64,000 nt of DNA from Thioalkalivibrio sp. ALJT (GTDB lineage: Bacteria; Pseudomonadota; Gammaproteobacteria; Ectothiorhodospirales; Ectothiorhodospiraceae). Position 1 is the stretch's first letter. Every line of letters begins with the position of its first letter. Under the pieces are notes generated by a model. That model was not told where the DNA came from, made no database searches, and worked only from the letters and a program-made list of their open reading frames with translations. The stretch spans positions 1-64,000 of the forward strand of contig NZ_KB907124.1 of the NCBI RefSeq assembly GCF_000381825.1, written 5' to 3'. Positions 1 to 64,000 of this stretch are shown here, piece by piece. The position numbers and the translations under genes were made by a program.

Positions 1-1460
1 CGAATCTGACCGTGAGTGCGGACGATCCGGCCGAGGGTGAGAGCACGCTGGACATCAGCGGCACCAGCCAGGATGTGCCGGAGGGTGGTGAGGTCGCGAT
101 CACCATCACCGACCAGAACGACAACACGGTCACCGCCACGGCGACCGTGGATGCCAACGGCGACTACAGCGTTGCCGATGTGGATGTGAGCAGCCTGACC
201 GACGGTCCGCTGACCATCGATGCCGAAGCGACCGACAACAACGGCAACACTGTCACGGCGCAGGATACGGCCGAGCTGGATGCGCTGACGGCTGTGAGTA
301 TTGAGAGTGTCACCGCGGCTTCCGAGGCGGGTGTGGATGTGCTGGAGGCTGTCTGGGGCAGTCTGGGTGATGACGACTTTGGTGTTTCGCGTACAAGCGT
401 TGATACGAGTGATGAGAATCAGTCGATTCCAGGTGGACAGTTAATTCCCGTAGACGCTGATGGGGATCCGGGCGGCAGGGCGACGAGAAACCTGGAGATT
501 ATTTCCACAACGGACAGTAACGAGACTGCTTACTTTGAGGTGGGTGATGCCTATCAGCTGACGTGGGAGGTCCGACTGGATAACAAAGGGCCATGGGAGG
601 GCCGTTCGATGATCGGCACGGTAACCCGGTCGGATAAGAAGGGCGTCGATGGCGCAGAAACGGACCTGGTGGTATTTAGTGGTGTTGTAAATGGTGCTTC
701 AATGACGCTGGTTATCGATAGCGAAGGCATTGAAACTGTCAACTACCTGACCAATGACCAGTTCCCGGAAAGCACAGTAGGATTCCGCGAATTCGAGATC
801 GAAGGCACGGCCGCGGCGAATTCTCAGGTCGAGATTAGCCTCGGCGATGGGAGTGTGATCGATACCGTGACAGCGGATGGTGATGGTAACTGGTCCACAA
901 CGATCCGTCCGGCGACCGACGAGACCGGTGAAATTACGGCTACTGCGACGGATGCGGCAGGGAACGTAACAACGGACGTTAAGACCTACAACGTTGGTAC
1001 GAAGGGGTCGGATACGCTGCTCGGGACGGATGGTGATGACGTGCTGTACGGTGGAGCGGGCGATGACGTGCTCATTGGTGGGCCCGGAAACGATATCCTG
1101 ATTGGTGGCGACGGGGACGATATCTTCCGTTGGGAAGCGGGAGACGAGGGAACGACGGATGCGCCGGCTACGGATGTGGTGAAGGACTTCGGCAATGGCG
1201 AAAATGTGCTGGATATCGCAGACCTTCTACAAGGGGAAGAAGATGCCGCGGACCTTGGTGCCTATATCGTGGCGGAACAGGAGGGAGCGGATACGGTTCT
1301 GTACCTGAGTTCCCAGGGTGATCTGGATGGTGACAAGCAGAATGCCGACCAGGTGATTCGCGTGGAAGGGAAGTCCTTTAGCGACTTCGGTAACGCGAGC
1401 TCGGGCGAAGATGTGATCCAGCATCTTCTGGACAACAATCAGTTGAAGATTGATCAGTAG
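1..1460 (+). CDS. Large RTX adhesin, C-terminal fragment (LapA/BapA-like, type I secreted)
   Basis: The gene enters from outside the window; the frame is open from base 3, so only the last ~485 residues are seen. From N to C it shows a bacterial Ig-like repeat (threonine- and aspartate-rich, about residues 15-90), an unrecognised domain (about 100-260), another Ig-like repeat (about 260-330), then RTX nonapeptide calcium-binding repeats of the form GGxGxDxLx (about 335-375) and a terminal type I secretion signal of the VC_A0849-like class. These parts are typical of surface adhesins exported by an ABC transporter with a TolC partner and held in the outer membrane. The following genes lapD, lapG and a tolC homologue support a LapA-like role. 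The N-terminal retention module and LapG cleavage site would lie upstream and cannot be checked. Around 300-760 the sequence is less GC-rich than its surroundings. Confidence 0.88.
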   Translation, partial: NLTVSADDPAEGESTLDISGTSQDVPEGGEVAITITDQNDNTVTATATVDANGDYSVADVDVSSLTDGPLTIDAEATDNNGNTVTAQDTAELDALTAVSIESVTAASEAGVDVLEAVWGSLGDDDFGVSRTSVDTSDENQSIPGGQLIPVDADGDPGGRATRNLEIISTTDSNETAYFEVGDAYQLTWEVRLDNKGPWEGRSMIGTVTRSDKKGVDGAETDLVVFSGVVNGASMTLVIDSEGIETVNYLTNDQFPESTVGFREFEIEGTAAANSQVEISLGDGSVIDTVTADGDGNWSTTIRPATDETGEITATATDAAGNVTTDVKTYNVGTKGSDTLLGTDGDDVLYGGAGDDVLIGGPGNDILIGGDGDDIFRWEAGDEGTTDAPATDVVKDFGNGENVLDIADLLQGEEDAADLGAYIVAEQEGADTVLYLSSQGDLDGDKQNADQVIRVEGKSFSDFGNASSGEDVIQHLLDNNQLKIDQ

Positions 1461-1556
1461 CGGCTTCCTGGGAATGAACCTCGCTCGCGACGGTCGCCCG
1501 AACCCGACAGTTTCCACGGTTACCTGAGTGGGTGAGGATGGTCCCGGAGGCTGCGA

Positions 1557-1886
1557 ATGTATGTGAGAAGAGATGAAGCAGGTCGGATCGATCGGGTGAG
1601 CCGGGATGCGACTGCCGATTGTACGGAGTTGGTGGCGGTTGATGCCCCCGAATTGAGGGCATTTCTGCTGGGAGAGGATGCTGAATCGGCATCTACGGCG
1701 CTTCAGTCCTCGGATCTGGAGTTAATCCGGGTATTGGAAGACCTGGTAGAACTCCTGACGGACAAGGGCGTTATTCGATTTACAGACTTGCCGGAAGTCG
1801 CGCAGGGGAAACTGCTTGAACGCAAGGACCTTCGAGCCTCGGCGCAGCGTTTGAATCTGATGGAAGATGATGAAGGCCTCTTGTAG
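1557..1886 (+). CDS. Small conserved protein of the 'tryptophan synthase subunit beta-like' family
   Basis: A 109-aa acidic soluble protein with no signal peptide or membrane segment. The opening (MYVRRDEAGRI) and the central motifs DLELIRVLEDLVELL and KGVIRFTDLPEVAQGKLL match, from memory, a short gammaproteobacterial family carried in databases as 'tryptophan synthase subunit beta like'. That name is historical: the length is about a quarter of TrpB and no PLP-binding motif is visible, so enzyme activity is unlikely. A strong Shine-Dalgarno (CGGAGG, 1545-1550) sits 6 nt before the ATG. It lies 96 nt after the adhesin and runs toward lapD. The function is unknown; an accessory role in adhesion is only suggested by position. 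Confidence 0.75.
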   Translation: MYVRRDEAGRIDRVSRDATADCTELVAVDAPELRAFLLGEDAESASTALQSSDLELIRVLEDLVELLTDKGVIRFTDLPEVAQGKLLERKDLRASAQRLNLMEDDEGLL

Positions 1887-2022
1887 AGGGCTGTGCGTCG
1901 GGTGCTGCAGGGCGGTTTTCTGGTGGGTTCATGAGGGTGGATTTGTAATTTCAACAGGTTATGCATATAACTGAATGCAGGCTACAAGGTTGAGACGGCG
2001 TGCCTCCGTATATGGTTCGGGC

Positions 2023-2044
2023 CCGGGTCGCATGGTGGACCCGG
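2023..2044. terminator. Possible intergenic hairpin between convergent genes
   Basis: A perfect 7-bp inverted repeat (CCGGGTC, 8-nt loop, GACCCGG) lies between the convergent 109-aa gene and lapD. There is no clear T-run on either side, so termination is possible but weakly supported. Confidence 0.3.
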
Positions 2045-2056
2045 ACTTTGTGTCGG

Positions 2057-3967
2057 TCAGGCATCGGGTGTTATCACACTGCGACCTGTGACGCCGTCGA
2101 TTCCGAGATCCAGGAGGGTTTCCACGTCGTCCGCACGGTCGCAGCCTTCGGCAATCACCAGGATGCCGATGGAATGGGCGAGGGTACAGAGTCCGCGGAT
2201 CAGGGCCTGGGTCTCGGTAGAACGGTGGACGCCCTGGACAAGGGAGGCCTGCAACTTGACGAAATGCAGTCCGAACGCGGTGAGGTCATGCGAGCGGAAG
2301 GCCTCCGGACCGGCGTGTTCGAGGCCCACAACACAGCCCGTGTCACGAGCGATACGGCACAGGTCGCGCAGTTCTGCGGGGTGAGCCAGTGCGCCGCGAG
2401 CCGGGAACTCGAGCCACAGGTGGCCGGCCTCCTCGGATGCCGCCGTCAGGCGAGATTCCAGGCGTTGCCGGAAATCGGTATTTCGCAGGCTTTCCACTGA
2501 GAGGTTGATCGCGAGTCGGTCGCGGGAACGAGCGATTTGTTCCAGTGCAACATCCACCACCGTATCGTCCAGCTGCCGAATCAGGTCCAGGCGCACGGCC
2601 CAGGGCATGAAGTAGCCGGCCGGGCGCGACTCGCCGTCCAGCACCAGTCGCATCGGGGCCTCGTGGTGCATCAGCTCGTGGTCCGCGTCGATCACCGGGA
2701 ACCGAGCGAGCTGTATGCCATGCGTGTCGAGGGCCTCGGTGATGGCGGTACGCCATTCATGTTGGCTGGAATAGGGCACAACGGCGGGCGGTTGTTCGAC
2801 GACTGAATCGCCGGGTTCCAGTTCGGCACGGGCCAGCGCCTGGTCCGCTCGACTCAGGACTTCGGCTGTTGTGTTATTAGGATGAAAGGGCGTTGCCGCA
2901 ATACGGAGTGCCAGGGATTGCGGCACTTCCGGGGCGCTGAGTTCGGTGCGAAGGGCATGCAGCAGGGATTCGGCGAAACGCCGGGTGTCACCAATCCCGT
3001 CACCGAAAATCGCAATATCCGAACCGTTGAGGCGCCCGGCGGCACCGTGGCTTGTCTGGTTGGCCTGTCGCCCGGCAACGCCTGCGATGCGCGCCAGAAG
3101 CTGGTCGAGCCCCTCGTGTCCAAGCGTCTGATTGAGTTTGGCCAGTTCGGAGATGCGCAGGACTGCAAAGCCACCGCCTGAGCTGCCGTGACGATTCTCG
3201 AGCGTAGCCCGGAAGTGCGCCAGAAAGGCTTCGCGGCTCAGGAGGCCGGTCACATGATCGTGTTGCAGCCGATTCTCCAGCCGTTCCAGGCGGGCGGATT
3301 CTTCCTGCAGCATTGTGCGGACGTGATCGGACAACTGGTTCATCGCGCGCACCAGGGCGCGGAATTCCCGGGTGTGCGGTTCAGCCGTGGTGATGAAACG
3401 TCTTTCGCTGATTGCCTCGGCCTGTTTGATCACTCGATGCAGCGGCCGAATCAGCCATCCGAGCAGTAAGGAACCAATGATCCCGATGATCAGCAAGCTG
3501 CCGGCGAAGATGGCGGCGAGCTGAAGTGTGCCCTCCCACAGGGCCTCGTATGCGTAATTGGTCTGGCTCTCGATGATCAGAGTGCCGAATGAACTCCAGC
3601 CATCGGAGACCTGGGCGAACCCCGGACGCACGTCGAAGGCCAAGTGCTCCACGAACCAGTCGGGTACACCCTCGGGCGGAGCCGGGTTGTGGCGCTCAAT
3701 CATCAGCTCGCCGGTGGGGTCCATCAGCCGGATGCGCTGGTAATGACCCGTGTCGAACTGCGAAGCGATCTGCAGCTCCACGGTGGTTTCGTCTTTGGGG
3801 AGCTGCGAGAGCGACAGGGCGAGGGATGCGGCGTTGTCGATGTTTTTGGTCAGTAACTGTTGGGCAAGATAGTTTTGAGCCGACAGGGTGCTCACGACGA
3901 TGCTGATCAGGAGCGCCAGCAGCATGATGATGGCGATGGCGAACCAGAGTTGTTTTCTCAGCGTCAT
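2057..3967 (-). CDS. lapD: LapD: inner-membrane c-di-GMP receptor controlling adhesin retention
   Basis: A 636-aa protein with an N-terminal membrane helix, a periplasmic LapD/MoxY-type sensor domain (about 25-150), a second helix, HAMP (about 170-230), GGDEF (about 240-390) and EAL (about 400-636). Both enzyme domains look dead. The GGDEF signature reads NGSDI, the EAL signature reads EAP, and the second metal-binding DDFG segment is replaced by LEHAG. In known LapD proteins the degenerate EAL domain binds c-di-GMP and the periplasmic domain then sequesters the protease LapG, sparing the adhesin. The start MTLRKQLW at 3967 fits LapD N-termini better than an in-frame ATG at 4015, which would overlap lapG. 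lapG ends 10 nt upstream, so the pair is an operon. Confidence 0.92.
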   Translation of the reverse strand: MTLRKQLWFAIAIIMLLALLISIVVSTLSAQNYLAQQLLTKNIDNAASLALSLSQLPKDETTVELQIASQFDTGHYQRIRLMDPTGELMIERHNPAPPEGVPDWFVEHLAFDVRPGFAQVSDGWSSFGTLIIESQTNYAYEALWEGTLQLAAIFAGSLLIIGIIGSLLLGWLIRPLHRVIKQAEAISERRFITTAEPHTREFRALVRAMNQLSDHVRTMLQEESARLERLENRLQHDHVTGLLSREAFLAHFRATLENRHGSSGGGFAVLRISELAKLNQTLGHEGLDQLLARIAGVAGRQANQTSHGAAGRLNGSDIAIFGDGIGDTRRFAESLLHALRTELSAPEVPQSLALRIAATPFHPNNTTAEVLSRADQALARAELEPGDSVVEQPPAVVPYSSQHEWRTAITEALDTHGIQLARFPVIDADHELMHHEAPMRLVLDGESRPAGYFMPWAVRLDLIRQLDDTVVDVALEQIARSRDRLAINLSVESLRNTDFRQRLESRLTAASEEAGHLWLEFPARGALAHPAELRDLCRIARDTGCVVGLEHAGPEAFRSHDLTAFGLHFVKLQASLVQGVHRSTETQALIRGLCTLAHSIGILVIAEGCDRADDVETLLDLGIDGVTGRSVITPDA

Positions 3968-3977
3968 GGCGGCGCTC

Positions 3978-4709
3978 TCATTCCGGGGTCGAGTGAATGG
4001 GTGGGTCGAGATCAAGGCCGTACTCGTCCAGCTGCTCCAGGACGCGGCGCCAGCGAGACAGGCGTGCCGTGGGGTCGGCCGCTGATTGGGCGTGCCCGTC
4101 AGGCCAGAGTCCCTGGCTGTTAAACGAGAAGACCGGGGTCAGGTCGTCACGCCGGGACGCGCGTTCAATTCGGGTGACCAGATTGTCCAGGATCAGGGGC
4201 TCCTCGTGCGGATCCGTGAAATACCCGAGCACCATGTGCGCCTGGCTGAGATTGCTTTCCGGTCCGCCCAGGCGGGCCCGTACATAAAAAAGCCGCAGGC
4301 GTTCATCGGGGATGCCCAGTTTGCGCAGGCTGACGTATTTGGCGATGGAGAAGTCCTCGCAATCCCCCGCGCCCTTGTCCAGGGCCTCCAGAGGGGTGGC
4401 CCAGAAGTCTTCCTGCCCCCAGGTGATGCGGTCATCCTGATACTGCAACTGACGATTAAAAAATTCGTTTACCCGGGCAATTTGCGTCTGTTCATCCTCA
4501 CTGGCGAGGGCCTCCAGCAGCGCTCGCCAGCCCCGTACGCGCTCGGCGGTTTCGGGCCCGTAACGTTCGGCCGCAATCTGCTCCAGCTGGCCCGGGTTGT
4601 CGGGGCTCGCATGGCTTGAGCTCAGCCACCACACCCCGGCCAAGAGCGCGAACACGAGGTTCGCGCACCGGGTCAGGCCGGAGGGGGTGGTGGGCCCGAT
4701 TGCAGGCAC
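3978..4709 (-). CDS. lapG: LapG: periplasmic transglutaminase-like cysteine protease (peptidase C93)
   Basis: A bacterial transglutaminase-like cysteine proteinase with an N-terminal signal segment (FALLAGVWWLSSSHA). The catalytic triad is visible: Cys in GAGDCEDF, His in SQAHMVL and Asp in LILDNL. Counted from the upstream ATG at 4757 these are C133, H174 and D191, close to the Pseudomonas LapG triad. Known LapG enzymes cut the N-terminus of a LapA-type adhesin when c-di-GMP is low. I prefer a GTG start at 4709 because GGAGAG lies 8 nt upstream; the ATG at 4757 gives 16 more residues and has no clear ribosome site. It overlaps nothing and is followed 10 nt later by lapD. Confidence 0.92.
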   Translation of the reverse strand: MPAIGPTTPSGLTRCANLVFALLAGVWWLSSSHASPDNPGQLEQIAAERYGPETAERVRGWRALLEALASEDEQTQIARVNEFFNRQLQYQDDRITWGQEDFWATPLEALDKGAGDCEDFSIAKYVSLRKLGIPDERLRLFYVRARLGGPESNLSQAHMVLGYFTDPHEEPLILDNLVTRIERASRRDDLTPVFSFNSQGLWPDGHAQSAADPTARLSRWRRVLEQLDEYGLDLDPPIHSTPE

Positions 4710-4827
4710 GTCGATGGCTCTCCGGTGATGATGAAGATGTACCGTCCTCAGGATCATGGGCCATGCCGGTGTGGAAGGCCAGGGATACGCTGGTTTAATC
4801 GCACGTCCACGTTGGCGTCCCCAGTTT

Positions 4828-4945
4828 TTGGAGACAAGCGTCCCGAGACAAGGCGCGTCGTGCAGCGGGTAGTGGTTCTACCCGACCGTTTCTGATGGAT
4901 TCGGGGCGCAACGCAGGCTCGAGGAACAGGGGGCACCAACCTCAC
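4828..4945. repeat. Intergenic repeat-like element with a CGGGTAG-tggtt-CTACCCG hairpin
   Basis: The 540-nt gap between lapG and tolC contains a perfect 7-bp stem with a 5-nt loop (4866-4884). It is flanked by the phrases GAGACAAGGCGCGTCGTGCA and GCGCAACGCAGG. From memory, this GTAGTGGTTCTAC-type palindrome preceded by ACAAGGCGCGTC recurs in intergenic regions of several gammaproteobacteria, so it is probably a REP-like or MITE-like relic. No second full copy was noticed here. The boundaries are approximate. Confidence 0.5.
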
Positions 4946-5026
4946 AAGCCATTGAAAGCGGGGGCTCGGCCGCCCGTTGTTAATCTAAAACGGGCGCGGG
5001 AACGGCGTTGCGGCTCCTTTGTGCAG

Positions 5027-5093
5027 AATGACTGCACGGCCGTCACCGCGCATTAAACGCACGCAAAAGCGATTCGAGCGCGAACGTGCGATT
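5027..5093 (+). repeat. Dispersed intergenic element, copy A (upstream of tolC)
   Basis: A 67-nt stretch starting ATGACTGCACGG, containing the core CGCAAAAGCG (5062-5071) and ending CGTGCGATT. The ends CGCACG and CGTGCG are inverted repeats. It aligns over its full length, with one gap, to 42333-42399 in the same orientation. Its core recurs at 28429-28438 and, inverted, at 57584-57593. It lies about 160 nt before the tolC start. The rest of 4710-5251 holds only the palindrome described above and unassigned promoter sequence. Confidence 0.6.
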
Positions 5094-5251
5094 GCTCCCT
5101 CTGAAACGTGATCTTATTCAATCATGATTGCTCGAGTAGGCGCTTGGGTTTATCGTTGCAAGGACTGAAGTGCGGCTCAGTGTCGTCCGGATGCGGTGAT
5201 GCTGCAGGGTGGTGCAGAAACATTCCACGCAGAATGATATGGGGACACAGA

Positions 5252-6706
5252 ATGGCGGGTGTGACAAGGCGGACGGCCGGCAAAAGCGGGCTGCTGGCAC
5301 TAACGGCGGCGTTAGCGATGATTGTGGGTGGATCCGCACAGGCCGCGGCCCCGGAACCGTTGCGCGCTGCCGTGCTGGAAGCGGTGCTGTCGAACCCGGA
5401 TGTGCAGTCGCAATGGCATGCCTTCCGTGCCGCCGGGGAAGAACAATCCGGCGCCCGCGGGCGTTTCCTGCCCGAGATCGATCTGAACGCACGTACCGGG
5501 TACCAGAGCCGGCGCTCGAACGACGACGCCTTTGATTCGTTTTCGCGCAATCCGCGAGGCGTCGACATCACGCTGACGCAAATGTTGTACGACGGCTTCG
5601 AGACTGCGAGCGAAGTCAATCGCCTGGGTGAGATTCAGCGGGTGCGGTACTTCGAACTGCTCGAGACCACCGAAGAGATCGCACTGGAGGCCGTGCGTGC
5701 CTTCGCTGATGTACAGCGCCAGCGTGCCCTGGTGGAACTGGCGCAGGAGAACTATGACGCGCACAAGCAGGTGTACGATCAGATCTTGGACCAGACCGAG
5801 CGCGGCGTGGGGCGGGGCGTCGATCTTGAGCAGGCCTCGGGCCGTCTGGCGCTGGCCGAGTCCAACCTGCTGACCGAGCGTCAGAATTTGCACGATGTGA
5901 ATGCACGCTATTACCGGATCGTAGGGGAGTTGCCGGAGAATGAGCGCGTGGACCTGGTCGGCAGTTTCTCCGACGAGCCAGTTCCTGCCACCGTCCAGGA
6001 GGCCCTTACGGCGGCTATCACCACGAACCCGGCCATGTTTGCCTCGCTGCGGAACATGGAGGCGGCGCAGGAACAGCGCAACGTCGCGCGCTCGGCCTTC
6101 TACCCGCGTCTGGACCTGCGTCTGCGCCACGCCTACGAGAACGACGCGTTCGAGCGCGAGGACATCCGTACCCGTGACACCTCGGCACTGCTGGTGATGA
6201 GCTGGAACCTGTTCCGGGGTGGTACTGACCAGGCGCGGGTGCGGCAGTTTACCGAGGAGTTCAATCAGGCGCGTGATCAGCACGAGACGGTATGTCGCAA
6301 CGTGCGTCAGACGGTCTCGGTGGCGTACAACGACATCCGCTCGCTGGATAGCCAGTTGCGCTTCCTGCGCCAGCATCGTGACTCATCCGACCGTGTGCGC
6401 ACGGCGTATCGCCAGCAGTTCGGTATCGGTCAGCGTAGCCTGCTGGACCTGCTCGACACGGAAAACGAGTACTTTGAGGCAAGTAGGGCCTACATCAATG
6501 GCCAGCATGATATGGAGATCGCCAGGGCGCGCGCTCTGAATGGTATGGGGCGATTGCTGGGATACCTGGAGATCTCGCGGAGCGATATGCCATCGGCGGC
6601 GGAGCTCGGGCTCGTGAATGATGCAGCCCGGATCGATCCGGATTCGGTGTGTCCGGCAGAGGCCCCCGAGATGAGCGAAGTGCGGCACGAGAGTATCTTC
6701 CGCTAA
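5252..6706 (+). CDS. TolC-family outer-membrane channel (LapE-like, type I secretion)
   Basis: A 484-aa protein with a signal peptide ending in a GSAQA|AAPE-like site, followed by the long coiled-coil repeats of TolC/type I secretion outer-membrane factors. Recognisable family phrases include NPDVQSQWHAF, RNVARSAFYPRLDLR, SWNLFRGG and IGQRSLLDLLDTENEYFEA. It would form the trimeric channel that exports the adhesin. The ABC transporter and membrane-fusion partners are not adjacent. I chose ATG 5252, which has GGGG 6 nt upstream and a compact signal peptide; the frame stays open to 5108, but that extension looks non-coding. A strong hairpin follows. It may also serve other exporters. Confidence 0.9.
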   Translation: MAGVTRRTAGKSGLLALTAALAMIVGGSAQAAAPEPLRAAVLEAVLSNPDVQSQWHAFRAAGEEQSGARGRFLPEIDLNARTGYQSRRSNDDAFDSFSRNPRGVDITLTQMLYDGFETASEVNRLGEIQRVRYFELLETTEEIALEAVRAFADVQRQRALVELAQENYDAHKQVYDQILDQTERGVGRGVDLEQASGRLALAESNLLTERQNLHDVNARYYRIVGELPENERVDLVGSFSDEPVPATVQEALTAAITTNPAMFASLRNMEAAQEQRNVARSAFYPRLDLRLRHAYENDAFEREDIRTRDTSALLVMSWNLFRGGTDQARVRQFTEEFNQARDQHETVCRNVRQTVSVAYNDIRSLDSQLRFLRQHRDSSDRVRTAYRQQFGIGQRSLLDLLDTENEYFEASRAYINGQHDMEIARARALNGMGRLLGYLEISRSDMPSAAELGLVNDAARIDPDSVCPAEAPEMSEVRHESIFR

Positions 6707-6730
6707 GCGCGCCCCACGGGAGGGCACACA

Positions 6731-6767
6731 GGCAAAAGGGCTGGCCATCTTGGGCCGGCCCTTTTGC
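6731..6767. terminator. Bidirectional terminator between tolC and tRNA genes
   Basis: The sequence AAAAGGGCTGGCC, then a 6-nt loop, then GGCCGGCCCTTTT forms a long GC-rich stem with A/T tails on both sides. It can end tolC on the plus strand and the tRNA transcript on the minus strand. Confidence 0.85.
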
Positions 6768-6778
6768 TGTATACGATA

Positions 6779-6854
6779 TGGAGCCGGCGACAGGAGTCGA
6801 ACCTGCGACCCTCTGATTACAAATCAGATGCTCTACCAGCTGAGCTACACCGGC
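6779..6854 (-). tRNA. tRNA-Thr (anticodon TGT)
   Basis: On the minus strand the gene starts GCCGGTGTAGCTCAG and ends GCCGGCT followed by an encoded CCA. The acceptor arms GCCGG and CCGGC pair. The D-arm (GCTCAGCTGGTAGAGC) and the T-arm (GGTTCGACTCC) are canonical. The anticodon stem CTGAT/ATCAG encloses TTTGTAA, giving TGT for threonine. It lies 39 nt after tRNA-Leu and is probably co-transcribed with it. Confidence 0.96.
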
Positions 6855-6893
6855 CTGGTATGGATCAGGGTCTGATGGAAGACCCGAAATGGG

Positions 6894-6980
6894 TGGTGCC
6901 GGGAGCGAGAATCGAACTCGCACTCTGTTGCCAGAACCGGATTTTGAATCCGGCGCGTCTACCAGTTCCGCCATCCCGGC
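6894..6980 (-). tRNA. tRNA-Leu (anticodon CAA)
   Basis: An 87-nt class II tRNA read on the minus strand, starting GCCGGGATGGCGGAA and ending CCCGGCA plus an encoded CCA. The anticodon stem-loop reads CCGGATTCAAAATCCGG, giving CAA. A long variable arm follows, as expected for leucine tRNAs. The T-arm GAGTTCGATTCTC is intact. Confidence 0.96.
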
Positions 6981-6995
6981 ATTGGGATCGAGCGT

Positions 6996-7023
6996 AGTGT
7001 AGCGCACGTGAGAGGTTAGACAA
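6996..7023 (-). promoter_or_regulatory. Probable sigma70 promoter of the tRNA-Leu/tRNA-Thr unit
   Basis: Read on the minus strand: TTGTCT (7018-7023), a 16-nt spacer and TACACT (6996-7001). A GC-rich discriminator (ACGCTCG) follows, and the mature tRNA-Leu begins 15 nt after the -10 box. This is typical of stringently controlled stable-RNA promoters. Confidence 0.65.
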
Positions 7024-7075
7024 GGGCCGGGTGTCCCGTCTCCCGGGTCGGCCGGGCGTGATAGCATCGCGCGCC

Positions 7076-9248
<2,173 letters not shown>

Positions 9249-9332
9249 TCCGCGCGTTATTTTTCGCGTTGGACGGGCGGTCTGTTTACGCTCGGCCAGC
9301 AGCCGATTCCGAAACCAAGATGGAGTAAATCG

Positions 9333-9662
9333 ATGGACTTTCTGATTTCTGCAGCGCACGCTCAGGAAGGCGCCCCCGCCGGTGGTGGAATGATCGAATT
9401 CCTGATCATGATCGTGATTTTCTTCGCGATCATGTATTTCCTGATCATCCGTCCGCAGAGCAAGCGGGCCAAGGAACACCGCAACATGGTGGATGCGCTG
9501 TCCAAGGGCGACGAGATCGTCACCAACGGCGGCGTGGCCGGCAAGATCACCGAAGTCAGTGACGATTTCATCAAGGTCGATGTCGCCGAAGGCGTGAACG
9601 TGGTGGTGCAGAGGCAGTCGGTCGCCTCGGTGATGCCCAAGGGCACGCTCAAGGATATCTGA
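9333..9662 (+). CDS. yajC: Sec translocon accessory protein YajC
   Basis: A 109-aa inner-membrane protein with one transmembrane helix (about residues 20-40, IEFLIMIVIFFAIMYFLIIRP) followed by the conserved RPQSKRAKEHRNM and the cytosolic segment GDEIVTNGGVAGKI. YajC associates with SecDF to assist protein export. A GGAG-type ribosome site (ATGGAGTAA, 9319-9327) lies upstream. The gap to secD is unusually long at 367 nt. Confidence 0.95.
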   Translation: MDFLISAAHAQEGAPAGGGMIEFLIMIVIFFAIMYFLIIRPQSKRAKEHRNMVDALSKGDEIVTNGGVAGKITEVSDDFIKVDVAEGVNVVVQRQSVASVMPKGTLKDI

Positions 9663-10029
9663 GCATCCGCCGGGGGCGTGGACGGATGTTCTCGCCCGTG
9701 CGGGTCGGGCTGTAGTACTGCAGCCGTTACACTGGCTTCATCGCCTGTGCGCACGGCTTCCCAGCCCGCAGGATGCTCAACGGCGGTGCCGGGCCGGTCA
9801 GGCCCGGCGTCTGTGTGTACCGCCAGTACCCCAGGGAAACACATGATTCAGTACACGCTCGCGTTGGCACCCCGGATCTTCCGAGACCTGGCGTCGTGCG
9901 CGGTCGGTAATGCTTCTGCTTGCTTGCGCGCGAGTGGGTTCCGATGCAAGAGCCATTCGAGTGCGCGCGTGCGCCTGAATCCGTGTTACCCCCAGTCTCT
10001 GCTAGCAGCGTCTCTCTAAGGTCCTCGAT
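9663..10029. other. yajC-secD intergenic region with hairpin and diverged repeat copy
   Basis: This stretch holds a perfect 8-bp hairpin (GCCGGGCC-ggtca-GGCCCGGC, 9788-9808) without a T-run. It also holds a GC-rich structure at 9926-9977. The segment 9946-9977 (GCAAGAGCCATTCGAG then CGTGCG) matches copy A of the dispersed element at about 24 of 32 positions. An open frame spans the gap, but it has no family resemblance or good start, so I do not call a gene. secD has only a weak ribosome site (AAGGTCC, 10019-10025). Confidence 0.5.
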
Positions 10030-11898
10030 ATGCGCAATTCCTATCCGGCGTGGCTTTACACCCTGGTCGTAGTGGTCATTCTGGGGGCAGGGCTGTATGC
10101 CCTTCCCAACTTGTTCCCGGAAGACCCGTCGGTGCAGGTCGGCAACCCGACTACCGGCGAGATCGACGCGAATATCCGCGAGCTCATGGGGACCATCCTC
10201 GGGGCTCAGGGCGTGACGCCGATGCAGGTGGAGGAACAGGACGACGGCCAGCTATTGCTGCGGTTCGAGACCACCGATGACCAGGCACGCGCGGCGGAGA
10301 TCCTGCGCAACGCGCTGGACAGCAACCACACCGTCGCCCTGAACCTGGCGCCGGCCACGCCCAACTGGCTGCGCGCGATTAACGGGCAGCCGATGGCCCT
10401 GGGGCTGGATCTGCGCGGGGGGGTGCACTTCCTGATGGAGGTGGACCTGGAAGCCGTCATCGGGACGGCAATGGAACGCTATGCGAACGAGCTGCGCGGG
10501 CGCATGCGGGACGAACGCATGGAGTTCGATACCGTGGAGCGCAGCTCCAGCGACCTGACCGTGATGTTCGCCAGCGACGCGAGCCGCGAGGCCGCCGAAC
10601 AGTGGCTCACCCGCGAGTATCGCGGAGAACTGGAATGGGAGATGCGCGGTTCCGGAGACACCAGCCGCATGGTGGCCACACTGGAGGACGACCACCTGAC
10701 CGATCTGCGCCGCCAGGCGCTGCAGCAGAATATTTCCACCCTGCGGTCGCGCGTCGACGAGCTGGGCGTGGCTGAACCGATCATCGCCCAGCAGGGTGAA
10801 AACCGGATTGTGGTGCAACTGCCCGGTGTACAGGACACCGCGCGGGCGAAGGAGGTCCTCGGGGCGACCGCGACCCTCGAGTTCCGCCTGGTGTCGGAAT
10901 CCGGGGATCCCTCCGAAGCGGACGCCACCGGGCGTGCGCCGTCCGGCACGCGCCTGTATCACGAGCGCGACGGAACGCCGGTGTTGTTGCAGCGACAGGT
11001 CATGCTCACCGGCGAGTACATCACCGATGCCTCTTCCGGTATCGCACAGGACACCGGCGGTCCGGCCGTGTTCATCAACCTGGACGGCCAGGGGGCGCGT
11101 ATCTTCTCGCGGGTAACTTCGGACAACGTGGGGCGTCTGATGGCCTCGGTGTTCATCGAAACCACCACCGAGACGGTGGAGGAAGATGGCGAGCAGGTCA
11201 TGCGGACCTCGCGCAGCGAAGAGGTGATTAACGTCGCGCGCATTAATGAGCCGCTGGGGCGTCGGTTCCAGATCTCCGGCCTCGACAGTACCCGCGAGGC
11301 CCGCAACCTCGCGCTGCTGCTGCGTGCCGGTGCGCTGGCTGCACCCATGTCCATTGTGGAGGAGCGCACGGTCGGGCCGAGCCTGGGCCAGGAAAATATC
11401 GACCGCGGCATGCAGTCGGTGGTGATCGGCTTCATTGCGGTCATGATTTTCATGGTGCTGTATTACCGCGTGTTCGGGTTGTTCGCGAACCTGGCGCTGG
11501 CCCTGAATCTGGTGTTCATTGTCGCGGTACTGTCGATGCTTCAGGCGACCCTGACCCTGCCGGGGATTGCGGGTATCGTGCTGACGGTGGGGATGGCGGT
11601 GGATGCCAACGTTCTGATCTTTGAGCGAATACGCGAGGAGTTGCGTAATGGCCTGTCACCCCAGGCGGCGATCGCCTCGGGTTACGACCGCGCGTTTACC
11701 ACCATTGCGGATGCCAACGTGACAACGCTGATTGCGGCCCTGGTGCTGTTCCTGTTCGGCACCGGCCCGATCAAGGGCTTTGCCATCACGCTGTCGATCG
11801 GAATCATCGCGTCGATGTTCACGGCCATCATCGTGACCCGCGCCATCGTCAACCTGACCTACGGGCGCCAGCGTCGGCTGACGCGCCTCGCCATCTAG
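10030..11898 (+). CDS. secD: Protein translocase subunit SecD
   Basis: A 622-aa inner-membrane protein that, with SecF, uses the proton motive force to pull exported proteins through SecYEG late in translocation. It shows an N-terminal helix (SYPAWLYTLVVVVILGAGLYALPNL), a long periplasmic P1 domain with the conserved GLDLRGGVHFLMEVD, and five C-terminal helices. The family motifs GMAVDANVLIFERIREE and DANVTTLIAA are present. The length is normal. secF follows after 15 nt. Confidence 0.97.
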   Translation: MRNSYPAWLYTLVVVVILGAGLYALPNLFPEDPSVQVGNPTTGEIDANIRELMGTILGAQGVTPMQVEEQDDGQLLLRFETTDDQARAAEILRNALDSNHTVALNLAPATPNWLRAINGQPMALGLDLRGGVHFLMEVDLEAVIGTAMERYANELRGRMRDERMEFDTVERSSSDLTVMFASDASREAAEQWLTREYRGELEWEMRGSGDTSRMVATLEDDHLTDLRRQALQQNISTLRSRVDELGVAEPIIAQQGENRIVVQLPGVQDTARAKEVLGATATLEFRLVSESGDPSEADATGRAPSGTRLYHERDGTPVLLQRQVMLTGEYITDASSGIAQDTGGPAVFINLDGQGARIFSRVTSDNVGRLMASVFIETTTETVEEDGEQVMRTSRSEEVINVARINEPLGRRFQISGLDSTREARNLALLLRAGALAAPMSIVEERTVGPSLGQENIDRGMQSVVIGFIAVMIFMVLYYRVFGLFANLALALNLVFIVAVLSMLQATLTLPGIAGIVLTVGMAVDANVLIFERIREELRNGLSPQAAIASGYDRAFTTIADANVTTLIAALVLFLFGTGPIKGFAITLSIGIIASMFTAIIVTRAIVNLTYGRQRRLTRLAI

Positions 11899-11913
11899 CG
11901 CGGAGATAAGACT

Positions 11914-12861
11914 ATGCTTCCGCATTTGAATTTCGCCGATTCGAATATCGATTTCCTCGGCAAGCGCAAGATCACCATTGTGATCTCGCTGATTCTGATT
12001 CTGACCTCGATCGCGATGCTCGCCACCCGCGGGCTCAATTTCGGGATCGACTTCACCGGCGGTACGCTGGTCGAGGTCGGCTACCCCGAAGCGGTGGAGC
12101 TGGACCCGATCCGCGAGGCGCTGGCCGATGGCGGGTTCTCCGGCGCGCAGGTGCAGACCTTTGGCACCTCGCGTGACGTGTTGATCCGGCTGCCGCCAAC
12201 CGAGGACGATGATGACGCGGCGCTGCTCTCCAACCGCGTACTGAACACGCTGCGTGACGGGGGGCCGGATGATCCCGACTTGCGCCGAGTGGAGTTCGTC
12301 GGGCCTGCGGTGGGCGAGGAACTGCGCGAGCAGGGTGGGCTGGCGATGATCTATGCGCTCGCCGGCATCCTGATCTACGTGGCAGTACGTTTTGAATGGC
12401 GCTTTTCGATCGGGTCCGTGCTCGCGTTGATCCACGACGTGGTGATCACCCTGGGCATCTTCTCGCTGTTGCAGCTGGAGTTTGATCTCGGGGTGCTGGC
12501 TGCCGTGCTGGCCGTGATTGGTTACTCGCTGAATGACACCATCGTGGTCTACGACCGAATACGCGAGAACTTCCGCATCCAGCGCAAGAAGGGTACCGAG
12601 GCGGTCATGAACCATGCGGTCAACAAGACCCTCGCGCGAACGATCGTGACCAGTACCACCACATTGCTGGTGCTGTTCGCGCTGCTGTTCCTTGGCGGGG
12701 CGGCCCTGCAGAACTTCTCGATCGCCCTGATCATCGGCGTGATTGTCGGGACCTACTCGTCGATTTTCATCGCCGCCACCGCGGCGCTGATGCTGGGGGT
12801 AGACCGTCAGGTGCTGTTGCCGGTGAAGAAGGAAGGTGCGGAGGAAGACCTGACGCCCTGA
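11914..12861 (+). CDS. secF: Protein translocase subunit SecF
   Basis: A 315-aa SecF with the motif LNFGIDFTGGTLVEV near the N-terminus and the core RFEWRFSIGSVLALIHDVVIT. The conserved SLNDTIVVYDRIREN and the ARTIVTSTTTLLVL segment follow. Six transmembrane helices are expected. It pairs with SecD, encoded 15 nt upstream, and has a GGAG site before the ATG. An intrinsic terminator follows 46 nt later. Confidence 0.97.
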   Translation: MLPHLNFADSNIDFLGKRKITIVISLILILTSIAMLATRGLNFGIDFTGGTLVEVGYPEAVELDPIREALADGGFSGAQVQTFGTSRDVLIRLPPTEDDDDAALLSNRVLNTLRDGGPDDPDLRRVEFVGPAVGEELREQGGLAMIYALAGILIYVAVRFEWRFSIGSVLALIHDVVITLGIFSLLQLEFDLGVLAAVLAVIGYSLNDTIVVYDRIRENFRIQRKKGTEAVMNHAVNKTLARTIVTSTTTLLVLFALLFLGGAALQNFSIALIIGVIVGTYSSIFIAATAALMLGVDRQVLLPVKKEGAEEDLTP

Positions 12862-12907
12862 GTGCACAGGTAATGCCAGCGGTGTTTTCCGGTGGCGGTC
12901 TGCACAG

Positions 12908-12941
12908 AAAAAACGCCCGGGCATGCCCCGGGCGTTTTTTT
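12908..12941 (+). terminator. Rho-independent terminator after secF
   Basis: An 11-bp stem AAACGCCCGGG/CCCGGGCGTTT with a 5-nt loop (CATGC) is followed by a run of seven T. The A-rich left arm means it may also stop transcription of the DUF302 gene arriving from the other side. Confidence 0.95.
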
Positions 12942-12993
12942 GGTGCCGCGTGCGGCCGGGCCTGCTGGTTCGCCCGCAGCTCGGAAGGCGCGA

Positions 12994-13518
12994 TCAGAAG
13001 GCGAGGGCCTCCTTCACGATGCGCTCGACCAACTGGTTGACGTCACGCAGGCTCTGCTTCGATTCCTCATCGCCGATCTCCGGTACCGGGGTGTAGCCCA
13101 TGTAGATGGTCCCTGGTTCGGCGCTCAGTTCATAGACGGTGATAATGTAGGGGCAAAACAGCATGTTGTGCGGGTCGGCCTCCATCGTGGCGCGTGAGAA
13201 GGTCGCGCTGCAGAAGTCCACCGAGCGCCCGTTCAGGTAGATCCCTTCGCCCTTCTCGTGGCCGCCGGTGCGATCCAGCATGTTGGCGATGTGACCAACG
13301 TTGTTGATGACGAGGCCTTCGGAGGCAATGGCCTCCTCGACCATTTCGAAGTAGAAATCGAATTCGCCCTCGGTCTTGAAGATCACGCGCTCGTCGGTCT
13401 CCATAATGGTCTCGTAGGCGCCGGCAACACCCGAACCGGCCAGGCCCACACCCAGCACGGCGGCCAGTGCCGTGCGCCGAAGTGTGTGGCCGAGGGAATG
13501 GCGTGTGAATACGTTCAT
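12994..13518 (-). CDS. Exported DUF302 domain protein
   Basis: A 174-aa protein with an N-terminal signal peptide (HTLRRTALAAVLGVGLAGSGVAGA) and a DUF302 fold: the phrases FDFYFEMVEEAIASEGLVI, a central ATFSRATMEADPHNMLFCPY and the terminal IVKEALAF fit that family. DUF302 proteins are small periplasmic or cytosolic proteins of unknown biochemical role, frequent in sulfur-oxidising and metal-handling bacteria. Two Cys flank the predicted core (DFCSAT, LFCPY). The start at 13518 has the strong site GAGGAAGGA. It is the last gene of a minus-strand run and converges on the secF terminator. Confidence 0.8.
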   Translation of the reverse strand: MNVFTRHSLGHTLRRTALAAVLGVGLAGSGVAGAYETIMETDERVIFKTEGEFDFYFEMVEEAIASEGLVINNVGHIANMLDRTGGHEKGEGIYLNGRSVDFCSATFSRATMEADPHNMLFCPYIITVYELSAEPGTIYMGYTPVPEIGDEESKQSLRDVNQLVERIVKEALAF

Positions 13519-13558
13519 GGTTCCTTCCTCTTGAATGGATGGGGCCCCGGGCGGGGTG

Positions 13559-14113
13559 TCAGTCAAAGAAGTGGCCGGCGAAACGCGTGCGCGGTCGCCA
13601 ATAGGGGTTGTCGAGTTGTTCGATGCGAACCTGCCCGCGGGCGCTGGGGGCGTGCACAAAGCGACCGTCTCCCACGTAGACTCCGACGTGGTCGATTTGA
13701 TTCCCGTTGATGGCGAAGAACACCACGTCACCCGGGCGGGGCGCACCGGCGCGACGGGTAGCGGCGCGGGCCTGCTCGCGGGTGGTGCGCGGGACGCTGC
13801 GGCCGGCCTCGCGGTAGGCACGCTGCACGAGCGCCGAGCAGTCGAGCCCGGAGGCATCGGTGCCGCCATAGCGGTAGGGGGTGTCGAGGTGACCGAGCGC
13901 GGTCAGGACAACCTCGGAGCGCGCCAGCGCGGCTTCCGGGGCCGGGCTTGACGGGCCGTCAGAGGTTGGCTCCGGGCCGGCCAGGGGTTGTGGTGTGGTC
14001 GAGCGTGGTTCCGGCCCCGAGCTGCACGCAGTCAGGAAAAGCGCGCCCGCACCAGCAAGTAGCGTGAGCCGCAGCCGCGGCGGGGGATTGTCAGAACCGC
14101 TCGCGCGCTTCAT
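13559..14113 (-). CDS. NlpC/P60-family lipoprotein (cell-wall peptidase)
   Basis: A 184-aa protein with a lipoprotein signal ending in the lipobox LTAC and a proline/serine-rich linker. A NlpC/P60 domain (about 65-184) follows with catalytic Cys in GLDCSALVQ, His in IDHVGVYV and a polar FVHAPS. Such Spr/MepS-like enzymes cleave bonds in peptidoglycan stem peptides and act in the periplasm attached to a membrane. The start overlaps the end of the DUF4412-like gene by 23 nt, so they are transcribed together. Mature enzyme specificity cannot be read from sequence. Confidence 0.9.
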   Translation of the reverse strand: MKRASGSDNPPPRLRLTLLAGAGALFLTACSSGPEPRSTTPQPLAGPEPTSDGPSSPAPEAALARSEVVLTALGHLDTPYRYGGTDASGLDCSALVQRAYREAGRSVPRTTREQARAATRRAGAPRPGDVVFFAINGNQIDHVGVYVGDGRFVHAPSARGQVRIEQLDNPYWRPRTRFAGHFFD

Positions 14114-14888
14114 AGCGGTCGGGGATGGTAAACAACTGCGGGCTCAGCTCGTCGCTGGAGCTCCCCGCGAGGCGCGTGGTGACGCCATCACGTTCGCTGA
14201 CCTCGAGCGGGACGCCGTCGACCCGTGGCAGCAGCGAGGCACCCATCCGGGAGGCCATGGGTCCACCCGCCTCCAGGGCCTGCAGGGAGAGCTCGTATAG
14301 CCGGCCCATCAGGGCCCCCAGGGTGGCGAAGTCCTCGGACCCCAGTCCCAGTGTTCCCGGTTCCGCTACGCAGACGGTGCTCTGGGCCTGACCGGAAACC
14401 AGCACCTCGTATTGGTCACAGACGAAATCCCCGATCGCTTGCGTCTCGCCGGTGGCGCGGGTGCGGATGTCGGCCTCGAAACCCTCCGACCCGATCCCGA
14501 GCTGTTGCTCCAGCTGCTCGCGAACCTCGGGCGGGAGCTGTTCCATTTGCTCCCGGAGCTCGCTCACCATGTCCGTCATCGCGCGTATTTGCTGGTCCAT
14601 GACCTCCGGGGTCAGGGCCGTGTAGGTCTGTTCCTGATCGTCCACTACGGTGAGCCGGTCATTGCCAGCGTCGAACAGCATGTAGCCCGACGTCCCGCTG
14701 ACGGCCTCGTTCAACTCCATGCGGACCATGTCGCCGCGCACCAGGATCTGGCTTTCCAGCCCCTCGTCGTCAACGTAGTGCAGCAGGGCATCGGCCTGAA
14801 CGCTGCCCGTGCTCAGAACAGCCGCGGTGGCCAGCGCGGTGGCCCCGTGACGGAGGCGGTGACGGATGCCGGGACGACTTGAATACAT
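14091..14888 (-). CDS. Exported DUF4412-like protein of unknown function
   Basis: A 265-aa protein with a signal peptide (ATALATAAVLSTGSVQA|DALLHY). The mature part opens with LLHYVDDEGLESQILVRGDMVRM and VVDDQEQTYTAL, which resembles DUF4412/LolA-like beta-rich periplasmic proteins. A glutamate/glutamine-rich helix (SELREQMEQLPPEVREQLEQQ) follows. Cys pairs FVCDQYEV and TVCVAEP could form a disulfide. The chosen start at 14888 has AGGAG 6 nt upstream. It leads an operon with the NlpC lipoprotein, so an envelope role is likely. The family call is tentative. Confidence 0.65.
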   Translation of the reverse strand: MYSSRPGIRHRLRHGATALATAAVLSTGSVQADALLHYVDDEGLESQILVRGDMVRMELNEAVSGTSGYMLFDAGNDRLTVVDDQEQTYTALTPEVMDQQIRAMTDMVSELREQMEQLPPEVREQLEQQLGIGSEGFEADIRTRATGETQAIGDFVCDQYEVLVSGQAQSTVCVAEPGTLGLGSEDFATLGALMGRLYELSLQALEAGGPMASRMGASLLPRVDGVPLEVSERDGVTTRLAGSSSDELSPQLFTIPDRYEARERF

Positions 14889-14995
14889 GCGGACTCCTGG
14901 TCTGCCGGGATACGCCGCCGGGTGTCGGCGCGCGCCGGGTCTTGTGATGGGTAAAAGTGATTGTGGTTTCTGGGAAACACTGGTGAGCGCTGGCA

Positions 14996-16561
14996 TCAGG
15001 GCGTGACGGGTTTCAGGAGTTGCCGGGCAAGGGCGTCCGGGTCCAGTGGTGTGTCGGGTGCGACCTCGATGCAGCCTTCGTCCGCGCCTGGCCATTCCTG
15101 TTGCGGTTGTTGATGTTGCATGACCTCAATGCCGGCATCGGAGGCATCGTTTCCCATCCTTGTTCGTGTCGCAAGGCGCTGGCGCAGGATGTCCTCCCTG
15201 GCGTGGCAGGCCACGATGGCGAAGCCGGCCCCGCGAGTGGCGGCCAGTGTCTGGAAAGGCGCCCGCTGGGCCCGGGTCAGGAAGGTTGCGTCGACCACTA
15301 CAGTCAGACCGAGGGCGAGCAGCGCCTCGGCGCGCCGATGGAGATGGGCGTAGATCTCGGCGCGCGCCGATTCGCTGTAGGACACCGCTTCGGAAAGACG
15401 CTTGCGCTCGATGTCGGAGCGCAGGCGGATGGCGCCAAGCGCCTCGAGCACCTGGGTGCTGATGACCGTCTTGCCGCTGCCGGAGACGCCGTGCATCAGG
15501 ATCAGGCGCGGGGTGCGCGGTTCGGCGAGGCGCTCGGCGAGCGCCAGATAACGGCCCATCTCTGCGCGGTGCGTGGCCTGGTCATGCGAGGTCAGTCCGC
15601 TCTCCGCGCCATGGATGCCCGCGACCTTCGCACGGATCAGCGCGCGATAGACCTGGTACAGCGGCAGCAGGGCCAGGCCGTCGAAGTCCTCGCGGGCGTC
15701 CAGGTAGGCGTTCAGGAAGCGCCAGGCGTGGGCGCGGGCCTGGCGCGCGAGCAGATCCATGGTGGTGAAGGCGATCTCGGAGATCACGTCGATCCAGCGC
15801 AGGGCGGGGTCGAATTCGATGGCGTCGAAGGCCACGGGGACGGGCTCGTCGATAGCCGGGTCGTCCACATAGACCAGGTTGCCCAGGTGCAGGTCGCCAT
15901 GGCCGTGACGCACGAAGCCCTGGTCACGTCGTTTCTCAATAAGTTCCCGCAGCCGATTGATTTCATATTGGGTCCATCGTTCCAGGCGTTCGAGCCGGGC
16001 ACGGTCGGCGGAGCCGTGTACGTGCTCGGTCAGGGCCGGAAAGTTATCGAGCATCGGCCGGGTGGCGGCCTCGACAGTGCCGAATTCGGCGTGCTCGTCA
16101 CTGCGCTCGGTGCGTTCGTGGAAGGCCGCGATGTAGTGCCCCAGCGCCTCCATCGCCGAGCTGGGCAGGCGTCCGGCGTCCAGTAGTCGGTCCAGCTGGC
16201 GCTTGCGGTCAAACCGACGCATGTGTACCGCATAGTCGAGGACGGGACCGGTGCCGTTGAGCACGGGCTGCGCCGGGTCGCCGTTGAGCGTGACGACGGC
16301 GAGGTAGATCTGGGGGGCCAGGCGTCGGTTGATCGCGAGCTCGGTGTGGCAGAACTCGCGGCGAGCCTCCAGCGTGGTGAAATCCAGAAAGCCGAGGTTC
16401 AGAGGTTTCTTGAACTTGTAGGCGGAGTCGCCCGCAAGGATGACGGTGGAGATGTGGGTCTCGATGCTGCGAACGCTCGCAGGGTCAGGGGCCGGGGCCG
16501 GGAAACCCATGCCCTCGACCAGGTTGCGCAGGCGTTGGTGGTGCAGTTCCAGTTCGCTCAT
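14996..16561 (-). CDS. Fused aminoglycoside-phosphotransferase-like kinase and P-loop ATPase
   Basis: A 521-aa cytosolic protein. Residues about 1-320 resemble the APH/choline-kinase fold with VRHGHGDLHLGNL as the catalytic loop and AFDAIEFDPALRWIDVISEIAF as the metal-binding region. Residues about 345-521 form an AAA_33 zeta-toxin/gluconate-kinase-like P-loop domain with Walker A GVSGSGKT. Proteins of this two-domain type are widespread in proteobacteria, usually as 'AAA family ATPase'; the substrate is unknown. The start MSELELHHQRL at 16561 has GGAGA 5 nt upstream and avoids a non-conserved extension. It is divergent from mrcB. Confidence 0.85.
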   Translation of the reverse strand: MSELELHHQRLRNLVEGMGFPAPAPDPASVRSIETHISTVILAGDSAYKFKKPLNLGFLDFTTLEARREFCHTELAINRRLAPQIYLAVVTLNGDPAQPVLNGTGPVLDYAVHMRRFDRKRQLDRLLDAGRLPSSAMEALGHYIAAFHERTERSDEHAEFGTVEAATRPMLDNFPALTEHVHGSADRARLERLERWTQYEINRLRELIEKRRDQGFVRHGHGDLHLGNLVYVDDPAIDEPVPVAFDAIEFDPALRWIDVISEIAFTTMDLLARQARAHAWRFLNAYLDAREDFDGLALLPLYQVYRALIRAKVAGIHGAESGLTSHDQATHRAEMGRYLALAERLAEPRTPRLILMHGVSGSGKTVISTQVLEALGAIRLRSDIERKRLSEAVSYSESARAEIYAHLHRRAEALLALGLTVVVDATFLTRAQRAPFQTLAATRGAGFAIVACHAREDILRQRLATRTRMGNDASDAGIEVMQHQQPQQEWPGADEGCIEVAPDTPLDPDALARQLLKPVTP

Positions 16562-16691
16562 GGGGTCTCCGCAGGCGAGCGTCGTTCGGAAGCGGTCGGG
16601 GTTTTCCCGGAATTGACGGCTGTGCACCCGTTTTCATTGTCGGGTCAGGTTACCATTGCAGCCGTCTCTGTCACCCGGTTCGACCCTGTCC

Positions 16692-19046
16692 ATGCCACGA
16701 AAATCGTCTTCCCGTTCCCGCAACGGCAGTCCGTCTCGCCGAGGCCGTATCTGGCGCCTGCTGGGTGCCGGAGGCTGGGTCCTGACCGGATTGGTGCTCG
16801 CTGGCGTTGCGGTGGGCGCCGTATATGTGCATCAGCTTGACCGTGAGATCCGCGAACGGTTTGAAGGTCAGCGCTGGGCCTTGCCGGCCCGGGTTTACGC
16901 CCGTCCGCTGGAACTCTATGCGGGCCGGCCGTTGACCGCTGCGGCACTGGAGACGGAATTGCGGGCATTGAACTATCGCGAGACCCCTGACGCGGCGGGC
17001 CCTGGCGAGTTTCACATCGACGGTTCCCGTGCACGCCTCACCACGCGCCCGTTCGTGTTCGGCGATGACCCGGAACCGGCCCACTCCGTGCGATTGCGCC
17101 TGGCCAACGGCCGGGTGCAATCGGTCAGCGACCTGTCCAGCGGGCGCAATGTGGATTTGATGCGGGTGGAGCCGCTGTTGATCGGCAGTATCTATCCGAC
17201 CCATGGCGAAGATCGCATCCTGGTTGATATCGACGAGGTGCCGCGCGAGCTGATCGTGGCGTTGCTGGCGATCGAGGACCGCCGGTTCATGTCCCATCGC
17301 GGGCTGGACCCGGTCGGTATCGGGCGTGCCATGGTGGCCAATCTGCGTGCCGGCCGCACGGTGCAGGGGGGCAGTACGCTGACCCAGCAGCTGGTGAAGA
17401 ATTTCTACCTGACCCATGACCAGACGCTGACGCGCAAGCTGAACGAGGCGGTGATGGCCTTGTTGCTGGAACATCGCTATGACAAGCGCGAGATCCTCGA
17501 GGCCTATCTGAATGAGGTCTTCCTCGGGCAGGCCGGTGAACGCGCGATCCACGGTTTTGGCCAGGCCGCACATTTCTACTATCAGCGCCCGTTGAACGAG
17601 CTGCGTCTGGATCAGCTTGCGCTGCTGGTGGGGCTGGCGCGCGGGGCGAGCTATTACGATCCCAGACGTTTTCCGGAGCGGGCGCGGCAGCGCCGTGACC
17701 GGGTGCTGCAGGCGATGGCAGACACTGGCCTGGCGGAGCGCGAACGGGTCGATCGTGCCCTGGCGACCGAGCTGGATGTGTCCCCGGTGATGCCGGGCGG
17801 GCGCAGCCGGTTCCCGGCGTTCCTGGATCTCGTGCGCCGCGAGCTGCGCGCCGATTATGCCGACGAGGACCTGCGCAGCGAGGGACTGCGTATCTTCACT
17901 ACCATGGATCCGGTTGTCCAGCTGCGTCTGGAGGAACGCCTGGTTCGGGGGGTGGACCAGGTGGTGCGCCAGCGCGGGCAGGATGGGCGCCTGGAAGGAT
18001 TGCAGGCCGCTGCGGTCGTGACCGATCCGCAATCGGGCGAAGTGCTGGGGGTGGTCGGGGACCGCGATCCGCGATACCCGGGCTTCAACCGCGCGGTCGA
18101 GGCACAGCGGCAGGTCGGCTCGGTGCTCAAGCCCTTTGTCTACCTGGCGGCCCTGACCAATCCGCATCGCTACACCCTTGCCACGCTGCTGGATGACAGC
18201 CCGCTGACCCTGCAGTTGCCGCATGGAGAACCCTGGACGCCGCGTAACTTCGATCGTGAGCATCGCGGGCCGGTCACCGCCTGGGAATCCCTGGTTCAGT
18301 CCTACAACGTGGCGACGGTACGGCTGGCCGAGGACATCGGCGTTTCCCAGTTGATTGGCCTGTTGCAGACCCTGGGTTTGCAGCGCAATCCGGCTCCGCT
18401 GCCCTCGCTGGCGCTGGGCGCGATCGAGCTGTCGCCGCTGGAGGTGGCGGGTTTGTATCAGGCGCTGGCGAATGGGGGGTATGCCACCGGGACGCGGGTG
18501 ATCCGCGATGTTCTGGACCAGAATGATGAAGTCCTCTCGCACTACGGACTGGCATTGCAGGGGGCCGTTGCAGACGGTTCGGTGCGTGTGCTGACCCACG
18601 CCCTGCATGACGTCACACGCGAGGGGACCGGGCGTCGCATCGATACCCGGCTGAATGGCCAGGTCGTCGCCGGCAAGACGGGCACCACCAGCAATTTCCG
18701 TGACAGCTGGTTTGCCGGTTTCGACGATCGCCACGTCGCGGTGGTGTGGTTGGGGATGGACGACAATCGAGCCACTGGACTGACCGGCGGGGTTTCCGCA
18801 GCGCCGGTCTGGGCGGAAATCATGGCCGGCATTGGTGTGCAGTCCCTGCGTCTGGAAGGACACCCCGGGATCGACTATCGGGGCGTGGACCTGGCCTCCG
18901 GCCTGCGAGTGGATAACGACGACCATGCCTGTGAGGCGGTGAAGACGCTGCCGTTCTGGCAGAATTCGGGCCCCGAGAGACGCGCCGAGTGCGACCTGAG
19001 TCATGACCCCAGCCAGCAGGGCTGGTTTGAGAGGCTATTCCGGTGA
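16692..19046 (+). CDS. mrcB: Penicillin-binding protein 1B (bifunctional)
   Basis: A 784-aa class A PBP anchored by an N-terminal helix (VLTGLVLAGVAVGAVYVHQL). A UB2H-like domain follows, then GT51 transglycosylase motifs (AIEDRRFMSHRGLD, GGSTLTQQLVKN, EAYLNEVFLGQ). The transpeptidase has SVLK, SYN and KTGTTSNFRDSWFAGF. It polymerises and cross-links peptidoglycan at the outer face of the inner membrane. The ATG at 16692 begins MPRKSSSRSRNG, the basic cytoplasmic tail typical of PBP1B. Its stop overlaps the GTG of the TPR lipoprotein. Outer-membrane activators such as LpoB are often lipoproteins; whether the next gene does this is only a possibility. Confidence 0.96.
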   Translation: MPRKSSSRSRNGSPSRRGRIWRLLGAGGWVLTGLVLAGVAVGAVYVHQLDREIRERFEGQRWALPARVYARPLELYAGRPLTAAALETELRALNYRETPDAAGPGEFHIDGSRARLTTRPFVFGDDPEPAHSVRLRLANGRVQSVSDLSSGRNVDLMRVEPLLIGSIYPTHGEDRILVDIDEVPRELIVALLAIEDRRFMSHRGLDPVGIGRAMVANLRAGRTVQGGSTLTQQLVKNFYLTHDQTLTRKLNEAVMALLLEHRYDKREILEAYLNEVFLGQAGERAIHGFGQAAHFYYQRPLNELRLDQLALLVGLARGASYYDPRRFPERARQRRDRVLQAMADTGLAERERVDRALATELDVSPVMPGGRSRFPAFLDLVRRELRADYADEDLRSEGLRIFTTMDPVVQLRLEERLVRGVDQVVRQRGQDGRLEGLQAAAVVTDPQSGEVLGVVGDRDPRYPGFNRAVEAQRQVGSVLKPFVYLAALTNPHRYTLATLLDDSPLTLQLPHGEPWTPRNFDREHRGPVTAWESLVQSYNVATVRLAEDIGVSQLIGLLQTLGLQRNPAPLPSLALGAIELSPLEVAGLYQALANGGYATGTRVIRDVLDQNDEVLSHYGLALQGAVADGSVRVLTHALHDVTREGTGRRIDTRLNGQVVAGKTGTTSNFRDSWFAGFDDRHVAVVWLGMDDNRATGLTGGVSAAPVWAEIMAGIGVQSLRLEGHPGIDYRGVDLASGLRVDNDDHACEAVKTLPFWQNSGPERRAECDLSHDPSQQGWFERLFR

Positions 19047-19642
19047 AGACCTTCCGCAACATCCGATCTGTTGCCCGCGTCGGGTCCGTGGCCCGCGCGG
19101 GTCTTTGGCGGCGCTGCGTGGCGCCGGTACAGGGGCTCGCCGTACTCGGGCTGGCTCTTGTGCTTGTGGCCTGCGCAACCCCCGCCCCCCGGGATGCGAC
19201 GGCACCCGCGCCGGAACCTCGATCGATGCCGGAGCCCCGATCCAGCGGCCCCGATGCGGATGAGCGGGATGCGGCCCCGGCTCCGGAGCCGGAGGTCGCC
19301 AGAACCCCCGCAGCTGCCCTGAATCTGGCACAGCAGGCCGAATCGGCCCGCCAGACAGGTAACACCGGGCGTGCGGAGCAGCAGCTGGAGCGTGCGCTCC
19401 GGATTGCCCCGCGCGACGCTGGGTTGTGGCACCAGATGGCGGTGCTGCGCCTGGACCAGCAGCGCTTCCAGCAGGCCGAACGCCTGGCCGCACGGTCCCT
19501 GCAGATGGCCGGGGCGGGCGATCGCGACCTGGCCCTGCGCAACTGGCGGGTGATGCTGGAAGCCCGCGAGGCTCAGGGGGACGCGCGCGGCGCCGAGGAG
19601 GCGCGTGAGGCCATCCGGCGGCTGGAAGCCGAGATTGTCTGA
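19043..19642 (+). CDS. TPR-repeat lipoprotein
   Basis: A 199-aa protein starting with GTG that overlaps the mrcB stop. The long basic N-terminus leads to a hydrophobic stretch and the lipobox LVAC, then a proline/arginine-rich linker (about 45-90) and two or more TPR units (about 95-195). The TPR phrases are AESARQTGNTGRAEQQLERALRI and LWHQMAVLRLDQQRFQQAERLAARSL. It is probably anchored in the outer membrane and protrudes into the periplasm. Linked to mrcB by overlap, it might bind or regulate the synthase in the manner of LpoA (also TPR-rich), but this is inference. Confidence 0.85.
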   Translation: MKTFRNIRSVARVGSVARAGLWRRCVAPVQGLAVLGLALVLVACATPAPRDATAPAPEPRSMPEPRSSGPDADERDAAPAPEPEVARTPAAALNLAQQAESARQTGNTGRAEQQLERALRIAPRDAGLWHQMAVLRLDQQRFQQAERLAARSLQMAGAGDRDLALRNWRVMLEAREAQGDARGAEEAREAIRRLEAEIV

Positions 19643-21623
19643 CGCATCCGACCCGATTCCCGCCGTGTCCCCGGCGGTGCGCGCGTTAAGCCCCGAGGGC
19701 GCGATCGCCGAGGCTGTTGAGGGCTTCCGCCCGCGTGCGCCGCAACAGCAGATGGCGCTGGCCGTGGAGGACGCCCTGGTGACTGCGCCGGGTGCCCTGC
19801 TGGTGGAGGCCGCCACCGGCGTCGGCAAGACCTTCGCCTACCTGGTGCCGATCCTGCAATCGCGCCGGCGTGCTCTGATCTCGACCGGGACCAAGACGTT
19901 GCAGGACCAGTTGTTCGAGCGTGACCTGCCCGTGGTTTGCGAGGCCCTCGGGTACCACCCGCGCGCGGCACTGCTGAAGGGGCGCGCCAACTACCTGTGC
20001 CATTACCGGCTGGAACTGGCGGCCGCCGAGGCCGGCGGTGCCAGGGGCGGTTCCGTTCAGCGCGAGCGTCTGCCGGTGATCGAGGCGCTGCAGCGCTTTG
20101 CGCGTACCAGTGGCACCGGCGACCTCGGTCAGGCGGGTATCCTGGCCGAGGATTCGCCGCTGTGGCCGCAGGTGACCTCTACCGTGGACAACTGCCTCGC
20201 GGGGGAGTGTCCCAGTTACAACGACTGCTTCGTGGTGCAGGCGCGCAAGCGCGCTCAGGAGGCGGATGTGGTGGTAGTGAATCATCACCTGTTGCTGGCA
20301 GATATGGCACTGAAGGAAGAGGGCTTCGGCGAACTGCTGCCGGAAGTGGATGCGGTGATCGTGGACGAGGCCCATCAGCTGCCTGATATCGCGGGTTCCT
20401 TTTTCGGTGTCGCGGTGGGCACGCGGGCCTTGAAGGAGCTGGCGCGGGATACGCGGCGCGAGCAGGAACAGCATGCGCCGGAAATGCTGGACATTCGCCA
20501 GCGAATCGCGGAGCTGGAGGCCTGTGCAGGTGATCTGCTGGACGCTTCACAGGCCTGGGAGGGGCGTTCCAGCTGGGATGAGATCAACCCGGAGGGTGCG
20601 CTGGATCCGCTGCTGGATCGCCTGGATGCATGCCTTGGCTTCGCGCATGACGCGCTCGCGGCCGCAGCACCCAGGGCCCCGGGCCTGGAGCAGTTGCGCG
20701 CACGCAGCGCGCAGCTGCTGGAGCGCCTGCGCGAATGGCGCGAGGACAGCCCGGATACCGTGGCCTGGGCGGAGCGTTTCAGCCAGAGCCTGATCCTGCA
20801 CCGGACGCCGCTGGATGCGGCCCGTCCGCTGGCCCAGCGCCGCGCGGCGCGGCCGGCGGCCTGGGTATTCACCTCGGCGACCCTGGCGGTCGGGGATGAC
20901 TTTGGCCATGCCGCCCGGCGCCTGGGGTTGCCGGCGGACGTGGCCAGCGAGCGCCTGGACAGCCCGTTCGATTTCCCGCGGCAGGCCTGTCTGGTGCACC
21001 CGCATCCACCGCTCCCGAATCCGAATGATCCGCGCTATACCCGGGCCTGTATCGCCTGGGCCCGGCCGCTGCTGCGCGATAATCCGGGCGGGGGCTTTTT
21101 CCTTTTTACCAGCCATCGCGCGCTGCGCGAGGCTGCGGCGATCCTGCGGGCCGAGCTGCCGCCCGGTCGCGAGTTGCTGGTGCAGGGCGAACAGCCGCGG
21201 GGCGATTTGCTCGCGCGTTTTCGCGAGTCGGGCAGCGCCTGGCTGCTGGGTGCGCACAGCTTCTGGGAGGGTGTGGATATCCGCGGCGAGGCGCTGTCCG
21301 TGGTCATCATCGACCGTCTGCCGTTCGCATCGCCGAGTGACCCGGTGCTGCAGGCGCGGGCCGCGGCGCTGGAGGCGGAGGGGCGTTCGCCGTTTATGGA
21401 ATTCACCCTGCCGCAGGCGGTCCTGGCCCTGAAGCAGGGGGCCGGGCGCCTGATCCGGGATGCGAATGACGCCGGCATCCTGGCTCTGTGCGATCCGCGT
21501 CTGACCGGCAAGCCCTACGGGCGCCGGTTCCTGGCCAGTCTGCCGGCCTTTCACCGAACCCGGGAACCGGCCGCCGCGCTGCGCTTCCTGGCCCAGGCAC
21601 GGGAGCGGGACGCATGCGTTTGA
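19635..21623 (+). CDS. yoaA: DinG/XPD-family ATP-dependent DNA helicase YoaA
   Basis: A 662-aa superfamily 2 helicase with Walker A TGVGKTF and the DEAH box VDEAHQL. Four cysteines for an XPD-type 4Fe-4S cluster are present (one in YLCHY, then DNCLAGECPSYNDC). YoaA acts with the polymerase III chi subunit in replication-fork repair in E. coli. The start is uncertain: a TTG at 19635 with GGAAG 7 nt upstream gives an N-terminus close to E. coli YoaA length and overlaps the TPR gene by 8 nt; an open frame begins earlier at 19605. It overlaps tsaB by 10 nt. Confidence 0.92.
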   Translation: MSDASDPIPAVSPAVRALSPEGAIAEAVEGFRPRAPQQQMALAVEDALVTAPGALLVEAATGVGKTFAYLVPILQSRRRALISTGTKTLQDQLFERDLPVVCEALGYHPRAALLKGRANYLCHYRLELAAAEAGGARGGSVQRERLPVIEALQRFARTSGTGDLGQAGILAEDSPLWPQVTSTVDNCLAGECPSYNDCFVVQARKRAQEADVVVVNHHLLLADMALKEEGFGELLPEVDAVIVDEAHQLPDIAGSFFGVAVGTRALKELARDTRREQEQHAPEMLDIRQRIAELEACAGDLLDASQAWEGRSSWDEINPEGALDPLLDRLDACLGFAHDALAAAAPRAPGLEQLRARSAQLLERLREWREDSPDTVAWAERFSQSLILHRTPLDAARPLAQRRAARPAAWVFTSATLAVGDDFGHAARRLGLPADVASERLDSPFDFPRQACLVHPHPPLPNPNDPRYTRACIAWARPLLRDNPGGGFFLFTSHRALREAAAILRAELPPGRELLVQGEQPRGDLLARFRESGSAWLLGAHSFWEGVDIRGEALSVVIIDRLPFASPSDPVLQARAAALEAEGRSPFMEFTLPQAVLALKQGAGRLIRDANDAGILALCDPRLTGKPYGRRFLASLPAFHRTREPAAALRFLAQARERDACV

Positions 21624-22297
21624 TCGCCATCGAGACGGCCAGCGAACAGTGCTCCGCCGCGCTGTATCTGGACGGCGCCATCCATGCGCTGCGCGAGCGC
21701 GCAGCGCGCCGCCATGGGGAGTTGATCCTGGGGCAGATCGAGCAGTTGCTGGCGGCGGCCGGCATTGCCCGCAGCAGCCTCGACGGCGTTGCCGTCGGGC
21801 GGGGCCCCGGGGCCTTTACCGGCGTCCGGCTGGGGCTGGGCGTGGCCCAGGGCATCGCCTTTGCGCTGGACCGCCCGGTAGTCCCGGTCTCCACGCTGCA
21901 GGCCCTGGCTCAGCAGGCGCTGCGCGGCGGGGTGCGACCGACGGCGGTGCTGGCCGGGCTGGATGCGCGCATGGGCGAGGTGTACTGGACGCTGTGTCCG
22001 GTTCAGGGTGAACGTGTGTTGCCGGGCGCGGAGCAGGTGGAGGCGCCGGCGCTGTTGCAGCCGCAATGGCCGGATGGTGGGCGGTTCGCGCTGGGTTCGG
22101 CCTTTGCCGCGTATCCCGATCGGGTGCCGGCGCTGGGCCTTGTGGCGAGTCAGGTGGATGCAAGCGCCCTGCCCGATGCACACGATGTAGCGCTGCTGGC
22201 GGTGGATGCCTGGGAGCGAGGCGAGGCGGTAGCGCCCGAGGCGGCCCAGCCGGTCTACGTGCGGGATGATGTCGCCCGTCCGGGGCCGGCGCGATGA
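21614..22297 (+). CDS. tsaB: tRNA N6-threonylcarbamoyladenosine protein TsaB
   Basis: A 227-aa member of the ASKHA fold, starting MRLIAIETASEQCSAAL. It has the conserved GPGAFTGVRLGLGVAQGIAF and the dimer-helix region typical of TsaB. TsaB binds TsaD (and TsaE) to transfer the threonylcarbamoyl group to A37 of ANN-decoding tRNAs. It was formerly called YeaZ and lacks peptidase activity. It sits in an overlapping series between yoaA and truD; the stop overlaps the truD start. Confidence 0.95.
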   Translation: MRLIAIETASEQCSAALYLDGAIHALRERAARRHGELILGQIEQLLAAAGIARSSLDGVAVGRGPGAFTGVRLGLGVAQGIAFALDRPVVPVSTLQALAQQALRGGVRPTAVLAGLDARMGEVYWTLCPVQGERVLPGAEQVEAPALLQPQWPDGGRFALGSAFAAYPDRVPALGLVASQVDASALPDAHDVALLAVDAWERGEAVAPEAAQPVYVRDDVARPGPAR

Positions 22298-23364
22298 GCG
22301 CCGCTGCGCGCGGGCTGGAGACGCCGTATCCGTGGCAGCCGCCGCTGGTTGCGACCGTCAAGGGGCGCCCGGAGGACTTCCGAGTCGAGGAGCTGCCCGC
22401 CACGGTGCCGGAGGGGGTGGGGGAACACGTCTGGCTGGAGATCGAGAAGACCTTGCTGAACAGCGAGGATGTCGCGGTCTGGCTGGCGCGGGAGTCCGGT
22501 GTCGGGCGGGGGCGTGTGAGCTACGCCGGGCGCAAGGATCGGCATGCCGTCACCCGGCAGTGCTTCAGCGTGCAGTGCCCGACGGAGACCGAGCCGGACT
22601 GGGTCCGCGGCGCGGAGGCATGGAATGCGGCGCGCGTTGCTGCCGGGGAGGAGGGGACAATGCGGGTGCTGTCCGCGGTGCGGCATGCCCGCAAGCTGCG
22701 TACCGGTCACCTGCGAGGTAACCGCTTCGAGATTCGACTGGCCGACGTGGACGGCGACCGGGCGGCCGCCGAGACCATTCTGGCGGCCATCCGTGCCGGC
22801 GGTTTGCCCAATTACTTTGGTGTCCAGCGGTTCGGGCATGACAACCTGGCCCGGGCGCGGGCCTGGCTGGACGGCGGGCGCGCCCCGCGCAGTCGCAATC
22901 AACGCAGCCTTCTGCTGTCGACGGCGCGCTCGGCGATCTTTAACGCGGTGCTCGCCGAGCGTGTACGCCGGGGCGACTGGGACCGCCTACTGGCGGGAGA
23001 TGTCGCCAACCTGGAGGGCTCCGGGAGTGTGTTCGCCGTGGCCGAGGTGGATGCCGAACTGGAGGCCCGTGTCGCGCGTCTGGATGTGCACCCCACCGGT
23101 CCGTTGTGGGGGCGGGGCGCGATGCAGACCGGAGGTCAGGTGGAGGCGCTGGAGGCGCGTATTGCGGAGCGCGAGCCGGTACTGGCAGCGGGGCTTGCGA
23201 ATGCCGACGTAAAGGCGGCGCGGCGGCCGTTGCGCATGGTCCCGGCCGCGGTTGCGTGGCACTGGGAGGGGAATGATCTGTTGCTTGCGCTGGAGCTGGG
23301 GCCGGGCGAGTACGCCACCGGTGTACTGGATGCCATCTGCGTGGCGCGCGGTAACGGCGGCTGA
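22294..23364 (+). CDS. truD: tRNA pseudouridine(13) synthase TruD
   Basis: A 356-aa enzyme that converts U13 of tRNA-Glu to pseudouridine. The catalytic aspartate lies in AGRKDRHAVTRQ. The TruD signatures PEDFRVEELP and GGLPNYFGVQRFG are clear, and the insert (TRUD) domain spans about residues 150-300. The ATG overlaps the tsaB stop by 4 nt. A convergent LOV gene ends 18 nt beyond its stop, with no obvious terminator in between. Confidence 0.96.
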   Translation: MSAAARGLETPYPWQPPLVATVKGRPEDFRVEELPATVPEGVGEHVWLEIEKTLLNSEDVAVWLARESGVGRGRVSYAGRKDRHAVTRQCFSVQCPTETEPDWVRGAEAWNAARVAAGEEGTMRVLSAVRHARKLRTGHLRGNRFEIRLADVDGDRAAAETILAAIRAGGLPNYFGVQRFGHDNLARARAWLDGGRAPRSRNQRSLLLSTARSAIFNAVLAERVRRGDWDRLLAGDVANLEGSGSVFAVAEVDAELEARVARLDVHPTGPLWGRGAMQTGGQVEALEARIAEREPVLAAGLANADVKAARRPLRMVPAAVAWHWEGNDLLLALELGPGEYATGVLDAICVARGNGG

Positions 23365-23382
23365 AGCGGCCGTGCGGCGGCG

Positions 23383-23814
23383 TCAGGCCGAACTCTTGAG
23401 CTGGCGTTCGGCGCGCTCGGCGCGTTGCTCGGCCTCGACCCGGTCGGTAATGTCTTTCTGGATGCCGATGTAATAGGTCAGGCGGTCTTCGTCGTTGAAT
23501 ACCGGGGTCAGGGACAGCTCGTTCCAGAACAGTCGGCCGTCCTTGCGGTAATTACGCAGGGTGACCCGGCAGGGGCGGTTTTCCGCGAGGGCCTCGCGGA
23601 TCTGATGGCGTGCCTCCTGATCGGTGTCGTCGCCCTGCAGGAATCGGCAATCGCGATACAGGATTTCTTCGGAGTGGTACCCGGTCAGCTCCTCGAATGC
23701 GTGGTTCACATAAATGAGGATGTTGTCGTCGCCCTCACGTTCGGCGATGACGATGCCGTCGTTGGAGGCATCCACGGCGAGGGCAAGCAGTTCGGCGTCA
23801 ATCGTTCGCGTCAT
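23383..23814 (-). CDS. Short LOV blue-light photoreceptor
   Basis: A 143-aa protein made of one LOV/PAS domain with short N- and C-terminal helices. The flavin-binding signature reads YRDCRFLQGDDTDQ with the photoactive cysteine at residue 56, followed by NYRKDGRLFWNELSLTPV and YYIGIQKDITDR. It closely resembles, from memory, the Pseudomonas putida short LOV proteins (PpSB1-LOV/PplA), including the opening DASNDGIVIAE. Those bind FMN, form a cysteinyl adduct in blue light and dimerise through terminal helices; in P. putida one modulates a LitR regulator. No effector domain is fused. ATG 23814 was chosen because the upstream frame is not LOV-like. The neighbouring haem-protein promoter has a CarH/LitR-like operator. 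Confidence 0.92.
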   Translation of the reverse strand: MTRTIDAELLALAVDASNDGIVIAEREGDDNILIYVNHAFEELTGYHSEEILYRDCRFLQGDDTDQEARHQIREALAENRPCRVTLRNYRKDGRLFWNELSLTPVFNDEDRLTYYIGIQKDITDRVEAEQRAERAERQLKSSA

Positions 23815-23930
23815 GGCATGGGGTTGGTACGAAGGTTGGTGCAGGGGCTGCCCAGCGGGTATGGCATGAAAATAGCACGATCGGATGCCTTTGTATTCAG
23901 CCCGGTGTCGCCGCATGCCGGTCGCGAACG

Positions 23931-23957
23931 AAAAAAGGCCGCCCGAAGGCGGCCCTT
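23931..23957 (-). terminator. Rho-independent terminator of the haem-protein gene
   Basis: Read on the minus strand: GGGCCGCC, a TTCG tetraloop, GGCGGCC and then six T. It ends the DUF3365 gene 24 nt after its stop and separates it from the LOV gene, which must then have its own promoter (or depend on read-through). Confidence 0.9.
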
Positions 23958-23980
23958 GTCAGGCTGTATGCGGGGCGCGG

Positions 23981-24592
23981 TTACATTTCCTGAGTGATGG
24001 TAAACGCGCCGCGCACCTGGCCTTCGCTGTAGCCCGTGGCCTGATCGTCGGGGTACAGGCGTTCGAGGGCGTGCTTGACGTCGCCACTGACATTGGAGCC
24101 GTGGCAGACCAGGCAGGCCCCGCCGGTCGGGATGGCGGCCATGAAGCGGAACTCGGGCTGGCCTTCGTCCGACTCGACCACACCATAGCGCGGCGGCAGG
24201 TCCGCCGCGGGCATGCCGGCCGCATGCTGGGCCTCGAAGCCCTGGAGGGTCAGTCGCTCCCAGCGATCCGGGGCGTTATCCGGGTTGCGCAGCTTGAGGC
24301 TGGTACGTCCGATATCGATGCCGGTCTCTGCGGAGATGTCGCGGGCGATCTCCGGCGCGCGTTCGTTGCAGACCTGGATTGCCTCGGTCGGGCCACCGGA
24401 CTGCATGGCGGACATCAGTTCGCCCTGCAGGGACTGGGCGAATTGCTGGATGGCCTCGCGATTGGCCGCGATGCGTTCCTGGAGGTCTTCCTGACTGAGC
24501 TGGGGCATCGAACCGCCGGCACTCGCGGAACCGCTGCCAAGGGTGAATGCCAGCAGGCCGAGGGCCAGGGGGGCAAGATTTCGATTCTTCAT
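23981..24592 (-). CDS. Exported Tll0287-like (DUF3365) haem protein
   Basis: A 203-aa protein with a signal peptide (LAPLALGLLAFTLGSGSASA|GG). The DUF3365/Tll0287-like domain has IQVCNERAPEIARDISAETG, RTSLKLRNPDNAPDRWE and a single c-type haem motif CLVCHG near the C-terminus. Related domains occur as sensors of kinases and as stand-alone periplasmic haem proteins; redox or gas sensing has been suggested for the family. The gene has a GAGGA site 7 nt before ATG and its own terminator. A pair of 11-bp direct repeats of CarH/LitR type lies 41-62 nt upstream, so light or cobalamin control is possible. Confidence 0.85.
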   Translation of the reverse strand: MKNRNLAPLALGLLAFTLGSGSASAGGSMPQLSQEDLQERIAANREAIQQFAQSLQGELMSAMQSGGPTEAIQVCNERAPEIARDISAETGIDIGRTSLKLRNPDNAPDRWERLTLQGFEAQHAAGMPAADLPPRYGVVESDEGQPEFRFMAAIPTGGACLVCHGSNVSGDVKHALERLYPDDQATGYSEGQVRGAFTITQEM

Positions 24593-24867
24593 GACATATT
24601 CCTCGCAGTGCTGTGGGCGTTGCGTGCTTAAGCTTGTACAAGACTTGTACAGATACTGGGCCGGTTACGGGATAAATGCAAGAGTCGGCGTGCAGAAATC
24701 ACGCGTGCATCCACATGCGGATCACATACGCCGCCCATTGAAATCAAGACCAAGTCTAAGCAAGCAGATCACAAAATGCGAACCGACTGGCGCCGCGGCC
24801 AGGAGCCTGTCGACCCGGCACGCCCGGCTGCAGCGCGGGGTCTGAACCGGCCGTGTTCGCTCGGCCT
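24593..24867. other. Intergenic region between haem-protein gene and smr gene
   Basis: It contains the TTGTACA direct repeats (24633-24654) near the haem-protein start. The remainder is AT-richer up to about 24780, and no gene, tRNA or convincing terminator was seen there. Confidence 0.6.
24633..24654 (-). promoter_or_regulatory. Direct-repeat operator of CarH/LitR type
   Basis: Two adjacent 11-bp units, CTTGTACAAGA and CTTGTACAGAT, both fit the nnTnTACAnnn consensus reported for operators of the B12-dependent MerR-family photoreceptor CarH. They lie 41-62 nt upstream of the haem-protein ATG, where a repressor could cover the promoter. No third unit is visible on either side. No CarH/LitR gene is in the window. 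Confidence 0.6.
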
Positions 24868-25428
24868 TCAGCGTGGGTTGGTGCCGGGGTTCCGCGGGCG
24901 TTTGAGCAGGATGTAAACGGCACCCGTGCCGCCGTCGGCGGGTCGTGCGGAGCAGAAGGCGAGGACGTCATCGCGCTGGCGCAGCCAGTGGTCGGTCAGT
25001 CCCTTGAGCACCGCTCCCTGCTGGCGCGAGCGCAGACCCTTGCCGTGCACGATGCGCACGCAGAGGGCGCCGTTGCAGCGGGCGTCATCCAGGAACATCC
25101 CGACGGCGCGGCGGGCCTCGTCGGCGAACAGTCCGTGAAGGTCAAGCTCGTCCTGAATACGATAGTGGCCGCCGCGCAGCTTGCGAAACACACGCTGACT
25201 GATGCCGGGACGCGCAAAGCGGAGTTCGTCGCCGGGTTGCAGGTCGGTCGTGCCGAGCGGGTCGCTAAGCCAGTCGGCATGGGCCTGGGCTTCGTCGGCA
25301 TCGCGCTGGAGCGCGCGCGCGGGCGGTCGTGGCGGGTGCACGTCGGCCCGATCGCTGTGCAGTCGGCGTACATGGCCGATGGCCTGCAGGAATTCGTCGG
25401 AATCGTTGGGATCGTCCCCGGAGTTCAT
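24868..25428 (-). CDS. Smr-domain protein (SmrA/YdaL-like)
   Basis: A 186-aa soluble protein whose C-terminal half is a Smr domain with [13 protein letters not shown] and [10 protein letters not shown], the two signature motifs. The N-terminal ~90 residues are a charged linker with [19 protein letters not shown], typical of the proteobacterial SmrA/YdaL group. Smr domains act as nicking endonucleases on DNA or RNA; the cellular role of this group is not settled. It is divergent from surE with about 120 nt between them. Confidence 0.9.
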
Positions 25429-25548
25429 GGCAGGATAATCGCATTTTTCGGGGGGCGGACGCGATTGCGCGCGGCCGTGGATGAGAGAGGTGATCAGTTG
25501 CTGTCTGTTTCCAGTATATTGATAGCTCGCTCAACGGCCTGTTCCTGC

Positions 25549-26319
25549 ATGCGCATTCTGGTAAGCAACGACGATGGAATCCACGCCCCGGGCATCCAGT
25601 GCCTGGCGAACCACCTGCGTCGAATCGCGGATGTTTCGGTCGTGGCCCCGGATCGCGATCGCAGTGGTGCCAGTAACAGCCTGACGCTGGTGCGGCCGCT
25701 GCGCACCCGGCATCTGGCCGGGGGCGATGTGCAGGTCGACGGGACCCCGACGGATTGTGTTCATCTGGCGATTACGGGGTTGCTGCAACAGGAACCCGAT
25801 GTCGTGATTTCGGGTATCAACGCGGGTGCGAACATGGGGGATGATGTGCTCTATTCCGGCACCGTGGCGGCAGCGATGGAGGGGCGGTTCCTGGGGCTCC
25901 CGGCGATTGCGGTGTCTCTGGTCGGGACGGAACTGCGGCATTACGAGGCCGCGGCAAGCGTTGTGGTTGAATTGCTGGATCGTATCCATCGCGTGCCGCT
26001 GCCGGCGGCAACTATCCTGAACGTGAATGTCCCCGATTTGCCGCGCAACGAGATCCGCGGGGTGCAATCGACCCGGCTGGGACACCGGCACCGGGCCGAG
26101 CCGATGATCGCGGACGAGGATCCGCGTGGCCGGCCGATCTACTGGGTCGGGCCGGCCGGTCCCGAGCAGGATGCCGGCCCCGGGACCGATTTCCATGCGG
26201 TGCGTGAGGGGTATGTCTCGGTTACACCCATTCAGGTGGATCTGACGCGCTTTGATGCCATCGATACGGTGGGGCGCTGGCTGGATGACTCGTTGCCGGA
26301 GACTGGCCATGGCGTCTGA
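25549..26319 (+). CDS. surE: 5'/3'-nucleotidase SurE
   Basis: A 256-aa metal-dependent phosphatase for nucleoside monophosphates, starting [16 protein letters not shown], where the paired Asp bind the metal. Further signatures are [20 protein letters not shown] and [22 protein letters not shown]. SurE is a stationary-phase survival protein. The order surE-pcm-yqaA-nlpD-rpoS that follows is a conserved stationary-phase block. The stop overlaps the pcm start by 11 nt. Confidence 0.96.
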
Positions 26320-26974
26320 TGCCGCCGGCGCCGGGCTGACCTCGCAGCGCGCCCGGGACCGCCTCGTCCGCTTGCTGGAGGAGCAGGGCATCGGCGACCC
26401 GCGGGTGCTGGAGGTGATGCGGACCATCCCGCGCCACCTGTTTGTGGAAGAGGCATTGCGTCATCGCGCCTACGAAAACACGGCGCTGCCGATCGGCCAT
26501 CGCCAGACGATCTCGCAGCCGTTCATCGTGGCGCGTATGACCGAGGCACTGCTGGAAGGCGGGCCGTTGCGCAAGGTGCTGGAAGTGGGTACCGGCTCCG
26601 GTTACCAGGCCGCAGTGCTGGCGCAACTCGTGGGTCGGGTGTACTCGGTGGAGCGTATCCAGGTGCTCAGTCGTGATGCCCGCGAGCTGTTGAGTCAGCT
26701 GGGCATCAATAACGTGAACCTGCGTCATGGTGATGGCAATGAGGGCTGGCCGGAGCGCGCACCATTTGACGGTATCATCCTGACGGCCGCACCGCGGGAA
26801 GTGCCGGAGACCCTGCTGATGCAGTTGGCGCCCGATGGGCGACTGGTGGCGCCGGTGGAGTCCGGAAGCGGGCGTCAGCAGCTGGTGCGTTATACACGGA
26901 CTGAAGAAGCCTTTGTACGTGACATCCTCGATGCCGTGATGTTTGTGCCCATGTTGCCGGGGGCCGAGCAGTGA
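26309..26974 (+). CDS. pcm: Protein-L-isoaspartate O-methyltransferase
   Basis: A 221-aa PCMT that methylates isoaspartyl residues in aged proteins so they can revert to aspartate. It contains the conserved [22 protein letters not shown] substrate loop and the AdoMet motif [15 protein letters not shown]. The start at 26309 lies inside the end of surE. It belongs to the stationary-phase block that ends with rpoS. Confidence 0.96.
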
Positions 26975-27031
26975 TCCTGGCGCATGGGCGTATGCGCACA
27001 CATACGAGTGGACCGGGGTGCCGGGAGATCA

Positions 27032-27616
27032 ATGAAACTCTTTGAGCCCCTGTACGACCGGGTGATGAGCTGGTCCCGGCATCGTTATGCCCCGCGCTAT
27101 CTGGCGGGGCTGTCGTTTGCGGAATCCTCGTTCTTTCCCGTGCCTCCGGACGTGATGCTGGCGCCCATGGCCGCGGCTCGCCCGGCTTCGGCCTGGCGCC
27201 TGGCGGCGCTGACCACGGTGTTTTCCGTTCTGGGCGGTATGCTGGGCTACGTGATCGGATGGCTGGCCTTTGAATGGATCGGCCCATGGCTGGAACAGAT
27301 CGGCTACGGCCCGGAATTGCAGCAGGCCGAGGCATGGTTTGCGACATGGGGAGTGTGGGTGGTCCTGGTGGCGGGCTTTTCCCCGATTCCCTACAAGCTG
27401 TTCACCGTGACGGCGGGCGCGTTATCCATGGCCTTGTTGCCCTTCGTGATCGCGTCGTTGCTGGGTCGGGGGCTGCGCTTTTTCCTGGTTGCGCTGGTGA
27501 TGGCATGGGCCGGGCCCAGGGCCGAGACCTATTTGCGGCCCTACATGGAACGCCTGGGCTGGGCCTCCGTGGTCCTGCTGGCGCTTGCGATGGCATTTTA
27601 CCTGGTCATGGACTGA
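27032..27616 (+). CDS. YqaA-family (DedA/VTT-like) inner-membrane protein
   Basis: A 194-aa integral membrane protein of the YqaA branch of the VTT/SNARE-associated superfamily. Motifs are FAESSFFPVPPDVMLAPM near the first re-entrant helix, a middle GGMLGYVIGWLAFE and GFSPIPYKLFTVTAG. Related DedA proteins are implicated in lipid-carrier or proton-coupled flipping; for YqaA itself the function is not established. It is regularly found between pcm and nlpD in Gammaproteobacteria. GGGAG lies 5 nt before the ATG, and the stop overlaps the nlpD start. Confidence 0.9.
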   Translation: MKLFEPLYDRVMSWSRHRYAPRYLAGLSFAESSFFPVPPDVMLAPMAAARPASAWRLAALTTVFSVLGGMLGYVIGWLAFEWIGPWLEQIGYGPELQQAEAWFATWGVWVVLVAGFSPIPYKLFTVTAGALSMALLPFVIASLLGRGLRFFLVALVMAWAGPRAETYLRPYMERLGWASVVLLALAMAFYLVMD

Positions 27617-28422
27617 TGCGGCAGTCTGCGGTAGAGGTTCTGCTGGCCAGCCTGCTGCTGATTCTGGTGGCGGGGCTGGTGGCGGGCTGCGCGGCGCGTG
27701 CGCCCGGCGTGGCTTCCGTACCCGAGACGCACGTGGTTCAGCGCGACGAGACGCTGTACCGCATTGCCCGGCGCTATGGCCTGGAATGGCGCGCTCTGGC
27801 GGAACGCAATGCGATCAGTGCGCCTTACCTGATTTATCCGGGACAACGCCTGCGTCTGCGCGGAGCGGTGCGCGCGTCGCCGCCCGCGGTGCCGCAGCGG
27901 GCACCCACACGGACGGCGGCGCAGCCCGCGTCCGACGCGGAGCCGCCGCGGCGCGAGCAGGACCGCGCGGCGACGTCCTCGAGCCCCGGTCCCTCGTCCT
28001 CGACGCCTTCCGAAGCGCCATCGGAACCGGCGAGCTCTCCTGCCCCCCGTGACGCTGGGGGCTGGCACTGGCCGGCCGATGGCGAGGTGTTGCGGACATT
28101 CTCCAGCAGTGGCACACGGCGGGGAGTGGGGATCGGAGGTGAACGCGGAGATGATGTCCGGGCAACGCGGGCCGGCGAGGTGGTCTATGCAGGTGGCGGT
28201 CTCGTGGGGTATGGTCGATTGATCATCCTCAAGCACGATGACCGTTTTCTCAGCGCTTACGGGCACAACGACGAGCTGCTGGTATCGGAGGGTGACCAGG
28301 TGCAGGCGGGGCAGACCATTGCGCGTCTGGGCTCCTCGGGAAGCGAGCGCCCGATGCTGCATTTCGAGATCCGGGTGGATGGATCGCCTGTGGACCCGGC
28401 GCGTTATCTGCCGGAGCGTTGA
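27616..28422 (+). CDS. nlpD: NlpD: LysM/M23 lipoprotein, cell-division amidase activator
   Basis: A 268-aa lipoprotein with lipobox VAGC, a LysM domain (about 38-80, HVVQRDETLYRIARRYGLEW), a low-complexity Ser/Pro linker (about 85-150) and a LytM/M23 domain. The usual M23 zinc ligands are incomplete: the first His-x3-Asp is replaced (RGVGIGGERGDD). The pattern matches E. coli NlpD, which has no peptidase activity and activates AmiC during daughter-cell separation. YGHNDELLVSEGD and LHFEIR are conserved. In many gammaproteobacteria an rpoS promoter lies inside nlpD; I could not place it here. Confidence 0.93.
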   Translation: MRQSAVEVLLASLLLILVAGLVAGCAARAPGVASVPETHVVQRDETLYRIARRYGLEWRALAERNAISAPYLIYPGQRLRLRGAVRASPPAVPQRAPTRTAAQPASDAEPPRREQDRAATSSSPGPSSSTPSEAPSEPASSPAPRDAGGWHWPADGEVLRTFSSSGTRRGVGIGGERGDDVRATRAGEVVYAGGGLVGYGRLIILKHDDRFLSAYGHNDELLVSEGDQVQAGQTIARLGSSGSERPMLHFEIRVDGSPVDPARYLPER

Positions 28423-28455
28423 GACGCACGCAAAAGCGACTCAGCCGCGAGTGTG
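28422..28455 (+). repeat. Dispersed intergenic element, short copy B (nlpD-rpoS)
   Basis: Starting right at the nlpD stop, ACGCACGCAAAAGCGACTCA and CCGCGAGTGTG repeat the core half of copy A with a few changes. The exact core CGCAAAAGCG is at 28429-28438. It would lie in the leader of any rpoS transcript beginning upstream. Confidence 0.55.
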
Positions 28456-28491
28456 TACATGAGTCAGTGTTTCCCAAGAGCAGAATACGAT

Positions 28492-29571
28492 ATGGCCAAG
28501 ACCCTGCAGCCGGTGGATCCGGTACTGGACGATTACAGCCTGATGCCGGAATCTGTGTTGGGTGCTACGACAGCCATTGAGGCCGCGGAACCGACCGATG
28601 CCGATGCTGTAGCTGAAGCCGAGGACGTGGTGAAGGGCGAAGACCCGGCGGAGCCGGGCGCGGTGCAGGCCGATCCGGAATCGAAAGACGAGAGCCCGGA
28701 GCCGCTGCGTGCCCTGCGGGATGCCCGTCCGGCCGAGCTGGACGCGATCCAGATCTACCTGCGCGATATCGAATACCGCCCGCTCCTGACCCCCGAAGAA
28801 GAACGCAAGTACGCCCGTCTGGCGCGTGCTGGCGACGAATCGGGGCGTCGCCGCATGATCGAATGCAATCTGCGTCTGGTGGTGAAGATTGCCCGGCGTT
28901 ACCTGAATCGCGGCCTCCCGCTTCTTGATCTGATCGAGGAGGGCAACCTCGGGCTGATGCACGCGGTGGAGAAATTCGACCCGGAGCGCGGCTTCCGTTT
29001 CTCCACCTACGCCACCTGGTGGATTCGCCAGACCATAGAGCGCGCACTGATGAACCAGGCGCGCACCATCCGTATCCCGGTGCATGTGAACAAGGAATTG
29101 CGGATGCATGCCCGGGTCGCGCGCAGCATGACCCAGGAACTGGGCCGCGACCCCACCGAGGATGAACTGGCGCGGCGCCTGGGCAAGCCGGTGGCGGAAA
29201 TCCAGAAACTGCGGGCGATGTCGGAGCCCTCGACGTCCATGGACCTGCCTTCGGGGCCGGACGGCGACCGCTCGTTAACCGACGTCCTGGCGGATGCAAA
29301 TGCCCCGGAACCGTCCACCCTGCTGGAGGATCAGGATATTCAGCACCTGGTGGGGGAATGGCTGGGCGAGCTGGACGACAAGCAGCGCGAGGTGCTGGTG
29401 CGTCGCTTTGGACTGCATGGGTTCGAGCGTTCGACCCTGGAGCAGGTGGGTGCGGAGATCGGCGTAACCCGCGAACGTGTGCGCCAGATCCAGATGGATG
29501 CCCTAAAGCGGCTGCGCAAGTTGCTGGAGTCGCGCGGGATGAAGGGCGACGAGGTGCTTCCGAACGCCTGA
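28492..29571 (+). CDS. rpoS: RNA polymerase sigma factor RpoS (sigma-38)
   Basis: A 359-aa group 2 sigma factor that directs stationary-phase and stress transcription. An acidic N-terminal segment (about 1-80) precedes region 1.2 ([20 protein letters not shown]). Region 2 reads [35 protein letters not shown] split over 2.1-2.4, and region 4.2 carries the DNA-binding helix [18 protein letters not shown]. RpoS identity also rests on the gene order after nlpD. Start choice: ATG 28492 (MAKTLQPV) has only a weak AAGAG upstream; an in-frame ATG at 28459 would add 11 residues. Confidence 0.95.
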
Positions 29572-29582
29572 GCCGGCCGGGG

Positions 29583-29960
29583 TCAGTCGCCGTCGATGAT
29601 CAACGCTGCGGCCACGTCGCGGCCTTCGGCCATGATCAGGTTGTACGTTCGGCAGGCAGCGGCCGTATCCATGATCTCCACCCCCATGCCCTGTTCACGC
29701 AGGTGGCGCCAGACCGTACGGTCGGGAAATTGCTGGTGCAGGCCGGTGCCGATCAGCAGGACCTCCGGTGGCGTGTCCAGCACCGACTGCAGATCCGGCA
29801 GGGTCAGATCCCGGACGGTATCGACCGGCCACTGCGCCTGCAGGGCGTTCGGACGTACGATCAGGCTGCGGGTATAGGCGACCTGATTGATCCCGACCTT
29901 GCCGGGCTCGTAGCCGGTGACGATATAGGATTCGTCGCTGGTCACTTCAGAAAACAACAT
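29583..29960 (-). CDS. Mth938-like (DUF498/NDUFAF3 family) protein
   Basis: A 125-aa soluble protein of the Mth938/DUF498 family, seen from [27 protein letters not shown] and [22 protein letters not shown]. The human relative NDUFAF3 is an assembly factor of respiratory complex I; bacterial members are uncharacterised. The gene ends 12 nt from the rpoS stop and is divergent from the aminotransferase gene. Confidence 0.88.
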
Positions 29961-30037
29961 GAGGCTAAGCTACTCCACGGGTCGATATCGCTCAAGAAGC
30001 CGCCCTGGATCCGGGTCTGTTCGGGGTGGTCGATTCG

Positions 30038-30064
30038 TTGACAGGTGCGGGTCCGGGTTATACT
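30038..30064 (+). promoter_or_regulatory. Putative sigma70 promoter of the aminotransferase gene
   Basis: A perfect TTGACA (30038-30043) and TATACT (30059-30064) are separated by 15 nt, two short of the optimum. They lie about 115 nt before the GTG start and are the best match in the divergent gap. Confidence 0.5.
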
Positions 30065-30180
30065 TTGGCGCGTTTTCCGGTGCGGCATCCGGAGGGGGTG
30101 GCGATACGCTTGCGCGTGTTGTCGAATGGCCCCGCAAAGCGCCGCAGGCCCCAACCCGGCCCCAACCAGGATCCAGACCC

Positions 30181-31410
30181 GTGACCGACGCCTTCCCCCG
30201 TATCGAGCGCCTTCCTCCCTACGTCTTCAACATCGTGAACCAGTTGAAGGCCGAGGCCCGAGCCCGAGGCGAGGACATCATCGACTTCGGCATGGGCAAC
30301 CCGGATCAGCCGACCCCGCCGCATATCGTGGATAAGTTGTGCGAGGCGGCGCAGCGGGGCGACACCCACCGCTATTCCGTTTCCAAGGGCATCCCGCGGC
30401 TGCGTCGGGCGATTACCCGCTGGTACAAGACGCAGTTCGACGTGGACCTGGACCCCGAGACCGAGGCGATTGTGACCATCGGTTCCAAGGAGGGGCTGGC
30501 GCACCTGGCCCTGGCCACCCTGGGTCCGGGCGATGCGGTACTGGTGCCGAATCCGGCCTATCCGATCCACCCCTATGGCTGTGTGATTGCCGGGGCGGAT
30601 GTCCGCCACGTGCCGCTGACCCCGGACGTGGATTTCTTTGCCGAGCTGGAGCGCGCGATCCAGGATTCCTGGCCGAAGCCGAAGATGCTGATTCTGAACT
30701 TCCCGGCCAACCCGACCACGCAGTGCGTGGATCGCGAATTCTTTGAACGGGTCGTGGCGATCTGCAAGGAACACGGCATCTGGATTGTGCACGATCTGGC
30801 CTATGCGGAGATCAGCTTTGACGGCTACAAGGCCCCGTCGATTTTCGAGGTGCCGGGTGCGAAGGACATCGCAGTGGAGTTCTACACCCTGTCCAAGACC
30901 TACAACATGCCCGGCTGGCGGGTGGGCTTCATGTGCGGCAACCCGACGCTGGTGGCGGCGCTGGCGCGCATCAAGTCGTATCTCGACTACGGCACCTTCA
31001 CCCCGATCCAGGTAGCTGCGATTGCCGCGCTGGAGGGGCCGCAGGACTGCGTCGAGGAGATCCGCGAACTCTACCGGGTGCGCCGGGACGTGCTGTGCGA
31101 GGGCCTGAACAAGTTGGGCTGGCAGGTGGAAAAGCCGAAGGCGACGATGTTCGTGTGGGCGCCGATCCCGGAGCCCTACCGCGAGATGGGTTCGCTGGAG
31201 TTTGCCAAGAAGCTGCTGCGGGATGCCAAGGTGGCAGTCTCACCGGGGGTTGGCTTCGGTAACTACGGCGATGACCACGTGCGCTTCAGCCTGATCGAAA
31301 ACGAGCAGCGCACCCGCCAGGCCTTGCGCGGCATCAAGGCCATGTTCCGCGCCGATTCCATTCTGGCGGATGCGGCGCCTGCGTCGGCCACGCCCGATCA
31401 GGCGCAGTAG
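30181..31410 (+). CDS. alaC: Class I/II aminotransferase AlaC (glutamate-pyruvate type)
   Basis: A 409-aa PLP-dependent aminotransferase close to E. coli AlaC, which makes alanine from pyruvate and glutamate. The PLP lysine is in [16 protein letters not shown]. Other family motifs are [29 protein letters not shown] and [12 protein letters not shown]. It starts with GTG ([16 protein letters not shown]); AGGATCC lies about 10 nt upstream. hom and thrC follow in the same direction, a frequent arrangement for the aspartate-family pathway. Confidence 0.94.
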
Positions 31411-31478
31411 CACTTCACCATTTTCGGCAACATGCCGGGCCGGTGCTGCGGTCCGGCGCAATTAGAGCAAAGGGTTAT

Positions 31479-32792
31479 ATGACGCCGGTAAAGATCGGAA
31501 TTCTGGGGCTGGGGACGGTTGGCTGCGGCACGGTCAATGTGCTGGAGCGCAACGGCACCGAGATTGCCCGCCGTGCGGGACGTGCAATCGAGGTGGTGGC
31601 GGCTGCTGCCCGTGATATCGAACGCGAGCGTGACTGCGACGGTTCCGGCATCCGCCTGACGACGGACCCGGCGGCGGTGGTCAACGACCCCGAGGTTGAG
31701 GTCGTTGTTGAACTGATGGGCGGTACCGACCCGGCGCTGAACCTGGTGCTGGCGGCCATCGACGCCGGCAAGCACGTGGTCACGGCCAACAAGGCCCTGA
31801 TTGCACTGCATGGCAACGCGATCTTCGAGCGCGCGCAGCAGCGGGGCGTGATGGTGGCGTTCGAAGCGGCCGTGGCCGGGGGCATCCCGATCATTAAGGC
31901 GATCCGCGAGGGCCTGGCCGGCAACCAGATCGAATGGCTGGCCGGCATCATCAATGGCACCGGCAACTTCATCCTGACCGAAATGCGCGACAAGGGTCGC
32001 GACTTCGACGACGTACTGGCCGAGGCCCAGGCGCTGGGCTATGCCGAGGCCGACCCGACTTTCGATGTCGAGGGGATCGATGCGGCGCACAAGCTGGCGA
32101 TCCTGGCCTCCATCGCCTTCGGCATTCCCCTGCAGTTCGACCGTGTCGCGGTCGAGGGCATCAGCAGTATCACCCGCGAGGATGTCGGCTTTGCCGCCGA
32201 GCTGGGCTATCGCATCAAGCACCTGGGCATTGCCCGGCGTGCGGCGCAGGGGTACGAGCTGCGGGTGCACCCGACGCTGATTCCGGAGCGCCGGCTGATT
32301 GCCAACGTGGACGGGGTGATGAACGCGGTCCTGGTCAATGCCGACGCCGTCGGCCCGACGCTGTACTACGGCGCGGGTGCAGGCGCAGAGGCTACGGCCT
32401 CGGCGGTGGTCGCCGATCTGGTCGATGTGGTGCGCGCCCTGACGACCGATCCCGAGAACCGGGTGCCCCATCTGGCGTTCCAGCCGGATGCCTTGTCAGA
32501 CAGGCCCGTTCTGGACCTGGCGGACGTCGAGACGTCGTTCTACCTGCGCCTGCGCACCCAGGATCGTCCGGGTGTGCTCGCGGACATCACCCGCATCCTC
32601 GGCGAGCACGGCATCAGCATCGAGGCGATCCTGCAACGCGAGCCGGACCCGGAGCGTGGCGAGGCCACGATCATCATGTTGACGCACAAGGTGCGCGAGG
32701 GCGCGATGAACGAGGCGATCGCCGCGCTGGAGGCGCTGGATCACCTGCTGACCCCGATTACCCGCATCCGCATGGAAGGGCTGGCGCGCTGA
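31479..32792 (+). CDS. hom: Homoserine dehydrogenase (monofunctional, ACT-regulated)
   Basis: A 437-aa enzyme that reduces aspartate semialdehyde to homoserine for threonine and methionine. The NAD(P)-binding motif [12 protein letters not shown] begins the protein. The substrate/catalytic region includes [27 protein letters not shown] and the signature [25 protein letters not shown]-terminal ACT domain (about 350-430, [20 protein letters not shown]) suggests feedback control by threonine. thrC follows 40 nt later, so they form an operon. Confidence 0.96.
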
Positions 32793-32832
32793 CCCCGGCG
32801 CCCGGTCTGTAACCGCAACGACAGAGAACATC

Positions 32833-33975
32833 ATGGCCTTTGGACACCGTTATACCGGACTGATCGAACGTTACCGCGACCGCCTGCCGGTGCATGACGA
32901 CACTCGCATCATCTCGCTGGGCGAGGGCAACACGCCGTTGATCCGGCTGAACAACATCCCGCGCGAGCTTTCGCGGGAGGTCGAGATCTACGTGAAGTTC
33001 GAGGGCCTGAACCCGACCGGGTCATTCAAGGACCGCGGCATGACCATGGCCGTGACCAAGGCGGTAGAAGAGGGCTCGCGGGCGATTGTCTGTGCCTCTA
33101 CCGGCAACACCTCGGCCGCGGCGGCCGCGTATGCCGCGCGCGCCGGGATTACCGCGTTCGTGGTGATCCCGGACGGCAAGATCGCGATGGGCAAGCTGGC
33201 GCAGGCGATGATGCACGGCGCCACCGTGATCCAGATCGAAGGCAACTTCGATGACGGCATGCGCCTGGTGAAGGAAGTCGCCTCGAATACGCCGGTCACG
33301 CTGGTGAACTCGGTCAACCCGTACCGCCTGCAGGGGCAGAAGACCGCCGCCTTCGAGATTGTCGAGGAACTGGGCCGCGCCCCGGATTATCACTGTCTGC
33401 CGGTGGGCAACGCCGGCAACATCACCGCGCACTGGATCGGCTACAGCGAAATAGCGGCCAAGGGCAGCGACGACGTGACCGATGCCTGTGCCTACTGCAA
33501 TGGCCATTGCAAGTATGCCGGGGGCGGGATGGTCGGCAATCGCCCGCATATGGTCGGCTACCAGGCGGCGGGCTCCGCGCCGTTCATGCGCGGTGCGATG
33601 GTGGACAACCCGGATACCGTGGCCACGGCCATCCGCATTGGTCACCCGCAGTCCTGGGACATGGCCTGGAAGGTGCGCGAGGAGTCCGGCGGCTGGTTCG
33701 ACGAGTGCCAGGATGACGAGATCCTGGCGGCGCAGAAGCTGCTGGCGGAGCGCGAGGGCGTCTTCTGCGAACCGGCGTCGGCCGCATCGCTGGCCGGCGC
33801 CCTGCGCGATATCCGCGAGGGCAGGATCCCGGAAGGCTCCACCGTCGTCTGCACGTTGACCGGAAACGGCCTGAAAGACCCGGACACGGCGATCGCGCAG
33901 AGCGTCGTGCAGCCGACCAAGGTCCCGGCCGAGCTGGACGCCGTGTCGCGCGCCATTCGCGAAAACCTGGCCTGA
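32833..33975 (+). CDS. thrC: Threonine synthase with a cysteine-bearing insertion
   Basis: A 380-aa PLP enzyme of the shorter bacterial/plant-type ThrC group, converting O-phosphohomoserine to threonine. The PLP lysine is in [11 protein letters not shown] and the phosphate loop in [15 protein letters not shown]. Other motifs are [19 protein letters not shown] and [14 protein letters not shown]. After that last motif there is an extra segment of about 20 residues containing [14 protein letters not shown] before [15 protein letters not shown] resumes. The CxxCxxxC spacing could bind a metal, but no such function is known to me for ThrC. It is the last gene of the alaC-hom-thrC run. Confidence 0.95.
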
Positions 33976-34012
33976 GCGCAGACAGAAACGCCCCCTCCCC
34001 GGAGGCGAAGGA

Positions 34013-34798
34013 TCAGGGCTTGCTGTGCAGGTCCAGGTCGAACAGGGTGTCGGCGCCCAGGCCGAAGATGCGGCAGGGCGGCCGCAGGGCCTGATCGAGG
34101 TGGGTGATCTCGGGCAGGCGAATGCCGGGGCGGCCGGAGCCAATCAGCATCGGGGCGATGGTCAGGTGCAGGCGGTCCAGGGTGTCGGCCTGCAGGAATC
34201 GTGAGACGGTCTGACCGCCGCCCTCGATCAGCAGGCGATTCAGACCGATGGCAGCCAGACGGTCGCGAATGACGGCCGGATCGAAGTGGCCATCATGCCC
34301 GGTGGGGAGCTCCATGCACTCGATCTGCGCGAGCCGGTTGCAGGGACCGCAGCCCGCTGCGTGCAGGACCAGTGTCTTCACTTCAGGATGCTGGTAGACG
34401 TGAGCCTCCGGGTGAATGCGTCCCTGCGGATCGAGGATGACGCGAACCGGGTTGTCCCCCTCGGCCTTGCGTACGGTCAGGCGCGGGTCGTCTGCGACCA
34501 CCGTGCTGGCGCCCACGACCACGGCATCTACCAGGGCACGTAGTCGGTGCAGGTGTTCGATGTCCTCGGGGCCGGTGACGTACTGCGAATGCCCGTTCTG
34601 CGTCGCGATACGGCCGTCGAGGCTTTGCGCCAGCTGGGCGACGGCAATCCGGGGGGCTTCGACGATCGGTCCGTACAGTTCCAGGAGATCGTGAGCCGCC
34701 GGGGCCAGGGGGCCGGGCAGCGGACAGCAACCGGGATCGGCACGCCGGGCCAGGAGCCAGCGCCAGGCCTGTTCCTCGGAGACGGGGTAGGCCGTCAT
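34013..34798 (-). CDS. Stand-alone RibD C-terminal (pyrimidine reductase) domain protein
   Basis: A 261-aa protein of the RibD_C/DHFR-like reductase family without the N-terminal deaminase zinc domain of RibD. Motifs are VAQLAQSLDGRIATQNGHSQYVTG, VVVGASTVVADDPRLTVR, NPVRVILDPQGRI and LLIEGGGQTVSRFL. In riboflavin synthesis this domain reduces the ribosylaminopyrimidine with NADPH; stand-alone versions also occur in other pathways. An ~50-residue N-terminal leader is not recognised. It is divergent from a RibA homologue and close to a creatininase-family gene, which suggests a specialised flavin- or pyrimidine-related route. Confidence 0.88.
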   Translation of the reverse strand: MTAYPVSEEQAWRWLLARRADPGCCPLPGPLAPAAHDLLELYGPIVEAPRIAVAQLAQSLDGRIATQNGHSQYVTGPEDIEHLHRLRALVDAVVVGASTVVADDPRLTVRKAEGDNPVRVILDPQGRIHPEAHVYQHPEVKTLVLHAAGCGPCNRLAQIECMELPTGHDGHFDPAVIRDRLAAIGLNRLLIEGGGQTVSRFLQADTLDRLHLTIAPMLIGSGRPGIRLPEITHLDQALRPPCRIFGLGADTLFDLDLHSKP

Positions 34799-34947
34799 GC
34801 CGCGAAAACCGGGGTTTCAGGACCGTGGCCGGCCACTTGCGGTAGGCTACGGGCCGATACGGGCCGTCCGGTCGGGGCGGTGAGGCGGGCCGGGGAATTC
34901 ACGGTTCGCGGACTGGTCATAAACAAAACTCCCTATGGAAACACCCG

Positions 34948-36093
34948 ATGCACAATGCCGATCGCGGGATCTTTGATCTTCGACGGGGCCATCCGGTCCT
35001 GGTCAGTGGTTCGCAATTGAGTGTACTCGTTGCGGCCGTAGAAGGTCTGACCCCGATTCTGCTGGATCGTCTGACCCACATGACCGGGTCGGGTCCTCGC
35101 CTGATTCTAACGGCGCACCGAGCCTCCGCAATGGGCTGGTCGGAACCCCTGGCCGAGGGCTGGGAGGGAGTGGCGCTGGAGTTTGCGCCGGATACCGAGC
35201 CGGAGGCGCTGTTCACCCTGGCAAGTGCGCCCGAGGCCTCGAACGAGGGTGCACAGCCGGATGCGGGCCTTGGCCATGCGACCGTCACCCGTGCCCTTCC
35301 GGCGGAGGTCGCGGCTTTGGAGCTGGCGCGGGCGGGTCGGTTGCTGCCGGCCGTGGTGGCCACGCCGGTCCCCGATCCGGTGCCCGAGGCGATTACCTCG
35401 GCCCTGTCCGACGGCATGTTCCTGGATGTGGATGAACAGGAGGCGCGTGCCGTATCCGAGCATCCGCGTCTCGAGCTGGCCTATGTCAGCGAGGCCCCGG
35501 TGCCGCTTGCGGATGCCCCGGTCACGCGCTTCATGCTGTTCCGCGAGGGGAACGGCATCCTGGAACATGTGGCGGTGCTGATCGGCGAGCCGCGCGACTG
35601 GCCGGATGCGGTGCCGGTGCGGCTGCACTCGGCCTGCCTGACGGGGGATTTGTTCGGGAGCCTGCGGTGCGACTGTGGCGACCAGCTGCGCCTGGGGGTG
35701 AAGACGATCAACGCATCCGGCGGCGGGGTGTTGCTGTATCTGGCCCAGGAGGGTCGCGGGATCGGTCTGGCCAACAAGCTGCGAGCCTATACCATGCAGT
35801 CGGCCGGGCTGGACACGATCGACTCCGACTGCCAGCTGGGCTTCGAGGCGGATGGCCGGCGTTACGACGCGGCGGTGGAGATGCTCGAGTTTCTCGGTAT
35901 CGACAGCGTGCGCCTGCTGACCAACAATCCTGGCAAGATCGAGGCGCTGCGCGCGGGTGGAATCGACGTGGTAGCGCGCGAGCCGGTACACGGCAAGCTG
36001 AACCCGCATAATCTGCGCTATCTTAGTACCAAGGCCGACCGCGGTGGGCACTGGCTGCAGGAGTTGTTGGCCTCCGAGGCCGAGCGCGGGTAG
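34948..36093 (+). CDS. GTP cyclohydrolase II fused to a degenerate RibB-like domain
   Basis: A 381-aa protein. The C-terminal ~190 residues are a well-preserved GTP cyclohydrolase II: zinc cysteines in CLTGDLFGSLRCDC, QEGRGIGLANKLRAY with the Tyr equivalent to E. coli Tyr105, and LLTNNPGKIEAL. It opens GTP to the diaminopyrimidine of riboflavin synthesis. The N-terminal ~180 residues look like a decayed DHBP synthase: DLRRGHPVLV, LLDRLTHM and LELARAGRLLPAVVAT echo RibB, but the catalytic acidic loop (DDEDRENEGD in RibB) and the threonine-rich middle section are missing. No FMN riboswitch was recognised in the 149-nt divergent gap. Confidence 0.9.
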   Translation: MHNADRGIFDLRRGHPVLVSGSQLSVLVAAVEGLTPILLDRLTHMTGSGPRLILTAHRASAMGWSEPLAEGWEGVALEFAPDTEPEALFTLASAPEASNEGAQPDAGLGHATVTRALPAEVAALELARAGRLLPAVVATPVPDPVPEAITSALSDGMFLDVDEQEARAVSEHPRLELAYVSEAPVPLADAPVTRFMLFREGNGILEHVAVLIGEPRDWPDAVPVRLHSACLTGDLFGSLRCDCGDQLRLGVKTINASGGGVLLYLAQEGRGIGLANKLRAYTMQSAGLDTIDSDCQLGFEADGRRYDAAVEMLEFLGIDSVRLLTNNPGKIEALRAGGIDVVAREPVHGKLNPHNLRYLSTKADRGGHWLQELLASEAERG

Positions 36094-36171
36094 CGCTACA
36101 CCGACTCATTGGCGGCGTTGCGGCCTGTCCGTGCGAGCGCTGGCAGACAGGCTGGTGCCCCGGTCTGCGGG

Positions 36172-36975
36172 TCAGGGCGCGAGTTGCCCCAGATCAAAGC
36201 CGGCCGTGTCGCGAATCGCGGCGGCCAGCGATTCGGCATAGTGGGCGACCAGTGCTCGGCCCAGCTTCTCTGTGGCGGCGCCGGCGTTGCCGACCACCCC
36301 GGCTGGATTCAGATCGCGCGCCATCCAGGCAAAGGCGACCCGACCCTCGGGTTCCAGGTGTTCGAGTGTGTCGGCCAGGGTCTCGCCCAGCGACGCTGTG
36401 TTCGCAGCCGCATCAAGATGCACCCGATCCGGTGCCAGTGCCAGCATCATGGCCGTCTCGATCTGGCCCCCGTGCAGACCATGGCGCTGTTCCCGTGCGG
36501 GGATGCCCAGGTCATCCGGCAGCGGTTGCAGGAAATAGTGATGCTTGGCGACCAGCAGGCCCTGCTGCTGTCGCAGTTCGAGGGCGGCAAGGTCGCAGAT
36601 GGCGGTGTTGCCACCATGACTGTTGACCAGCAGCAGGCGACGGAATCCGCTGGAGGCCACGCTGTGACCGAGGTCGCGCAGGGTGTCCAGGGCGGTCTCG
36701 GGGCGCAGGGTCAGGGTGCCGGGAAACCCCGTATGTTCGTTGCTGGTGGCGACACACATGGGCGGCAGGATTAACCGCGCAGGTTCTTCGCCAAGCCTCG
36801 CGTGGGCGGCGCCCAGCAGCCCCAGCCCGATGCGATGATCGGTCTCAAGCGGTAAATGCGGGCCGTGCTGTTCGATCGCCGACAACGGCAGGATCGCGAC
36901 CGCGCCACGTCCGGCACGTGCGGCAATCTCGCGGCTGGTTAGCGTTTGCCACCAGGGGAGGGATTCGGTATCCAT
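36172..36975 (-). CDS. Creatininase-family metal-dependent amidohydrolase
   Basis: A 267-aa protein of the creatininase fold. Metal-binding motifs are visible: LPLSAIEQHGPHLPLETDH, LVNSHGGNTAICD and HGLHGGQIETAMML. The family includes creatininase, the mycofactocin peptidase MftE and the archaeal deformylase ArfB of flavin/F420 synthesis. With a GTP cyclohydrolase II and a RibD-type reductase next door, an ArfB-like hydrolysis on a pyrimidine or flavin-related amide is the most attractive hypothesis, but it is unproven. The start MDTESLPWW at 36975 avoids a non-conserved upstream extension. Confidence 0.85.
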   Translation of the reverse strand: MDTESLPWWQTLTSREIAARAGRGAVAILPLSAIEQHGPHLPLETDHRIGLGLLGAAHARLGEEPARLILPPMCVATSNEHTGFPGTLTLRPETALDTLRDLGHSVASSGFRRLLLVNSHGGNTAICDLAALELRQQQGLLVAKHHYFLQPLPDDLGIPAREQRHGLHGGQIETAMMLALAPDRVHLDAAANTASLGETLADTLEHLEPEGRVAFAWMARDLNPAGVVGNAGAATEKLGRALVAHYAESLAAAIRDTAGFDLGQLAP

Positions 36976-37006
36976 GGGGCAAGCCTTGCCGCTGGCGCGG
37001 GAGGCG

Positions 37007-37783
37007 TCAAGGGCACAGGCGTGCGTAGAGGTCCCCGGAGCCGAGCCGCTCGCCGTGTGCCTCGAGCCAGGTGAGGATTTCGGTGCTGCTTTGCCAGTCG
37101 TGGAATTCAAAGGTGCGCCGTTCGCCCCGGATCAGGTTGAACTCGTATGTGCCGAGGCTGGCGAGCTGTTGCAGGCAGTCGGCAGTCACCTCCAGGGCAC
37201 CGGCTACGAACTCGAAGGACAGGGCCGGTATCGGGTGGCTCAGTCCGCGCAGCACCTCTGCCTCCAGCCCCTCCACATCGATCTTGCAGAAACGGGGTGT
37301 ACCGTACTCCTCGATCAGCTGGTCCAGGGTGATCATTGGCACTGTGATCTCGTCATCCCAGCGTACGTGGCGGAAGCTGCGATTGCGTTGCCCGAGTGAG
37401 CGCACCCAGGACCGCGAGGCGGAGGAGACCGTGGGGTGGCGGCGGCTCACCTGCAGGCGCGCGCTGCCGGGCGCTGGGCCGGCGGCCTCGCGGCGTATCG
37501 CGATACCGGGCCGGCCACGTACCGCCCGGCGCAGCCACGGCAGCAGCTGGGGCTGGGGCTCCAGGGCGATCACGCGCGCCCCGAGGGCCGCGAATGCGCG
37601 GGTGCGGTCGCCCACATGCGCTCCAATATCGAAGACCAGGTCACCGGCATGGACGAACGGGCCATACATGCGCTGCAGACCGCGCTGGCGCCCCGGGCGG
37701 CGATAGATGAACAGAGAGCGCAGGACGCCGATGGTGCGGCCGATCCAGGCGCTCCCGGCTGCAGTGGGCGGACGGATACTCAT
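37007..37783 (-). CDS. FkbM-family methyltransferase
   Basis: A 258-aa AdoMet-dependent methyltransferase with the FkbM pattern: DLVFDIGAHVGDRTRAFAALGARVIALEPQP for AdoMet binding and MITLDQLIEEYGTPRFCKIDVEGLEAEVLRG for the core. FkbM proteins methylate hydroxyl groups of sugars or small molecules; the substrate here is not identifiable. It lies 31 nt upstream of the creatininase gene on the same strand and may be co-transcribed, with no obvious functional link. Confidence 0.88.
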   Translation of the reverse strand: MSIRPPTAAGSAWIGRTIGVLRSLFIYRRPGRQRGLQRMYGPFVHAGDLVFDIGAHVGDRTRAFAALGARVIALEPQPQLLPWLRRAVRGRPGIAIRREAAGPAPGSARLQVSRRHPTVSSASRSWVRSLGQRNRSFRHVRWDDEITVPMITLDQLIEEYGTPRFCKIDVEGLEAEVLRGLSHPIPALSFEFVAGALEVTADCLQQLASLGTYEFNLIRGERRTFEFHDWQSSTEILTWLEAHGERLGSGDLYARLCP

Positions 37784-37893
37784 GCGTGCAGGCTAACCGA
37801 CTGCGTGACGCGGGGGAACGCCGTCGGCTGGGCGGGGTCTTCTGGAACGGTACGACGCGTTGCACGTAACCACTACTCAAGCAGGAGATGCAA

Positions 37894-39054
37894 ATGCGGA
37901 TGAAGGTGCGCGGGCCGCGGTCGCGATGGCTGGGTGCGGGGCTGGTGCTGGGCATGGCGCTGGCAGGACCCGTGCAGGCCGAGGCTGGGTGTCCGCCCGC
38001 AGGGGGTTGGGCCACGCCGGGAGGCGAGCCGGTGGACAGCGCCGCCCTGTACGCAGAGCTAGCCACGGCGGATGCGGTTCTGATCGGCGAGCACCACGAC
38101 CGCATGGACCATCACCGCTGGCAGCTTGGTACGCTGGCGGCCCTGCATGGGTACCGGCCGGACCTAGTGATCGGGCTGGAGATGCTGCCGCGCTCGAAGC
38201 AGCCGGTGCTGGATGCCTGGGTGGCCGGCGAGCTGGCACCCGAGGCCTTCCTGGAAGCGAGCGAGTGGTATACCCACTGGGGATTCGATCCGGCGCTGTA
38301 CTGGCCCATTCTTCATTTTGCCCGGGTGCATGCGATCCCGTTGCTGGCGCTGAATCTGGAACGCGACAAGATCCGGAGCCTCGGGCACGACGGCTGGGAT
38401 GCGCTGGATGCCGAGCTGCGCGATGGTGTTACCGCCCCGGCGCCGGCAAGTACCGCGTATCGGGCCTACCTGGACGCGGTGCTGGAGCGGCATCCGACGG
38501 GCATGAGGCCGAACCGTGACCGCTTTATTGCGACCCAGTTGGCCTGGGATCGCATGATGGCGGGGGCGATCGCGCAGCGGATCGAGGCGGGCGGCGCGGA
38601 GCCGCCGCTGGTGGCGGCGCTGATCGGCTCCGGGCATCTGGAATACGGCTATGGCGTCCCGCATCAGCTGGCGGATCTCGGGATCGAAGCGGCGCCGGTG
38701 TTGCTCCCGCGCGCGCCGGGCGACTGTAGTGACACGGATCCGGCACTGGCGCGCGCGGTGTTCGGCGTGCCGGCTGACCCGCGCTTCGAACCCGCAGGCC
38801 CCATGCTGGGCGTGCAGATCGAGTCGGCCGACTCGGGGGTGCGTATTCTCGGAGTGCAGGATGGCTCGGTGGCTGCGAGGACCGACCTGAAGGCCGGCGA
38901 TCGCGTGTTGCGGGCGGGTGAACGCGAAGTGAATTCGACGACGGACTTGCAGCGCGTGGTGCGTGGCGTACAGCCGGGTACCTGGTTACCGCTGGAAATT
39001 GAACGCGACGGCGAACACCTGGAGCGCGTCGCGCGTTTCCCACGGGAGGATTGA
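37894..39054 (+). CDS. ChaN-type haem-binding protein with C-terminal PDZ domain
   Basis: A 386-aa exported protein with a signal peptide (LGAGLVLGMALAGPVQA|EAGC). The ChaN/Tiki-superfamily domain spans about 40-265 with ADAVLIGEHHDRMDHH, VIGLEMLPRSKQPVLDAW and LIGSGHLEYGYGVPHQL. A PDZ domain follows (about 295-380, VRILGVQDGSVAARTDLKAGDRVLRAG). ChaN in Campylobacter binds haem; TIKI relatives are metalloproteases, and the HH/H residues seen would suit either. The start at 37894 has AGGAG 6 nt upstream. An M1-like peptidase follows after 3 nt, implying a coupled envelope role. Confidence 0.85.
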   Translation: MRMKVRGPRSRWLGAGLVLGMALAGPVQAEAGCPPAGGWATPGGEPVDSAALYAELATADAVLIGEHHDRMDHHRWQLGTLAALHGYRPDLVIGLEMLPRSKQPVLDAWVAGELAPEAFLEASEWYTHWGFDPALYWPILHFARVHAIPLLALNLERDKIRSLGHDGWDALDAELRDGVTAPAPASTAYRAYLDAVLERHPTGMRPNRDRFIATQLAWDRMMAGAIAQRIEAGGAEPPLVAALIGSGHLEYGYGVPHQLADLGIEAAPVLLPRAPGDCSDTDPALARAVFGVPADPRFEPAGPMLGVQIESADSGVRILGVQDGSVAARTDLKAGDRVLRAGEREVNSTTDLQRVVRGVQPGTWLPLEIERDGEHLERVARFPRED

Positions 39055-39057
39055 CCG

Positions 39058-41022
39058 ATGCCCTGGCGTCGATGGTGGTGCGGGTTGTTCTGTCTGCTGG
39101 CGGCGGCCGGCGCGGTGGCGGATTCAGGCGCGGCCGGGCCCGAGCTGGAGCTGGTGCTCTGGCCCGAGCAGGCGCGACTGGAGGGGCATTTCCGGGTGGA
39201 ACTGCAATACCTGGATGCGGCATCTCCGGTACGCTTCCGGCTGGACCCCGGCATTGCCGTCGACGCCGTGGAGCTGGACGGTCAGGCCCTGGCATACACC
39301 CGTAGCGACGACGGCTGGCTGGAGTTGACGCAATCGCTCGCGGCGGTTGATGGCACGCTGGTGATCCGTTACGGGGCACGCCTCTCCGATGCCCCGCGCG
39401 GCGCCCGCGGGGGCGGCTATCTCGGTGCCGAGGGCGGCTTCCTGCCACCGGGTGCTGACTGGTACCCGCGCCGGCCGGCGGCCGAGCCGCATCCGTTCCG
39501 TGTGGACCTCGATGTAATGGACGGCCACCTCGGGGTCGCATCCGGTTCGCGGGTGACGGAAGATCACGCAGAGGCGAGCTACCGTGCGACTTTCGAACAC
39601 CCCGGCGGGCGCGCCCTGGCGGTGGCGACCGGGCCCTGGGAACCGGTCACGCAGGCGGCGGGCGAGGTCGAGATTCGCACCCTGTTTCCGGCCGCGCTGG
39701 AGGCCGGCTTTGGCGAGCTCTATCGCAATCAGGCGGCCGCCTACATCGAGCGATTTTCCGACGAGCTGGGTGCGTACCCGTTCTCCACCTTCACCATTGC
39801 CGCGAGCCCGCAGCCGGTGGGCCTGGCGTTTTCCGGGTTTACGTTGCTGGGCACACAGGTGATCCCGCTGCCCTTTATCCCGTATACCTCGCTGGGCCAC
39901 GAGGTGTTGCACAGCTGGTGGGGGACGAGCGTCTATGTGGACCCTGCCGATGGGAACTGGTCGGAGGGGCTGACGACCTTCCTCGCCGACTATCAGTTCA
40001 AGCGAGAGGCCGGTGAAGCGCGCGCCGAACGCGGCCAGTGGTTGCGCGACTATGCGGCGCTGCCGGCAACCGAGGACCGTCCGCACGGGACGTTTCGTGG
40101 CGGCAATGCGGGGGCGGCGCGGATCGCGGGCTACCATCGCGGGGCCATGCTGTGGTTGATGCTGGAGGACTGGATCGGTCGCGAGGCGCTGCTGGCCGGT
40201 ACGCGTGAGCTGTATGCGCAGTGGCGTTTTCGCGAGGCCGACTGGGATGCGCTGATTGCGACCTTTGACCGCGAGGCCGATGCCGACCTGCGGCCCTTCT
40301 TCGACCAGTGGATCGGTCGTAGTGGTGCGCCGCTGCTGGAACTGACGCAGGTTCAGCGCGAGAGCGCGGAGGCCGGGTGGCAGCTGCGTGCACAATTGCA
40401 TCAGCGTAGCCCGGGCGAGCCCTGGAAGCTGCGTGTCCCGCTGGGACTGAAGACAGAAGATGGGCAGGAAACCCACTGGGTGGAGCTGGAGCAAGAGGGG
40501 CGAGAGGTCGTGATCGAGACGGACGCACGGCCGCTGGCGGTTGCAGTCGATCCGGACTGGCGACTGTTCCGTCACCTGGCGGCGGAGGAGTCGCCGGACA
40601 TCCTGCGCCGGGCGGCGCTGGACCCGCAAACGCGCCTGATCGCACTGGGTGATGCCAGTGCCGAGGAAGTGGCGTCCTGGCTTGGACGGTTACCGGACCC
40701 GGCCGAGCGCGATCAAGGCACGCGCATCCTGCTGGGTGACCACGAAGCCACCCGGCGCTGGCTGGCGGAACGCGGATTCCCCGGTCATCCTGCGACAGTC
40801 AAGCCGGGTCTCGATGTCCCGCCCGGGCCGCGTGCCTGGATGGTGCCGGGCGCGGCGGTGGTCGTGATCAGCGGTGCCGATGCAGCGGCGCGCCGTGAGG
40901 TGGTGGGGGCCCTGCGCCATCGCTCGCACTACAGCTACCTGCTGCCGGGGCAGGATGATGCGCCGACGACCGGACTGTGGCCGGTGCCCGGTGTCTGGCA
41001 GGAATTGAACGATGACGAATGA
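39058..41022 (+). CDS. Exported M1-family (gluzincin) peptidase-like protein
   Basis: A 654-aa protein with a signal peptide (WCGLFCLLAAAGAVA) and the gluzincin zinc site HEVLHSWWG followed by the third ligand in NWSEGLTTF. An N-terminal beta domain precedes the catalytic domain (about 220-430). The C-terminal part (about 480-654) is not recognised. The usual M1 exopeptidase motif GAMEN is absent (the equivalent region reads VGLAFSGFTLLG), so it may not be a classical aminopeptidase. It follows the ChaN-PDZ gene by 3 nt and overlaps the HIT gene by 11 nt, so the three are one operon. Confidence 0.86.
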   Translation: MPWRRWWCGLFCLLAAAGAVADSGAAGPELELVLWPEQARLEGHFRVELQYLDAASPVRFRLDPGIAVDAVELDGQALAYTRSDDGWLELTQSLAAVDGTLVIRYGARLSDAPRGARGGGYLGAEGGFLPPGADWYPRRPAAEPHPFRVDLDVMDGHLGVASGSRVTEDHAEASYRATFEHPGGRALAVATGPWEPVTQAAGEVEIRTLFPAALEAGFGELYRNQAAAYIERFSDELGAYPFSTFTIAASPQPVGLAFSGFTLLGTQVIPLPFIPYTSLGHEVLHSWWGTSVYVDPADGNWSEGLTTFLADYQFKREAGEARAERGQWLRDYAALPATEDRPHGTFRGGNAGAARIAGYHRGAMLWLMLEDWIGREALLAGTRELYAQWRFREADWDALIATFDREADADLRPFFDQWIGRSGAPLLELTQVQRESAEAGWQLRAQLHQRSPGEPWKLRVPLGLKTEDGQETHWVELEQEGREVVIETDARPLAVAVDPDWRLFRHLAAEESPDILRRAALDPQTRLIALGDASAEEVASWLGRLPDPAERDQGTRILLGDHEATRRWLAERGFPGHPATVKPGLDVPPGPRAWMVPGAAVVVISGADAAARREVVGALRHRSHYSYLLPGQDDAPTTGLWPVPGVWQELNDDE

Positions 41023-41437
41023 TTTTGTACTGGACCCGCGCCTGGAAGCAGATACCTGGGCGGTCGCGGAGTGGCCGTTATCCAGCCTGAGGCTGATGGA
41101 TCACCGCGACTATCCCTGGTTCCTGCTGGTTCCGCGGCGGGCGGACGTGACGGAACTGCATCAGCTGGATGCAGCGGATGCCGCACAAGTGCTGCGCGAG
41201 TCGCGCATGCTCGCGCGGGCGATGGAACAGGCGTTTGCGCCCTCGGCCCTGAACGTGGCCAAGCTTGGCAATATCGTCGGCCAGCTCCATCTCCATCATG
41301 TAGCGCGTTTCAAGGGGGACGCCGCATGGCCGGGTCCGGTCTGGGGGACGCCGCATCCCGGGGGGCTGGAACGACACGAGGCCGAGGAGCGCATGGGGCG
41401 CGTCCTCGGCCTCGTGGTGGATCACGCGGACCGGTAA
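41012..41437 (+). CDS. HIT-domain nucleotide-binding protein
   Basis: A 141-aa HIT-family protein with QLHLHHVARF as the histidine triad, preceded by LNVAKLGNIVGQ. The N-terminus has RDYPWFLLVPRR. HIT proteins hydrolyse nucleotide phosphoramidates or diadenosine compounds; this proteobacterial subgroup has no assigned substrate. It overlaps the peptidase gene by 11 nt and is convergent with ompW (23 nt between stops). Confidence 0.9.
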   Translation: MTNDFVLDPRLEADTWAVAEWPLSSLRLMDHRDYPWFLLVPRRADVTELHQLDAADAAQVLRESRMLARAMEQAFAPSALNVAKLGNIVGQLHLHHVARFKGDAAWPGPVWGTPHPGGLERHEAEERMGRVLGLVVDHADR

Positions 41438-41460
41438 AGGCGTGGTACGCGTGCGCTCGG

Positions 41461-42111
41461 TCAGAAGCGGTAGCCGAGGTTTACACCGAAGGTCCAGGGG
41501 TCAATGTTGACCGTACCGAGATGGGTACCTTCCAGGGATGCGTCGGTGTCGATGTCGATCCAGCGCACCTCGCCGTTCACGAACCAGTTGTCGTCCACCG
41601 CGAAGTCGATCCCGGCCTGCACCGCCGCCCCCCAGGAATCGTCGAGGTCCACATCTGCGCCCAGCACGGCGCTCGTGTCCTGGTCGAAGATGAAGGTGTA
41701 GTTGATGCCTGCGCCTACGTACGGGCGGATGCCGGAGCCGTTGTTGAAATGGTACTGCAGGCTGAGGGTTGGCGGCAGATGCCGAGTGGTACCCACTTTA
41801 CCGATGCCGTCAATCGTAATGTCGTGCTTGAACGGGATCGCGACCAGCAGCTCCAGACCCAGGTTGTCGGTCAGCATGTAGGTGATGTTGCCGGACGGTT
41901 TGGTGTCGGAACCGAGATCGACCGATGCATTGCCCAGGTGGGTCAGGGTGCCGTTGTCGGACTTGGGCGCCACATGGGTCAGACCGCCACGGATCAGCCA
42001 GTCGCCGGCGGAGACATCGGCACTGGCGGCGGTAGCGTGTGCCGGGATCAGGGCAGCGGGGGCCAGCAGTCCGGCCAGTGCCAGGGAGCGGAAGGTCAGG
42101 GTGCGTCGCAT
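41461..42111 (-). CDS. ompW: OmpW-family outer-membrane beta-barrel
   Basis: A 216-aa protein with a signal peptide (LALAGLLAPAALIPAHATA) and an eight-stranded OmpW barrel. Motifs are GDWLIRGGLTHVAPKSDNG, NLGLELLVAIPFKHDI, RHLPPTLSLQYHFN and a terminal aromatic NLGYRF for barrel assembly. OmpW forms a narrow hydrophobic channel. The start at 42111 has GGAGG 7 nt upstream. An FNR-like box centred about 70 nt upstream suggests oxygen control, as known for E. coli ompW. Confidence 0.94.
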   Translation of the reverse strand: MRRTLTFRSLALAGLLAPAALIPAHATAASADVSAGDWLIRGGLTHVAPKSDNGTLTHLGNASVDLGSDTKPSGNITYMLTDNLGLELLVAIPFKHDITIDGIGKVGTTRHLPPTLSLQYHFNNGSGIRPYVGAGINYTFIFDQDTSAVLGADVDLDDSWGAAVQAGIDFAVDDNWFVNGEVRWIDIDTDASLEGTHLGTVNIDPWTFGVNLGYRF

Positions 42112-42174
42112 GTTCGGTTCCTCCGATTTATTAGGTGTGCGGGAGCACTGTCGCGCACACCGCATCAGGAAACG

Positions 42175-42188
42175 TTGATGCAGATCAT
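42175..42188 (-). promoter_or_regulatory. FNR/Anr-like binding site upstream of ompW
   Basis: TTGATGCAGATCAT matches the FNR consensus TTGAT-N4-ATCAA in nine of ten fixed positions. Its edge is 63 nt upstream of the ompW ATG, compatible with activation of a promoter starting roughly 20-25 nt before the gene. Confidence 0.6.
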
Positions 42189-42332
42189 TTGTTGTGCCGG
42201 TTCTGATGAATCATGCGTTTTCGGGCGCCCTGTGGATATACTGCAGGAACGCCCTACTATAGGAATAGCCTGTTTGGAGACGAGCGGCCAGGCCCCTCGC
42301 CACAGCAAAGACCGACAAGACGATTCAGCGCC

Positions 42333-42399
42333 GCATGACTGCACGGCAGTGATCGCCGCTTGTTCGCGCGCAAAAGCGCTAGAGCGCGGACATGCGATT
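42333..42399 (+). repeat. Dispersed intergenic element, copy C (ompW-SDR gap)
   Basis: It aligns with copy A (5027-5093) over the whole length: ATGACTGCACGG at the left, the core CGCAAAAGCG (42369-42378) in the middle, GCGCGGACATGCGATT at the right. Only one base of length difference and about 70 % identity by eye separate them. It ends 14 nt from the SDR stop codon. Confidence 0.6.
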
Positions 42400-42413
42400 C
42401 AATCAGCGTATCC

Positions 42414-43118
42414 CTAGAACGGCAGGCGTTGTCCCTCGAAGTCAAAGAAGGTGCCGGAATTCGAGGCGTCCAGTCCGTCGAGGACCTGGAGTAGCGCATC
42501 AGTGGCGGTTTCTGGCGCCAGGACTTCGGGGGCGCGTTTACGGTAGGGCTCGGACAGGCGTGTGGCACAGGTGCCGGGCTGCAGGGCCACGATCACGGCC
42601 TGGCGGTGACTGAAACGCAGTTCCAGCGCAGTCGTGCGCACGATCTGGTTGAGCGCCGCCTTGGAGGCGCGATAGCTGAGCCAGCCACCGAGGTGGTTGT
42701 CCGCGATCGAACCGACGCGGGCGGACAGGGTGGCGAAGATGCCCTTGCGCGTGCGCGGCAGCAGCGGCGCCAGATGCTTGAACAGCAGAGCCGGGCCGAT
42801 CGCGTTGATCGCAAAGGCGTGAGCCATGATTTCGGGCTCCAGCTCGCGCAGGCGTTTCTCGGGGCCGTGGCCGTCGATGGTAAGGATGCCGGTGGCGTCC
42901 AGGATCAGGTCCCATTCCGGTGCCTGTTCCAGAAGCCGGGCCGCTGCGTGCTGGATGCTGCCTTCGTCGAGCAGGTCCAGCGGTGGGTCACTGTGCCGGT
43001 GCAACCCGATGACATGGCCGCAGTCGGGGTCCTGTTCGAGGTGGTGAATGAAGGCGGTGCCGAGTCCGCCCGTGGCGCCGATGACCACGGCACGATAGGG
43101 TGTTTGCAGGGATTCCAT
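42414..43118 (-). CDS. Short-chain dehydrogenase (CsgA/C-factor-like)
   Basis: A 234-aa SDR with nucleotide-binding motif VVIGATGGLGTAF, structural N-A-x-G region INAIGPALLFKHL, catalytic Ser in TLSARVGSI and the YRASK active site. It resembles the C-factor/CsgA-like group found in many proteobacteria; the substrate is unknown. The start at 43118 was chosen because the upstream open frame is the antisense of the next gene. It is divergent from the DUF1538 operon, with about 76 nt between starts. Confidence 0.88.
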   Translation of the reverse strand: MESLQTPYRAVVIGATGGLGTAFIHHLEQDPDCGHVIGLHRHSDPPLDLLDEGSIQHAAARLLEQAPEWDLILDATGILTIDGHGPEKRLRELEPEIMAHAFAINAIGPALLFKHLAPLLPRTRKGIFATLSARVGSIADNHLGGWLSYRASKAALNQIVRTTALELRFSHRQAVIVALQPGTCATRLSEPYRKRAPEVLAPETATDALLQVLDGLDASNSGTFFDFEGQRLPF

Positions 43119-43194
43119 AGGACTGAGACCGCCGACCCGGTGATTGATTCCGGCGCGGTTGCCCCGGCGTGCGCCGGGATGGGACAGCGAGCGC

Positions 43195-44706
43195 ATGAAC
43201 TTTTTCCATACCCTCGGCCACGCGGCCCGCAATCTGGCTCCCATCGTGATCGTAGTCGCGGTGTTCCAGGCACTGGTGCTGCGTACGGTGCCGGAGGGCC
43301 TGTTGGCGATGGTGGTCGGGCTGGCCATTGTGGTGTTCGGCGTGGCGCTGTTCCTGCAGGGCCTGGAGATGGGTATCTTCCCCATCGGCAAGAATCTTTC
43401 CAACGCCCTGGCACGACGGGGTTCCCTCCTGCTGCTGATGGCCTTCGGTTTTACCCTCGGCTTTGCCACGGTAATCGCGGAACCGGCCCTGATCGCGGTG
43501 GCCGAACAGGCGGAGCTGATCAGCGAGGGGCGAATCGAGGGGTTCGTCCTGCGCCTGATCGTCGCGCTGTCCGTGGGTGCCGTGGTGGCGCTGGGGATCC
43601 TGCGCACGGTCATGGGCCACCCGCTGCACTGGTACATCCTGACGGGCTACGTGCTGGTGGTACTGGTGACCTTCTTTGCCCCCGAAGAGATCGTGGGCCT
43701 GGCCTACGACTCCGGCGGGGTAACGACGAACATCGTGACCGTGCCGCTGGTGGCCGCTCTGGGGCTGGGTCTGGCCGCCTCGATCAGCGGGCGCAATCCG
43801 TTGCGCGATGGTTTTGGCCTGGTGGCACTGGCGGTGATGGTGCCGATGATCACGGTGCAGCTCTACGGGATCATCGTGTTCGCCGGTGCCGAGATCGATG
43901 CCCCGGGTAACGGCGAGACCGCGGCGATGGATGCGGATACGGATCTGCCGGGCGCCGATGAGGGGCACTGGCTGTCCGCGATGGGTATGGACCTCTTGTT
44001 GATGCTGCGCGACGTGGCACCGATCATCGCGGTGATCGTGGTATTCCAGTACTTCGTGCTGCGCAAGCGCATCCCCTACCTGCCGCGCGTCATCTTCGGT
44101 TTCGTGCTGGTAGTGCTGGGGCTGTACGCCTTTGTGGTCGGCCTCAAGCTGGGTCTGTTTCCGATCGGCGAGAGCATGGCCGAGCAGCTGATCACTAACG
44201 AACTGTTCCTGTGGGTCTATCTGTTCGCGTTCTCCATCGGGTTTGCGACCACGATGGCGGAACCGGCCCTGATTGCGATCGGCCAGAAGGCCGAGGAGGC
44301 GGCGCACGGTTCATTGCGGGGTAATGTGATCCGCATCCTGGTCGCACTGGGGGTGGCCATCGGCATCACCATCGGGGTTCATCGAATCCTCGCAGGGGAT
44401 TCCATCCACCACTACATCATGGGCGGCTACCTGCTGGTCATCGTACTGACGATCCTCGTGCCCAAGCAGATCGTGGCCCTCGCGTTCGATCTGGGGGGGG
44501 TGACCACATCGGAGGTGACCGTGCCGCTGGTGACGGCGCTGGGGATCGGCCTGGCCACGCACCTGGAGGACCGCAACGTGCTGATCGACGGCTTTGGTCT
44601 GATCGCATTTGCCTCGATTTTCCCCATTGTCACGGTGATGCTCTATGCGATCGTCGTGGATCTTTACGAACGCTGGTTCGCTCGTACCGAGCGGCAGGAG
44701 GAGTAG
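43195..44706 (+). CDS. Tandem DUF1538 membrane protein (predicted transporter)
   Basis: A 503-aa integral membrane protein made of two homologous halves (about 1-240 and 265-503). Each half has the same ordered motifs: a helix with VVVFQ-like start, GLxLGLFPIG, GFATxxAEPALIA, the YxLVxxLT helix and SGGVTTNxVTVPLVxALG. About 12-14 helices are expected. DUF1538 has no experimentally assigned substrate that I know of. The internal duplication and paired conserved AEPALIA and GGVTT motifs resemble inverted-repeat transporters. It is followed after 3 nt by a PII-like gene and then a CBS gene, which look like its regulatory subunits. Confidence 0.9.
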   Translation: MNFFHTLGHAARNLAPIVIVVAVFQALVLRTVPEGLLAMVVGLAIVVFGVALFLQGLEMGIFPIGKNLSNALARRGSLLLLMAFGFTLGFATVIAEPALIAVAEQAELISEGRIEGFVLRLIVALSVGAVVALGILRTVMGHPLHWYILTGYVLVVLVTFFAPEEIVGLAYDSGGVTTNIVTVPLVAALGLGLAASISGRNPLRDGFGLVALAVMVPMITVQLYGIIVFAGAEIDAPGNGETAAMDADTDLPGADEGHWLSAMGMDLLLMLRDVAPIIAVIVVFQYFVLRKRIPYLPRVIFGFVLVVLGLYAFVVGLKLGLFPIGESMAEQLITNELFLWVYLFAFSIGFATTMAEPALIAIGQKAEEAAHGSLRGNVIRILVALGVAIGITIGVHRILAGDSIHHYIMGGYLLVIVLTILVPKQIVALAFDLGGVTTSEVTVPLVTALGIGLATHLEDRNVLIDGFGLIAFASIFPIVTVMLYAIVVDLYERWFARTERQEE

Positions 44707-44709
44707 GCG

Positions 44710-45057
44710 ATGAAGTTTTCCGCACTGGTGGCCGTTCTTTCCGATGACCTTGAAGAACAGGCAATCGCGGCGGCCAAAGCGGCCGGTGCAGCCGGAGTGA
44801 CGATCATGGATGCGCGTGGTATCGGAGCCGAGGCCCGCAGGACGTTTCTGGGCATGACCTACGAGGGCAGTCAGTCGGTCCTGTTGTGGGTGCTGGAGAA
44901 GAAGGTGGCCCTGAATGTACTCAAGTGTATTTCGAAGGAGCTGGATCTCGCCAATGATCCGCGCGGGATCGCCTTCACGGTGGATGTGGCCCACCTGGCG
45001 GGGATCGGGCGCAACCAGATCGAGCAGTTCCAGGAACAGGTCAAAGACGAAATCTGA
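44710..45057 (+). CDS. PII-like signalling protein (DUF1538-associated)
   Basis: A 115-aa protein with a PII/GlnB-like ferredoxin fold: MKFSALVAVLSDDLEEQAIAAAKAAGA as strand-helix, GVTIMDARGIGAEARRTFLGMTYEGS in place of the T-loop, and VDVAHLAGIGRNQIEQF at the end. The uridylylation Tyr and the usual T-loop sequence of GlnB/GlnK are missing, so it is a PII-like rather than a classical nitrogen PII. Such proteins bind adenine nucleotides and gate partner proteins. It sits between DUF1538 and CBS genes with 3- and 11-nt gaps. Confidence 0.85.
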   Translation: MKFSALVAVLSDDLEEQAIAAAKAAGAAGVTIMDARGIGAEARRTFLGMTYEGSQSVLLWVLEKKVALNVLKCISKELDLANDPRGIAFTVDVAHLAGIGRNQIEQFQEQVKDEI

Positions 45058-45068
45058 CGGAGAACATC

Positions 45069-45461
45069 ATGCTGGTAAGTGAAGTCCTGCGACCGAATGT
45101 CGTGACCGTTTCGCCGTTGGCAACGCTGCGCGAGGCCATGCAGCTGATGCGCAGGCATGGGGTCAAGTCCCTGGTAGTCGAGAAGCAGCATGCCCACGAT
45201 GCCTACGGGATCATCACCTACACGACGATTCTGAAGACGATCGTGGCGGAGGAGGGTGACATTGACCTGTCCAATGTCTACGACGTCTGTAACAAGCCCG
45301 TAATCACGGTACCCGCCGAGATGGATGTGAAGTACGTGGCCCGGTTGATGGTCAGTCAGGGGATTCGGCGTCTGGTCGTGCTGCGGGGCAACGAGCTGGA
45401 GGGTATTGTGACGACCAGTGATATTGTGGGCTCCATCCTGCAGATGGCTGATCTTGAGTGA
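45069..45461 (+). CDS. CBS-domain pair protein
   Basis: A 130-aa protein consisting of two CBS motifs (about 1-60 and 70-128): MLVSEVLRPNVVTVSP, GIITYTTILKTIV, CNKPVITVPAEMDVKYVARLM and GIVTTSDIVGSIL. Bateman modules bind ATP, AMP or related nucleotides. The gene has a GGAG site and is the third gene of the DUF1538 operon, so it probably senses energy state for the membrane protein. Confidence 0.9.
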   Translation: MLVSEVLRPNVVTVSPLATLREAMQLMRRHGVKSLVVEKQHAHDAYGIITYTTILKTIVAEEGDIDLSNVYDVCNKPVITVPAEMDVKYVARLMVSQGIRRLVVLRGNELEGIVTTSDIVGSILQMADLE

Positions 45462-45564
45462 GTCGGGCGGGATGGACCCTTGTTTGGCACGGCAGCCTCC
45501 AGGCGGGACCGCATTCCGCATCGGCCCCGCTCCGGATGCTCATTTGTAACGCCAGGACGGCCTG

Positions 45565-46839
45565 ATGCCTCCCCTCTCGTTCATCGAAGGCTTCGAGAAG
45601 CTCCGTCTTCTGGATGCCGCTATCGAGCAATCACACAACGCGGTGCTTGTTACCGATGCGGACCTTGAGGCCGGCCCCCGCATCGTCTACGTCAATGCCG
45701 GCTTCGAGCGCATGACCGGTTACTCGCGGGAGGAGGTGCTGGGGCAGACGCCGCGCATCCTGCAGGGCTCGCGGACCTCGCCGACCGTGCTGGCTCGGTT
45801 GCGGACAGCTCTCGGTCGTGGGGAATGCTTTGACGGCGAGACGATCAATTATCGCAAGGATGGCTCCGAGTATTGCGTGAGCTGGCACATCTCGCCGGTC
45901 ATGGCCCAAGACGATGAGCAGCGGATCACGCATTTCGTTTCGGTGCAGCGGGATGTGACCGAGGACCGCAGGCGCGACGAGCAGCTGCGGCTGCTGTCGA
46001 CGGCACTGGAGGTCTCGGCCGATCCGGTGTTTATCACCGACTCCGCGGGCAGCATTACATACGTGAATGCAGCATTCGAGGAGCAGACCGGCTACAGCCG
46101 CGATGAGGTCAAGGGCCAGAACCCGCGTATCCTGCAATCGGGGCGGCAGAATGCGGTGTTTTATCGGGAGTTGTGGGAGACCCTGGGACGTGGAGAGGTT
46201 TTTCGGGGCGAATTCGTGGATCGGTGCCGGGACGGATCGCTGATACACCTGGAGCAGAGTATCAGCCCGGTGATGAATGCCGAGGGGGAGGTGACGCACT
46301 ACGTATCGGTTGGGAAAGATGTGACCGACCGGGTGCGTATGGAGGAAGAGATCCGCCGTCTGGCACACACCGACTGGCTGACCGGGCTGGCCAATCGGTT
46401 AAGTCTTGGCAACACCCTGGAAAGCGAGCTGGAGCGCGGCCGCCGCTACGGGCGTCCGCTGGCGCTGATTATGTTCGACGTTGATCACTTCAAGGACTTC
46501 AACGACGAGTACGGGCACGAGACCGGGGACGAGATCCTGAAACGCCTGGCCGGGGCCATACGCGAGAACCTGCGAGAGGTCGACTTCCTGGGCCGCTGGG
46601 GCGGCGAGGAGTTCATGGTCGTGGTCCCGGAGACCGATGGCAGCAGAGCCGAGATCATGGCGGAAAAACTGCGCAAGGCCGTGGCGGCGATGAAGACGTC
46701 GTGTCCGGTCCCCGTCACCGCCAGCTTCGGAGTGACAGAGGCGCGCCGGGGGGATACGCAGAAGTCCCTCGCGCGGCGTGTCGACGAGGCGATGTATCAG
46801 GCGAAGAAGGCAGGCCGGAACTGCGTGGTCCGACTCTGA
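45565..46839 (+). CDS. PAS-PAS-GGDEF diguanylate cyclase
   Basis: A 424-aa cytosolic protein with two PAS/PAC units (about 15-130 and 140-255) and a GGDEF domain (about 265-424). The active site is RWGGEEF, and an inhibitory RxxD site (REVD) lies five residues before it, so it should make c-di-GMP with product inhibition. The first PAS has NYRKDGSEY and resembles LOV domains but lacks the photoactive cysteine (GQTPRILQG), so it is not a LOV photoreceptor. No membrane segments are seen. Its product could feed the LapD receptor encoded in this window. Confidence 0.93.
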   Translation: MPPLSFIEGFEKLRLLDAAIEQSHNAVLVTDADLEAGPRIVYVNAGFERMTGYSREEVLGQTPRILQGSRTSPTVLARLRTALGRGECFDGETINYRKDGSEYCVSWHISPVMAQDDEQRITHFVSVQRDVTEDRRRDEQLRLLSTALEVSADPVFITDSAGSITYVNAAFEEQTGYSRDEVKGQNPRILQSGRQNAVFYRELWETLGRGEVFRGEFVDRCRDGSLIHLEQSISPVMNAEGEVTHYVSVGKDVTDRVRMEEEIRRLAHTDWLTGLANRLSLGNTLESELERGRRYGRPLALIMFDVDHFKDFNDEYGHETGDEILKRLAGAIRENLREVDFLGRWGGEEFMVVVPETDGSRAEIMAEKLRKAVAAMKTSCPVPVTASFGVTEARRGDTQKSLARRVDEAMYQAKKAGRNCVVRL

Positions 46840-46902
46840 GCGGATCTCGAGAGGCCATTCCGCTCGTTACGACAGGCGCCAGAGCGGACAGCCGGGTTTC
46901 AC

Positions 46903-46933
46903 AAAAAAGGCCGACCTGAACAGGCCGGCCCTT
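46903..46933 (-). terminator. Rho-independent terminator of the methyltransferase gene
   Basis: Read on the minus strand, GGCCGGCCTG-TT-CAGGTCGGCC is followed by six T. It lies between two convergent genes and the A-tract on the other side may let it act for the diguanylate cyclase as well. Confidence 0.85.
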
Positions 46934-46976
46934 GCGATGGGTATACGCAGGCGTTGCGCCGGCGTGATCCATGTGC

Positions 46977-47738
46977 CTACGCGCGGCGGCGCAGGACCCA
47001 GATCTCCAGCAGCGCCCAGTCTTCGCCCGGATAGTTTTCCTGTTCCAGCGGCGACAGGCGGCGGTGACGGCTGGCCGTGCTGCCCACGAATTCCAGGTGT
47101 TCCAGTAGCAGGCGCTTGGTGGCGTCGGCCTTTTCCAGCGCGAAGGGGTTCAGGAAGTTGACGAGCATGTAGCCCTCGCGCGGGGTCTCGGCGAAGGAAC
47201 GCACCAGCTTCTCGATGGCCGGCGGATCGAGGTAGACCAGCGATGCGGTGGAGATCACGATGTCGGCGTCGGCCATGGCCTTTTCGATCGCGGCCTGGGT
47301 TTCCGGCGCCGGCTGGTTCAGGTCGGCCTCGAAGGTCTCGTCGAACAGCCCGGCGCTCTTGCCGTAGGCCAGGGCATTGCCGGAGATGTCGATTCCGGTG
47401 GTCTTCATCGGCAGGCGCCGCGGTGCGGTGACGGTCTTGCAGGCCTGTTCGTCGGCCCAGTTGGCGCGGATCGCCTCGACATCCATATTGTGGATGGCGG
47501 CCATGGTGGTGTTGCCAAAGCAGCAGCACAGATCCACGTAGTTCAGGGTCTTGCCGGCGGCGGACTGCTTCTCGGCCCAGGGGAGGATCAGCCGGTCGAA
47601 GGTTTGCCGGTTGAAGTCGTCGGAGATGTAGTCAAGTGCGTCGATGATGCGTTCCTTGAACGGCACCGGCGTCTCGGCGACATAGATGTCGTCGAAATGC
47701 TGTTTCTTCTCCTCGGTCTTCACTTGCGGCTCACTCAT
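46977..47738 (-). CDS. Class I AdoMet-dependent methyltransferase-like protein
   Basis: A 253-aa soluble protein with a Rossmann-like methyltransferase core: NYVDLCCCFGNTTMAAIHNMD as the modified motif I, TTGIDISGNALAYGKSAGLFD as motif II, ADIVISTASLVYLDPPAIEKLV as motif IV and GYMLVNFLNPF beyond. Three consecutive Cys replace the usual G-x-G-x-G region, so AdoMet binding needs checking. The substrate is unknown. The gene has a GGAG-type site, its own terminator, and is divergent from manB. Confidence 0.8.
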   Translation of the reverse strand: MSEPQVKTEEKKQHFDDIYVAETPVPFKERIIDALDYISDDFNRQTFDRLILPWAEKQSAAGKTLNYVDLCCCFGNTTMAAIHNMDVEAIRANWADEQACKTVTAPRRLPMKTTGIDISGNALAYGKSAGLFDETFEADLNQPAPETQAAIEKAMADADIVISTASLVYLDPPAIEKLVRSFAETPREGYMLVNFLNPFALEKADATKRLLLEHLEFVGSTASRHRRLSPLEQENYPGEDWALLEIWVLRRRA

Positions 47739-47930
47739 CGGCTTCTCCTAGTTGGATAAACCCACCATGATCGGGGGCATGTAAAGGCAGCGTCAAGTAA
47801 CGCTACTGGCAGCATTGATGCCGGCATCGACTCCTTCCGGGGTTCTGCTATGTATCATGGAGCAATACCGGTTCCGGTTCCGCGCGGAGCGGGAAACGGG
47901 GGCGTGCAAGGATGGCGAAAAGGGATATGC

Positions 47931-49274
47931 ATGAAGATTGACTGTTTCAAGGCCTATGACGTGCGGGGCCGGGTGCCGGACCAGCTCAACCCAGAGGTGG
48001 TACACGCCATCGGTCGCGCCTTTGCCGAGGAGATCCGGCCCGGTCGCACGGTCGTTGGCTACGATATCCGCCTGTCCAGCCCGGAACTGGCCGGTGCCCT
48101 GACGGAAGGGCTTACCGCGGGTGGCAGCGATGTGGCGGATATCGGCATGTGTGGTACCGAGGAGGTCTATTTTGCCACAGCGCATTACGGGGCTGGCGGC
48201 GGGATCATGGTCACGGCCAGTCACAATCCGCTGGATTACAACGGCTTGAAGCTGGTGCGCAGCGAGGCTCGGCCGATCAGCGGCGATTCCGGCCTGCAGG
48301 CGATTCGTGACCGGGCCGAGCGGGGGGATTTCCGGCCCATGCCCAATGGGCAGGTGCGGCGGCTGGACCACCGGGCGGATTACATCGAGCGATTGCTGAG
48401 TTCGGTGGATCGTTCCGTACTGCCTTCGTTGAAGATTGTGGTGAATCCGGGCAACGGTGGCGCCGGGCCGGTGCTGGAGGCACTGGAGCCGCATCTCCCG
48501 TTCGAGCTGATCCGGGTCAATTTCGAGTCGGACGGGCATTTCCCCAATGGCATCCCCAACCCGTTGCTGCCGGAGAACCGTGCCGCCACCGCCGATGCGG
48601 TGCGGGCGCATGGCGCGGATCTGGGCGTGGCCTGGGACGGGGACTTCGACCGCTGCTTTCTGTTCGATGCCGAAGGCACCTTCATCGAGGGTTACTATAT
48701 CGTGGGGCTCCTGGCGCAGGCCTGTCTGGAGGGCCATGCGGGCGAGCGTATCGTCCATGACCCGCGCCTGACCTGGAATACCATCGAGATGGTGGAGGCC
48801 GCCGGCGGGGAGCCGATCCAGTCCAAGACCGGGCACGCCTTCATGAAGGAACGCCTGCGCAAGGAAGACGCGATCTACGGCGGCGAGATGAGCGCCCATC
48901 ATTACTTCCGGGACTTCGACTACTGCGACACCGGCATGCTGCCGTGGCTACGGGTGGTGGAACTGATGGGCCGCCGCGAGCAGTCGCTGGGGGCTATGGT
49001 CGCCGAGCGCATGGCGCGGTTTCCTTGCAGTGGCGAGCTCAACTTCGAGGTCGAGGATGCGGCCGCTGCGACCGCCCGTGTGCTTGACGCGTATGCCGGC
49101 GCCGGTGGGCGCCTCGACCGTACGGACGGCGTGAGCGTCGAATTCGCCGACTGGCGCTTCAATCTGCGCAGTTCCAACACCGAACCGCTGCTGCGCCTGA
49201 ACGTGGAGACCCGTGCCGACGCGGCCCTGCTGCGGCAACGGGTCGATGAGATCTCGCGACGGATACGGGGGTGA
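47931..49274 (+). CDS. manB: Phosphomannomutase
   Basis: A 447-aa alpha-D-phosphohexomutase that interconverts mannose-6-phosphate and mannose-1-phosphate. The phosphoserine loop is TASHNPLDYNG, the metal loop DGDFDRCFLFD, the sugar-binding loop GGEMSAHHYFRD and the phosphate loop RSSNTEPLLRLN. It starts MKIDCFKAYDVRG (ATG 47931, with AAAAGGGA upstream). It is the first gene of the GDP-fucose operon; manC follows after 4 nt. Confidence 0.95.
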   Translation: MKIDCFKAYDVRGRVPDQLNPEVVHAIGRAFAEEIRPGRTVVGYDIRLSSPELAGALTEGLTAGGSDVADIGMCGTEEVYFATAHYGAGGGIMVTASHNPLDYNGLKLVRSEARPISGDSGLQAIRDRAERGDFRPMPNGQVRRLDHRADYIERLLSSVDRSVLPSLKIVVNPGNGGAGPVLEALEPHLPFELIRVNFESDGHFPNGIPNPLLPENRAATADAVRAHGADLGVAWDGDFDRCFLFDAEGTFIEGYYIVGLLAQACLEGHAGERIVHDPRLTWNTIEMVEAAGGEPIQSKTGHAFMKERLRKEDAIYGGEMSAHHYFRDFDYCDTGMLPWLRVVELMGRREQSLGAMVAERMARFPCSGELNFEVEDAAAATARVLDAYAGAGGRLDRTDGVSVEFADWRFNLRSSNTEPLLRLNVETRADAALLRQRVDEISRRIRG

Positions 49275-49278
49275 GGCG

Positions 49279-50709
49279 ATGACCAAGGAACACGTGCGGG
49301 ATCACTTGCAGCCGGTGATCCTGGCCGGTGGCTCGGGGACGCGTCTGTGGCCGGTTTCGCGCAGTCGATATCCCAAGCAGTTCCTCCCGCTGGTGGGGGA
49401 CGAGACCCTGCTGCAGCAGACCGCACGCCGTCTGGAGGGACTTGGCGGCGAGCCGCCTTTGGTGCTGGCCAATGTGGAACACCGCTTTCTCGCCGCCGAG
49501 CAGTTACGCGCGACAGGCGTCACCGGGGCGCGCATCCTGCTGGAACCCGAGGGCCGCAATACGGCACCGGCGATCGCGCTGGCTGCCCTGCAGGCACAGG
49601 AACAGGGGCATGATCCGTTATTGCTGGTTCTTGCGGCGGACCATCACATCGGTGACCCCGAGGCTTTCCGCACCGCGGTCGAGCGTGCGGTCGAACTGGC
49701 CGCTTCCGGCCATCTGGTCACCTTCGGGATTGTTCCTACCGCGGCGGAGACCGGGTACGGCTACATCCAGCAGGGTGAGTCACTGGGTCCGGCCGGCGCC
49801 CGCGTGGCGCGTTTTGTCGAAAAGCCGGATGCGGCGACCGCACGGGCCTATATCGAGCAGGGGGATTACCTCTGGAACAGCGGCATGTTCGTGTTCCGGG
49901 CGTCACGGTACCTAGACGAGCTCGAGCGTTTCGAGCCCGGTATTGTGGCTGCCTGCAGGGCCGCCCTGGAACAGTCGCGGGACGATCTCGACTTCCTGCG
50001 GGTGGACCCCGACGCGTTTGCGGCGGCCCCCAATATCTCGGTCGACTACGCGGTGATGGAGCGCACGGAACTCGCGGCGGTGACGCCGCTGGCGGCGGGG
50101 TGGAGCGATATCGGGTCGTGGTCCGCGCTGGCGGGTGTGCGTGGTACGGACAGCCGGGGTAATACCCTGCGCGGCGACTGCCTTCTGGAGGACAGCGAGG
50201 GGTGCGTGGTGGATGCGGACGGCCTGCTGGTGGCCGGTATTGGCTTGCAGAACCTGGCGGTGGTGGCGACACGCGATGCGGTCCTGGTGGCCGATCGTCA
50301 CCGGGTGCAGGATGTGAAACGCATCGTCGAGCGTCTGCAGGCGGCGGAACGTAGCGAGCACGTGGATCACACGGTGGTGTACCGCCCCTGGGGCTGTTAT
50401 GAGTCCATCGACAGCGGGAGCCGCTATCAGGTCAAGCGCATCACGGTAAAGCCGGGGGCGCGCCTGTCGCTGCAGATGCATCACCACCGGGCGGAGCACT
50501 GGGTGGTGGTCAGCGGTACGGCCCGTGTCACCAACGGTGAACAGAACTACCTGGTCACCGAGAATGAGTCGACCTTTATCCCGATCGGGCAGGTGCACTG
50601 CCTGGAGAACCCTGGCGCGCTGCCGCTGGAGTTGATCGAGGTGCAGTCCGGCAGTTACCTGGGCGAGGACGACATCGTGCGCCTGGAGGATATGTACGGG
50701 CGCGCCTGA
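49279..50709 (+). CDS. manC: Mannose-1-phosphate guanylyltransferase / mannose-6-phosphate isomerase
   Basis: A 476-aa bifunctional enzyme. The N-terminal nucleotidyltransferase carries VILAGGSGTRLWPVSR and FVEKP and makes GDP-mannose. The C-terminal cupin (about 350-470) has YRPWGCYESID and LQMHHHRAEHWVVVSGTA, the type II phosphomannose isomerase region. It feeds Gmd, encoded 87 nt downstream. The ATG at 49279 follows GTGAGGCG, 4 nt after manB. Confidence 0.96.
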   Translation: MTKEHVRDHLQPVILAGGSGTRLWPVSRSRYPKQFLPLVGDETLLQQTARRLEGLGGEPPLVLANVEHRFLAAEQLRATGVTGARILLEPEGRNTAPAIALAALQAQEQGHDPLLLVLAADHHIGDPEAFRTAVERAVELAASGHLVTFGIVPTAAETGYGYIQQGESLGPAGARVARFVEKPDAATARAYIEQGDYLWNSGMFVFRASRYLDELERFEPGIVAACRAALEQSRDDLDFLRVDPDAFAAAPNISVDYAVMERTELAAVTPLAAGWSDIGSWSALAGVRGTDSRGNTLRGDCLLEDSEGCVVDADGLLVAGIGLQNLAVVATRDAVLVADRHRVQDVKRIVERLQAAERSEHVDHTVVYRPWGCYESIDSGSRYQVKRITVKPGARLSLQMHHHRAEHWVVVSGTARVTNGEQNYLVTENESTFIPIGQVHCLENPGALPLELIEVQSGSYLGEDDIVRLEDMYGRA

Positions 50710-50796
50710 ACGGGTCTCCCGAGCGCCGGCGGGATGCTATGCTTTCGCGTTTTCGGCGGCGCGCGGCTCAGGCGCCGCCCGGCAGCGGGAGTCGGC

Positions 50797-51882
50797 ATGG
50801 CCAGAGTGGCATTGATCACCGGGATCACCGGGCAGGACGGGGCCTACCTGGCCGAGTTCCTGCTGGACAAGGGCTACGAGGTGCACGGCATCAAGCGTCG
50901 TTCCTCGCTGTTCAATACCGATCGCATCGACCATCTGTATCAGGACCCGCACGAGAGCGATCGCCGCTTCATCCTCCACCACGGTGATCTGACCGACTCC
51001 ACCTGCCTGATCCGCATCATCCAGCAGGTACAGCCGGACGAGATCTATAACCTGGCCGCGCAGTCGCACGTGGCGGTCTCCTTCGAGGAGCCGGAATACA
51101 CCGCCAACTCCGATGCCCTGGGCACCCTGCGTCTGCTGGAGGCGATCCGCATCCTCGGCATGGAGCAGACCACGCGCTTCTACCAGGCGAGCACCTCGGA
51201 ACTCTACGGCAAGGTGCAGGCCACGCCGCAGGACGAGACCACCCCGTTCTACCCGCGCAGCCCCTATGCGGTGGCCAAGCTGTATGCCTACTGGATCGTG
51301 GTCAACTACCGCGAGGCCTACGGCATGTACGCCTGCAACGGCATCCTGTTCAACCACGAATCCCCGGTGCGCGGCGAGACCTTCGTCACCCGCAAGATCA
51401 CCCGCGCCCTCGCGCGCATCAAACTCGGGCTGCAGGAGCGGCTGTACCTCGGCAACCTGGACGCGAAACGCGACTGGGGCCATGCCCGCGACTACGTCGA
51501 GATGCAGTGGCTGATGCTGCAGCAGGACACCCCGGACGACTACGTGATCGCCACCGGCGAACAGCACAGCGTGCGCGACTTCATCGACGCCGCAGCCCAC
51601 GAGCTGGGCATGCGCATCGAGTGGCGCGGCGAGGGCGTGGACGAGCAGGGCTTTGACGACAAGGGCCGCTGCATTGTGTCGGTGGACCCGCGCTATTTCC
51701 GGCCCACCGAGGTCGAGACCCTGCTGGGCGATGCCCGCAAGGCCAGGCGCGAGCTCGGCTGGGAGCCGCGCATCCGCTTCGACGAACTGGTGGCCGAGAT
51801 GGTGCGCGAGGACCTCCAGAGCGCCGAGCGCGACGAACTCGTGCGTGAGCACGGCTACCGCACCCTGAGTCACCATGAATAG
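50797..51882 (+). CDS. gmd: GDP-mannose 4,6-dehydratase
   Basis: A 361-aa extended SDR that converts GDP-mannose to GDP-4-keto-6-deoxymannose. It begins [22 protein letters not shown] with the NADP motif. The active site is [10 protein letters not shown] and [12 protein letters not shown] (Tyr-x3-Lys), and [16 protein letters not shown] is the Gmd-specific segment. Its end overlaps fcl by 8 nt. The upstream open frame to 50734 looks untranslated. Confidence 0.97.
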
Positions 51883-52840
51883 GCCGCAGCGCGTCTTCGT
51901 CGCCGGGCACCGGGGGATGGTGGGCAGCGCGATCTGCCGCCAGCTCGAGGACTGGCCGGGCGTGGAGCTGCTGACCCGCACCCACGCCGAGCTCGATCTG
52001 ACCGATCAGGCCGCGGTGGAGGCCTTCATGCGCGTGGAACGCCCGGACCAGGTGTACCTGGCGGCGGCGAAGGTGGGCGGGATTCACGCCAACAACACTT
52101 ATCCGGCCGAGTTCATCCGCGATAACCTGGCGATCCAGACCAACGTGATTCACGCCGCCCACGGCGCCGGTGTGCGGCGGCTGCTGTTTCTCGGCTCCAG
52201 CTGCATCTACCCGCGCGAGGCCCCGCAGCCGATCGCGGAGGCGGCCCTGCTGACCGGGCCGCTGGAACCGACCAACGAGCCCTACGCCATCGCCAAGATC
52301 GCCGGCATCAAGCTGTGCGAGAGCTACAACCGTCAGTACGGCACGGACTACCGCTCGGTCATGCCGACCAACCTGTACGGCCCGGGCGACAACTACCACC
52401 CGGAGAACAGCCACGTGATCCCCGGGCTGATCCGGCGCTTTCACGAGGCGAAACAGGCCGGCGCCGATCACGTGACCGTCTGGGGCAGTGGCACCCCGCG
52501 CCGCGAGTTCCTGCACGTGGACGATATGGCAGGGGCCTGTGTGCATGTGATGAACCTCGACCAGACCACCTATGCGGAGCACACCGAGCCGATGCTGAGC
52601 CACATCAACGTGGGCACGGGCGAGGACCTGACCATTGCCGAACTCGCGCAGCGGGTGGCCGGCGTGGTCGGCTTCCGGGGCGAGCTGCGCTTTGACCGCT
52701 CGAAGCCGGACGGTACCCCGCGCAAACAGCTGGACGTCTCGCGCCTCGCGGCGCTGGGCTGGAAGGCCCGTATCGGGCTCGACGAAGGGCTGGCCGGGGC
52801 CTATGCCGAGTTTCTGGAACACGGCGGAGCCAACCGGTGA
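51875..52840 (+). CDS. fcl: GDP-L-fucose synthase
   Basis: A 321-aa epimerase/reductase (WcaG) that makes GDP-L-fucose from the Gmd product. It has the NADPH motif [28 protein letters not shown], the catalytic [10 protein letters not shown] and the family segment [28 protein letters not shown]. It overlaps gmd by 8 nt and the GT10 gene by 4 nt, so translation is coupled. Confidence 0.97.
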
Positions 52841-53901
52841 GCCAGCCGGTGAGCGATTCGCCGGCAGACCCGATCCGGGTCAAGTTCCTGTCGACCATGC
52901 GCGAGTCGATCTGGCGCCACCAGCTGCCGGACGGCGAGGCGCGCTGGGGGCGCTGCGAGTTCACCTTCGACCCGCAGGCCACCGCGTACGACTGGCTGGT
53001 GGTGTACGACGAATTCCCGTCCAACACCGGGCGCAACCGGCATTACAGCGAACGCCTCGCCTGTGGCGCCGAGCGCACCCTGCTGGTGACCATGGAGCCG
53101 CCCTCGATCAAGTCCTACGGCCGGCGCTTTACCCGCCAGTTCGGCCGGGTGCTGACCTCGCACCCGGAATGGGCGCTCAAGCACCGTCGGCGCATCCATT
53201 CCCAGCAGGGAATGATCTGGTACTACGGCTTCGGCAGTCAGGGTGAACGGCCGTACAACGAGATGCGGGCACACCCGCCGCTGGGGAAGACCCGCGAGAT
53301 CGCCACCATGTGCTCCGCCAAGCGCCAGCGCCATACCCTGCATCGGCGGCGCTATGACTTCACCTGGGCGCTGAGGGCCCAACTGCCCGAGCTGGAGATC
53401 TTCGGCAAGGGCTTACAGCCGCTGGACGACAAGGCCGAGTGCCTGGATGCGTACCGCTATCACGTCGCGGTGGAGAACTACGTGGGGCCGCATCACTGGA
53501 CCGAGAAGCTGGCCGATGCCTTCCTCGGCGCGACCCTGCCGTTCTACTACGGCGCGCCGAATGCCGCGGACTACTTCCCGCCGGAGAGCTTCATTGCCAT
53601 CGACATCGACGATGTCGATGGGACGGCCGAGCGCATTCGCCGCGCGATCCGCGACAACGAATACGAACAGCGGCTGCCGCACATCCTCGAGGCCCGCCGT
53701 CGCGTGCTGGAGGAGTACAACCAGTTCGCCGTCGTCGCACGCATCATCGAGGCCGCGCACGATACCGAACCGGCCGGGCCGACCGGCCAGTGGATCCACT
53801 CGCGCCGGGCCCTGCGCCGTCGCGACCCGCTGGCCGCCCTGGAGGGCGCCTGGGAAAAACTCACCCAGCGCATCGGCCACCTCTCCGGCCGCGCTGGCTG
53901 A
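52837..53901 (+). CDS. GT10-family alpha-fucosyltransferase
   Basis: A 354-aa glycosyltransferase of CAZy family GT10. The signature region reads [24 protein letters not shown] then [20 protein letters not shown] and ESFIAID, matching the GDP-fucose-binding part of Helicobacter pylori and eukaryotic alpha-1,3/4-fucosyltransferases. A basic C-terminal tail (about 320-354, [10 protein letters not shown]) is reminiscent of the membrane-associating tail of bacterial FucTs. The GTG start overlaps the fcl stop. Being the last gene of the GDP-fucose operon, it should use the sugar made by its neighbours, on a surface glycan or a protein. Confidence 0.9.
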
Positions 53902-53995
53902 GGTGTTTTCCGGGCCGGGGATGTCAGGCCGAAAGATCATGCCTGTCCAACCAGAGCTGTTTCGCGTGATCGATTCAGCGATGCATCCCGGGAAT

Positions 53996-54070
53996 TCTCG
54001 GTGGACTCCGTGTGCTCTGTGGTTCCCACGCCCTTTTCCTTCGTGCCTTCGTGAGCTTCGTGGTGAATAA
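53996..54070. repeat. Intergenic repeat of the 'TEHTE/HEAHEG' type
   Basis: The segment with CTCCGTGTGCTCTGTGGTT and CCTTCGTGCCTTCGTGAGCTTCGTGGTGAA is made of degenerate short direct repeats. On the minus strand it conceptually reads HHEAHEGTKEKG and TTEHTESTEN. From memory such sequences recur in intergenic regions of many unrelated bacteria and give spurious ORFs; I do not know a formal name. It sits alone between the GT10 gene and dnaE2. Confidence 0.6.
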
Positions 54071-54112
54071 GGCCCCGGTCTTTTAGTCGCTGTTGCGGAT
54101 GACGAATGCCGA

Positions 54113-57100
54113 TCAGCCGAAGTCGCGGGAGCGGGTGGTCAGCTCGCCCAGCCAGGCGCTGCGGTCGATCAGGCGCTGCACGATCAGATGGCCGACCCCG
54201 TCGCTGTACTGCCATTCTCCGTGGGCCTCCAGCAGGCGGCCGTGCAGGACCTCGGCGCGAAAGCGCTCCACCCGGTCCGGCCAGACGATCAGGTTCAGCG
54301 TGCCGGTTTCGTCCTCCAAGGTCAGGAACACCGTGCCGTTGGCCGAGCCGGGCCGCTGGCGGGTGATCACCAGCCCGGCATAGCGCGCCCCGCTGTGACC
54401 GGGATGCTCCAGTAGCCGGGCGGCGGTGGCCAGTCGGCGCTGATCCAGGAACGGGCGCATCAGCGCCAGCGGGTGCGGGCCCAGGCTCAGGCCCTGGGTG
54501 GCGTAATCCTGCACCAGGTCATCCACCGCATCCGGGCGCGGCAGGAGCGGGGTCACGTCGGCCTCGCGCACCGTCTCCGCCGGGGCGTCGGCGAACAGGG
54601 GCAGGGGTTCCTCCACCGCCTCGGTCGCCCAGCGCGCCTGATGGCGGTGGCCGGCCAGCCCCTTCAGGGCATCGGCGCGGGCGAGGCGGTTGGCCTGGGC
54701 GCGGGTCAGTGCGGCGCGGGCCACCAGATCCGGAACGTCCGTGAACGGGAGCTCGGCGCGCGCGGCGACAACACGCTCGGCCACGGCCTGCGCGAGCCCG
54801 CCAACCCGGTTCAGGCCCAGGCGCAGGGCCAGCGCGTCGCCCCCGGCCACCGGTTCCACCGTGCAGGCCCAGTCACTGCAGCGCACATCCACCGGGCGCA
54901 CCTCCACGCCGTGGCGGCGGGCGTCGGCGACGATCTGTGCCGGGGCGTAGAAGCCCATCGGCTGGCTGTTCAGCAGGGCGCAGGCAAAGATCGCCGGCTC
55001 ATGGCACTTGAGCCAGGACGAGACATAGGTGATCAGCGCAAAGCTGGCCGAGTGCGACTCGGGGAAGCCGTACTCGCCAAAGCCGAGGATCTGTTTGTAG
55101 AGCTGCTCGGCGAACTTCTCCGGATAGCCGCGTTGCCGCATCCCGTCCATCAGGCGCTCGCGGTAGCGTGCGAGCTGGCCGGTACGGCGCCAGGCCCCGA
55201 TCGCGCGGCGCAGCCCGTCCGCCTCGCCGGCGGAGAAGCCGGCTGCGACCATCGCCAGCTCGATCACCTGCTCCTGGAAGATCGGCACACCCAGGGTGCG
55301 CCCCAGCACCCGCCGGATCTCGGCATTCGGATAACGCACCCGCTCCGGGTGGGCGCGGCGTTTCAGGTACGGGTGCACCATCTCGCCCTGGATCGGGCCG
55401 GGGCGCACGATGGCGATCTCGATCACCAGGTCGTAGAAGTTCGCCGGTTTCAGGCGCGGCAGCATGCTCATCTGCGCGCGCGACTCGATCTGGAACACGC
55501 CCAGGGTGTCGGCCTTCTGCAGCATGCGGTAGACCGCCGGGTCCTCGGCGGGGATGTCGGCCAGGCCCCAGTCGCGGCCCCGGTGACGCGCCATCAGCTC
55601 CAGCGCGCGGCGCACGCAGGAGAGCATGCCCAGCGCCAGCACGTCGATCTTCAACAGCCCCACCGCGTCGAGGTCGTCCTTGTCCCACTGGATTACCGAG
55701 CGCTCCGGCATGGCCGCATTCTCGATCGGCACCAGCTCGTCCAGCCGGCCCTCGGCGATCACGAAGCCGCCGGTGTGCTGCGACAGGTGGCGGGGGAAGC
55801 CCAGCAGCTCGGCGGTCAGCGCCTGCCACTGCCGGGCCAGGGCGCCGTCCGGGTCCAGCCCGACCTCGCGCAGGCGCTCGGCGGGGATGCCGTCGTCCCA
55901 CCAGGCGAGGTTGGCGGTCAGCGCATCCAGCCGCGCGCGCGAGATGCCCAGGGCGCGGCCGACGTCGCGCAGGGCGCTGCGCCGGCGGTAGCGGATCACC
56001 GTGCAGGCCAGCGCCGCGCGCTTGCGACCGTAGCGCTGGTAGATGTACTGGATCACCTCCTCGCGGCGCTCGTGCTCGAAGTCGACATCGATATCCGGTG
56101 GCTCGCCACGCTCGGCGGAGATGAAGCGTTCGAACAGCATGCTGGAGCGCGAGGGATCCACCGCCGTGATACCGAGGGCATAACAAACGGCGGAATTCGC
56201 CGCCGAGCCGCGTCCCTGGCACAGGATCCTGCGGCTACGGGCAAAGCGCACGATGTCGTAGACCGTCAGGAAGTAGGGCTCGTAGCCGAGCTGCGCGATG
56301 ATCCCGAGCTCGCGATCGATCTGCTCGGCCACCTTCGGCGGGATGCCGTCGGGCCAGCGGCCACGCGCCCCCTTCAGGGTCTCCTCGCGCAGGTAGGCGG
56401 TCGGGCTTGTGTCCCGGGGCAGGGGATCGGTCGGGTAGCGGTAGGTGACTGCGTCCAGCGAGAAGTCGCAGTCCTGCGCGATGCGCACACTGGCCGCGAG
56501 CCAGGTGGCGGGATACAACGCCGCCAGGTCGTCGCGCGGGCGCAGGCAGCGCTCGCCGTTGGGGAAGCGCGCCGGGGCCGCCTCGGCAACCGTGGTGCGC
56601 AGACGCAGCGCGGTCAGCACGTCCTGCAGGGCACGCCGGCCGCGAGCGTGCATGTACACATCGCCGCAGGCGACGATCGGGAGGCTCGCCGTCTCGGCGA
56701 GTTGCCGGGCGCGGGTCGCGAGCGTGGCATCGTCCGGCGTGCGCAGCTGGCTGACCGCCAGATGGGCCTGCCCCGAAGCGGCCCATCCGGCCAGCCAGCG
56801 GGCCGCGTCGGCGAGCGTCGGTTCCGGGATCTCGGGTTCGATACGCAGCAGGACGTGCCAGCCGGCGCGCGTCTCGGCGGGCAGGGCGTCGAGATCCGCC
56901 TGCGCCAGGTGGTAGTGCCCCTTGTCCGCCGCCCCGCGCGCCCGGGTGATCAGCCGGCACAGCGCGGCATAGCCCGCCGCATTACGTACCAGCAGGGTCA
57001 GGACGGGGCCGTGCGCCAGCCGGAAGGTCGCCCCCAGGATCAGGTGCAGGCCGCAGTCCTTCGCCGCCGCATGGGCGCGGACCACGCCGGCCAGCGAGGC

Positions 57101-57256
57101 GATATCGGTCAGCGCCAGCGCGCGGTAGCCCAGCGCCCGGGCCCGCTCCACCAGCTCCTCCGGGTGCGAGGCCCCGCGCAGGAACGAGAAGTTGCTGACG
57201 CTGGTCAGCTCGGCATATGCCGGCTTTGCGGCCTGAGAGGGCAGGGCGGTGTGCAT
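54113..57256 (-). CDS. dnaE2: Error-prone DNA polymerase III alpha subunit DnaE2
   Basis: A 1047-aa C-family polymerase of the DnaE2/ImuC type used in damage-induced mutagenesis. The PHP domain starts at YAELTSVSNFSFLRGASHPEEL. The catalytic aspartates are in PPDIDVDFEHERREEVI, the fingers region in CQGRGSAANSAVCYALG, and an OB domain at the C-terminus has LVITRQRPGSANGTVFLTLED. It lacks the C-terminal tau-binding extension of the replicative DnaE. Usual partners imuA and imuB are not adjacent. ATG 57256 begins only 3 nt after a LexA box. The upstream part of the open frame is not conserved sequence. Confidence 0.95.
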   Translation of the reverse strand: MHTALPSQAAKPAYAELTSVSNFSFLRGASHPEELVERARALGYRALALTDIASLAGVVRAHAAAKDCGLHLILGATFRLAHGPVLTLLVRNAAGYAALCRLITRARGAADKGHYHLAQADLDALPAETRAGWHVLLRIEPEIPEPTLADAARWLAGWAASGQAHLAVSQLRTPDDATLATRARQLAETASLPIVACGDVYMHARGRRALQDVLTALRLRTTVAEAAPARFPNGERCLRPRDDLAALYPATWLAASVRIAQDCDFSLDAVTYRYPTDPLPRDTSPTAYLREETLKGARGRWPDGIPPKVAEQIDRELGIIAQLGYEPYFLTVYDIVRFARSRRILCQGRGSAANSAVCYALGITAVDPSRSSMLFERFISAERGEPPDIDVDFEHERREEVIQYIYQRYGRKRAALACTVIRYRRRSALRDVGRALGISRARLDALTANLAWWDDGIPAERLREVGLDPDGALARQWQALTAELLGFPRHLSQHTGGFVIAEGRLDELVPIENAAMPERSVIQWDKDDLDAVGLLKIDVLALGMLSCVRRALELMARHRGRDWGLADIPAEDPAVYRMLQKADTLGVFQIESRAQMSMLPRLKPANFYDLVIEIAIVRPGPIQGEMVHPYLKRRAHPERVRYPNAEIRRVLGRTLGVPIFQEQVIELAMVAAGFSAGEADGLRRAIGAWRRTGQLARYRERLMDGMRQRGYPEKFAEQLYKQILGFGEYGFPESHSASFALITYVSSWLKCHEPAIFACALLNSQPMGFYAPAQIVADARRHGVEVRPVDVRCSDWACTVEPVAGGDALALRLGLNRVGGLAQAVAERVVAARAELPFTDVPDLVARAALTRAQANRLARADALKGLAGHRHQARWATEAVEEPLPLFADAPAETVREADVTPLLPRPDAVDDLVQDYATQGLSLGPHPLALMRPFLDQRRLATAARLLEHPGHSGARYAGLVITRQRPGSANGTVFLTLEDETGTLNLIVWPDRVERFRAEVLHGRLLEAHGEWQYSDGVGHLIVQRLIDRSAWLGELTTRSRDFG

Positions 57257-57259
57257 ATA

Positions 57260-57275
57260 CTGTATATAAAAACAG
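57260..57275 (-). promoter_or_regulatory. LexA (SOS) box of dnaE2
   Basis: On the minus strand CTGTTTTTATATACAG is a perfect CTG-N10-CAG SOS box of the gammaproteobacterial type. It overlaps a candidate -10 (TATATA) preceded at 18 nt by TTGCGC, and sits 3 nt before the dnaE2 ATG. LexA binding would block the promoter. Confidence 0.85.
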
Positions 57276-57574
57276 CTACTGGGCAGGCGCAAGAACCCGG
57301 GTGAGTGTGTGCGTTCCTCAGCGTGTTCCGAGCGCCGCGTCACGGTCCTCGCTGGACGGGGGCGTGCTGTCCCGGCCGATATTCCTGCCGTATGGCCAGG
57401 TGTCGTTGCCCCGGTGTTTCGGCTGCCAGCGGCCCGGCGCGTGTCGGGGTGTCGTCGTCCATCTGACTGTGTTATCCGTCGTTCGGACTCCGTTCCCGGT
57501 ACGGGCGGGATGAGATGGCCCATGGTTCCTGACTGTATTGGTCTGTTCGTTTTTCTCCTTTTTTATTCAGTAGG

Positions 57575-57597
57575 TTGCGATTACGCTTTTGCGCCCG
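57575..57597 (-). repeat. Dispersed intergenic element, inverted core copy E
   Basis: The minus strand reads CCGGGCGCAAAAGCGTAATCGCAA, containing the CGCAAAAGCG core seen in copies A-C. The flanks are less similar than between A and C, so only the core and a following TAATCGC are shared. Confidence 0.4.
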
Positions 57598-57981
57598 GAA
57601 TGATTCATGACGCGCCCTGATATGGGCCTGTCCTGCGGTATTCCTGTCTCCTGCGCACCTCTACAACAATTCATAACATCACTAGATTAGTCAATTCGGA
57701 TATAACAATACCCCTATATTGGTTTATTTCTGGATAGCGCATCGCGTTGGCACCCCCTATTTATAAAGTATTAGCCTTAAGGGTATCGTGCTTTTTGCAT
57801 CCCCCCGCCAATAGCATGATGTATGCGCTCAGGTGGCCAGGGCTCGACCTCCAGCGCAATAAAGGATGCACGGTAGGTTCTCGACCGGGTCCTCGGGTCT
57901 CCCACGAGTGGTTGTCAGTGCCTGATGCAACTGAAACGCTCATATAACACGAAGAATTCAGATCCATCCTAGGAGGATGTC

Positions 57982-59454
57982 ATGGGGCATAAGGTGATTA
58001 AACGCTCGGTCTTGGCTGCATCGGTTGCGTTACTAGTAGGGGCGAGCGGTGTTTCTCACGCGACCAACGGTTACTTTGCGCATGGGTTCGGAACCCAGTC
58101 GAAAGGTATGGGCGGCGTCGGGATGGCGCTTTCACATGATTCCTTCGCGCCTGCAACCAACCCGGCTGGGATCGCGGGCATGGAAAGTCGGGTCGACGGT
58201 GCGCTCGCATACTTCAGGCCCGAACGCTCCTATGAGGTCTTCGGCGATGGCCTTGATATAACAGATCCCGGCCCGGTTCTTGAGAACCTCGAGCTTACGG
58301 GTGAAAACCTGGCGGACGGATTGATCGGTGCCCTTGATGGTCTGGCGGATCTTGATGTTATACAAGCCACCGACAATCTTTTCCTGTCCCTTGTTCCGGC
58401 AACCCTCGTCCCGCTTAACAGTAATGGCGAATCGGTCGAAAGCCGTGAACGCATGTTTCTTATTCCGTCGTTCGGGTTTGTTCGGCAGATTAATGACCGG
58501 TCATCCTGGGGTTTGACGGTCGTGGGCAATGGGGGCCTGAACACCAATTATCCGGCGTTTGATAATACGGAAGGCTGTGAAGGCCCGTTTGGCTCCGAGG
58601 TCGGTAACCAGACCGGGCCATTCTGTGACGGCGCTGCCGGGGTGGATCTCCTGCAATTGATGGTGATGCCGACGTTTGCCACGAGCTTCGGCGAGGAAGG
58701 GCAATGGCGAGTGGGGGTCAGCCCGCTGGTCAGCTACCAACAATTCTCGGCCCGCGGGCTTTCGAATTTCGGGGACCTGAGTGAGAGCCCCGAACATGTT
58801 TCTGACAACGAGACCGACGACAGCTTTGGCTACGGGGTTCGGGTTGGTGTTCAGACTGACATCGGGCAGTGGGGCTCTTTGGGCGCCAGCTATCAGTCCA
58901 AGCAGCGGCACGAGGGCTTTGATGACTATCGGGGACTGTTTGCGGAGCAGGGTAATTTCGATATCCCGTCGACCTGGGGTGTCGGTGGCGCGATCTACCT
59001 GACGCCGCAGCTCACCCTTGCTGCCGATTATTCCCGCATCAATTATTCCGATGTGAGTTCGATTACGAATTCGGTTACGAATCTGACCGAAGATGGCGCA
59101 CGCCTGGGTTCATCGGAGGGTCCCGGTTTTGGCTGGGATGATGTGGATGTCTTCAAGGTCGGGGTGCAATATGAGACCCGCGGTAACTGGACATTCCGCG
59201 CCGGCTATAACTACGGGGACAACCCGGTCGAGCCGGACGAAGTTACCCTGAACATCCTTGCCCCCGGGGTAACCCGGGAACATTACACCGTGGGCGCGAC
59301 GCGCGCGGCGGGTGATAACTGGGAGCTGAGTTTTGCCGCCATGTATGCGCCGCGAGAATCGGTTCGAGGGCAACACGCGTTCTTCGAAGAACAGGATGTG
59401 GAAATCGAGATGACGCAATATGAATTCGAAGTGGGGATTGGCTATCGGTTCTAG
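57982..59454 (+). CDS. FadL/OmpP1/TodX-family outer-membrane porin
   Basis: A 490-aa beta-barrel with a signal peptide (SVLAASVALLVGASGVSHA|TNGYFAHG). The mature N-terminus TNGYFAHGFGTQSKGMGGVGMALSHDSFAPATNPAGIAG (split at motifs) is the hallmark of the FadL family. The protein ends with the aromatic barrel signal GIGYRF. FadL proteins take up hydrophobic molecules such as fatty acids or aromatics; the substrate here is unknown. It has a near-perfect ribosome site (AGGAGG, 5-nt spacing) and base composition less GC-rich than its neighbours. A secreted protein gene follows 72 nt later and is probably co-transcribed. Confidence 0.93.
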   Translation: MGHKVIKRSVLAASVALLVGASGVSHATNGYFAHGFGTQSKGMGGVGMALSHDSFAPATNPAGIAGMESRVDGALAYFRPERSYEVFGDGLDITDPGPVLENLELTGENLADGLIGALDGLADLDVIQATDNLFLSLVPATLVPLNSNGESVESRERMFLIPSFGFVRQINDRSSWGLTVVGNGGLNTNYPAFDNTEGCEGPFGSEVGNQTGPFCDGAAGVDLLQLMVMPTFATSFGEEGQWRVGVSPLVSYQQFSARGLSNFGDLSESPEHVSDNETDDSFGYGVRVGVQTDIGQWGSLGASYQSKQRHEGFDDYRGLFAEQGNFDIPSTWGVGGAIYLTPQLTLAADYSRINYSDVSSITNSVTNLTEDGARLGSSEGPGFGWDDVDVFKVGVQYETRGNWTFRAGYNYGDNPVEPDEVTLNILAPGVTREHYTVGATRAAGDNWELSFAAMYAPRESVRGQHAFFEEQDVEIEMTQYEFEVGIGYRF

Positions 59455-59526
59455 CCGCAAGTCGGTCCGGTCATCAAAACGCCTGTCAAAGGCGTAGCGA
59501 CCATACACCATAAGGAGGATCCGAAA

Positions 59527-60471
59527 ATGGTTGAGCACCGAGCAGTTATTAATGGAACGTTCTGGAGTGTCATGGGGATGGCACTGATGGCATCCGGGGC
59601 GGTAGCCGCCGAGCCACTGAAGCCTTTTGTACTGGGCGAAAGGGCGGCAGATGGAAACGTGGAGCAGGTCACGGAACGTGTTTCTGGGTCGCTGGAAGAG
59701 GGTGGATTCCAAATCCTTGGTGAATACCCGGTAAGTTCGACTTCCCATGTGGTCGTGGCGACGCATGATGACCTGCTGGCGCTGGCCGAAGCCAATCCGC
59801 GCTCGGCCTATCTGGCGCCGGTACGCGTCGCGATCACCGAAGTCGATGGTAACGTCCAGGTGAGTTACAACAACCTGGAGTATTTCCGGCACGCGTATCG
59901 CGTGGACCAGGACGTGTCGGCGGTGCAGGGCGCGCTGGAAGGCGTGATCGGGCACGAGAAAACCTTCGGGTCCGATGACGGCATGTCGCAGCGGGAACTG
60001 AACCGTTATCGCTATACGTTCGGCATGGAACGTTTCGATGATCCCTACGAGCTGGGAAGCCATGGAAACAGCGATGCGGCCACGACGCTGCTGGAGAGCG
60101 GGCTGGCATCGGGAGAGAGCGGGGTCGAAAAGATTTACAAGCTGGAGATCCCCAATGCGGACGTGACGGTATACGGTGTGTCCGTGCGTGAAGACCGCGG
60201 TGCACCGGAGGCTGCATCGGATCTCTTCAAGCTGGAGACCATTGATGTCAACGAGCTCCGGCATACGGCGTATCTGCCCTACGAGATCCTCGTGCACGAT
60301 GGAAACATCGAGGCCCTGCACATGCGCTTCCGCACCGCGATTCACTGGCCGGACCTCGGCATGATGGGGCCGAACAGCTTTATGACGTTGCGGCGTTCGC
60401 CGGGGATCCTGGAAGAGGTTCTGCAACAGGTGGCAGGCTTCGAGGAAGAGTCGGGTGGTTTTGAGTGGTAA
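59527..60471 (+). CDS. Secreted protein of unknown function (possible DUF302-like repeats)
   Basis: A 314-aa protein with a signal peptide (SVMGMALMASGAVAA|EPLKP). No firm family is recognised. The phrases LEEGGFQILGEYPV, NPRSAYLAPVRVAITEVDGNVQVSYNN and, later, TAYLPYEILVHDGNIEALHMRFRTA recall the strands of DUF302 domains, and the two parts may be an internal duplication. No Cys is present in the mature part. A strong AAGGAGG site lies 8 nt before the ATG, and an intrinsic terminator follows. Its position behind a FadL porin suggests a periplasmic partner in uptake or handling of a hydrophobic compound; this is inference. Confidence 0.7.
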   Translation: MVEHRAVINGTFWSVMGMALMASGAVAAEPLKPFVLGERAADGNVEQVTERVSGSLEEGGFQILGEYPVSSTSHVVVATHDDLLALAEANPRSAYLAPVRVAITEVDGNVQVSYNNLEYFRHAYRVDQDVSAVQGALEGVIGHEKTFGSDDGMSQRELNRYRYTFGMERFDDPYELGSHGNSDAATTLLESGLASGESGVEKIYKLEIPNADVTVYGVSVREDRGAPEAASDLFKLETIDVNELRHTAYLPYEILVHDGNIEALHMRFRTAIHWPDLGMMGPNSFMTLRRSPGILEEVLQQVAGFEEESGGFEW

Positions 60472-60809
60472 ACCGGCAGCGTAGATCACGCCGGAGATCG
60501 ATCGGCGCCGATTCGGGCGCTTGATCAAAGCCGTTCGGGCACGCCTTGTTCAAGGTGGTGGTCGGGCGGCTTTTTCTTTCTTGGTTGGAGGCGACGTTCA
60601 GCCCGTCTCGGGCAGGGCTTGCGCCCAGCCACCGCCGTGACAGGGTGTGGTTGAGTGTAGCGCGACGCACCGTGCCCCGTTAGCGCAGTTCCCTTGATGA
60701 GATTCGCCGGGCTCATCCGGTTCTGGGACTGGGACCCGGCGAGTCGCGGACGCTCGTTGCGCATCAGGTTTTCCTTTCTCGCGTTGTGCGCGTTGTTCAG
60801 GACAAACGG
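60472..60809. other. Intergenic region after the fadL operon
   Basis: Apart from the terminator at 60527-60580 this stretch, to the end of the convergent photolyase-like gene, shows no gene. Around 60650-60760 several imperfect GC-rich dyads occur, but no tRNA or known RNA shape was recognised. Confidence 0.5.
60527..60580 (+). terminator. Terminator of the fadL operon
   Basis: AAAGCCG and CGGCTTT arms enclose an inner CCTTG-TT-CAAGG hairpin, followed by CTTTTTCTTTC. The outer arms are imperfectly joined, but the T-run and position 55 nt after the last stop support termination. Confidence 0.7.
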
Positions 60810-62030
60810 TTACAAAAGACCGTTGGCGGTCAGCAGTTCCGGAATCTGGTGCTTGAAACGGAAAAAGCCGTGGGTGGCGTGCGGCCAGGCAAGCGCATCC
60901 CAGCGGCGGCGCAGCGGAATCAGTTCGATGCCTGTGGGTGCCAGTTCGCGGGCCAGCTGTTCCAGTCCGTCGGCCAACGGTCCAACCGGGGCCTCGGGGG
61001 TGGCGATTACGTGCACGTCCGTCTCTGCGCAGGCCTGTTGCAGGGCGGCGGCATCGAGTGCGGCGAGTCCTTCGGTGGGACACTGCCGTGCATTCTCGAC
61101 GTGCGCCTTGGCATCGGCGGCGAGGCGGGCCACCCATTCCGCGGCAGGGTTCCCGAAGGGCCAGGGGTGCTGCGTGTGCCCCCCGGCTGCGATTCGGACT
61201 GCGGCCACGCGGGTTGGGGCGGGAAGCAACGCATCACCGCAGAGGTCGTCGCCATGCAATAGCAGCAGCACGGGTTCGCCAGGTGGCAGGTGGCGCGCCG
61301 TGCCCGGCGGGGTCGGGTCCGGGGGTGGGGCGGCGGGCAGCGGGTGAGCCTCGCGCGCGAGCCTGGAGGGTCGGAAGCGGTGGTCGCTGAAACGCGCGAT
61401 ATTGTCGGGATCGGCGCGGTAAGTCTTGCCCGGGGTCTGGATGCCGGCGACCCAGCGCCAGCCCAGGGTGTTCGAGGCCGGGTCGGCGTCAAGAAGGTGG
61501 CGAAGAAAGAAATCGGCCCCCAGCGTCCACGGCAGTTGCAGGGTGAAGGTCCAGATCGAGGCGAACCACATACGGGCGTGGTTGTGCAGGTAGCCAGTCT
61601 GCACCAGTTCATGTGCCCAGTCGTCAAAGCCTTCCACGCCAGTGCGGCCCTGTTCGGCCGCCATGACCGCCGCGCGCAGTCCGGGCTCGTGTGCCAGGCG
61701 TGCCTTCTGGTTGGCGCATTCATCCAGAAAGGATCGCCAGACCCGTGGCCGCATTTGTAGCCAGCCCTTCCAGTACGTGCGCCAGAACACCTCCTGGATG
61801 AATTTCTCCGCGGCTTCCGGCGTGTGGTGCTGTAACACCTTGGCCAGGACTTCGTGTTCCGTAAGCGCGCGGTGGCGGATGTACGGAGACAGCAGGGACA
61901 CATTGTCGCGGCACTCCGGCCCGGAGTCGCGGTTGCGTTCGGCCGCGTAGTGGCGCCCGGCCCGGGGCGCAAAGGCATCGAGACGTGCCCGTGCGGCGTT
62001 CAGGGCGGGTGTGAACCGCGAGGAGGTCAT
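60810..62030 (-). CDS. Photolyase/cryptochrome-like protein with FAD domain first
   Basis: A 406-aa protein whose N-terminal ~260 residues match the FAD-binding domain of DNA photolyases: DNVSLLSPYIRHRAL, KFIQEVFWRTYWKGW, TGYLHNHARMWFASIWTF and NTLGWRWVAGIQTPGKTYRAD. The usual N-terminal alpha/beta antenna domain is missing; instead ~125 residues at the C-terminus (VLLLLHGDDLCGDALLP to THGFFRFKHQIPELL) look like an alpha/beta domain. This suggests a reversed domain order. ATG 62030 has GAGGAGG upstream. It is the last of three co-directional genes with an FAD oxidoreductase and an SDR, a set often light- or singlet-oxygen-induced. Lesion repair versus signalling cannot be decided. Confidence 0.82.
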   Translation of the reverse strand: MTSSRFTPALNAARARLDAFAPRAGRHYAAERNRDSGPECRDNVSLLSPYIRHRALTEHEVLAKVLQHHTPEAAEKFIQEVFWRTYWKGWLQMRPRVWRSFLDECANQKARLAHEPGLRAAVMAAEQGRTGVEGFDDWAHELVQTGYLHNHARMWFASIWTFTLQLPWTLGADFFLRHLLDADPASNTLGWRWVAGIQTPGKTYRADPDNIARFSDHRFRPSRLAREAHPLPAAPPPDPTPPGTARHLPPGEPVLLLLHGDDLCGDALLPAPTRVAAVRIAAGGHTQHPWPFGNPAAEWVARLAADAKAHVENARQCPTEGLAALDAAALQQACAETDVHVIATPEAPVGPLADGLEQLARELAPTGIELIPLRRRWDALAWPHATHGFFRFKHQIPELLTANGLL

Positions 62031-62049
62031 GGTGTGCTCCCGGGGCGTG

Positions 62050-63003
62050 TCACCGGCATGGAGGCAGGCTGTCGGCGACGGCAGCGGCCAGGGCCTCGCC
62101 GCTGTCGAAGGCGGCCTCGACACGAGCGCCCAGGGCCCAGTCGCCACAGGCTCCCAGACGCCGCTCGGCATGCCACAGGCAGGGCTGGCCGGCAGCCTGT
62201 TCGACCCGGGCGTACAGCCAGCGATGAACCTGGCGATGAATGGGCTCCGCACCGCCCACATAGGGTCGGAGGGCCTCTACAAGGGGTTCGGCCAGCGTCT
62301 CCGGGTCGGCCTCGATATGCGCACGTGACCATTCGGCGCCGGCGTGGGCCACCAGGGTCTCGGGCTGAGCCGGGCGCTCGGGTTTTGAGTGGTTGCGCGC
62401 AATCCAGGCGAGCGGACTGCATGCAGGCTGGAGGGTGTCGGCGATCCCGGTCAGGGGATGGTCGAAGGCCGCCATCAGCGTCACCGTGGGCGCGTAGCGT
62501 ACGTGCTCCAGTTCGGGCAGCCCAACCTCCGCGGTGTTGGCCAGGGCCGCAGCCTGCGGGGCCGGGATGGCCAGCAGTACTGCCGCGAATACGCCCTCGA
62601 GCTCGGCGGGACGGGCGCAGGTGGCCGGGTCGGCCTGCAGGCGCCAGCCTTCGGCGGTCGACAGCAGTTGGGTGATGCGGCATTCGTAATGGATGGTGAG
62701 GCCGCGGGCCAGGGCGTGCGCTGGCGCCGTCATGTCCGGGCAGCCCACCAGGCGGCCGGGTGCCCACGCGGCGACAGTCCCGAGCGCTTGCCAGGTGCGC
62801 ACCCGCGTCTGCAGAGAGGGGCCACGCGCGGTGAAGTACTGGGCGCCGTGATCGAAACGCAGTGGGCCGGCGTGTCGGGTTGCCATGCGCCCGCCCAGCC
62901 CGCGGCTTTTCTCGAATACGGTACAGGTGTAGCCGCGCGTGCTCAGGTCACGTGCGGCCGCCAGCCCGGCGATGCCGGCCCCAATGATGGCGATGCGATT
63001 CAT
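62050..63003 (-). CDS. NAD(P)/FAD-dependent oxidoreductase (amine-oxidase/renalase-like)
   Basis: A 317-aa flavoprotein with the dinucleotide-binding motif IAIIGAGIAGLAAARDL, the glutamate ending beta2 in CTVFEKSRGLGGRMATR, and DHGAQYFTAR typical of the renalase-like group. The C-terminal FAD motif is GACGDWALGARVEAAFDSGEALA. The reaction is unknown. It lies 19 nt before the photolyase-like gene and overlaps the SDR stop by 4 nt. From memory, this kind of gene accompanies phr-type genes in photo-oxidative stress operons. Confidence 0.9.
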   Translation of the reverse strand: MNRIAIIGAGIAGLAAARDLSTRGYTCTVFEKSRGLGGRMATRHAGPLRFDHGAQYFTARGPSLQTRVRTWQALGTVAAWAPGRLVGCPDMTAPAHALARGLTIHYECRITQLLSTAEGWRLQADPATCARPAELEGVFAAVLLAIPAPQAAALANTAEVGLPELEHVRYAPTVTLMAAFDHPLTGIADTLQPACSPLAWIARNHSKPERPAQPETLVAHAGAEWSRAHIEADPETLAEPLVEALRPYVGGAEPIHRQVHRWLYARVEQAAGQPCLWHAERRLGACGDWALGARVEAAFDSGEALAAAVADSLPPCR

Positions 63004-63770
63004 GTGCGTTGTACCAGGGGGCGTACGCGGGAGAAGCCACCATCCACGGACAGCACTTGCCCGGTCACCCAGGCAGCCGCATCGGACAGCAGCCAGTTCG
63101 CGGCGCGGGCGATGTCGTCGGCCTCGCCGTAGCGCTGCAGCGGGTATTGTGCAGCGATTTGGGCCTCGGCATTACGCGCCGCGAACAGATGTTCGGTGGC
63201 CCCAGTCCGGGTCAGCCCCGGGGCAATGCCGTTGATGCGCAGCCCCTGGGCGGAATAGGTGGCTGCGGCGGCCGGGATCAGGCTGGCAATGGCGCCCTTG
63301 GCCATGGCGATGGCCTCGTGATTGGAGATCCCGATCTGCGCGACCACCGAGCTGAACAGGACCGCGCTGCCCGCGGGTGCGTCAGCCTGCAGCCGCGCCC
63401 GGACCCAGGCGCGGAGAGTGAAGAAGGCGCTGTCCTGGTTGGCGGCCACGCAGTCTCGATACTGGCGATCGGTAGTGCGGTGCAGGGGCGCCAGCAGAGC
63501 GCTTCCGACACCGTGGGCGAGACAGTCCGGGGCGGTTCCGAAATGTTCCGAGGTGGCCTGCACCGCTTCGTCGGCACCCTCCGGGGTGCTGGTGTCCGCG
63601 TCGATGGCGATGGCTTCAAGTCCGGCCGGAAGCGTTGCGGCGAGTTCGGCCAGGGTGGTTGCGTCGCGTGCGACCAGTGCGGCGCGGTCACGCCCGGGCT
63701 GGAGTTGTCCCAGCAGGGCGCGGGCGATACCGCCGGTGGCGCCGGTGATCAGCAGGGTCCGGTAGCTCAT
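63000..63770 (-). CDS. SDR-family protein lacking the catalytic tyrosine
   Basis: A 256-aa Rossmann protein with TLLITGATGGIARALL, NGIAPGLTRTGATEHLF and a terminal SDGG-like LSVDGGF. The expected Tyr-x3-Lys active site reads IAMAK (within NHEAIAMAKGAIA), so the Tyr is an Ile while the Lys and upstream SSVVAQ Ser remain. It may have altered or no dehydrogenase activity. The 4-nt overlap with the FAD oxidoreductase shows an operon. The start MSYRTLLI at 63770 follows an AGGA motif; the frame upstream is not conserved. Confidence 0.87.
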   Translation of the reverse strand: MSYRTLLITGATGGIARALLGQLQPGRDRAALVARDATTLAELAATLPAGLEAIAIDADTSTPEGADEAVQATSEHFGTAPDCLAHGVGSALLAPLHRTTDRQYRDCVAANQDSAFFTLRAWVRARLQADAPAGSAVLFSSVVAQIGISNHEAIAMAKGAIASLIPAAAATYSAQGLRINGIAPGLTRTGATEHLFAARNAEAQIAAQYPLQRYGEADDIARAANWLLSDAAAWVTGQVLSVDGGFSRVRPLVQRT

Positions 63771-63830
63771 GGCGGCGGGTCCTGTTGGTAGGTGAAGGGG
63801 CAGGCGCAGGGTCACACCCGTAAACAAGAG

Positions 63831-64000
63831 CTATGGCCGGTCGAAACCCCGCAAGTTCCCCTGGGCCCAAGCGTCGGAACCGGGCGCAATGGGCAGGGTC
63901 TGTCGATGAGGGCGTTGGCCCCAGTGCGCGCTTGTGTCGAGGCCGGCACGTATGGCGATCACCATTCGGGGTGTCTGCGGCAGCCAGAATCGCAGCGCCA
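63831..64000 (-). CDS. Possible C-terminus of a further gene entering from beyond the window
   Basis: On the minus strand a frame is open from the window edge to a TAG at 63831 and gives 56 residues including LRFWLPQTPRMVIAIRAG, DTSAHWGQRP and a terminal GNLRGFDRP. It has three tryptophans and moderate codon bias, and would end 60 nt before the SDR start, as expected for an upstream operon member. No family is recognised. A second frame is also open here, so this call is tentative. Confidence 0.3.
   Translation of the reverse strand, partial: ALRFWLPQTPRMVIAIRAGLDTSAHWGQRPHRQTLPIAPGSDAWAQGNLRGFDRP

Follow-up and report, generated by a model that had tools for sequence, protein, structure and literature searches.

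Few pathways are known to branch off riboflavin synthesis, those of the F420/Fo, toxoflavin and roseoflavin types being the examples. Published work on Streptomyces reportedly describes SCO6655 as a variant of GTP cyclohydrolase II (GCHII) that releases a formylated pyrimidine; its Met120 presumably occupies the position of E. coli Y105, the residue that decides release of the deformylated product. We know of no activity for a second Streptomyces protein, the PTPS homologue SCO6650. In Sinorhizobium and Brucella, the first riboflavin pyrimidine is deformylated by BrbF, a proven deformylase of the creatininase family (PMC9478397). For enzymes of the QueD type, the motif CxxxHGH is given in a review of COG0720, in which creatininase, RibD and glycosyl genes go unmentioned (PMC5041015).

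We analysed a stretch of 64,000 nucleotides (hereafter the window) from contig 4 of the 2.66-Mb genome of Thioalkalivibrio sp. ALJT, which is rated 100% complete. With a probability of about 0.68, three riboflavin-type genes of the window, together with an FkbM methyltransferase gene, are half of a specialised locus of about ten genes, which leaves the riboflavin pathway before deamination and whose GCHII also serves riboflavin.

Results

Four genes in the window

The trio (Table 1) does not form a single operon: the reductase and GCHII genes diverge from a gap of 149 bp, and the GCHII and creatininase genes converge on one of 78 bp. The FkbM methyltransferase gene, absent from the initial annotation of this DNA, lies 31 bp upstream of the creatininase gene on the same strand and is a member of the conserved unit with the trio. 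The likely start of the creatininase is the ATG at 36975, in agreement with that annotation. A scan of the window with Rfam returned two tRNAs and nothing else, and neither the window nor the riboflavin (rib) locus of contig 11 showed an FMN riboswitch, which would have pointed to housekeeping regulation.

Table 1 Features of the window, with their coordinates, strands and supporting evidence
Feature	Position	Strand	Evidence
Stand-alone RibD_C-type pyrimidine reductase, 261 aa, without deaminase domain	34013-34798	-	PF01872, E=5.9e-39
Divergent intergenic region between RibD_C and GCHII genes, no FMN riboswitch	34799-34947	.	No Rfam match here
Cluster-type (W-type) GCHII, 381 aa: dead RibB-fold N-domain (1 to ~175) and intact GCHII domain	34948-36093	+	PF00925, motifs, AlphaFold/Foldseek, tree
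Creatininase-family metal hydrolase, 267 aa, candidate deformylase	36172-36975	-	PF02633, E=8.5e-63; clade 100/99; fold
FkbM-family methyltransferase	37007-37783	-	TIGR01444, 92 bits; PF05050, 63 bits; conserved order

In the reductase, RibD_C (residues 53-227) is the only domain given by Pfam, the N-terminal deaminase of bifunctional RibD, with its zinc motifs, being absent. The nearest solved relative, 6p8c, is annotated as a 2,5-diamino-6-ribosylamino-pyrimidinone 5'-phosphate reductase; the LDG, DDPxLTVR and EGGG motifs are invariant in 11 members of the genus, and Thioalkalivibrio strains match the protein at up to 81%.

The GCHII domain proper lies at residues 182-345 (Pfam, E=7e-50). 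Aligned with E. coli RibA, its zinc motif HSACLTGDLFGSLRCDC is intact, with three zinc cysteines and the QEGRGIG core, and the switch tyrosine is kept as Y281 in KLRAY, equivalent to E. coli Y105 and invariant in 27 aligned W-type GCHIIs. Pfam recognises nothing in the N-terminal ~170 residues. In an AlphaFold model with a mean pLDDT of 86, Foldseek matches this domain to RibB/DHBP synthase structures (1pvw, E=4.7e-6; 7uf5, E=1.8e-5; TMt 0.5-0.6; E for the RibB-fold matches ~1e-5 to 1e-4), and the acidic loop DDEDRENEGD of RibB, as present in a bifunctional RibBA, is absent from it. In a tree of GCHII domains, the window protein falls inside a W-type clade that contains neither canonical RibA or RibBA nor the Streptomyces type, with support of 94/97, or 100/98 once the most distant row is left out.

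The creatininase is the only member of its family in the genome. An alignment of 22 relatives shows no variation at its E35, H37, D46, H120 or E173, its best solved-structure matches, including those by Foldseek, are creatininases, and in the tree it shares one clade with the creatininases of other clusters.

What the initial annotation had read from the letters of this region is borne out: the trio is present at its positions; the RibD_C protein lacks a deaminase; the GCHII, compared motif by motif with E. coli RibA and the RibBA of contig 11, is intact in its zinc cysteines and catalytic tyrosine; and the third enzyme has the creatininase fold by Pfam, metal-ligand pattern and Foldseek. Its description of the GCHII as a "RibBA with a dead RibB half" holds at the level of structure, because the model has a RibB-like fold and the acidic loop is absent.

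Conservation and splitting of the cluster

A profile search with RibD_C returned 80 loci in Ectothiorhodospiraceae, Halomonadaceae, Gemmatimonadota, Acidobacteriota, Alphaproteobacteria and one Streptomyces. Common to these loci are genes for a PTPS homologue, a family-4 glycosyltransferase, a SAM methyltransferase, a zinc-type alcohol dehydrogenase, a CDP-alcohol phosphatidyltransferase, a flippase-like LPG_synthase_TM protein, an FkbM methyltransferase, a creatininase, RibD_C and GCHII, and opgG, opgH and a sulfatase-like membrane gene often stand beside them. This membership of the trio in a pathway of about ten genes had gone unnoticed in the initial annotation.

Seventy-one loci were surveyed, a few of them from Thioalkalivibrio MAGs, and counts were taken from the 42 with full flanks, outside Thioalkalivibrio isolates. 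Because every locus was recruited by RibD_C similarity, these counts measure co-localisation, not co-inheritance: within 10 kb lie the PTPS homologue and glycosyltransferase (42 loci each), alcohol dehydrogenase (41), methyltransferase (40), creatininase (38), CDP-alcohol transferase (37), flippase-like protein (34), W-type GCHII (33) and FkbM methyltransferase (30). GCHII is placed between the creatininase and RibD_C in 28 of the 32 full-flank loci with both, and no creatininase was seen in the Rhizobiaceae cluster L277. Open-frame fusions of OpgH with GCHII (six Gemmatimonadota loci) and of the glycosyltransferase with the methyltransferase (nine loci) support a functional linkage of the cluster genes. 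The proposal that these enzymes serve a specialised pathway gains from both the conservation of the trio in relatives, inside a larger cluster, and the separate rib set of the genome. The set of about ten genes extends across several bacterial phyla, in full or related form in four, and is apparently hitherto unrecognised; we found no description of a cluster of RibD, creatininase, PTPS and GCHII genes in the literature.

In the clade of the window, the cluster is split in two. The second half, on contig 2 (C2:83.9-88.3 kb), carries genes for a methyltransferase, a glycosyltransferase, the PTPS homologue, a dehydrogenase and a CDP-alcohol transferase, and with RibD_C, GCHII and creatininase the content of an SCO6650-type cluster is found over two loci; a flippase-like gene adjoins neither half in the two neighbourhoods. 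In other Thioalkalivibrio, the creatininase and RibD_C genes are adjacent within a longer cluster. The order FkbM-creatininase(-RibD_C) is conserved across the genus, in part of which the creatininase-FkbM pair stands apart from RibD_C-GCHII. Genus data alone suggested GCHII as a late insertion into a creatininase-RibD_C pair, an idea dropped because Halomonas, Gemmatimonadota and Acidobacteriota share the order creatininase-GCHII-RibD_C; more probably, the other Thioalkalivibrio clade has lost its cluster GCHII.

The switch residue and the role of the creatininase

The creatininase remains below the cut-offs of the ArfB model NF033501 (20.2 bits against 180) and of the MftE model TIGR03964 (112.9 against 172), the latter being its best curated model, far above the ArfB score. 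Outside Streptomyces, all cluster-type GCHIIs examined retain the switch tyrosine, as does the other type found in Thioalkalivibrio; W-type enzymes with this residue should, strictly, be able to do without a separate deformylase. Together with these model scores and the persistence of the creatininase in members of the genus that have the other tyrosine-type GCHII, this is what speaks for an alternative in which the cluster is the same but the creatininase is no deformylase. Instead, it would hydrolyse a later intermediate, an amide or cyclic amide, or else a peptide-like bond, the activity given in the annotation of MftE.

The clusters of Streptomyces point the other way. There, GCHII adjoins a creatininase in 16 clusters, and the switch position is Met in 8 of the 16 GCHIIs, those whose extracted motif reaches it; if the product of such an enzyme stays formylated, a deformylase is needed. 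This GCHII is closest to Streptomyces RibBA in the tree, and the creatininases of Streptomyces clusters and of W-type clusters, including that of the window, fall into separate clades. The two enzyme types were thus apparently recruited separately into one kind of cluster, which argues that both are needed. In addition, the proven deformylase BrbF is itself of the creatininase family (PMC9478397), and ArfB is of a related kind.

The initial annotation had held that the retained tyrosine weakens a strict ArfB model. The tyrosine does argue for a deformylated product, as claimed, but the pairing of Met-type GCHII with creatininase in Streptomyces keeps a formamidase role alive. On balance, the comparative evidence tips slightly towards deformylase as the candidate role of the creatininase, against the retained tyrosine, and hydrolysis of a later bond keeps an appreciable probability, though one well short of even.

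The PTPS homologue of the cluster matches SCO6650 (PDB 3d7j) with E=1.4e-52. It reads PAQRLHGA in place of the CxxxHGH motif and therefore probably does not carry out PTPS chemistry.

Riboflavin supply in Thioalkalivibrio

As the initial annotation had anticipated, a set of rib genes (ribD, ribE, ribBA and ribH) lies elsewhere, on contig 11. Its RibD is full-length and motif-intact in both the deaminase and the reductase half; its RibBA keeps the RibB loop, but in the GCHII half none of the three zinc cysteines (the equivalents of C54/C65/C67) survives, nor does the QEGR motif. Only two GCHII genes exist in the whole genome, that of the window being the only intact one, and it therefore very probably feeds riboflavin too. 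For GCHII alone there is no other copy able to do its step, the step of RibD_C being covered by the second RibD.

A survey of 30 Thioalkalivibrio genomes found the W-type GCHII in 16, another intact type in 7 and both in none, the 7 with neither being fragmented drafts of at least 240 contigs. This mutual exclusion (exact test, P=0.002, descriptive only because the genomes are related) fits one indispensable GCHII per genome. Outside the genus, 17 of the 19 relatives searched, spanning Halomonadaceae, Gemmatimonadota, Acidobacteriota, Ectothiorhodospiraceae and Streptomyces, have an intact canonical RibA or RibBA beside the cluster GCHII; such a canonical enzyme coexists with the cluster in Halomonas korlensis, Chromohalobacter and Gemmatimonadales. 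In Inquilinus, RibA is intact, yet the cluster is without GCHII, and in an Endozoicomonas genome the cluster-type GCHII seems to be the sole intact one, as in Thioalkalivibrio. Since intact canonical enzymes coexist with it there, the claim that the pathway runs parallel to the housekeeping genes holds in relatives such as Halomonas and Gemmatimonadota; in the present genome a separate rib set does exist, but strict parallelism fails at GCHII. Thioalkalivibrio is very probably the exception in which the specialised GCHII also performs the housekeeping step, presumably taken over after loss of a canonical RibA.

The status of the window GCHII as the only intact copy, and the existence of BrbF as an established riboflavin deformylase of the creatininase family in bacteria (PMC9478397), would also suit a purely housekeeping trio, with GCHII as RibA, RibD_C as a spare reductase and the creatininase as a BrbF-type enzyme. 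This is unlikely, as a full-length RibD, motif-intact in deaminase and reductase, is already available in the genome, the trio is tied to PTPS, glycosyltransferase, methyltransferase and dehydrogenase genes in other bacteria whose separate RibA or RibBA is intact, and the PTPS marker of the cluster, unlike a housekeeping pathway, is patchily distributed, occurring in 21 of 370 genomes of the class. Chance or local synteny of functionally unrelated genes, for which one might cite their alternating strands, the lack of a single operon and the creatininase-FkbM pair that has moved away in part of the genus, was rejected as scarcely credible: a single-copy gene is expected within 10 kb in a 4-Mb genome in ~0.5% of cases, far from the counts over 42 loci, the same set recurs in Proteobacteria, Gemmatimonadota and Acidobacteriota with related sets in Streptomyces, members or neighbours are fused in open frame, and GCHII and creatininase were apparently recruited separately in Streptomyces.

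Discussion

Gene content, conservation, the split, the sole intact GCHII and the pattern of switch residues are computed observations, with strong support for the anatomy and conservation of the locus; from them we infer the substrates of the enzymes, their order and the end product of the specialised pathway. GCHII would open GTP, the first riboflavin step, and the creatininase-family enzyme would most likely remove the formyl group, or guarantee its removal. The stand-alone reductase would then convert the ribosyl into a ribityl chain, giving 2,5-diamino-6-ribitylamino-pyrimidinone phosphate, and the branch would depart from the riboflavin pathway at this stage, before deamination. Next, the PTPS-fold protein, without the usual PTPS motif, would handle a pyrimidine or pterin, and the alcohol dehydrogenase, glycosyltransferase, two methyltransferases and CDP-alcohol transferase would lead to a glycosylated, probably membrane-linked or exported compound; from the predicted functions of these remaining genes, one would expect it to be glycosylated, methylated and joined through a phosphodiester to a polyol or lipid. 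A flippase-like protein would join the late steps in most relatives. In the present genome, the cluster GCHII would double as riboflavin supplier because the housekeeping RibBA is dead in its GCHII half.

A bolder reading, to which we give slightly less than even odds, is that of an unrecognised cross-phylum pathway to ribityl-pyrimidines or pterins of a new class, glycosylated and linked to lipid or glucan (a cofactor, pigment or envelope component), made from the first riboflavin intermediate, which in some Thioalkalivibrio has taken over the GCHII step. A locus found in four phyla, in full or related form, and with defined starting chemistry provides a starting point from which the search for a new natural product or cofactor can be put directly to the test, and gives a context to two loose ends in Streptomyces, the GCHII with a formylated product and the PTPS homologue without known activity. 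It also carries a warning for annotation, as in this genus the accessory-looking gene is the only intact GCHII and the canonical-looking RibBA is dead in its GCHII half.

Relation to described systems

The individual enzymes resemble known ones and depart from each of them. With BrbF and ArfB, the creatininase-like deformylases of the first riboflavin pyrimidine, the window hydrolase shares the fold family and plausibly the reaction, but it lies far under the ArfB model and is partnered here with a tyrosine-type GCHII. The reductase, like the archaeal-type stand-alone pyrimidine reductase (TIGR01508), lacks a deaminase; it is under the cut-off of that model, however (112 against 186 bits), and its genome also has a complete RibD elsewhere. 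RibA of PRK08815/NF006456 (NCBIfam) has the same full-length architecture with an extra N-terminal domain, whereas the window GCHII falls short of the cut-off (344.8 against 464 bits) and is embedded in a specialised cluster. The two-domain RibB of Acinetobacter baumannii, RibBX (PDB 6mnz), which the window GCHII model also matches by Foldseek, resembles in layout the contig 11 RibBA with its dead GCHII half; in the window protein the opposite half is dead, RibB being lost and GCHII intact.

As a whole, the locus is closest to the SCO6650 cluster of Streptomyces, which has a PTPS homologue of the same family. Streptomyces relatives of this homologue have GCHII, creatininase, glycosyltransferase, methyltransferase, alcohol dehydrogenase, CDP-alcohol transferase and flippase-like genes nearby, and in some cases RibD_C. 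Their GCHII, however, differs from that of the window in having Met for Tyr, no RibB-like N-terminal domain and a different ancestry, and their creatininase belongs to another lineage.

Rearrangement and possible fusion of cluster genes

The creatininase gene and the FkbM methyltransferase gene beside it have moved as a pair, apart from RibD_C-GCHII, in seven Thioalkalivibrio genomes (G007, G013, G001, G005, G021, G040 and G042), and were accompanied (loci L077-L080 and L087) by M1-peptidase-like neighbours and, in several of these genomes, by ChaN-type neighbours as well. The creatininase family has 14 matches within a single 3-Mb genome, that of the UBA4456 Gemmatimonadales member G061.

At six Gemmatimonadota loci (L131, L154, L158, L164, L168 and L197), opgH and the cluster GCHII occupy a single open reading frame, roughly 1000-1100 codons long, which may represent a fusion. 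The cluster glycosyltransferase and methyltransferase share a single open frame at nine loci (L143, L161, L173, L175, L179, L182, L183, L186 and L193), most of them from Halomonas/Vreelandella.

Housekeeping RibBA on contig 11, and further genes in the window

The housekeeping RibBA of the window's own genome has a GCHII half without zinc cysteines and an intact RibB loop; an automatic annotation pipeline would probably label it as bifunctional. An unusual spacer of ~830 bp separates ribBA from ribH, and two of its ORF translations, on opposite strands, have near-identical start residues (MLWLA[LM]VR), which suggests that it holds a repeated element. In the window, the ManC-like gene matches at 63% the ManC adjoining the Halomonas korlensis cluster.

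Coordinates of features in the window and on contig 11 (locus L005)
Feature	Location	Strand	Remark
Two tRNA genes	window 6782-6980	minus	
Phosphomannomutase-like and ManC-like genes	window 47850-50703		11-14 kb from trio
Housekeeping ribBA	L005:6392-7498		
ribBA-ribH spacer	L005:7498-8333
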